A stretch of 33,170 nt of DNA from Flavobacteriales bacterium (GTDB lineage: Bacteria > Bacteroidota > Bacteroidia > Flavobacteriales > BACL11), in contig PAZP01000019.1 in assembly GCA_002715565.1 (NCBI GenBank), forward strand, positions 1-33,170, in the 5' to 3' direction. Under the pieces are notes generated by a model. That model was given only the letters and a program-made list of their open reading frames with translations. It was not told the origin of the DNA and searched no databases. Position numbers and translations under genes: made by a program. This document shows positions 1 through 33,170 of this stretch, one piece after another (position 1 is the stretch's first letter; each line of letters starts with the position of its first letter).

Positions 1-465
1 AAGAAATTATTGCAATATAATATACTTAATGATGTTCTTTTATCTGAACTCCAATATTATCATGGAGAAATTGAAATAAATGAAATGCACAGAAGAATGA
101 TTTATAATTCCGTATATGATAATATACATATGAATACCTTTAACTATGTTAATGCAGCGTTTGATAATTTATTATTTCGTTTTCCAACACAATATGAATT
201 TAGTCAAACATATACTATGCTTCAGGATAATACTTCTCAAATTGTTTTAGGTTCTTCTGGTAACAATAAAGAAGATTTTAGTTATATAATTACCAATACC
301 CGAGAATTTTATGAAGGAATTATAATTTGGTCATATCAGACGTTATTGGCTAGAATACCGACAGTTCAGGAATTAGATTATTTAATGCAAGTTTTTTATA
401 TTGATCATGATTTTCAGTGGGTACAAAGACAGATTATGAAAGATGATGAATATGCACAATTTTAA
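1..465 (+). CDS. Helical-repeat protein resembling DUF1549/DUF1553 modules (5' partial)
   Basis: The reading frame is open from the first base, so the true start lies outside the window; a TTG at 10 is in frame but is not a convincing start. 154 residues are visible. Two modules of about 50 residues can be read, each with a helix, an 'R-x-P-T-x-x-E' like turn, a second helix and an ending like 'DEYAQF'. They lie near residues 50-105 (FRFPTQYEF) and 107-154 (LLARIPTVQEL). This pattern recalls the C-terminal parts of DUF1549/DUF1553 proteins and of DUF4214 repeats, but the family assignment is inference. The next gene starts 10 bp downstream and carries the same type of module, so the two are probably co-transcribed and may work together. 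No catalytic residues can be recognised. The function is unknown. Confidence 0.6.
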   Translation, partial: KKLLQYNILNDVLLSELQYYHGEIEINEMHRRMIYNSVYDNIHMNTFNYVNAAFDNLLFRFPTQYEFSQTYTMLQDNTSQIVLGSSGNNKEDFSYIITNTREFYEGIIIWSYQTLLARIPTVQELDYLMQVFYIDHDFQWVQRQIMKDDEYAQF

Positions 466-475
466 GAAATATAAA

Positions 476-955
476 ATGAAAAGATTATCTATTTTATTAA
501 TTTTATTTTTAACTTTATTATCATGTAAGAAGGATGATCCTATTTATGATATTAATCAGATACAATCTCAATCTTATAATGCAAATAAAAATAAATTAAA
601 ATCTCCAGCTCAATATATTTCTATTCTATATGCAAATTTATTTCAGAAAGCCTTATCAGCTAATGAGCTTGTAGAAATTACCAGATGTATAGAATCGGTC
701 GGAGATAAGGAGTTAGTTCATGAAGTAATTATAAGTAATTTTATGAATAAAGAGGGCGTAATTATTCCAAGTGATTCTTTAATGAGATCAGATCTTAATT
801 TATTTATTGAAGAAACATATAAAAGATTTTATGTCAGAGATATTTCTGAAGCAGAAAGAGAATATTTTTTAAATTTCTTTTTATTGCACCCTGAAGTTTC
901 ATCAGAAATGGTATATACAGCATTTGCTTTATCTAACGAATATCAATTTTATTAA
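476..955 (+). CDS. Lipoprotein with the same DUF1549/DUF1553-like modules
   Basis: A 159-residue lipoprotein. I place the start at the ATG at 476, not the ATG at 443, because from there the protein begins with a lysine/arginine pair, a leucine-rich stretch and the lipobox LLSC (Cys17). The earlier start would put a polar tail in front of the signal peptide and overlap the upstream gene. The sequence after the cysteine, CKKDD, fits the surface-export signal described for Bacteroidetes lipoproteins. The rest is helical, with two modules (QYISILYANLFQKALSANEL, and from about residue 115 ETYKRFYVRDISEAE, ending in NEYQFY) that match those of the preceding gene. It is probably an outer-membrane-anchored partner of that protein. 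The function is unknown. Confidence 0.65.
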   Translation: MKRLSILLILFLTLLSCKKDDPIYDINQIQSQSYNANKNKLKSPAQYISILYANLFQKALSANELVEITRCIESVGDKELVHEVIISNFMNKEGVIIPSDSLMRSDLNLFIEETYKRFYVRDISEAEREYFLNFFLLHPEVSSEMVYTAFALSNEYQFY

Positions 956-965
956 AGTATAAGAT

Positions 966-2294
966 ATGAAAAGAAGAAAATTTATAAAAAATACCGTCTT
1001 AGGGGCTACTGCTATATCTATGCCTGTTGTACTGCCAGGAGGTAGATTGTTTGCAGCCACTGGTTCGGCAATGGCTGAACACTTAGTATTTGTTGCTTTT
1101 GCTGGAGGGGTTCGTCAGCAAGAATCTGTTTTACAAAGATATTTACTCGATAGTCAAGAATATCCTAGTGAGGGTAATATTATGTATAATTTATTAAATG
1201 GAGGTTATCCAACTGATAAAATAGTTTATGGGACTGATGGAACTGTTAGTGGTGATACACCAATACCAAAAATTCTAAATCAAACATTAGAAAGTCAAGG
1301 TACAATTTTTAAAGAAATGATTTCTTCTCATGCTGGACATTATGGAGGTCTTAATACATTATTAACAGGTAATTATCAATATACACAAGGTCTAAATAGT
1401 AAAAGTCAAATGCCAACAATATTTGAATATGTAAGAAGACATATGGGGGTTCCTGCATCAAAAGTATGGTATATTGGTAATGGTATTGGTAATTCTATCC
1501 CATTGTTAGATTATAGTATTCATCCTGATTATGGTTCTCAGTATGGAGCTAATTTTTTAGCTCCAACTATTACTTTTGGTTCAGATGGATTCAAGCATCT
1601 TAAGAATGCTAAAATATATCATCCTGAAGAAGAGCTTGACCCAATGTATAAAATGAAATATTTTTTAGATAATGTTTGGTATTCTCAGGGAAAATCATTG
1701 CCTAATATAGGAAATACAGAAGAAGAAAAAATTGAAATCAAGCAATTTTTTAAAGATATGTTTGAGAAAACAGAACAAGGAGTCATTGCGCATCCTCCTG
1801 TAAGTGGAGGTGAACTTGATTCAATAGGTTATGCCTGTGAGGTCATGAAAAGATTTAAGCCTAAATTATCTGTTGTATATTTATCTTCAGTAGATACTTG
1901 TCATAGCAATTTCACTGCTTACCTTCAAAATTTACATAGAGCAGATCATGGGGTAGGGCATTTGTGGAATTATATTCAAAATCAAGTTCCAGAAATGTCA
2001 GGAAATACAGCTATTATTTTAGCTCCTGAGCAAGGTAGAAATTTAGAGCCTAACAATATTGTTGATGCAAATGGTTTTTACTCATATGATCATAGTGATG
2101 AGAATACTAGAAGGGTTTTTGGAATGATGGCGGGTCCTGGTATTCAGACTAATCTTTCATTAGGAAGCGAAGGTAATTCCAAGGGGGACTTATTGAATAT
2201 AGCGCCTACAATTGCTGAGATTTTAGGATTTAAAGAGGATATGATTAACTCTGGCCTTACTGCAACAAATCAATCTTTATTTGATTTGATATAA
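966..2294 (+). CDS. Tat-exported DUF1501-like protein (alkaline phosphatase/sulfatase fold)
   Basis: 442 residues starting with a twin-arginine signal (KRRKFIK, then a weakly hydrophobic stretch to about residue 33), so it should be exported folded through Tat. The body has features I associate with the DUF1501 branch of the alkaline phosphatase superfamily: an early strand 'HLVFVAFAGGVRQQ', a histidine/glycine motif 'SSHAGHYGGLNTLLTGNYQYT', 'VVYLSSVDTCHSNF', 'HRADHGVGHLWNYI', and a late 'APEQGRNLEPN' followed by 'YDHSDENTRRVFGMMAGPGI'. Histidines and acids in these blocks could bind metal, but I cannot assign individual ligands. The gene sits between lipoprotein genes with gaps of 10 and 16 bp, as in DUF1501-containing envelope operons of other phyla. 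The substrate is unknown; a sulfatase or phosphatase role is possible but unproven. Confidence 0.65.
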   Translation: MKRRKFIKNTVLGATAISMPVVLPGGRLFAATGSAMAEHLVFVAFAGGVRQQESVLQRYLLDSQEYPSEGNIMYNLLNGGYPTDKIVYGTDGTVSGDTPIPKILNQTLESQGTIFKEMISSHAGHYGGLNTLLTGNYQYTQGLNSKSQMPTIFEYVRRHMGVPASKVWYIGNGIGNSIPLLDYSIHPDYGSQYGANFLAPTITFGSDGFKHLKNAKIYHPEEELDPMYKMKYFLDNVWYSQGKSLPNIGNTEEEKIEIKQFFKDMFEKTEQGVIAHPPVSGGELDSIGYACEVMKRFKPKLSVVYLSSVDTCHSNFTAYLQNLHRADHGVGHLWNYIQNQVPEMSGNTAIILAPEQGRNLEPNNIVDANGFYSYDHSDENTRRVFGMMAGPGIQTNLSLGSEGNSKGDLLNIAPTIAEILGFKEDMINSGLTATNQSLFDLI

Positions 2295-2310
2295 AGTTTG
2301 ATTTAAATTA

Positions 2311-3291
2311 ATGAGACTACTATATATTTATATATTATTTTTTGTTTTTATATCATGTAAAAAGGATCCCCATATAAATCCTTATGATAATGATGATTTA
2401 AATCCACCCAACTTAAATGATACAAATTATTTTAATAATCCTGCTTCTTTTTCAGCAATACAAAATAATATATTTTCACCTTATTGTGCAGATAATCCTG
2501 GATGCCATGACGGTACTTTTGAGCCTGACTTTAGAACAATAGAAAGTTCATACAGTACATTAGTTTATCAACCAGTCATTAAAAATAATTCTAATAGTAC
2601 GTTTCAATATAGAGTGATCCCTGGTGATGCTGAAAAAAGTGTATTATATGCTAGATTGCTTGCTAATGACTTAGGTGTTTCTACATTTGATCCTAACTCT
2701 CAAGTCATGCCTTTAACGGCAGATATTGTATATGATCCGCAAAGACAACATGAATGGCATAGTGTTAAGGATATTTTAATTTCAAATGTTAAACAATGGA
2801 TTGATGATGGTGCAAGAGATATTTTTGGCAATTCTCCAATGGAACCTAATAAGGTGCCGGAAATGAGAGGTTGTATTGCTTTTGCAGCAGGTCAGACTAC
2901 TCCTCTTAATAGAGAGCAGCCAAGAGGAAATATATATATTCCTTCTAATGTTAGTTATGTTGATTTTTGGTTTAGTGTTAGTGATGATTTATTTGAATCT
3001 AATCAATTAACATATAATCAGGTAAAGTTTTCTGAAGATTTGTTCGATTTTGATAATCAAGAATTTAGGTCTTTAGAAGTAGTTGCTAATCCAATAACTG
3101 AGACTGGATTTTATTCTAGTACACAAGAAAATTTTTATCATAAGTATACTCTCGATATGTCAAATTTTGATTCTGGAGATCTTATTTTTATAAAAATATA
3201 TGTTCAAGATGATGTTAATCCAGTAACTGAGATTCCAACAAATGGATCAGATTATCAATTTATTAAACATTTTAGTTTTACTGTTCTATGA
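2311..3291 (+). CDS. Cytochrome-c-like lipoprotein with CX5CH motif
   Basis: 326-residue lipoprotein (signal peptide with lipobox FISC, Cys16, followed by KKDP). Residues about 45-165 follow the layout of the cytochrome-c-like domains found in Bacteroidetes and Planctomycetes lipoproteins: 'IFSPYC...CH', a stretch 'VIPGDAEKSVLYARLL', a methionine-proline motif 'QVMPLTAD' that could supply the distal ligand, and the closing 'VKQWIDDGARDIFG'. The usual CXXCH is replaced by C59-x5-C65-H66, so covalent heme attachment is uncertain. The remaining 160 residues look like a beta-rich domain with no recognised family. Its stop overlaps the next start (ATGA), so the two proteins are probably made together. 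Confidence 0.65.
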   Translation: MRLLYIYILFFVFISCKKDPHINPYDNDDLNPPNLNDTNYFNNPASFSAIQNNIFSPYCADNPGCHDGTFEPDFRTIESSYSTLVYQPVIKNNSNSTFQYRVIPGDAEKSVLYARLLANDLGVSTFDPNSQVMPLTADIVYDPQRQHEWHSVKDILISNVKQWIDDGARDIFGNSPMEPNKVPEMRGCIAFAAGQTTPLNREQPRGNIYIPSNVSYVDFWFSVSDDLFESNQLTYNQVKFSEDLFDFDNQEFRSLEVVANPITETGFYSSTQENFYHKYTLDMSNFDSGDLIFIKIYVQDDVNPVTEIPTNGSDYQFIKHFSFTVL

Positions 3292-3722
3292 TTATTAATA
3301 GAAATTTTATTATCCTTCTTATTGTTATGTCTTTTTTATCCTGTAAAAAGAAAGATAATGTTTTGTTTAATATTTCATTGCAAGATACATATCCAACAAG
3401 TATTGTTGAATTTCAAGACAATATATTTGTTTCTTTAACTTATTCTCATAATGAAGGTTTTGTTGGATTTGCTGATCCAGACAGATTATCTTTAGAAATA
3501 AAAGATAGCCGTTTAGATAGTGCGGACTATTATCATTTAATACCAGTACATCCACCCAATCAAAGTTTGTCTGTTACTGGTGAGATATTAATAGAAATTG
3601 ATGCGCCTTTTATATTTGGAAATGGAATGTCAGAAACTTTATCTTATTCAATTCGTATTCAAGATAGTGAAATGCAATGGAGCAATGTTGTAGTAACACC
3701 TTCAATAATTGTAAACAAATGA
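3288..3722 (+). CDS. Small lipoprotein, unknown function
   Basis: 144 residues. Signal peptide with lipobox FLSC (Cys19) followed by KKKDN. The mature part is probably a single beta-sandwich: alternating hydrophobic strands such as 'DNIFVSLTYSHNEGFVGF', 'YYHLIPVHPP' and 'TLSYSIRIQDSEMQWSNVVVT', the last resembling an Ig/Fn3 C-terminal strand. It shares ATGA overlaps with the gene before and the gene after, so it is translationally coupled inside the operon. I do not recognise a family. It may be a small partner or anchor for the large secreted protein encoded next. Confidence 0.6.
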   Translation: MIINRNFIILLIVMSFLSCKKKDNVLFNISLQDTYPTSIVEFQDNIFVSLTYSHNEGFVGFADPDRLSLEIKDSRLDSADYYHLIPVHPPNQSLSVTGEILIEIDAPFIFGNGMSETLSYSIRIQDSEMQWSNVVVTPSIIVNK

Positions 3723-6700
3723 TAAGAAATTTCTTTTTCTTGATTATCTTGATGTTTTTGAGCCTTTCGGCTTTTTCTCAGTATGTTATGTCTAATTTAA
3801 CAGTATATGATTGTGAAGGTACACTTACTGATAGTGAAAGTAATACATTAAATCCAGGATGGTATTCTAGTAATGAAAACTATGAATTTACCATTTGTCC
3901 TTCTGGAGCACAAACTATTACTATCACTTTTAGTATGTTTCGAACTGAAGTTACTTATGACTATCTTATGATTCATGATGGTCCTAATAGTACTTATCCT
4001 GTTATTGGTGGACCTTATTCTGGTTTAAATATTCCTCCACAAATCACTTCTAATGGTTGTGTAACTATAACATTTGTGTCGGATCAAAATGTTAATGAAG
4101 AAGGTTTTGTCTTAAGTTGGGAAACTGAAATTTCTGTACCACCACCACCAATTATAACAATTCCAAATGCTGTTACTTGTAGTTCAAATGTTCTGCTATT
4201 TAATTTAGATAAGAAAATGCACTGTGATTCAGTTTATACCGCTCTAATTAACATAACAGGTCAAATTTCACAACAAGTATCAGCTTCTCCTATAAATTGT
4301 ATAAATGACTCTACGGATCAAATTGAACTAACTTTGTTTCCAGGCTTAAATCAAAGCGGTATTTATGATTTATCCTTACAAAGTTTTTTTTTAGATGCAT
4401 GTGATAGTATTTGGGATTTGTCAACCGATATACAATTTGTTATAAATGATTGTCCTCTACAAGTTGACATTGTTTCTACTCCAGATTCAGTTATATGTGA
4501 AGGAGAATGTGTTGATTTATTTGTAAATGTTTCAGGTGGTGATGTTTCATCATATAATTTTACATGGAATCCTCCCTTACCTAATAGTCCAGGTCCTCAT
4601 AATGTTTGTCCAACTATTAGTACTTTGTATTCAGTTCTTGTTTCTGACGCAGGTCCAGCGGCAAGTCAAACAGATAACATTCTTATTTCTGTTTTACCAC
4701 CCCCAGTAACACAATCATCATTTGATATTTGTCAAACTGGATCACCAATAAATTTAAATGCTAATCCTGTTGGTGGTATTTGGTCTGGAAATGGTATAGT
4801 TGATCCTAATGGTATTTTTTCTCCATATGGCTTACCTCCAGGAACTTATACTGTAGATTATCAGATAGGAGGTTGTGAGGATGATTTAGATATTACAATT
4901 TTAGAAGTTAATGCAGGAGATGATATTTCGGTTTGTGTTAACACTCCTGTTTTTAACTTGAGTTCATCTTTTACAACACCTGGTGGTGTTTGGTCTGGAT
5001 GTAGTTGTATTCAGTCAAATGGTAATATTAATGTTGGTTCTAATCCAACAATTATAACTGCAATATATACATTGCCTAATGGTTGTAGCGATACTTTATT
5101 AGTAAACGTAGTTAATAATATATTAATGCCACAGTCTACTAGTTTTTGTCAAAGGAGCGGAAATCATTCTTTATCTGTTTTTCCTTCTAATGGAGTATGG
5201 TCAGTATTGCCACAAAATTCACAAGCATCAAGCATTTGTATAAATCCTATTGATGAATTTCCATATCAAGAAGGGTGGGAGTTAGGTTTAAATGGATGGA
5301 CACACGATGTTAATAATGATTTTGATTGGCAAATAATTAGTGGACCAACTCCTTCAGGAAATACTGGTCCTAACTCTTCTTTACAAGGAAATAATTATAT
5401 CTACACAGAAGCATCTAATAATAATTCTCCTTCTAAAACAGCTGCTCTAATCAGTCCTTGTATTAATTTGTCCGAATATGATAATCCAGTTTTATACTTT
5501 TGGTATCATAAATATGGTAATGGGCAAGGTAGTTTTTCGATAGATGTTTCTTCTGATAATGGTAATACTTGGACATGGAATCATTGGTCAATTTTTGGTG
5601 ATATGGGTGATCAGTGGAATGAAATTGCGGTTGATCTTTCATCTTTTAATACTTCAGAAGTTTTGATTAGATTAAGAGTTGTGACTGGAGATAATTATAG
5701 ATCTGATGTCGCTGTAGATCAGCTTTCAATTTTAGGGGGTCCAATTTCTCCATCAGGCATTTTTTTAACTGAGGTTGCTAGCGCTGGTATTCATAATTTA
5801 GTATATTCTATTGAAGGTTGTTCAGATTTTGTTGATATAACTGTTAATGAAATTAATGCTGGAATTGATGAAACCTTTTGTCCTCAACAATCTCAATTTA
5901 ATTTAAATGGTTCTCCTGTGGGAGGAGTATGGAGTGGTAATGGTGTTGTAAATGCTAATGGAGTTTTTGATCCTTCTATCGCTCAGATAGGATATAATAA
6001 TTTAATATATACCTATAGTGGATGTACAGATACAGTAGAATTTTTGGTTATAGATACTGATATTCAATTAGATTCTTTGGTATTTTGTTTGAATTCAGGC
6101 TTACAAATTTTAAACATGAATATTGTTCCAAGAACACCTTGGGATGGTGTTTGGTCTGGGCCAGGTATAGTGAATTCTACTTTTCCTGGAGAATTTAACC
6201 CAGATTTAGCGGGTGTCGGGGTTCATAATATTCAATATTCTGCAAATACATGTGCAGATAACATTATTATTAATGTTTTGCCGCAATCTGTATTATTAGA
6301 TACATTAATTTGTTCTACATCTTCTGATCTTATTTTAGATATTTTTCCTTCTGGAGGTACTTGGGATGGTAATGGTATCATTAATTCGTCTACAGGACTG
6401 TTTTCTCCTTCGCAATTAGGGGTAGGTATACACTATGTTAGATATACCTCTTTAAGTAATTGTGTAGATACATTTGCAATTAATATATATGAGCCTCCTA
6501 TTTTAGAAATAAATGGATTAGATGATGTGTACTGTAGTGTTGACACAAATATTATTGTTTTAACTTCACCTTTATTAGGTGGTGTTCTTTCTGGTCCAGG
6601 AATTAATGGAAATATATTTAATCCTTCATTAGCTAATACAGGTTACAATACTATTACATATACTTATGGTTCAGGTAATTGCTCTCAGATTATTGAAAAA

Positions 6701-7807
6701 CAAGTTTTTATAAATGAAAAAATAAATGGATATTCTTACTACAGTAATGATTCTATATGTATTAATGATATTGCCGTAATTGGCATAAATGTAACTGGTG
6801 GTCTAGGAAATTTTTCTTTTACTTGGGATAATGGATTGAGTACTAGTTTTGAGCATTTGGTTTCTCCAATAGTATCTACTGATTATATTGTCAATGTTTC
6901 TGATGGATGTTCTGATAATTTTATTGATACAATTTCAATTTACGTTCATCCAACATTTAGCTTGTCATTTACCACATCTCAAAAAAAATGTTTTGGAGAT
7001 TTAGGTTACGCTAAGGTAGATATTTCTCCACAAGGTAATTATACATATTTTTGGAATTCAAATCCTGAATCATTTTCTGATAGTATTGCTCAACTTGTAA
7101 ATAGAAACTACAAGTTAATAGTTACGGATTTAAATACTAATTGTCAACTTGAAGATACTGTTACAATTCCTGGTTATTCAAATTTAAAGGCCTATTTTTC
7201 TCCAAATACAACAGAATGTGTTTCACTTTTAAATGGAGAAATACAGTTTATAAATAACTGTATCACTAAAGAAAGCGAGATATATTACACATCATTTTGG
7301 GATTTTGGAGACGGTAATACAACTAATTACATTGATCAACAAAGTCCAGTACATACATACTTAGATACAGGAATATTTGAAGTTAAATTATATCTTGAAA
7401 ATATTGGTGGATGCACTGATTCAATTAGTCAAACAATTTGTGTTAATCCTGATTACAAATTATATATTCCTAATAGTTTTACACCAAATGGTGATAATTG
7501 TAATGATAAATTTTTTGTCAAGGCTATAGGTTCAGTTTATTCTTTTAATATTAATATTTATAAGCGATGGGGTAGTGAACCTATATTTAATTCTAAAGAT
7601 ATAATTTACACTAATAATATGGAAGATGGTAATATGTGTAATACTATCCTTAATCAAGATTCATATTTTATGATGGGAGTATGGGATGGAAATATGAATA
7701 ATGGCAAACAAGCTAAGACAGGTGTGTATCCTTTTTTGATGACATATCAAATGGGAGAAAAAAGCGTATTGCAAGAAAAGATTGGCTATATATTATTAAT
7801 ACGTTAA
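3719..7807 (+). CDS. Giant T9SS-secreted protein: CUB, Ig-like repeats, MAM-like insert, PKD, type-B sorting domain
   Basis: 1362 residues from the ATG at 3719, chosen because it starts a clean signal peptide (MIRNFFFLIILMFLSLSAFS) and makes an ATGA overlap with the previous stop; a start at 3677 would add a polar leader. Order: CUB-like domain (about 20-145, with the 'YDYLMIHDGPN' and 'GFVLSWE' strands), beta domains to 330, then about seven copies of an Ig-like repeat of some 75 residues around 'GGxWSGxGI...GxFxP' (nucleotides near 4777, 4981, 5188, 5920, 6143, 6353, 6580), a MAM-like domain (about 512-674) lying inside the third copy, a PKD domain ('FWDFGDGNTT', about 1190-1240) and the C-terminal gliding-associated domain ('YIPNSFTPNGDNCND...', 1249-1362) used for T9SS export. 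CUB, MAM and PKD point to adhesion at the cell surface. The ligand is unknown. Confidence 0.85.
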   Translation: MIRNFFFLIILMFLSLSAFSQYVMSNLTVYDCEGTLTDSESNTLNPGWYSSNENYEFTICPSGAQTITITFSMFRTEVTYDYLMIHDGPNSTYPVIGGPYSGLNIPPQITSNGCVTITFVSDQNVNEEGFVLSWETEISVPPPPIITIPNAVTCSSNVLLFNLDKKMHCDSVYTALINITGQISQQVSASPINCINDSTDQIELTLFPGLNQSGIYDLSLQSFFLDACDSIWDLSTDIQFVINDCPLQVDIVSTPDSVICEGECVDLFVNVSGGDVSSYNFTWNPPLPNSPGPHNVCPTISTLYSVLVSDAGPAASQTDNILISVLPPPVTQSSFDICQTGSPINLNANPVGGIWSGNGIVDPNGIFSPYGLPPGTYTVDYQIGGCEDDLDITILEVNAGDDISVCVNTPVFNLSSSFTTPGGVWSGCSCIQSNGNINVGSNPTIITAIYTLPNGCSDTLLVNVVNNILMPQSTSFCQRSGNHSLSVFPSNGVWSVLPQNSQASSICINPIDEFPYQEGWELGLNGWTHDVNNDFDWQIISGPTPSGNTGPNSSLQGNNYIYTEASNNNSPSKTAALISPCINLSEYDNPVLYFWYHKYGNGQGSFSIDVSSDNGNTWTWNHWSIFGDMGDQWNEIAVDLSSFNTSEVLIRLRVVTGDNYRSDVAVDQLSILGGPISPSGIFLTEVASAGIHNLVYSIEGCSDFVDITVNEINAGIDETFCPQQSQFNLNGSPVGGVWSGNGVVNANGVFDPSIAQIGYNNLIYTYSGCTDTVEFLVIDTDIQLDSLVFCLNSGLQILNMNIVPRTPWDGVWSGPGIVNSTFPGEFNPDLAGVGVHNIQYSANTCADNIIINVLPQSVLLDTLICSTSSDLILDIFPSGGTWDGNGIINSSTGLFSPSQLGVGIHYVRYTSLSNCVDTFAINIYEPPILEINGLDDVYCSVDTNIIVLTSPLLGGVLSGPGINGNIFNPSLANTGYNTITYTYGSGNCSQIIEKQVFINEKINGYSYYSNDSICINDIAVIGINVTGGLGNFSFTWDNGLSTSFEHLVSPIVSTDYIVNVSDGCSDNFIDTISIYVHPTFSLSFTTSQKKCFGDLGYAKVDISPQGNYTYFWNSNPESFSDSIAQLVNRNYKLIVTDLNTNCQLEDTVTIPGYSNLKAYFSPNTTECVSLLNGEIQFINNCITKESEIYYTSFWDFGDGNTTNYIDQQSPVHTYLDTGIFEVKLYLENIGGCTDSISQTICVNPDYKLYIPNSFTPNGDNCNDKFFVKAIGSVYSFNINIYKRWGSEPIFNSKDIIYTNNMEDGNMCNTILNQDSYFMMGVWDGNMNNGKQAKTGVYPFLMTYQMGEKSVLQEKIGYILLIR

Positions 7808-8241
7808 TTAGTTTTTTCTTCAAATTCATAATAGTAATCTAGAACACACCATTTCATATTATCATTTTGTTTGAGAACTAAAAATTCAAAATGTTTTTCA
7901 GTATTTGAATAATCTGATTTATATTCAATTAAAACATAAAATCCATCTTCTAGTCCATCTATTTTACTTTTAAATAAGGATTCATGCATTTTTCTTGAAT
8001 TAATTTCCCCAAATTCTATCATCAAATTATTCATAAAAAAACTCCATCTTTCTTCATTATATTTCTCTTTTAATTCTATTGCTAGCATTTCATAAGATGC
8101 ATTAAATTTTTTTGTATTTATTTTATCAAACCATATTTCTGCTGCTACATTAGCTTCTTTAATGTATTTATCTGTATACTTTTGGGAGTAGCAGTTATTG
8201 TTTAAAATAAAAACAATGAGTAATATTATGCGATTTTTCAT
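7804..8241 (-). CDS. DUF4019 family exported protein
   Basis: 145 residues with an N-terminal signal peptide (about 1-19, ending CYSQ). The mature part matches the DUF4019 pattern I know: 'AAEIWFDKINTKKFNASYEML' at the start, a tryptophan after 'NEER', 'FGEINSRKMHES' in the middle, 'DGFYVLIEYKSDYSN' and a C-terminal 'KWCVLDYYYE'. DUF4019 proteins are small exported proteins, often annotated as uncharacterised, with a cystatin/NTF2-like look; no reaction is known. The gene converges with the giant T9SS gene and the two stop codons share three bases, leaving no room for a terminator between them. No TAnnTTTG promoter box is visible upstream. Confidence 0.75.
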   Translation of the reverse strand: MKNRIILLIVFILNNNCYSQKYTDKYIKEANVAAEIWFDKINTKKFNASYEMLAIELKEKYNEERWSFFMNNLMIEFGEINSRKMHESLFKSKIDGLEDGFYVLIEYKSDYSNTEKHFEFLVLKQNDNMKWCVLDYYYEFEEKTN

Positions 8242-8677
8242 AAAATAATTTGATATGTAAATTTAATAATTTACCAACTAAACAACAATTTTTACATTTT
8301 TTAATTATAAAAATATAAGAATTATAGTTAAATTATATGATGTAATCAGTCATATTTGCAATTTCTCCCTTCAATTATTCAGTAGTTTAATTTAAGTTAT
8401 TAACTATTTAACCTAGTAAAAACTATCCTCTTATCTAGTAAATATTATATTTTTTAAAAACACTTAAAACTTGTATAAAAAATTGATAATCAATAGTTTA
8501 AAGATATTTACATGAGTAGATTAATCTTTTTATTTTTTAATATATAGTTAAGCAACACACATATATATATACTTATTAACAATTTTATATTATCTATATC
8601 TAGTAAATTATAAAAATTTATATATTTTTTTCTATATTAGTGCCTGTAAAAATATTATTAACCAAAAAAATAAAATT
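8242..8677. other. 436-bp AT-rich non-coding region with short repeats
   Basis: No open frame that looks real in either direction. Contents: the octamer CTAGTAAA three times (8413, 8435, 8600), two of them inside the identical 12-mer TATCTAGTAAAT (8432-8443 and 8597-8608); a 13-base inverted repeat ATTGATAATCAAT (8482-8494); a 10-base palindrome AGATTAATCT (8518-8527); and an A-rich stretch just before the ATG at 8678. The promoter and any operator of the small gene at 8678 must lie here, but no exact TAnnTTTG box sits close to the start (closest: TATATTAG at 8633-8640, one mismatch). A small RNA cannot be excluded. Confidence 0.5.
8482..8494. promoter_or_regulatory. 13-bp inverted repeat, possible operator
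   Basis: Six-base arms ATTGAT and ATCAAT around one central base, in the long non-coding stretch about 185 bp upstream of the small gene at 8678. Its size and symmetry suit a dimeric regulator, and the core loosely recalls a Fur-type half-site arrangement. In DNA this AT-rich such palindromes also arise by chance, so this is a weak call. Confidence 0.2.
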
Positions 8678-8875
8678 ATGGCTTTTACGCACGAAAATTC
8701 AAAAGGAACAACTTATCATTTAAATTGTAAAGATGTTACTTTAAAATCAACAGGAAGAGTACAAAGAATCTATTTCTTCTCGAAAGACTCAAGATCAACT
8801 GGATGTGATAAACCAGATGGATATAATGTTAAGGAGAATGCAAGAACAGGTTTACCTTTCTTAACAAAGAAATAA
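8678..8875 (+). CDS. Small basic conserved protein, 65 residues
   Basis: 65 residues, lysine/arginine-rich, no signal peptide or membrane segment, so cytoplasmic. The layout 'MAFTHENSKGTTYHLN', 'RVQRIYFFSKD' and 'GYNVKENARTGLPFLTKK' matches a type of very short protein that I recall as widespread and annotated only as hypothetical in Bacteroidetes; the ending 'GYxVxENxRTGLPxLxKK' is typical. A beta-rich fold with possible nucleic-acid binding is a guess. The gene stands alone: a long non-coding leader upstream, an adenine-rich sequence (8664-8674) where flavobacteria place their translation signal, and a strong terminator 20 bp after the stop. That is the arrangement of an independently expressed, possibly abundant protein. 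Confidence 0.75.
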   Translation: MAFTHENSKGTTYHLNCKDVTLKSTGRVQRIYFFSKDSRSTGCDKPDGYNVKENARTGLPFLTKK

Positions 8876-8894
8876 TATTTCTTTTAAAAAATAT

Positions 8895-8922
8895 AAAAAG
8901 CCCTATTTTATAGGGCTTTTTT
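8895..8922 (+). terminator. Rho-independent terminator
   Basis: An 11-bp perfect stem (AAAAAGCCCTA with TAGGGCTTTTT), a five-base TTTTA loop, and a T-run. It lies 20 bp after the stop of the small gene at 8678. The A-run on the 5' arm means it can also work for the minus-strand metallopeptidase gene that ends at 8946, so it is probably bidirectional. Confidence 0.9.
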
Positions 8923-8945
8923 ATTTTATAGATATCTAATAATAA

Positions 8946-9626
8946 TTAATCTCTTAATATTGAGATGTAGTATAAAAGATAAGTTACGGCAGCTAAAGCA
9001 GATACTAAATATGTGCTAGCAGCCCATTTTAAAGCATCTTTAGCGTAAACAATTTCTTGATCGTTTGTTATATTTGATGATTTTAACCAATTTAAAGCTC
9101 TTTTACTTGCATCAAACTCAACAGGTAGGGTTATAAGTGTAAATGAAGTAATAACAGCTTGTAGGATAATAAATAAAAGTATAAGCTGATAGAAAGAGAA
9201 AAAACCTAAAAAACTAACTCCAAAAATACCTAGTAAAAAGATTGTACTCATCATTTTACTACTTAAATTTACCACAGGAACCATTTGAGATCTCATTTGT
9301 AACCATTGATAAGCATTAGCATGTTGTATAGCATGACCGCATTCATGAGCAGCAACTGCGGCGGCAGCTATATGTCTACCTTGATATACATCAGGACTTA
9401 AATTAACTGTTTTATCCATAGGATTATAATGATCAGTTAGTTTTCCTGGAACAGATATTACCTTTACATCATATATGTTATTGTCTTTAAGCATTTTTTC
9501 TGCAATCTCCTTACCACTCATTGAAGATGCAGTTGGTATTAAACTGTAATTTTTAAATTTACTTTTTAGTTTAGAATTAACAATTGCTCCTGCAATCATA
9601 AATCCAATCATAATTATCCAAATCAT
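8946..9626 (-). CDS. yugP: Membrane zinc metallopeptidase, YugP family
   Basis: 226 residues. Membrane segments at the N-terminus (about 2-18) and a group in the C-terminal half (about 125-165 and 205-222). The zinc motif is HECGH (His94, Glu95, His98), within 'AAVAAHECGHAIQHA', which is the signature of the neutral zinc metallopeptidase family that includes Bacillus YugP. The conserved 'NPMDKTVNLSPDVYQGRHIAA' block precedes it, as in other members. The protein should be an integral membrane protease; its substrates are not known, although quality control of membrane proteins is usually assumed. It is transcribed divergently from surE across an 85-bp gap and has its own -7 box at 9644-9651. 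Confidence 0.9.
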   Translation of the reverse strand: MIWIIMIGFMIAGAIVNSKLKSKFKNYSLIPTASSMSGKEIAEKMLKDNNIYDVKVISVPGKLTDHYNPMDKTVNLSPDVYQGRHIAAAAVAAHECGHAIQHANAYQWLQMRSQMVPVVNLSSKMMSTIFLLGIFGVSFLGFFSFYQLILLFIILQAVITSFTLITLPVEFDASKRALNWLKSSNITNDQEIVYAKDALKWAASTYLVSALAAVTYLLYYISILRD

Positions 9627-9643
9627 ATGTTTTATTTTTTATG

Positions 9644-9651
9644 CAAAATTA
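9644..9651 (-). promoter_or_regulatory. Candidate -7 promoter box (TAATTTTG) for yugP
   Basis: An exact match to the Bacteroidetes TAnnTTTG element on the minus strand, 17 bp before the yugP start codon. I see no clear -33 TTG at the right distance. Confidence 0.5.
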
Positions 9652-9685
9652 GAAAAAATCTAATTTATTATAACTAATATTATAG

Positions 9686-9693
9686 TAGATTTG
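9686..9693 (+). promoter_or_regulatory. Candidate -7 promoter box (TAGATTTG) for surE
   Basis: An exact TAnnTTTG match 18 bp before the surE ATG at 9712. It would give a leader of roughly a dozen bases for the surE-lpxB transcript. The box overlaps a TTG at 9691, which argues against that TTG being the start of translation. Confidence 0.5.
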
Positions 9694-9711
9694 TTATTTA
9701 AATTATCATTA

Positions 9712-10488
9712 ATGAGTAGACCACTTATTTTAGTTACCAATGATGATGGTATTATGTCTCCAGGAATCAGGAAATTAATTAAAATTATGAATTCCTTTGG
9801 TGATGTTATTGTTGTTGCTCCCAATAGTCCTCAGTCAGGAAAAAGTCATGCCATTACAATTGAAGGTGGAATAAAATGTACTAAGGTAATTATAGATGAT
9901 GGACCACAAATTGAATATTCATGTAGTGGAACTCCTGTTGATTGTGTAAAGTTAGCAGTTTATAAATTACTTGAAAGAAAACCTGACCTTTGTGTTTCAG
10001 GCATTAATCATGGTTCTAATTCATCTGTAAATGTTATATATTCTGGAACAATGGCTGCTGCAATAGAAGGATATATAGAAGGTGTGCCTTCTATTGGCTT
10101 TTCACTTTTAGATTTCTCTAAAGATGCTGATTTTTCTGAAGTAGATAAATACATCAAATATATTACAACCGTTGTGTTAAATAACTTTGATAATAAAAAT
10201 ATTTGTTTGAATGTAAATATACCTAAGAGATTAAAGAATATAAGTATAAAAGGAATAAAGGTTTGTAGACAAGCTTATGCGAATTGGGCGGAAAGGTATG
10301 AAGAAAAAATTGATGAAAATGGAGTGAAAACTTATTGGTTGACAGGAGAATTTATAAATTTTGATTCTGGTAAAGATACTGATGAATGGTATTTAAAAAA
10401 TCATTTTATAACAATAGTTCCAATTCAGGTTGATCTAACAAATCATAATAATTTACCATTGTTAAATAAATTAATATTAAATGAATAA
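9712..10488 (+). CDS. surE: 5'-nucleotidase SurE
   Basis: 258 residues from the ATG at 9712; a longer frame opens at a TTG at 9691 but overlaps the promoter box, and the usual SurE start is right before 'PLILVTNDDG'. SurE removes phosphate from nucleoside 5'-monophosphates (and sometimes polyphosphate) in the cytoplasm using a divalent metal. Visible signature parts are the metal-binding Asp11-Asp12 in 'VTNDDG', 'VVAPNSPQSGKSHAIT', 'SGTPVDCVKLA', 'GINHGSNSSVNVIYSGTMAAAIEG', and 'NVNIPK' near 195. The length is normal. The next gene starts inside its last codons (8-bp overlap), so it is coupled to the small membrane protein gene and lpxB, an order I recall from other Bacteroidetes. Confidence 0.95.
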   Translation: MSRPLILVTNDDGIMSPGIRKLIKIMNSFGDVIVVAPNSPQSGKSHAITIEGGIKCTKVIIDDGPQIEYSCSGTPVDCVKLAVYKLLERKPDLCVSGINHGSNSSVNVIYSGTMAAAIEGYIEGVPSIGFSLLDFSKDADFSEVDKYIKYITTVVLNNFDNKNICLNVNIPKRLKNISIKGIKVCRQAYANWAERYEEKIDENGVKTYWLTGEFINFDSGKDTDEWYLKNHFITIVPIQVDLTNHNNLPLLNKLILNE

Positions 10489-10762
10489 ATCATTAATTAA
10501 AGGAACTGTAGTTGGTATCATTGCTCCTATAGCAGCTTTTGTAGTTTATGTTGCTTTTTTTACTAAAGAATCGGATCCGATAGGGGTATATTACCAATTA
10601 ATAGCTTTAGGAAAATTATCTCATGCGATAAGTTTAAGTGTTTTAATTAATTTATTAATATTTTTTATGAACATCAAAACTTATCGTGATAATGAAGCAA
10701 GAGGTATATTATTTGCGACTATTCTCTATGCTATAACAATTGTAATACTAAAATTTATCTAA
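10481..10762 (+). CDS. Small integral membrane protein between surE and lpxB
   Basis: 93 residues, nearly all membrane: hydrophobic segments at about 7-27, 42-65 and 74-93, joined by short loops ('FFTKESDPIGVYYQLIALGK' and 'MNIKTYRDNEARG'). It has no signal peptide apart from the first segment and no known motif. Its start overlaps the surE stop and its stop lies one base before the lpxB start, so it is tightly coupled to both. Proteins of this size at this place are, to my knowledge, a repeated theme in flavobacteria and are annotated as hypothetical. A role linked to LpxB at the inner membrane is a guess from position only. Confidence 0.75.
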   Translation: MNKSLIKGTVVGIIAPIAAFVVYVAFFTKESDPIGVYYQLIALGKLSHAISLSVLINLLIFFMNIKTYRDNEARGILFATILYAITIVILKFI

Positions 10763-10763
10763 T

Positions 10764-11858
10764 TTGAAGTTATATATTATTACAGGAGAACCATCAGGTG
10801 ATATGCATGCAGCTAATTTAGTTTCTGAGTTAAAAAAAGAAATTAAAAATATACAAATTAGAGCTTGGGGTGGAGATAAACTAATAAAAGAAGACGTACA
10901 ATTAGTTAGGCATATAAAAGAGACCTCTGTTATGGGATTTTATCAGGTTTTAAAAAATATTAACTTAATAAGAAAAAACTTAGCTTTTTGTAAGGAGGAT
11001 ATATTAACTTTTAAGCCAGATGCAATAGTATTAATTGATTATCCTGGTTTTAATTTAAGGATAGCAAAATTTGCTAAGAAGAACGCTATTAAAGTTTATT
11101 ATTATATACCACCTAAGGTATGGGCGTGGAATGAAAATAGAATCAATAAAATCAGAAAATATGTTGATCATTTATTAGTTGTATTTCCATTTGAGGAAGA
11201 ATATTATAAAAGTAATAGTATTAGGGCTGAGTATGTCGGTAATCCTATATTTGATGAAATAAAGAAAAAAAGACCATCTTTTTCATATAAAATTAACAAG
11301 CCCATTATTGCTTTATTGCCTGGAAGCAGAAAGCAAGAAATAGATAAAATATTAGATGAAATGTTATCTGTTGTAAATGATTTTAAGGATTATCAGTTTA
11401 TTATTGGATGTACAAATTCATTTGCTAAAGATTATTATCAATCGTTTATCAAAGAAAGAAATGTTAAATTAGTATTTGGAGAGACATATAATTTATTACA
11501 AAATGCTAAGGTTGCTTTAGTTGCTTCGGGTACTGCATCACTAGAAGCCGCTTTTTTAAGTGTTCCTCAGATAGTTTGTTATAAGACAAGCCTAATAACT
11601 TATATCATAGCAAGATTTCTTATTAAGATTAAATATATTTCTTTAGTAAATATTTTACTTGATAAACAAGTGGTTGTTGAACTTATTCAACAAAATTTAA
11701 ATAGGTCTAATGTTAAAAAAAATTTACATATTTTGTTAGATGAAAATTTTTCTGATAAAATTTTAATAAACTATAAGAAAATAAAAAAAATATTTGGAAG
11801 TAGTAATGCTTCTAAAAATGTATCTAAATATATTATTTCCTCTTTGAAAGAAATCTAA
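10764..11858 (+). CDS. lpxB: Lipid-A-disaccharide synthase LpxB
   Basis: 364 residues. LpxB joins UDP-2,3-diacylglucosamine and lipid X to form the beta-1,6 disaccharide of lipid A at the inner membrane. Signature parts: 'YIITGEPSGDMHAANLVSEL' at the start, 'ETSVMGFYQVLKNI', 'PDAIVLIDYPGFNLRIAKFAK', 'YYIPPKVWAWNENRINKIRKY', 'YVGNPIFDE', 'IALLPGSRKQEI', and 'ALVASGTASLEAAFLSVPQIVCYKT'. The start is a TTG, one base after the previous stop: the frame is closed by a stop just upstream with no ATG between, and the next ATG would cut off the 'TGEPSGD' motif. The 3' end overlaps the convergent lipoprotein gene by 26 bp. Confidence 0.95.
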   Translation: MKLYIITGEPSGDMHAANLVSELKKEIKNIQIRAWGGDKLIKEDVQLVRHIKETSVMGFYQVLKNINLIRKNLAFCKEDILTFKPDAIVLIDYPGFNLRIAKFAKKNAIKVYYYIPPKVWAWNENRINKIRKYVDHLLVVFPFEEEYYKSNSIRAEYVGNPIFDEIKKKRPSFSYKINKPIIALLPGSRKQEIDKILDEMLSVVNDFKDYQFIIGCTNSFAKDYYQSFIKERNVKLVFGETYNLLQNAKVALVASGTASLEAAFLSVPQIVCYKTSLITYIIARFLIKIKYISLVNILLDKQVVVELIQQNLNRSNVKKNLHILLDENFSDKILINYKKIKKIFGSSNASKNVSKYIISSLKEI

Positions 11859-12339
11859 TTTGTGCTGCTGCACATTCATTTGCAAGCAAATCAAAAGAAT
11901 ATTCATCAACAAGTGTTTCAGTTTCGATAGGAATTCCAAGTAATGATGTAATATTAACTCCATACACTTGATAATTGATAGTTGTTAATCCATTGTCAAA
12001 CCATGTAATAGGAGTTGTAACATAGGTGTCTTCATAACAATTTGGTATTCCTGCGGCAATAAATCCATTATTACTAGGGTATTCACTATCAATAAATATA
12101 AATGTTCCAGGAGTTTCTTCAATATAATAATCTAATCTATCGTAACCCAATAGATTTAACTCGTTGGCAGTAATTGCATCATAAAAGAAAACTACATCAG
12201 CTATATAATTACATGATCCATCATCAAAGTCTGCCCAGTTTTCATAATTTACAGCTGCTACATCTATGCATCCACCAGAACGACTATCACTACAACTAAT
12301 AAAGAATAATAAAAATACAGGTATAATAAGATTTTTCAT
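11833..12339 (-). CDS. Lipoprotein with GCxDxxAxNY...DDGSCxY motif
   Basis: 168 residues. Lipobox FISC (Cys16), then the motif 'GCIDVAAVNYENWADFDDGSC' (about 23-43). I know this repeat from many Bacteroidetes surface proteins, where the acidic residues look suited to calcium binding. The rest ('VVFFYDAITANELNLLGYDRLDYYIEE', 'CYEDTYVTTPITWFDNGLTTINYQVYG') is probably a small beta-domain of unknown function with paired cysteines. It lies after the cyclodeaminase gene on the same strand but has its own -7 box (12344-12351) only four bases before the ATG, so the messenger may start almost at the ATG. Its 3' end overlaps lpxB by 26 bp. The physiological role is unknown. Confidence 0.75.
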   Translation of the reverse strand: MKNLIIPVFLLFFISCSDSRSGGCIDVAAVNYENWADFDDGSCNYIADVVFFYDAITANELNLLGYDRLDYYIEETPGTFIFIDSEYPSNNGFIAAGIPNCYEDTYVTTPITWFDNGLTTINYQVYGVNITSLLGIPIETETLVDEYSFDLLANECAAAQIRFLSKRK

Positions 12340-12343
12340 TTTG

Positions 12344-12351
12344 CAAATTTA
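12344..12351 (-). promoter_or_regulatory. Candidate -7 promoter box (TAAATTTG) for the lipoprotein at 11833-12339
   Basis: Exact TAnnTTTG match on the minus strand in the 13-bp gap after the cyclodeaminase stop. Only four bases separate the box from the ATG, which would produce a nearly leaderless messenger. No -33 TTG at normal spacing is visible. Confidence 0.4.
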
Positions 12352-12352
12352 C

Positions 12353-14044
12353 TTAAATTTTTGAATTAGTAATGTCCAAAATCTCAGATTCTAATGCACA
12401 TGATTTTGCTACTATTTCTTCTCCTTTTTTTATAATTTCTTCTACAAAATCCTTGTCTTTAAAATCTATGCAGTTAATTTTTACATTAAGAAATGCTCCA
12501 ATTACAGCTGATCTAGCACATAAAGCTCCGACGGCTGCATCTGTAATCGAATTTGGGTTTCCTTTTTCTGCCATCACTTTCATAACTTCCATTGATATAT
12601 ATGATTCTTCCATTATTTTCATGGGGATTTGTATAGCATATTTTGTTGCTTCCTGTATAGCATTCATTCTAACCTTTATATCTTTCATATTTTCTTTAGG
12701 TAATTTGTAGGCTTCCATAATTTTATTAAAAGCTACAGTATCCTCATCAACTAGTTTTAGCAATTCTTTTTGATGTTTCATACCCTTTTCAGCCCATATT
12801 GAGAATTCTTTCCATCTATCATCCCATCCTCTCTTGTGTGCTGAAAGATTAGCTACCATCGTACCCAAAGAGATTCCAAGAGCTCCACAGTATGCAGAGA
12901 TAGATCCCCCTCCAGGTGCTGGGCTTTCTGAAGAGGTTTCATGAGCAAAACTTTCAAGATTCATTTTTATTAGCGACTCTGTATTGTTTTTCTCTAATAT
13001 ATATTCGATGATTCTTTCTTTAGGGTTAAATGGGCAAAGCTCATCTAAACCTAGTGTTTTTATTGCAATTTTAATTATTTCATTTTCTGGGATACCCAAA
13101 GATCTTTTTTGTTTCTTTAAAAAATATTTTCCTGCATCTACTAACACTTTCTTGGGAACTAATCCTATTAATTCAGAACCTGTTACTCTAATTCCTCTCG
13201 AATTTGCTCTTTCGCATGTTTTATCAAAAACTTCATGTAATGGTGATTCATTAATATTTGTAAGATTGTACGAAATTTGTGCAACTCCATACTCTTCAAT
13301 ATACCATCCAATACCTTTTACATCTTTAAATAAACCAGGTTCTCTAACAGGAATACCATTTTTATCTTTTACTATTTTACCTGTTATTTTATTTCCCTCT
13401 CTTTTTATTCTTCCTGCTTCTCTTATATCAAAAGCTATTGCATTTGCTCTTCTAGTTGACGTAGTATTTAAATTGATGTTATATGCAATCAAAAAATCTC
13501 TTGCTGATATTGCTGTTGCTCCTGATTTTTTAACAATATTATTAAAAGTGCAGGGGCCAAAATCAGGTTTCCAATTTGAATTAGTTATTTTTTTCTCTAA
13601 GCCTTCGTATTCTCCAGCTCTACAATTTGCGAGATTTTTTCTTTTTTCTTCTTTTGCAGCTTCTTCATAAAGATAGATAGGAATATTTAATTCATCACCA
13701 ACTCTTTTCCCTAATTTTTGCGCCCATTTTATGGTTTCTTGCATAGAGATATTGCTAATAGGAACTAATGGGCATACATCTGTAGCTCCCATTCTAGGAT
13801 GTTCTCCTTGATGTTTACTCATATCAATCAGTTCTTGTGCTTTTTGTATTAATAGAAAAGCTGCATCTATTACTTGTTGTGGTTCTCCAACAAATGTAAT
13901 AACAGTACGATTTGTTGCTTTTCCAGGATCAATATTAAGTAATTGAACGCCATTAACTTGTTTTACTATTTCAGCAATTGTTTTTATTTTCATTTTATCT
14001 CTTCCCTCAGAGATATTTGGAACACATTCAATAAGTTGTTTCAT
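12353..14044 (-). CDS. ftcD: Fused glutamate formiminotransferase / formiminotetrahydrofolate cyclodeaminase
   Basis: 563 residues, the usual size of the fused enzyme. The N-terminal part (about 1-325) transfers the formimino group between N-formimino-glutamate and tetrahydrofolate. It starts 'LIECVPNISEGRD' and carries the catalytic His82 in 'EHPRMGATDVCP'. The C-terminal part (about 360-563) turns 5-formimino-THF into methenyl-THF and ammonia, with 'SPAPGGGSISAYCGALG' (374-390) and 'LVDEDTVAFNKIMEAYKLP' (431-449). The pathway is histidine degradation and one-carbon supply. No hutH, hutU or hutI is seen nearby, so the enzyme stands apart from any hut cluster in this window. It has its own -7 box and diverges from queE. 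Confidence 0.95.
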   Translation of the reverse strand: MKQLIECVPNISEGRDKMKIKTIAEIVKQVNGVQLLNIDPGKATNRTVITFVGEPQQVIDAAFLLIQKAQELIDMSKHQGEHPRMGATDVCPLVPISNISMQETIKWAQKLGKRVGDELNIPIYLYEEAAKEEKRKNLANCRAGEYEGLEKKITNSNWKPDFGPCTFNNIVKKSGATAISARDFLIAYNINLNTTSTRRANAIAFDIREAGRIKREGNKITGKIVKDKNGIPVREPGLFKDVKGIGWYIEEYGVAQISYNLTNINESPLHEVFDKTCERANSRGIRVTGSELIGLVPKKVLVDAGKYFLKKQKRSLGIPENEIIKIAIKTLGLDELCPFNPKERIIEYILEKNNTESLIKMNLESFAHETSSESPAPGGGSISAYCGALGISLGTMVANLSAHKRGWDDRWKEFSIWAEKGMKHQKELLKLVDEDTVAFNKIMEAYKLPKENMKDIKVRMNAIQEATKYAIQIPMKIMEESYISMEVMKVMAEKGNPNSITDAAVGALCARSAVIGAFLNVKINCIDFKDKDFVEEIIKKGEEIVAKSCALESEILDITNSKI

Positions 14045-14063
14045 TTTATTCTTTTATAGATTA

Positions 14064-14071
14064 CAAATATA
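14064..14071 (-). promoter_or_regulatory. Candidate -7 promoter box (TATATTTG) for the cyclodeaminase gene
   Basis: An exact TAnnTTTG match on the minus strand, 19 bp before the start codon at 14044. It lies back to back with the queE box, 21 bases apart. Confidence 0.5.
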
Positions 14072-14092
14072 GCATTCTTCTAAGAAAAAATA

Positions 14093-14100
14093 TATTTTTG
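14093..14100 (+). promoter_or_regulatory. Candidate -7 promoter box (TATTTTTG) for queE
   Basis: An exact match on the plus strand that ends six bases before the ATG at 14107. With the usual distance from the -7 box to the first transcribed base, the transcript would start at or within a base or two of the ATG. Confidence 0.45.
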
Positions 14101-14106
14101 TAGTTG

Positions 14107-14739
14107 ATGGATGAAAAAATAAAATTAGCTCTAAAGCAAGGATATGCGCTACCATTAATGGAAGCATTTTATACTATTCAAGGTGAAGGTTATTTTTCAG
14201 GAAAACCTGCTTTTTTTTTAAGAATAGGGGGCTGTGATGTTGGATGTCATTGGTGCGATGTAAAGGATAGTTGGGATGCAAATTTGCATCCACCTACACA
14301 TATTGATGCTATTGTATCAAAGGTACTTGAAAATTCTTCTAATACTGTTGTTATCACAGGGGGTGAACCTTTGATGTGGAATCTTTCATGTCTTACATCT
14401 GCATTAAGATTGAATTATAAAAAAATCCATCTTGAAACTTCAGGTGCTTATAAGTTGTCAGGTGAATTTGATTGGATTTGTCTATCACCAAAAAAAATTG
14501 AGGAGCCCTTAATGGAGATTGCAGAAATAGCCAATGAGTTGAAAATAATAATATATAATAAACATGATTTTATATGGGCTGAGAAACAAAGAGAAAAAGT
14601 AAATGAATCATGCAAGTTATACTTACAACCAGAATGGAGTAAAAGAGATATGATTACACCAATGATAGTAGATTATGTTAAGAATAATAGCCACTGGTCT
14701 ATCTCACTACAAACACATAAATTTATTAATATTCCATGA
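14107..14739 (+). CDS. queE: 7-carboxy-7-deazaguanine synthase QueE (radical SAM)
   Basis: 210 residues from the ATG at 14107; the TTG immediately before it, at 14104, is less likely. QueE converts 6-carboxytetrahydropterin to 7-carboxy-7-deazaguanine in the making of queuosine. The signature 'MEAFYTIQGEGYFSGKPAFFLRIGGCDVGCHWCD' region holds the CX3CX2C cluster (Cys43, Cys47, Cys50) of the [4Fe-4S] centre, followed by 'VVITGGEPLMW' and the 'KKIHLETSGAYKLSGEFDWICLSPKK' block. No other queuosine genes are in the window. The gene overlaps the downstream OmpA-like gene by an ATGA, giving an odd pair of a tRNA-modification enzyme and an envelope protein. It probably has its own promoter and may be leaderless. 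Confidence 0.95.
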   Translation: MDEKIKLALKQGYALPLMEAFYTIQGEGYFSGKPAFFLRIGGCDVGCHWCDVKDSWDANLHPPTHIDAIVSKVLENSSNTVVITGGEPLMWNLSCLTSALRLNYKKIHLETSGAYKLSGEFDWICLSPKKIEEPLMEIAEIANELKIIIYNKHDFIWAEKQREKVNESCKLYLQPEWSKRDMITPMIVDYVKNNSHWSISLQTHKFINIP

Positions 14740-16532
14740 TAAGAAATATACCTTTATTTTTGATTATTGTATTGTTATTCACATCATGTCATACGAATAA
14801 ACAACAAAAAAAAATGTATAATGCTACTAAAACTAGAAAATTAAATTCAAAAATTAAACAAACTGCTACAAGCATTAACACTAAAGATATAAAAAAACAT
14901 AAAAGAGCGATTGAATATTTTAAAGATGGTAGCTTAGAAAAATCTATTATAATATTAGAAGAATTAATTGTAGATTATCCAGAATGGTCCACACCATACA
15001 TTACTTTAACTAAAATTTATTCTAAACAAGGAAAAAACACATTAACTTTAAAATATTTAAAAGATCTGTACGATATAAATAAAAAAAGAGCTGTATCTGG
15101 ATTTGATCAAATAATCATAGATTTATATAATACTGGAAAATATGATTTAGTTTTATTTTACTCTAAAAATTTATTGCAAATTGATTCCTCATTCTTAAAA
15201 AGAAATATTTTATTGTCAAATACTAGAAATGTTTATGGAGTACCAGTTTATACACTAACTGGCAAGAAAATTATAAATAATTGTGATTTTGCTTTAGATG
15301 CAATCGAAAAGCCAGTAATTTTCGAAGCTAAGAATTTAGGAGATAATATTAATTCTGAGTTTGCAGAGTATTTGCCAAACATATCTGCAGATAATAATTT
15401 GTTTTTTGTTACTAGAAGATTAGAGAGTGATGGTTATTCAAATGAGGAGTTTTTTTTATCAAGAAAAGATAAAGAAAATAAATGGACTAAGGCAATTCGT
15501 CTAGATCAGCCAATTAATACTTATCAAAATGAAGGTGCCTTATCTTTATCTCCAGATGGTAGACTACTAGTTTTTACTGCATGTGATCGTAGAAGTAGTT
15601 ATGGAGGTTGTGATTTATATTTTTCAGTTAAAAATAATAAATGGTCAAATCCATCTAATTTAGGAGAGCATATTAACAGTAGATTTTCTGATAAGCAGCC
15701 ATGTTTTTCTGCTGACGGCAAATATTTATATTTTGTTAGTAATAGGCCTGGGGGCCTTGGAGGGTTAGATATTTGGAAAACAAAAATAGAATATTCGGAT
15801 TTTGGGATTGTTAAATTTAGCAACCCTGAAAATTTAGGAAGTACAATAAATACATCTTATGATGAAATGTCCCCATTTATTCATCCAGATAACTTAACAT
15901 TATATTTTTCTTCAAGGGGGCATCTAGGTATGGGAGACTATGACTTATATATTAGTAGAAGATCTAATTCTGAAGAAAAATGGGGGGAAGTCAAAAATTT
16001 AGGTTTTCCTATAAACACTTTTAAAGTAGAAAATTCATTGATAGTTGCAAGCAATGGAAAAACAGCCTATTATGCTTCTGATCAAAGTGGATATGGCAAA
16101 GAAGATATTTTTTATTTCGAACTTCCTAAACAATTACAAGCAAATGAGATTTTAGAACTTGAGATGGATATAATTACAAAGACATTAGGTGAAGAAATTA
16201 TTTTAGAAAATGTAAATTTTGCTAATAATTCTTCAATTATTTCTTCTGAATCTTTTAATGAATTAAATACTCTTATTGAATATTTATTTAAAAATCCTTC
16301 ATTGAAAATTACTATTGAAGGACACACTGATAATATTGGAAGTGTAGAGGATAATATGATTTTATCATCACAAAGAGCCGCTTCTGTTTATCAATATTTA
16401 TTAAATAATGGGTTAGATTCAATTCAAGTTATATCACATAAGGGATATGGGGAAAATAAACCATTAGAAGATAATTCAACAATAAAAGGGAGAGCACAAA
16501 ATAGAAGGACTTCATTTAGGATTATTCGTTAA
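14736..16532 (+). CDS. Lipoprotein with TPR, PD40 beta-propeller and OmpA-like C-terminal domain
   Basis: 598 residues. Signal peptide with lipobox FTSC (Cys18). Order: TPR-like helices (about 50-150), five PD40/WD40-like blades (about 205-460, with repeated 'xxSxDGxxLxFxS...GGxDLY' strands such as 'FSADGKYLYFVSNRPGGLGGLDIW'), and an OmpA-like domain (about 485-598). In the OmpA part the two residues that hold peptidoglycan are kept: Asp in 'GHTDN' and Arg fifteen residues later in 'LSSQRA'. The design is that of PorE-type proteins of the T9SS and related outer-membrane lipoproteins, except that no carboxypeptidase-regulatory domain is visible between propeller and OmpA. It should sit at the outer membrane and bind the cell wall. 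It overlaps queE and converges with the OstA gene. Confidence 0.85.
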   Translation: MIRNIPLFLIIVLLFTSCHTNKQQKKMYNATKTRKLNSKIKQTATSINTKDIKKHKRAIEYFKDGSLEKSIIILEELIVDYPEWSTPYITLTKIYSKQGKNTLTLKYLKDLYDINKKRAVSGFDQIIIDLYNTGKYDLVLFYSKNLLQIDSSFLKRNILLSNTRNVYGVPVYTLTGKKIINNCDFALDAIEKPVIFEAKNLGDNINSEFAEYLPNISADNNLFFVTRRLESDGYSNEEFFLSRKDKENKWTKAIRLDQPINTYQNEGALSLSPDGRLLVFTACDRRSSYGGCDLYFSVKNNKWSNPSNLGEHINSRFSDKQPCFSADGKYLYFVSNRPGGLGGLDIWKTKIEYSDFGIVKFSNPENLGSTINTSYDEMSPFIHPDNLTLYFSSRGHLGMGDYDLYISRRSNSEEKWGEVKNLGFPINTFKVENSLIVASNGKTAYYASDQSGYGKEDIFYFELPKQLQANEILELEMDIITKTLGEEIILENVNFANNSSIISSESFNELNTLIEYLFKNPSLKITIEGHTDNIGSVEDNMILSSQRAASVYQYLLNNGLDSIQVISHKGYGENKPLEDNSTIKGRAQNRRTSFRIIR

Positions 16533-18012
16533 ATATTTCTTTTTTATTCATTGGTTTTTCACTTTCTCTCCATATAAAATCATCAAGGTATTTTTTGTTT
16601 TCTTCAATTTGTATATAAGGAGTTGTATTAGAAATAGGAAGCAAATGATAAGTTATATTAGTTAGTTTATTTTTTTTAAAATACATAGATAAGTTAGAAG
16701 ACTCAATATAATTGAGTCCAATTTTCTCATCTTTTTCATTTTTTACAATAAAAATAGTTTGCCCATTTCCATCAATATCAAAATGTGTTATTTTATTATT
16801 TTTTAAAAATCCTATCATTCTTTTACCCTTAATTTGATTAAAGTCAAGGGAATCTACTTTTTCTATCACAAGCGGTTTATGAGATAAAAATAACTTTTCT
16901 ACAATACCATTGTACACTTTCATTTCAAGACTATCTGCAGTTATTTGCATGTTTTCAGACCATAAAACTGGCTTTTTAATCATTTTGATAATTGAATCTG
17001 AATGAAGGTAAATTAATGAATCACATTTTCCTTGTAAATCTCTTTTAAAGAATTTCACTTTATTATAAGCTAAAATATAAGTTTTATTATTAAGTTGACT
17101 ACTTATAAATTTCTTAGCGTGCATGTAAAGTGTATCTTTATTATTGTATAGTTCTAACCAAGGTTTGTTTTTAATTTCAATTTCCTCTTTATTTTCAAAA
17201 TACTCACCTAACTCTCCATAAATATTTATATTTTTAATTGTATCGGTTAGTTTTACGTTTCCTAAAGCTTTTCCATAGCCAAGATCTTTATTATAATATA
17301 AACTATCACCCATTAAAATATAGTCTTTATTATATATCAAACTATTTTGATTAAATTGGGATATATTAGTTATAGTATTATACCAACCGTTTTCACAATA
17401 AATAGTATTCTTTTTAGATAATATATATGATGGGCCATAAAATGATGTTACTTCAGTCTTAGAGTTATAATTCATATTATTTGTATGTATTTTATATTCC
17501 TTGCCTAAAACTATGACAGAGTCTTTAAAAGTGAATATATTTAATTGTGAATTATAAGATCCTTTTTTGGAATTAATAATTTTTTCTTTATCAGTTATTT
17601 TACCTTTTTCAGGATAACTAGCAATATCAGTTAACAAATTGTAAATTACTTTATTAGTTTCTAATTTCATGTGTTTGTCAATTAGAACAACATTACCTAT
17701 AATTTCTGCCTTATTATTTTGACCATTATATTTTAGTATATCTCCGTTCAATTTTACACTATCGGCTTGAATGATTTTAATATTATTGAAAGCAATTATT
17801 TTATTTTTATTTATATAATGATACGCTGAATCACAGTACATGTATGTATTATTGTGTTTAAAACAAACATCTCCAACTAATCGCCAAAAATCAGGGTGTT
17901 TAATTTGATTTGCATATGTTTTATTGGCGTTAATAATTTCAATTTGCTTATTTTCTTCAGCATATGAAATAGTACTTAATATTATTAAGGAGATATGAAT
18001 TATATTTTTCAA
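16522..18012 (-). CDS. OstA-like LPS transport protein
   Basis: 496 residues with a signal peptide (about 1-19). The body is one long beta-jellyroll series of LptA/OstA type: repeated strands such as 'LVGDVCFKHNNTYMYCDSAYHY', 'LNGDILKYNGQNNKAEIIGNVVLIDKHMKLETNKVIYN' and 'ALGNVKLTDTIKNINIYGELGEYFENKEE', where a 'D-x-x-x-Y' strand alternates with a 'G-N-V' strand. Proteins of this family carry LPS across the periplasm to LptD; this one is longer than E. coli LptA and matches the Bacteroidetes OstA-like form. It is the last gene after purA (6-bp gap) and overlaps the convergent OmpA-like gene by 11 bp. The link to lpxB upstream on the other strand is only functional. Confidence 0.85.
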   Translation of the reverse strand: MKNIIHISLIILSTISYAEENKQIEIINANKTYANQIKHPDFWRLVGDVCFKHNNTYMYCDSAYHYINKNKIIAFNNIKIIQADSVKLNGDILKYNGQNNKAEIIGNVVLIDKHMKLETNKVIYNLLTDIASYPEKGKITDKEKIINSKKGSYNSQLNIFTFKDSVIVLGKEYKIHTNNMNYNSKTEVTSFYGPSYILSKKNTIYCENGWYNTITNISQFNQNSLIYNKDYILMGDSLYYNKDLGYGKALGNVKLTDTIKNINIYGELGEYFENKEEIEIKNKPWLELYNNKDTLYMHAKKFISSQLNNKTYILAYNKVKFFKRDLQGKCDSLIYLHSDSIIKMIKKPVLWSENMQITADSLEMKVYNGIVEKLFLSHKPLVIEKVDSLDFNQIKGKRMIGFLKNNKITHFDIDGNGQTIFIVKNEKDEKIGLNYIESSNLSMYFKKNKLTNITYHLLPISNTTPYIQIEENKKYLDDFIWRESEKPMNKKEIFNE

Positions 18013-18018
18013 AAGATT

Positions 18019-19278
18019 TTATCTAAAGAAAGTTTGTTTTCTATCTGGTCCTACTGATACAATTTTAATTGGTAATTCTAATTCCTTCTCTAGCCATTTA
18101 ATATATTTGTGTAGTTCTTTCGGGGCTTCTGATAAACTTTCTATTTCCATTAGATTTTCTTTCCACCCACTTAGTTCTTTGTATACAGGAATTAACTTGT
18201 CATTATCTTCAAAAGGTAAATAATCAATTTTTTTTCCATTTAATAAGTAGTGTGTACATGCTTTAATTTTATCAAATCCAGATAGCACATCAGCTTTCAT
18301 CATCATAAGCTGTGTGACTCCATTAATGTTTATTGCATATTTAAGTGCCGGTATGTCAATCCATCCACATCTTCTCGGTCGACCAGTAGTTGCACCAAAT
18401 TCATTGCCAATCTTTCCTATTTTTTCACCTGTTTCATCAAAAAGTTCAGAAGGAAAAGGTCCGCTTCCAACTCTAGTACAATACGCTTTAAAGATGCCAT
18501 AAGTATCTCCAATATGACGTGGAGATATACCAAGGCCAGTACATGCGCCAGCGCTTATTGTATTAGATGATGTTACAAAAGGGTAGGAGCCAAAGTCAAT
18601 GTCTAATAATGTTCCTTGCGCACCTTCAGCTAAAATTTTCTTATTATTTTTAATGGCATTATGTAAATAATGTTCACTGTCAATATGTTGAAATTTTTTT
18701 AATACAGATAAACTATCAAACCATTTCTCCTCAATTTCTGTTAAATCATATTCATAATCATAAAAGTTTAATATTTGTAAATGTTTATTTTTTAAAGCAT
18801 TATATTTTTCTTCAAAATTATTTGAAGAAATATCACCAACTCTTAATCCATTTCTTCCAGTTTTGTCCATGTATGTTGGTCCAATACCTTTTAAAGTTGA
18901 GCCAATTTTCTCTTTACCTTTTGCTTTTTCAGATGCAGCATCAAGTAATTTATGAGTTGGAAGAATTAAATGTGCTTTTTTTGAAATAAGTAATTCAGAA
19001 GTTTTAACATTTAATTTACTAATAGATTCTATTTCTTTTTTAAAGATGACAGGATCAATTACAACTCCGTTTCCAATCAAATTAATTACTCCTTGATGGA
19101 AAATACCTGATGGTATAGTGTGTAATACATGTTTTATCCCATCAAACTCTAAAGTGTGTCCCGCATTTGGTCCTCCTTGAAATCTAGCAATAATATTATA
19201 ATTTGATGTTAGTACATCAACAATTTTTCCTTTTCCTTCATCTCCCCATTGAAGGCCTAATAAAACATCTACATTCAT
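18019..19278 (-). CDS. purA: Adenylosuccinate synthetase PurA
   Basis: 419 residues, a normal length. PurA uses GTP and aspartate to turn IMP into adenylosuccinate, the first step of AMP synthesis. The phosphate loop 'GLQWGDEGKGKIVD' carries Asp13 and 'QGGPNAGHT' carries His41, the two known catalytic residues, in the standard places. Further signatures are 'IGSTLKGIGPTYMDKTGRNGLRVGD', 'AEGAQGTLLDIDFGSYPFVTSSNT', 'TRVGSGPFPSEL', 'GATTGRPRRCGWID' and the C-terminal 'VSVGPDRKQT'. It begins 11 bp after fur and ends 6 bp before the OstA-like gene, so the three may form one transcript. The guaB gene for the GMP branch lies further on in the window on the other strand. Confidence 0.97.
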   Translation of the reverse strand: MNVDVLLGLQWGDEGKGKIVDVLTSNYNIIARFQGGPNAGHTLEFDGIKHVLHTIPSGIFHQGVINLIGNGVVIDPVIFKKEIESISKLNVKTSELLISKKAHLILPTHKLLDAASEKAKGKEKIGSTLKGIGPTYMDKTGRNGLRVGDISSNNFEEKYNALKNKHLQILNFYDYEYDLTEIEEKWFDSLSVLKKFQHIDSEHYLHNAIKNNKKILAEGAQGTLLDIDFGSYPFVTSSNTISAGACTGLGISPRHIGDTYGIFKAYCTRVGSGPFPSELFDETGEKIGKIGNEFGATTGRPRRCGWIDIPALKYAININGVTQLMMMKADVLSGFDKIKACTHYLLNGKKIDYLPFEDNDKLIPVYKELSGWKENLMEIESLSEAPKELHKYIKWLEKELELPIKIVSVGPDRKQTFFR

Positions 19279-19289
19279 TATTTATATTT

Positions 19290-19757
19290 TTAATTATTTC
19301 CTTGTTTATTACATTTTTCTTCATCAATACACTGTCCATAAAAGTTTAATGCATGTCTATTAATTTTAAAACTCATAGTTTCTTCAATTCCATTTTTTAT
19401 TGCTTGAATTCTTGGGTCACAAAATTCTATAACGGAGTTACATTCAGTGCAGATTAAATGATCATGCTGTTTATTTGAGTAGCATTTTTCATATTGAGCA
19501 TTGTTATTTCCAAATTGATGTTTTCTAATAAGGTTGCATTCTAATAATAATTCAATTGTATTATAAAGTGTAGCTCTACTTACACGATATTTTTTATTTT
19601 TCATTTTGATATACATTGATTCAACGTCAAAGTGACCATTAAATTGATAAATCTCTCTTAATATTGCATATCTTTCTTCAGTTTTTCTATATTTTTTTTC
19701 ATGGAGATATTCTGTGAAAATGTTTTTAACTGTATCTTGTATTGTTTTATTATTCAC
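19290..19757 (-). CDS. fur: Fur-family metal-dependent regulator
   Basis: 155 residues. Winged-helix DNA-binding domain (about 10-85; recognition helix near '[17 protein letters not shown]'), then a dimerisation and metal domain with '[15 protein letters not shown]' (His98, His100, Cys103, Cys106) and a second cysteine pair near the end (Cys143, Cys149), together a likely structural zinc site. The family represses genes when loaded with Fe2+, or with Zn2+ or Mn2+ in Zur/Mur members; which metal this one senses cannot be told from sequence. The start codon is a GTG at 19757, because the nearby ATG at 19759 is out of frame and hits a stop at once. It has its own -7 box and stands in front of purA, 11 bp away. 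Confidence 0.92.
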
Positions 19758-19773
19758 ATTTATAATTTATATA

Positions 19774-19781
19774 CAAATTTA
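19774..19781 (-). promoter_or_regulatory. Candidate -7 promoter box (TAAATTTG) for fur
   Basis: An exact TAnnTTTG match on the minus strand, 16 bp before the GTG start of fur and 51 bp after the rel stop. It suggests that fur, purA and the OstA-like gene have a promoter separate from glyA-rel. Confidence 0.5.
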
Positions 19782-19831
19782 TAAAAAATACTTTCTTAAT
19801 AATGTTGGTGAGTGTTAAGTTTTTGATTTTT

Positions 19832-22027
19832 TTAGTTGTGTTTATAAGTTCTGGTAATTGAAGAAATATTATCTATTTTCTGAATTTTTTTAGTAAGTTC
19901 TTTTAGAAATGAAACATTATGTACTTTTAATGTAATTATACCTTCAAAAACACCATCATCTGTCGAAATATTAATCGATTTTATATTTACATTCATTTGG
20001 TTAGAAATAATTTGAGTTACCTTATTCATAAGGCCTACGCTATCAATTCCTTTTATATTTATTGTTGCTATAAAATCAATTTCTTCTTTATTTATCCATT
20101 TTCCTTTTAATATTCGGTATGAATAATTAGATCTTAGTTGAATAGAATTTGGACAATCAAATCTATGTACTTTAATCCCATCTACAACTGTTAAGAAGCC
20201 AAATATCATGTCTCCAGGAATAGGATTGCAACAGTTTGCAAGCTTGTAATCTAAAACTTCATCATCATCATTAAAAACGATAATTTTCTCACTATTTTTA
20301 TTTTTAATATTTGGAGGTCCATAAAATTTATTTCTAATTGTCTGGTACCACCCTCTGTTTTTGAGATTTACAAAGTTTTTTATTTCACTATTTGATATAG
20401 CACCAGTTCCAAAACGAAAATATAGTTCTAATGAATCTCCAGTTCCAAAATGTTTAATTAAGGCCGTCTCAGTTTTTTTAGTAATTTTAATTTTGAGATG
20501 CTTAAGTTTTCTTTCAGCAATTTCTTTTCCAATAATTGCAATCTTTTTTTTATCTTCTTTAAGAGCAGATTTAATTTTAGATTTTGCTCTAGATGTGACA
20601 ACAAATCTTAACCAATCTTTTCTTGGTCTTTGTTTTTTTGATGTAATTACTTCAACTTGATCACCACTATTTAATATATGACTTAATGAAACTAATTTGC
20701 CATTAACTTTAATCCCCATACACTTTAAGCCAATATCTGTATGAATTTCAAATGCAAAATCAAGTGCAGTTGCTCCTTTAGGCAATGTTTTAAGCTCACC
20801 AGCTGGGGTAAAGATGTAGATTTCACCAGAATATAAGTTCAGTTTAAAATCATCAATAAAATCAACCGCATTACTTGAAGGGTTTTCTAATAAATCTCTA
20901 ATTTTTTTAATCCAGTTATCTAATGAGCTTTCTTTTTTATTGTTTTGTTTGTATTTCCAGTGAGCAGCATATCCTTTTTCTGCTATTTCATCCATTCTGT
21001 TACTCCTAATTTGTACTTCAACCCATTTTCCATCTTCACCCATTACAGTTGTATGTAGTGATTCATATCCATTTTCTTTTGGGGTTGAAATCCAATCTCT
21101 TAATCTGTCGGGATTTGGTTTGTAAAAATCAGTTACAATTGAATATATTTTCCAACAATCAGATTTTTCTTTTTCTATCTTACTGTCTACTATTATCCTT
21201 ACAGCAAATTTATCAAATACATTATCGAAATCTACACCTTTTTTTACCATTTTATTTCTAATAGAGAATATTGATTTTGGTCTTCCTTGAATGGTATATT
21301 TTATATTTTCTTCTTTTAATTTATTTTTTATAGGCTTACTAAATTTAAGTATATATTTTCTTCTTTCTTCCTTTGTTTCTCGTAATTTTTCAGCAATCGC
21401 TTTATAGACTTCAGCTTTAGTAAATTTAAGTCCGAGATCTTCTAGTTCTGTTTTTAACGGGTATAATCCTAATCTATGAGCAAGAGGAGCATATAGATAT
21501 AGTGTTTCTGATGCAATTTTAAGTTGTTTTTGTTTTGATAAAGAATCTAAAGTACGCATATTGTGTAAACGATCTGCTAATTTTATTAGAATCACTCTCA
21601 CATCATCTGAAAGAGTTAATAGCATTTTTCTAAAATTTTCAGCTTGTAGAGAAACATTTTTATCAAATACATCTTGTATTTTAGTCAAGCCATCAATTAT
21701 TTTAGCTACTTTTTTTCCAAAAATATTTTCTATATCCTTCAAAGTATATTCTGTATCTTCAACCACATCATGAAGTAGTGCACATATAATAGATATTTTT
21801 CCTAATCCAATTTCCTTAGCAGCTATATGAGCTACTGCTATAGGATGATATATATACGGTTCTCCAGATTTTCTTCTCATGTCTTTGTGAGCATCAACGG
21901 CAAGATTAAAAGCTTTTCTGATATCTTTTTTTTCTTTAGCTGAAGTTTTTTCACTACAAGCTCGTAATAAAGATCTATACCGGTTAAGTATTTCTTTTTT
22001 TTCTTGCTCTAAATTGATAGGTTTCAT
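19832..22027 (-). CDS. rel: Bifunctional (p)ppGpp synthetase/hydrolase, RelA/SpoT family
   Basis: 731 residues with all usual domains in order. The HD hydrolase part (about 40-190) keeps His61, the His86-Asp87 pair in 'LLHDVVEDT' and '[12 protein letters not shown]' (149-160). The synthetase part (about 235-360) has '[13 protein letters not shown]', '[13 protein letters not shown]', and '[25 protein letters not shown]'. A TGS domain follows at about 400-462, then the zinc/helical region with 'NCCNPIPGD', and a C-terminal ACT domain (about 655-731). Since both active sites look complete, it should make and break (p)ppGpp and so run the stringent response. The start overlaps the glyA stop (ATGA), so the two are co-translated. 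Confidence 0.95.
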
Positions 22028-23298
22028 CGAGAAAATATAGGGTAAGAATTCATTAAAGTGTTTACTTTTTCTTTAACAATATTTATATTTTTTTCATCTT
22101 GAAAATTGCAAATTATTTGATCAATTAAATTTACAATTATTGGTATGTTTTCTTCTTTTATACCCCTTGTAGTGATAGCAGGAGTTCCAATTCTTATTCC
22201 AGATGTGATAAAAGGAGATTGTGTGTCAAAAGGGACCATATTTTTATTTACTGTAATATCAGCTTTAACTAATGCGATTTCTGCCTCCTTTCCAGTAATC
22301 ATCTTATTCCTTAAATCTATTAGCATACAATGGTTTTGGGTTCCGCCTGATATTACATCATATCCTTTATTAATAAATAGATTAGCCATTAGTTGAGAAT
22401 TAGATATAACCTTTTCAGCATATTTTTTAAATTCTGGTTCTAAGGCTTCACCAAATGCTATAGCTTTTGCAGCAATAACATGTTCTAATGGTCCTCCTTG
22501 ACTCCCAGGAAACACGCCGGAATTTAAAATTGAAGACATCATTTTTATTTTCCCTTTTGGTGTTTTTTTACCCCATGGATTTTCAAAATCCTTTCCCATC
22601 ATTATCATTCCCCCTCTAGGTCCTCTTAACGTCTTATGTGTAGTGGTTGTCAGTATATGGCAGTATTTACTAGGGTCATTTAACAATCCTGCTGCAATTA
22701 AACCAGCTGGATGTGCTATATCCGCTAGTAATAGTGCGCCCACTGTATCAGATATTTCTCTAAATCTTTTGTAGTTCCAATCTTGTGAATATGCTGATGC
22801 ACCACATATGATTAATTTAGGTTTCTCTTTAATTGCAATTTCCTCTAATTTATTATAATCTATGATTCCAGATTCTTTTTCAACACTATAAAATGAATTT
22901 TGATATAATTTGCCTGAAAAATTTACCGGTGAGCCGTGTGTTAAATGTCCTCCATGCGCTAAATTGAAACCTAATATTTTATCACCAGGATTTAAGCATG
23001 CAAGCATTACTGCTGCATTTGCTTGTGAGCCTGAGTGTGGTTGAACATTTACATATTCAACATTAAATAATTTTTTAGCTCTATCAATTGCAATTTGTTC
23101 TACTTCATCAACAACTTCGCATCCTCCATAATATCTTCTTTTAGGGTATCCTTCTGCATATTTATTTGTTAAACATGATCCAGTAGCTCTCATGACTTGT
23201 TCGCTAACAAAATTCTCAGATGCAATTAATTCTATTCCATTTTTTTGTCTATCATATTCTTTATTAATTAAGTCAAAAATTATTTGATCTTTTTCCAT
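22024..23298 (-). CDS. glyA: Serine hydroxymethyltransferase GlyA
   Basis: 424 residues, normal length. GlyA interconverts serine and glycine with tetrahydrofolate and methylene-THF, using PLP in the cytoplasm. Visible signatures: '[13 protein letters not shown]' (23-35), '[19 protein letters not shown]', '[14 protein letters not shown]', '[13 protein letters not shown]', and the PLP lysine Lys222 in '[16 protein letters not shown]'. It is the first gene of the glyA-rel pair and has a -7 box 39 bp upstream. Its C1-unit supply fits with purA and guaB in the same window, which use purines built from those units, but that is a general link and not a shared operon. Confidence 0.97.
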
Positions 23299-23337
23299 GT
23301 TATAAATTGTTTTAAATTTTTATTTTAGTCATCGCAA

Positions 23338-23345
23338 CAAATTTA
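23338..23345 (-). promoter_or_regulatory. Candidate -7 promoter box (TAAATTTG) for glyA-rel
   Basis: An exact match on the minus strand, 39 bp before the glyA ATG, in the 54-bp gap to the divergent flavoprotein gene. The plus strand gene has only a near match (TATATTTA, 23346-23353). Confidence 0.45.
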
Positions 23346-23352
23346 TATATTT

Positions 23353-24297
23353 ATGAATAGAGTAAGCGAACTTTTTGGAATAAAATATCCAATTATTCAA
23401 GGAGGTATGGTATGGTGCAGCGGTTGGAAATTAGCTTCGGCTGTAAGTAATTCTGGTGCTTTGGGTTTGATAGGCTCTGGCTCTATGTATCCTAATGTTT
23501 TAAGAGAACATATCATTAAGTGTAAGAATGCAACAAATAAACCTTTTGGTGTTAATTTACCACTCTTATATACTGATATTGACGAGCATATTTCTATTAT
23601 TATTAAAGAGAAAATAAAGATTGTTTTCACTTCAGCTGGAAGTCCAAAAAAATATACATCGATTTTAAAAAAAGAAGGTATCAAGGTGGTTCATGTTGTT
23701 TCTAGCTTAAAATTTGCTGAGAAATCCAAGGAAGCTGGTGTTGATGCTATTGTTGCTGAAGGTTTTGAAGCTGGAGGGCATAATGGAAAGAACCAGACAA
23801 CAACATTGTGTCTTATTCCAAATGTTGCTAAAAATATTGATCTTCCTGTTATAGCTGCAGGTGGTATTGCTAGTGGATCTTCTATGCTTGCTGCTTTTTC
23901 TTTAGGAGCTGAAGGTGTTCAGATAGGAACTAGATTTGCAGTTTGTAGAGAGAGTTCGTCTCATGAGAGGTTTAAAAATTATATTTTTAATTCAAATGAA
24001 GGTGATACAGAACTTACTCTAAAAGAATTAACTCCAGTTCGTTTATTAAAAAATGACTTTTATCAAAAAATAAAAAAAGCATATTCAAGGCATGCAAGCA
24101 AGGAAGAATTAATCAATATTTTGGGTAGGGGAAGAGCTAAGAAAGGTATTTTTCAAGGTGACTTGGTTGAAGGGGAACTTGAAATCGGTCAAATTTCCGC
24201 AATGGTTAATAAAATGGAATCTGCAAGTGAAATAATTGAAGATGTTATTTCTGAATTTAAATTTAAGAAAGAAAAAATTCAAAATTCATCCTTTTAA
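23353..24297 (+). CDS. Nitronate monooxygenase-like FMN enzyme
   Basis: 314 residues folding as a TIM barrel of the 2-nitropropane dioxygenase/FabK type. Evidence: 'YPIIQGGMVW' (12-21), 'SNSGALGLIGSGS' (32-44), 'KPFGVNLPLL', the catalytic-type histidine in 'AEGFEAGGHNG' (His143), 'LPVIAAGGIASGSSMLAAFSLGAEGVQIGTRFAVCRES' for the phosphate of FMN. Members oxidise nitronates, or act as enoyl-ACP reductases (FabK); the sequence here does not settle which. The stop overlaps the start of the Nramp-like gene (TAATG), so the two are translated together, an unexpected pairing that may hint at a shared substrate or shared regulation. The start is clear from the M-N-R start and the family pattern. Confidence 0.85.
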   Translation: MNRVSELFGIKYPIIQGGMVWCSGWKLASAVSNSGALGLIGSGSMYPNVLREHIIKCKNATNKPFGVNLPLLYTDIDEHISIIIKEKIKIVFTSAGSPKKYTSILKKEGIKVVHVVSSLKFAEKSKEAGVDAIVAEGFEAGGHNGKNQTTTLCLIPNVAKNIDLPVIAAGGIASGSSMLAAFSLGAEGVQIGTRFAVCRESSSHERFKNYIFNSNEGDTELTLKELTPVRLLKNDFYQKIKKAYSRHASKEELINILGRGRAKKGIFQGDLVEGELEIGQISAMVNKMESASEIIEDVISEFKFKKEKIQNSSF

Positions 24298-25535
24298 TGT
24301 TAAATAAAAATTTTTTTAAAACATTAGGTCCTGGAATTTTATTTGCAAGTACAGCAATTGGTGTCTCTCATCTTGTACAATCAACTAGAGCAGGAGCAGA
24401 GTATGGTTTTGCTTTAGTTGGTTTTGTTTTTTTTGCTAATATTTTTAAATACCCTTTTTTTGAGTTTGGTTCAAGATATGCGAATGTCACTGGCAAAACA
24501 CTTTTGGAGGGTTATCAAAAAAAAGGTAATTGGATACTTTGGATTTATTTTATTATTACTTTGTTAAGCATGTTTATTGTTGTAGCAGCTGTATCATTTG
24601 TTTGTTCAGGTTTAATATCCGAATTGGTTGATAATCAATTTAATATAAATAAAATTTTATTTTTTTTATTTTTTTTATGTGTGGTTATTTTAATAAACGG
24701 AAAATTTAATATTTTAGATAGTTTAGTTAAAGTTATTGCAGTTGTCTTATTGATTTCTACTTTTCTGGCATTTATTTTTACTTTAATAAATGGTCCTGAG
24801 TTAAGAATACATGGTTTTATAAAACCCGAAATCTTTAATGATAAAGGTATTTTATTTGTTATTGCTTTAATGGGTTGGATGCCTACCGCAGTTGATATGT
24901 CAGTTTGGAATAGTATTTGGACAATTAAAAGAATGGAGCAAACTAATTATAAACCTAAGTTACGAGAAACACTTTTGGATTTTAATATTGGTTATATAAT
25001 CACAATTATACTTTCTATTTTTTTTATTACACTGGGTGCTTATTTAATGTTTGGTACTGGTGAGAAGCTACCTGACTCTTCATCACTTTTTGCAAATAAA
25101 TTAATATCACTATATACTAGTAGTTTAGGTATTTGGTCATATTGGATAATTGCGGTATCTGCTTTTTCTGTTATGTTTAGTACTACTCTTTCAGTAATTG
25201 ATGGTTATTCTAGTACCATTCAAAAAACTATTAAATTGTTATTTAAATTAAATAGCACATTTTTTATATATAAAATTTCCTTATTAGTGATAGTATTCGG
25301 ATCTTATATAATAACTTGGAAATTTATAGATAATTTTAAGCAATTAATTGATTTAGCAACAACTATTTCTTTTTTAATCGCACCATTTTGTGCAATTGCC
25401 AATCATATAGTTGTTCATTCTGATGATATTCCTATTAATAAAAGACCACCATTTTGGCTTAAAATTCTTTCCTTTATGGGAATTATCTTTTTAATATTAT
25501 TTTCACTTATATATTTGTTTTATTTAATTAAATGA
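24297..25535 (+). CDS. Nramp-family transporter lacking the usual metal motifs
   Basis: 412 residues with about eleven hydrophobic segments. The first helix begins 'GPGILFASTAIGVSHLVQST' (11-30), followed by 'RAGAEYGFALVGFVFFANIFKYPFFEFGSRYANVTGKTLLEGY', the usual opening of this branch of the Nramp family. Canonical Nramp proteins have DPGN in TM1 and MPHN in TM6; here those places read 'IGVSH' (21-25) and 'MPTAVDMS' (195-202). These residues bind Mn2+/Fe2+ in the canonical family, so the substrate may be a different ion or molecule. The branch is, to my knowledge, common in flavobacteria and annotated as a divalent metal transporter. It is coupled to the flavoprotein gene by an overlap. Confidence 0.85.
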   Translation: MLNKNFFKTLGPGILFASTAIGVSHLVQSTRAGAEYGFALVGFVFFANIFKYPFFEFGSRYANVTGKTLLEGYQKKGNWILWIYFIITLLSMFIVVAAVSFVCSGLISELVDNQFNINKILFFLFFLCVVILINGKFNILDSLVKVIAVVLLISTFLAFIFTLINGPELRIHGFIKPEIFNDKGILFVIALMGWMPTAVDMSVWNSIWTIKRMEQTNYKPKLRETLLDFNIGYIITIILSIFFITLGAYLMFGTGEKLPDSSSLFANKLISLYTSSLGIWSYWIIAVSAFSVMFSTTLSVIDGYSSTIQKTIKLLFKLNSTFFIYKISLLVIVFGSYIITWKFIDNFKQLIDLATTISFLIAPFCAIANHIVVHSDDIPINKRPPFWLKILSFMGIIFLILFSLIYLFYLIK

Positions 25536-25597
25536 TTGAATGTGTAAGTATTATTGGTATTAATTTTTATAAGTTTTTTTTCTGTTATTTTATTTTG

Positions 25598-25605
25598 TAT
25601 TTTTG
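25598..25605 (+). promoter_or_regulatory. Candidate -7 promoter box (TATTTTTG) for the 1209-residue T9SS protein
   Basis: An exact TAnnTTTG match 19 bp before the ATG at 25625, within the 89-bp gap after the transporter. No terminator hairpin is visible in that gap. Confidence 0.5.
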
Positions 25606-25624
25606 TAAAATACATTAAAATTTT

Positions 25625-28600
25625 ATGAAAAAAATCATAGCGTTAATTTTTATTGCTTTTTTAAATGTAAATACTTTTGCAACACATTTTGTTGGAGGTT
25701 CGATAACATGGGAATGTAATGATGACCCTACCAGTGTAGATTTTGGAAAGTTTACTTTTATTTTAAAATTTTATAGAGATTGCCAAGGAATGAATCCAGC
25801 TTCAAATGGCCCTGGAGGTATAGAAACACTAACCGTACATGGACATCCAACCATAACAAATATAGATGTATTGTGGGATAATACACTAGATATCTCTCCA
25901 GTGTTAGGTGGATTACCAAACTGTTATGATTGTAATACAATGCCTGCCGGATTTAGTCAAAAAGGCGTATTAATTCATGAAATAACATATAAATCTTTAC
26001 CTATAAATTTAGGAAATGGTAATATCCCTGATCCTACAGGAGCAGTATGGAATCCAATTACTAACGAGTATGATGTTTTGCCAAGAGGTTGGCATTTTAC
26101 ATGGGGTGGTGGTGCAAGAAATAATTGTGATAACACAACACAATGCGGGAATTGGCTTTTAAGAGCTATAATGTATCCATATACAAAAAACACATCTATT
26201 TTACCATTCATATATGAAGATGCATATCCTTGTTATGATGCATCTCCTGAGTTTAAGGAAAAAGCAAAAACACTTATTTGTAATAATATTCCTTTTTCAT
26301 ACAGTCATTTAGCTTTTGATCCGAATTTTGATAGTTTGTCTTATTCATGGGCAAATCCACTACAAGGATCTGCTTTTAACTATGATCCAGCTTTTCCTTT
26401 AGCTGATAGTATGACCTTTTCAAATTTAGCTAATGGAGGAGTATATAACTTTTCATTGAATCAACAAATACCGACTAATCCCGCAAATCCTTTGACATTA
26501 AATCCTGGAACTGGAGAGATTTCTTTTCTAAATGATCAATTACAAGGAAATTTTATTACATGTGTTAGAGTACGTTCTGTTAAATGTTTTCAACCAATTG
26601 CAGATGTTTTTAGGGAGGTGCAAATGGTAACAACAGCAACAGGATGTAATCTTCCAGCTGGTGGTACAAATACTCCACCTGACATCTCTGCTCCAATAGG
26701 AACTCATGTATGGGATCAGTATATTAATTCTGCAGGTATGCCATCTTATGAAACATGGGTGAAAGCTGGAGAATTAGTAGAATTTACTATAGACGCTAAT
26801 GACATTGATATGCAAAATATTGATGTATCAATTGAAGGGTCACAACTTAGTACTTCAACACTTCCTAATGGAATGCCTAGCGCTCTTGCGACTCCTGCTG
26901 ATTGGAGTATATTATCTTCTACTCCTGGCAACACTCAAGGAAAATTTAGTTGGGATTCTAGTTGTGAACATTTACAAAAGGATAGTTGTGCAGGTCAGTT
27001 AGGTTTAGATTTTAGCTTTAATATCAAAGCTGTTGATCATATGTGCCCTGCAAATGGTACTACGATTGCAAACTTAACTATTCATGTTATTCCACCAACA
27101 CCTGACCTTAGATGTGTTGCAGTTGATGACCAGGGAGATGTTGAATTGTCCTGGTATTATCCCTCTTCAGTAATAGATTTTAATTATGATATATATTTTT
27201 CAAAGAACCCTAATTTAGGTTTTTCAAAAATTGCTTCTGTTTCACACCCTGACAGCACTTATTTGCATAGTGGTTCTGAGGCTGATATAAATTCTAGCTA
27301 TTATTATCTTGTATCTGTTGGCGCTTGTCAAAATTCTGCACCTAATATTGCATTGCAAGTTGATTCAATTTCTGACACATTGAAAACTATGTATTTAAAT
27401 GCAACAGAAATTAATTCAGTACCTATTGTTGCTAATCTATTGTGGAATCCTATGTGCAAAAATTGGACAGTAACTGCTCAACAACCACACTTATTTAATT
27501 TAGCAACCACTGAAAAAAATTATTCTCTTTATTATGAAAAAGATCCAATAACTGGTTTTAACATGTTTATGCAACATCCAGATACTTTCATGCAAAAACA
27601 ATCAGATTCTTGTTATTATACACCTCGTTTTTATATTGAAATTGGTGATGAAAGCGGCTGTTCTTCCAGATCTTCTCTTGCAAGTGTTTTACTTGCTGAT
27701 GATCAAGATCCAGATATGCCTATTATTAAAGATGTTTCTGTAAATAGTTCAGGTCAATCAGTTATATCATGGGAACCATCTTTTGGTGCGGAGTTTTATG
27801 CTGTTTACTTATTTAGTTCAGATGGCTGGATTCCTATAGATACTGTCTATAATTCCACCACCTTTATATATAATAACTCTAGTGCTAGTCAAGAGTCAGA
27901 AATTTTTAGTATTAGAGCACTAGACAGTTGTTATAATGGGTCACTTGCTAGCTATGATCAGAATATGCAACATAATTCAATTTACTTACAAGAAAAAATT
28001 AATGCTTGTGATCATACTGTTGATTTTTCATGGAATGAGTATATAAATTGGGAAAACGGATTAAGTTATTATAAAATATTTGTTGAAGAAATTGATACAC
28101 TTGGCAATATTATAAATAAGGAATTTAAAGAATTTGATGAAGATTTTTTATTAAATGTTAATGATGGTTTTAATTATATTGTTAATGTTAATGCTTACAA
28201 TTACGATTCTTCATATTCTGCACAATCAAATACTTTAACTTTTATACCTGATTTGCCAGCTACACCTGATTACCTATATATTGATTATGCTAGTGTTAAT
28301 CATGAAAATGATGCTGTTGAGATTAATTGTTTAACAGATGATCAGGCTGTTCTAAATCATTATGATGTACTCCGTTCTGAGGATAATAGTTTAGTTAAAA
28401 TAGGGCAGATAAATACTGTTAATAGTTCAATAATTCATTATACTGATGAAACAGCGAATGTTTATGAAAAATCATATAAGTATTATGTTTTGCCTGTTGA
28501 TACATGTGGTCAAAGATTGTTTACACCTCCTGTTTTATGGAATCAGTATATTAATGATACATCACATGCTAAAACTATTTTATTGGAAACAATGATTAAT

Positions 28601-29254
28601 TTAGATTATAAAGGAGGTTTGCCAATAGATATTCCATATAATGATAATCTTTCTGATTGGGGAGAAGGAGATATCACAAGTCAATATACGAATACCTTAA
28701 GTTTTAATGAATATGAAAAATGGTTGGGTAATGTTGAAAAATATGATTTATATAGATCAGTAAATGGTGGATTAACATATAATACAATACCATTATATTC
28801 ATGGGATAGAATTTCTGACCCTATGGAACCATTAGAATATATTGATATAGTAACAGCTTACGGAAAAGATGATGGCAGAATTTGTTATTATATTCATGCA
28901 ATAGAAAGAGATACGTTACCATATGGAGCAGTACCAGAAGGTAGTTATTCTAATATTTCATGTGTTTCTCAAACACCGATTTTGTATGTTCCTTCTGTAT
29001 TTACACCTAATGGAGATGATCATAATGAAATATTTTTTCCTGTCTCTTTCTTTGTTGATGAAAAAGGCTATTCTTTTTCGGTATATAATAGAAATGGAAC
29101 TCAATTATTTACAACAAATGATCCTCAAAAAGGTTGGGATGGAACATTTTTAGGAAATGTTGTTCAAAATGGTGATTATATATATCACATTCAATATATA
29201 AATGGCGTTGGTGAATTAATTGAAAAAAAGGATGTTATTACCTTGGTAAGGTAA
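25625..29254 (+). CDS. Large T9SS-secreted protein with gliding-associated C-terminal domain
   Basis: 1209 residues. Signal peptide (about 1-19, ending FATHF). The N-terminal domain (about 19-340, 'HFVGGSITWEC...FTFILKFYRDCQG') is one I recall at the front of many large gliding-associated Bacteroidetes proteins, with many cysteines. Then come Ig/Fn3-like segments (about 345-1105; for example 'DVELSWYYPSSVIDFNYDIYFSKN', 'VISWEPSFGAEFYAVYLF', 'EKWLGNVEKYDLYRSVNGGLTYNT') and the type-B sorting domain at the end ('YVPSVFTPNGDDHNEIFFPV...GWDGTFLG...GDYIYHIQYI...VITLVR', about 1112-1209). It should be exported by the T9SS and act at the cell surface. It has its own -7 box. It stands alone between a transporter and guaB, so no partner is obvious from its place. 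Confidence 0.85.
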   Translation: MKKIIALIFIAFLNVNTFATHFVGGSITWECNDDPTSVDFGKFTFILKFYRDCQGMNPASNGPGGIETLTVHGHPTITNIDVLWDNTLDISPVLGGLPNCYDCNTMPAGFSQKGVLIHEITYKSLPINLGNGNIPDPTGAVWNPITNEYDVLPRGWHFTWGGGARNNCDNTTQCGNWLLRAIMYPYTKNTSILPFIYEDAYPCYDASPEFKEKAKTLICNNIPFSYSHLAFDPNFDSLSYSWANPLQGSAFNYDPAFPLADSMTFSNLANGGVYNFSLNQQIPTNPANPLTLNPGTGEISFLNDQLQGNFITCVRVRSVKCFQPIADVFREVQMVTTATGCNLPAGGTNTPPDISAPIGTHVWDQYINSAGMPSYETWVKAGELVEFTIDANDIDMQNIDVSIEGSQLSTSTLPNGMPSALATPADWSILSSTPGNTQGKFSWDSSCEHLQKDSCAGQLGLDFSFNIKAVDHMCPANGTTIANLTIHVIPPTPDLRCVAVDDQGDVELSWYYPSSVIDFNYDIYFSKNPNLGFSKIASVSHPDSTYLHSGSEADINSSYYYLVSVGACQNSAPNIALQVDSISDTLKTMYLNATEINSVPIVANLLWNPMCKNWTVTAQQPHLFNLATTEKNYSLYYEKDPITGFNMFMQHPDTFMQKQSDSCYYTPRFYIEIGDESGCSSRSSLASVLLADDQDPDMPIIKDVSVNSSGQSVISWEPSFGAEFYAVYLFSSDGWIPIDTVYNSTTFIYNNSSASQESEIFSIRALDSCYNGSLASYDQNMQHNSIYLQEKINACDHTVDFSWNEYINWENGLSYYKIFVEEIDTLGNIINKEFKEFDEDFLLNVNDGFNYIVNVNAYNYDSSYSAQSNTLTFIPDLPATPDYLYIDYASVNHENDAVEINCLTDDQAVLNHYDVLRSEDNSLVKIGQINTVNSSIIHYTDETANVYEKSYKYYVLPVDTCGQRLFTPPVLWNQYINDTSHAKTILLETMINLDYKGGLPIDIPYNDNLSDWGEGDITSQYTNTLSFNEYEKWLGNVEKYDLYRSVNGGLTYNTIPLYSWDRISDPMEPLEYIDIVTAYGKDDGRICYYIHAIERDTLPYGAVPEGSYSNISCVSQTPILYVPSVFTPNGDDHNEIFFPVSFFVDEKGYSFSVYNRNGTQLFTTNDPQKGWDGTFLGNVVQNGDYIYHIQYINGVGELIEKKDVITLVR

Positions 29255-29306
29255 ATTATTCTTGTTAATTTATTTTATTCACTTTTCTTATCTATTTTAA
29301 AATTTT

Positions 29307-29314
29307 TATTTTTG
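29307..29314 (+). promoter_or_regulatory. Candidate -7 promoter box (TATTTTTG) for guaB
   Basis: An exact TAnnTTTG match 20 bp before the guaB ATG, in an 80-bp gap. It would drive guaB and the isomerase genes behind it. No riboswitch-like structure is visible. Confidence 0.5.
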
Positions 29315-29334
29315 CACTCATTTTATATTTTATA

Positions 29335-30795
29335 ATGAAGAAAATATCTAAAAAAGGCCTAACATATGATGATGTTCTGGTTGTTCCAGCATTTTCAGAA
29401 GTATTGCCAAATGAGGTAAAGATTAATTCACGTTTTACAAAAAATATAACGCTAAATGTGCCTATTATTTCAGCAGCAATGGATACTGTTACAGAATCTA
29501 GAATGGCTATTGCAATAGCTCAAGAAGGAGGAATAGGTGTGTTACACAAAAACATGTCTATAAAAAAACAGGCACTTGAAGTAAGGAAAGTTAAGCGTTC
29601 TGAAAGTGGTATGATTTTAGACCCTATTACATTAGATTTAGATTCAACAGTTGGTGATGCTTCTGATGTAATGAAAGAAAATAAAATAGGTGGTATTCCT
29701 ATAGTTGATAAAAAAATGTTTTTGTTAGGTATAGTTACTAATAGAGATCTAAGATTTCAAAAAGATAGAGATAAACCTATCAAAGATGTAATGACATTAT
29801 CAGATAAGTTAATAACTACAAAAATAAGTGATTTAGATAATGCTGAGAAGATTTTAAAGAATAATAAAATAGAAAAACTTCCTATAGTAGATGATAATGA
29901 CAGATTAGTTGGATTAATTACATTTAAAGATATAATTAAAAATAGAATGCGTCCAAATGCCTGTAAAGATAAATATGGCCGTTTAAGGGTTGCCGCAGCA
30001 ATAGGTGTAACATCTGATGTTTTTGATAGGGTAAAGGAGCTAAATAATGCTTCTGTTGATGCTGTTGTTATTGATACGGCACATGGACATTCAAAAGGAG
30101 TTTTGGATATTTTAAAATCATTAAAACAAAAATATAATACACTAGATATTGTTGTTGGAAATATTGCTACAGCAAAAGCTGCTGAGGATTTGATTAAGGC
30201 TGGGGCAGATGCAGTTAAGGTTGGTATAGGTCCTGGTTCAATATGCACCACTAGAATTATTGCTGGAATAGGTGTTCCTCAATTAACAGCAATTATGGAT
30301 GTTGCAGAAATTACAAAAAAATATAATATTCCATTGATAGCTGATGGTGGAATAAGATATTCAGGAGATCTAGTAAAAGCATTAGTAGGTGGTGCAGACA
30401 CAATCATGCTAGGATCTATAATTGCAGGTGTTGAAGAGGCTCCTGGAGAAACAATTATTTTTCAAGGTAGAAAGTTTAAAACTTACAGAGGTATGGGATC
30501 TATTGATGCAATGCAAGATGGGTCAAAAGATAGATACTTTCAGTCAGCGCAAGCTGATGCAAAAAAATTAGTTCCTGAAGGAATTGTTGGTCGTGTTGCC
30601 TATAAGGGAAGATTAACAGAAGTTATCCATCAGATGATAGGAGGTCTTAGAGCTGGAATGGGTTATACCGGTTCAGAGACAATAGAAAAGTTATATTCTG
30701 CAGAATTTATTAAAATAACTGGTGCTGGTGTAGCAGAAAGTCATCCGCATGATGTCACTATTACTAGAGAAGCACCTAATTACAGTCGAAAATAG
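29335..30795 (+). CDS. guaB: IMP dehydrogenase GuaB
   Basis: 486 residues, normal length. GuaB oxidises IMP to XMP with NAD+, the committed step to GMP. The TIM barrel starts with '[15 protein letters not shown]', is interrupted by two CBS domains (about 96-212, with '[23 protein letters not shown]' and '[21 protein letters not shown]'), and resumes with '[10 protein letters not shown]'. The catalytic loop '[11 protein letters not shown]' holds Cys304. The IMP-binding '[10 protein letters not shown]', the '[11 protein letters not shown]' segment and the flap region '[11 protein letters not shown]' follow. Both substrate sites look complete. The next gene starts 7 bp after the stop, so guaB appears to be transcribed together with two periplasmic isomerases, a combination with no evident metabolic logic. 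Confidence 0.97.
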
Positions 30796-30802
30796 AAATA
30801 GA

Positions 30803-32728
30803 ATGAAAAAAACAACATTATTTATATTATTAATTTTTATATCAAGAATAATTATAGCACAAAATATTTTATCTATTAATGATAATAATATTAGCTTAGA
30901 AGAATTTAAGAATGTTTTTTATAAAAATAATAATACTGAAATTACCAAAGAATATTTAGATGAATATATAGATTTATTTATTAACTTTAAACTAAAGGTT
31001 AAAGAGGCAGAATCATTACAAATGGATACAATACCTGCTTTTATATCTGAATTGGATGGTTATAGAAAACAATTAATAAAACCTTATTTAAAAAATCAAG
31101 AATTTGATGATAAACTTATTTTAGAAGCATATGAAAGAATGCAATATGATATAAGAGCTAGTCATATATTAATTAAGTTAAATGAGAAAGCTACTCAAAA
31201 GGAGAAAGAAAATGCTTATAATAAAGCATTAAAAATAAGAGAAGATATATTATCTAAAAAGATTAGTTTTTCTGCTGCTGCAAAAAAATATTCTGATGAT
31301 AAATCAGCAATTTTAAATAATGGTGATTTAGGTTATTTTACTACTTTTAGGATGGTTTATGAGGTTGAATCTGCAGCATACAACACTGTTGTGGGGAATA
31401 TATCTACCCCAGTTTTGACAAAATACGGATATCATTTAGTTAAAGTTACAGACAAAAGAAGCTCCGTTGGACAAGTCAAAGTAGCCCATATTATGTTTAA
31501 AACTGGTGAAGGAGCAAATGAAAACAAAATAAAAATTGCAAAACAAAAGATAGATGAAATATCAATTAAATTGAAATCTGGTGAAGATTTCTCTGATCTT
31601 GCAGAAAAATTCTCACAAGATAGATCTAGTGCAGTGAAAGGTGGTCTTTTACCTATGTTTTCTGTTGGTAAGATGGTTCCTGCTTTTGAAAAAGAAGCTT
31701 TTAGTTTAAAGAATATTGGTGATATTTCAAAGCCTTTTCAAACTGATTTCGGATGGCATATTATTAAATTAGTTGAAAGAAAAGAGATTGATAGTTTTGA
31801 ACAAATGAAGAATGATATAAAACAAAAAATCATCAGAGATAGTCGAAGTCAATTAAGTGAAAAAGCGCTTTATCAAAAACTTAAAAAAGAATATAAAGTA
31901 AAAAATATTGTTTCTTCTTTCGTTGATTTAAGAAAGTCAGCGGTTAAAAAAGTAAGTATAGGTAATTGGAGTGGTAATTATACCAAAGGCTCCAATATAT
32001 TATTTACAATTAATTCCAAGAAATATATTGTTAATGAATTTATAGATTATATTCTTTTGAATCAAAAAAGCGGATCTGATTTTGATATAATGTATCAAGA
32101 TTTTGTTAATTCTTGTTTATTAGAATATGAGAAGTCGATGTTGCATATTAAATATCCTGAATATAAAACTTTGTTAAATGAATATAGGGAAGGTATTTTA
32201 TTATTTGATTTAACTAATAAGAAAGTTTGGAAAAAAGCTATTGAGGACACAATAGGACTTCAACTGTTTTACGAAAATAATATTGATAGTTATTTGTGGG
32301 ATGATAGAATAGATGCTACTATATATACATGTAAAAATTTAAATACAGCTAGAAATGTTAAGCATCATATTTTTAGAAAGAATTTTATTAAAGATTTAAA
32401 AGATGATGTTATACTTAAAAAGTTAAATAATGATGACCCTTTAACATTACAGATAATGTCTAAGAAATTTATTGAAGGTGAAAATCAGTATATTGATAAA
32501 ATTATTAGAAAAAAAGGATTAGCTAAAGATATAGTATTAGATGATAAATCAGTAATTGTTATTAATGTTCATGATATTATACCTTCAGCACCTAAAAAAT
32601 TAAGCGAAACTAGAGGTAAAGTTATATCAGATTATCAAAATAAGCTTGAAAAAGAATGGATATTAGAATTAAAGAGTAAATATAAAGTAGTAGTTAACAA
32701 AGATGTTTTATATTCACTTATTAAGTAG
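30803..32728 (+). CDS. Periplasmic peptidyl-prolyl isomerase with two parvulin domains (SurA/PpiC type)
   Basis: 641 residues from the ATG at 30803, chosen because it starts a good signal peptide (1-19, ending IIIAQ); a longer frame from 30749 lies inside guaB. After an N-terminal helical part (about 20-115, 'EITKEYLDEYIDLFINFKLKVKEAE', the chaperone type), there are two parvulin domains: about 118-217 ('RASHILIKLNEKA', 'NNGDLGYFTTFRMV', 'YGYHLVKVTDKR') and about 225-327 ('VKVAHIMFKTGEG', 'KGGLLPMFSVGKMVPAFEKEAF', 'FGWHIIKLVERK'). The final 300 residues are helical. The architecture is SurA-like, so it probably helps outer-membrane proteins fold. It sits 7 bp after guaB and 3 bp before a second, related gene. 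Confidence 0.9.
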   Translation: MKKTTLFILLIFISRIIIAQNILSINDNNISLEEFKNVFYKNNNTEITKEYLDEYIDLFINFKLKVKEAESLQMDTIPAFISELDGYRKQLIKPYLKNQEFDDKLILEAYERMQYDIRASHILIKLNEKATQKEKENAYNKALKIREDILSKKISFSAAAKKYSDDKSAILNNGDLGYFTTFRMVYEVESAAYNTVVGNISTPVLTKYGYHLVKVTDKRSSVGQVKVAHIMFKTGEGANENKIKIAKQKIDEISIKLKSGEDFSDLAEKFSQDRSSAVKGGLLPMFSVGKMVPAFEKEAFSLKNIGDISKPFQTDFGWHIIKLVERKEIDSFEQMKNDIKQKIIRDSRSQLSEKALYQKLKKEYKVKNIVSSFVDLRKSAVKKVSIGNWSGNYTKGSNILFTINSKKYIVNEFIDYILLNQKSGSDFDIMYQDFVNSCLLEYEKSMLHIKYPEYKTLLNEYREGILLFDLTNKKVWKKAIEDTIGLQLFYENNIDSYLWDDRIDATIYTCKNLNTARNVKHHIFRKNFIKDLKDDVILKKLNNDDPLTLQIMSKKFIEGENQYIDKIIRKKGLAKDIVLDDKSVIVINVHDIIPSAPKKLSETRGKVISDYQNKLEKEWILELKSKYKVVVNKDVLYSLIK

Positions 32729-32731
32729 ATA

Positions 32732-33170
32732 ATGCGCTCCTTACATTTGTTAATTCTTTTATGTATGTATGCATGTACTGATAATAGAGATTCCGATTTG
32801 GTTGCACGTGTTTATGATAAAGATTTATTTGTAAAAGATTTAAAAAAAGAAATACCATCTGGAATAGAGGATAGTTCTTTTTATGTTGAGCAATATATTA
32901 ATACATGGGTAAAAAAACAATTAATGATTTACCATGCTGAAATTAATCTGACTTCAGATATGCAAGATTATAAAAAACAAATTGATGATTATAAATCTTC
33001 TTTATTAATTTATGCATATCAACAACAATTACTTAATTATAATTTTGATACATTAATTTCAAATTTATCTATTTATAATTATTACAATCAATATTTGAAC
33101 GAATTCAAGTTAAATAATGATGTATTTCAAGGTCGATATATAATTGTGGATAAATCTGCCCCTAAACTAA
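32732..33170 (+). CDS. Lipoprotein related to SurA/PpiC chaperones (3' partial)
   Basis: 146 codons are visible before the window ends, with no stop in frame. The ATG lies 3 bp after the stop of the double-parvulin isomerase. The start is a signal peptide with a lipobox-like 'MYAC' (Cys15, not canonical at the -3 position). Then comes a helical part 'VARVYDKDLFVKDLKKEIPSG' and 'YVEQYINTWVKKQLMIYHAEINL', which is the typical N-terminal chaperone region of parvulin-type proteins. No parvulin domain is visible yet. From what I know of flavobacterial gene order, this would be the second isomerase-like gene of a small chaperone cluster. It is an inference, since the end of the gene is missing. Confidence 0.7.
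   Translation, partial: MRSLHLLILLCMYACTDNRDSDLVARVYDKDLFVKDLKKEIPSGIEDSSFYVEQYINTWVKKQLMIYHAEINLTSDMQDYKKQIDDYKSSLLIYAYQQQLLNYNFDTLISNLSIYNYYNQYLNEFKLNNDVFQGRYIIVDKSAPKL

Follow-up and report, generated by a model that had tools for sequence, protein, structure and literature searches.

We found that five genes, A to E, form a conserved cell-envelope operon that is kept in about one fifth of the sampled Bacteroidia species. The product of the third gene, C, has an alkaline-phosphatase/sulfatase fold according to its predicted model, with an altered active site. The likeliest explanation, to which we give a probability of about 0.35, is an envelope complex in which C carries one metal and exchanges electrons with a cytochrome, D, while in one of two types of the block a secreted protein, F, is displayed.

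The window, that is, the whole stretch of 33,170 nucleotides analysed here (contig bases 1-33170), belongs to a 1.37 Mb genome that is 81% complete and whose closest named relatives are Flavobacteriales MAGs, one of which (L030) shares 90% in gene C. Six genes, A to F, occupy 1-7807 on the same strand, and gene A is truncated because window base 1 is also contig base 1. The tight packing described by the sequence-only reading, with gaps of 16 bp or less and two ATGA overlaps, was confirmed: the A/B, B/C and C/D gaps are 10, 10 and 16 bp (taking the start of B as 476), and the overlaps lie at 3288-3291 (D/E) and 3719-3722 (E/F). The genes are as follows.

1-465, plus strand: gene A, of which the contig end leaves the C-terminal half; helical protein resembling DUF4214 and phycobilisome linkers, about 300 aa in relatives
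476-955, plus strand: gene B, small helical lipoprotein resembling DUF4214, with CKKDD at the lipidated Cys; the open frame extends from 443
966-2294, plus strand: gene C, predicted Tat-exported alkaline-phosphatase-superfamily protein, DUF1501-like, Tat motif MKRRKFIK
2311-3291, plus strand: gene D, lipoprotein whose N-terminal part is a PSCyt1-like cytochrome domain and whose C-terminal part is an Ig-like beta sandwich
3288-3722, plus strand: gene E, small Ig/fn3-like lipoprotein, weak fn3 match in 2/29 members
3719-7807, plus strand: gene F, secreted T9SS type B protein of 1362 aa
3812-4117, 5288-5737, about 7277-7438 and 7466-7795, plus strand: CUB, MAM, PKD and CHU_C domains of F

Neither Pfam nor NCBIfam gave an accepted call on the window copies of A-E. 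PADLOC matched none of A-F among known anti-phage defence profiles, and a defence-system reading was dropped on that basis. The promoter scan returned fewer sites than shuffled sequence did and was uninformative. Downstream of the block, a likely two-way terminator lies between two genes (8895-8921); it consists of a 12-bp stem without mismatches and has a T tail on each strand. Another large T9SS type B protein with CHU_C, in which no further domain was recognised, lies at 25625-29254 and adjoins IMP dehydrogenase.

To determine how far the gene order is conserved in other Bacteroidota, a species-level scan of 84,980 genomes was conducted with C. It yielded 33 loci, nearly all of which keep the order A-B-C-D-E, even in Saprospiraceae and Chitinophagales, where identity falls to about 40%. 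HMMs of A-E were then run on sixty additional regions, most of them 13-20 kb long, and uninterrupted same-strand A-B-C-D-E was observed in 65 of 83 distinct loci. Most of the remainder are truncated at contig ends or contain missed ORFs, and a single locus among the 83 (L062) is rearranged, to A-D-B-C-E. The 311 junctions have a median gap of 2 bp, with 92% at 50 bp or less and 41% overlapping, and the neighbours outside the block differ by family. By our own count, full-length C (E < 1e-100) is present in 88 of 395 Bacteroidia genomes, and a hand count showed that 85 of the roughly 89 genomes with C or D have both. In a separate 297-genome sample of the phylum, C occurred only in the window genome and one other, and the listed genomes without a match all come from the window's order. 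The operon is thus real and its gene order is conserved far beyond chance. That six unrelated genes merely came to lie side by side has next to no probability and is refuted by synteny, since the order holds to about 40% identity while the outer neighbours change.

Several loci depart from the common layout. L055 carries two additional genes (350 and 456 aa) between A and B (6128-9987), and L218 holds a decayed copy (7705-9312) consisting of a short A, a D without heme site, and E, with B and C absent. L141 (8627-9724) and L142 each have a shortened C (337-365 aa) that stands alone behind an M20 peptidase gene, the other four genes of the block being absent. Within the window's family, about 20 loci encode, upstream of A, a T9SS type A protein that contains a Kazal-like domain (for example L033:7179-8471).

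The tree of C falls into two clades separated by a branch of 0.76 with a support of 100/100, and the same split into types I and II forms one branch in the trees of A, B, D and E (support 100, 89, 100 and 90). This common split, which also speaks against a chance grouping, indicates that the block was duplicated and has been inherited as a unit; several genomes hold both types. M20 peptidase, GpmI and thioredoxin-domain genes, named from sequence, recur beside type II blocks and were judged housekeeping-like neighbours. The window block is type I. Gene F follows immediately in 42 of the 48 type I rows, among which at least four (L030, L042, L043 and L125) are truncated by a contig end, and in 0 of 35 rows on the other side. 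The six-gene surface operon proposed by the sequence-only reading is therefore a conserved envelope operon with a core of five genes, A-E, and F goes only with type I.

The T9SS sorting domain assigned to F was borne out: its C-terminal CHU_C scores 44.5 bits against a cut-off of 27, as in type B cargo, and CUB, MAM and PKD likewise exceed their Pfam cut-offs. Type B cargo is held by SprF and PorP barrels (PMC9143113). F resembles SprB/SprF-type T9SS adhesins in being a large protein with a type B CTD and in being followed by a PorP/SprF gene in some loci. It differs from them in the A-E block fixed before it, in its CUB domain, and in the window locus, which has no adjacent SprF; the window genome does encode four PorP/SprF genes and T9SS cargo.

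We then examined protein C, whose AlphaFold model (pTM 0.83) was placed by Foldseek in the sulfatase/alkaline-phosphatase superfamily at E 6.6e-10, with sulfatases and LtaS-type enzymes nearest. The Tat signal noted earlier is present in the window, the motif RRxF occurs in 76 of 83 C sequences, and TatC is encoded in the window genome. C was aligned jointly, as 83 sequences, with 24 DUF1501 proteins and 4 phosphodiesterase-like proteins. In line with what is established for the superfamily, we take its first Asp to be a metal ligand and its Thr/Ser to be the nucleophile. The following positions were compared.

1104-1106, plus strand: C Gly47, where active phosphodiesterases have the metal-2 Asp; Gly in all 83 C and all 24 DUF1501 sequences, Asp in 3 of the 4 phosphodiesterase-like proteins
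1338-1340, plus strand: C His125, at the position of the Thr/Ser nucleophile; His in all 83 C and all 24 DUF1501 sequences, Thr or Ser in the phosphodiesterase-like proteins that align here
1893-1904, plus strand: C Asp310 and His313, predicted metal-1 ligands kept; present in every C, DUF1501 and phosphodiesterase-like sequence
2028-2039, plus strand: C Glu355-x-Gly-Arg, E-x-G-R replacing D-H-G; Glu in 80 of 83 C and 22 of 24 DUF1501 sequences, Asp in all 4 phosphodiesterase-like proteins
2091-2093, plus strand: C His376 (DH motif), predicted metal-1 ligand kept; H in 83/83 C, 24/24 DUF1501 and 4/4 phosphodiesterase-like proteins

C thus shares its fold and metal-1 ligands with sulfatases and type I phosphodiesterases but lacks their nucleophile and metal-2 Asp, and with these the two-metal site. 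The assignment of C as DUF1501-like stood as to fold and residue pattern, whereas Pfam makes no such call on the window protein: PF07394 (DUF1501) gave no match there at E up to 1, and matched 1 of 30 relatives at 2e-4. The profile comparison of C with DUF1501, which reached 97.5% and fell to 70% once signal peptides were removed, was discounted as evidence in its higher value, and the claim is carried by the residue pattern (G, H, E.GR, DH); the Tat signal and the fold are shared as well. Given this modest similarity without signal peptides, C is called DUF1501-like and not a member.

The altered site bears on what C may do. A polymer-processing hydrolase, as implied by the surface complex for polymer binding and processing of the sequence-only reading, in which C would strip sulfate or phosphate from polysaccharide captured by F, is consistent with the nearest folds, the kept metal-1 ligands and the CUB and PKD domains of F. 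We consider it quite unlikely, as the nucleophile and the metal-2 Asp are replaced in every sequence, the recurrent neighbours identified are not polysaccharide-degradation genes, and type II blocks have no F. Another possibility, tentative yet worth weighing, is that C is a non-enzymatic binding or chaperone protein and A-E a platform for the assembly or attachment of surface polymers or adhesins, with F as its type I client and D sensing redox or serving structurally. The loss of both residues in all 83 sequences points this way, as does residue 356, which varies among H, C, Q and I, suggesting that the site may not be catalytic. So do the strict tie of F to type I and the finding that DUF1501, DUF1800 and chitin synthase genes travel together in some Proteobacteria (PMC5122149), which suggests a surface-polymer role. 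By contrast, Asp310, His313, His376, His125 and Glu355 are near-invariant across very divergent sequences, as in a working site, and type II lacks the supposed client.

Protein D is probably a surface cytochrome, judging from its sequence, with the following predicted heme ligands.

2485-2508, plus strand: predicted heme-binding site CADNPGCH, CX5CH in the window and CX4CH in 74/77 relatives
2707-2712, plus strand: Met133-Pro134, predicted axial heme ligand, invariant in 62 sequences and in register with the PSCyt1 MPP

Among the 62 sequences, C59, C65, H66, M133, P134 and W163 are invariant. The cytochrome part of D aligned with a PSCyt1 profile built from two sequences at a probability of 96% and E 4.9e-9, with the heme Cys/His and the Met in register. 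Compared with PSCyt1 (PF07635), D shows the domain-wide similarity, the Met ligand and the WI..GA end, but not the CXXCH heme site, so that the earlier cytochrome-like call holds for a domain with an unusual site. The second half of D is an Ig-like sandwich, and Foldseek of D returned weak matches to this part only and no cytochrome match. ResB cytochrome maturation is present in the window genome. Related CX4CH domains also occur in Bacteroidota proteins with Cu2_monoox_C (L206 and L208 above the Pfam cut-off, L211 weak), and in L214 beside a near-cut-off PSCyt1 match. As a predicted lipo-cytochrome, D could instead bring electrons from an outside substrate (a metal, phenol or humic compound) to the respiratory chain, with C as an accessory metal carrier; PSCyt/PSD genes have been proposed to take part in redox reactions (PMC2754498). 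With one heme site only and neither a porin nor a multiheme partner in the block, such a respiratory or metal-oxidising system appears very improbable.

Profiles were also built for the first two genes. DUF4214 (PF13946) was matched at 0.1 or better by 20 of 28 A relatives (best 3e-8) and by 23 of 31 B relatives; window B scores 20.1 bits, below the cut-off of 23.2, and A also matches phycobilisome linkers. Against DUF1800 (PF08811), A gave a weak match of 72% over 244 columns, seven control families giving 1.4% or less. DUF1800 usually lies next to DUF1501, at shared loci, which makes this pairing suggestive, though not proof. The DUF1549/DUF1553 pair that the sequence-only reading had inferred for A and B was rejected by profile comparison at about 3% or less: the values for DUF1549/DUF1553 (PSCyt2/PSD1) were 3.2% and 0.4%, that of A against PSD1 was 3%, and stray weak Pfam matches fell at 0.02-0.08. 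A match of A to the PDB entry 'Bam M' was judged to be chance (E 0.19, across the signal region).

The block is a variation on the known theme of DUF1501 gene sets. Like DUF1501-DUF1800 pairs, it combines a Tat signal and an alkaline-phosphatase fold carrying the same remodelled site (GG, H, D..H, E.GR, DH) with a helical partner encoded next door, the DUF1800 match of A bearing on the latter. Beyond the missing PF07394 match, it differs in adding a cytochrome, an Ig-like protein and a second helical lipoprotein; the DUF1501-DUF1800 pair itself lacks a cytochrome, so D is not a universal partner. The earlier comparison with planctomycete sets (PSCyt1-PSCyt2-PSD1 with DUF1501) held for C and D, which likewise join a PSCyt1 cytochrome domain to a DUF1501-type protein, and failed for A and B, which match neither PSCyt2 nor PSD1. 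The block's cytochrome is, moreover, a separate lipoprotein with CX4CH instead of CXXCH. Planctomycete-type PSCyt1/DUF1501 pairs exist in Bacteroidia too (L152/L192 and L153/L193). DUF1501 has been described as lacking biochemical characterisation (PMC4452313), and a survey states that nothing is known of PSCyt gene functions (PMC5615132). In agreement with the earlier claim of no described function, the open-licence papers searched contained no description of the A-E block or of a function for A-E, and gave none for DUF1501.

As for location, the earlier reading had counted three lipoproteins. The lipoboxes of B, D and E are present in the window and A has one in relatives, bringing the total to four of six. 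Their consensus starting with the lipid Cys, C-K-K-[DE]-[DE], is close to the tested Bacteroidetes surface-export signal C-X-K-(D/E)2-X (PMC5080379), suggesting that these lipoproteins are probably surface-exposed.

The gene unit, its two types and the residue changes that C has in common with DUF1501 stand on firm ground. In the model that we favour, A-B-C-D-E would act as one cell-envelope complex, with A, B, D and E as outer-membrane lipoproteins, probably on the surface side. A and B would form a helical scaffold, and A, B and E would hold C and D. Tat-exported C would have a site rebuilt for one metal and without a nucleophile, the ligands being Asp310, His313, His376 and perhaps His125 and Glu355. 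D, as a mono-heme cytochrome, would pass electrons to or from C, making the C-D pair an oxidoreductase and not a hydrolase, with an extracellular or cell-wall compound as its possible substrate. F, with its CUB and PKD domains, would in type I be anchored on the outside by a PorP/SprF-like barrel and would tie the complex to a surface or a polymer. Against a complex, a soluble Tat-exported C is expected to be periplasmic, whereas the lipoproteins look surface-bound; against its redox nature count the Foldseek result for D, the DUF1501-DUF1800 pairs without cytochrome and the variable residue 356.

DUF1501 proteins and planctomycete-type cytochromes are abundant yet unexplained, and A-E is a compact form of such sets, with subunits that can be separated, in about one fifth of the sampled Bacteroidia species. 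A broader and rather speculative extension is that DUF1501-type proteins, C included, may be extracytoplasmic metalloenzymes in which the alkaline-phosphatase fold has turned from two-metal hydrolysis to one-metal redox chemistry, A-E then being a surface oxidoreductase with its own cytochrome. The residue changes common to C and DUF1501 make the chemistry of DUF1501 directly testable.
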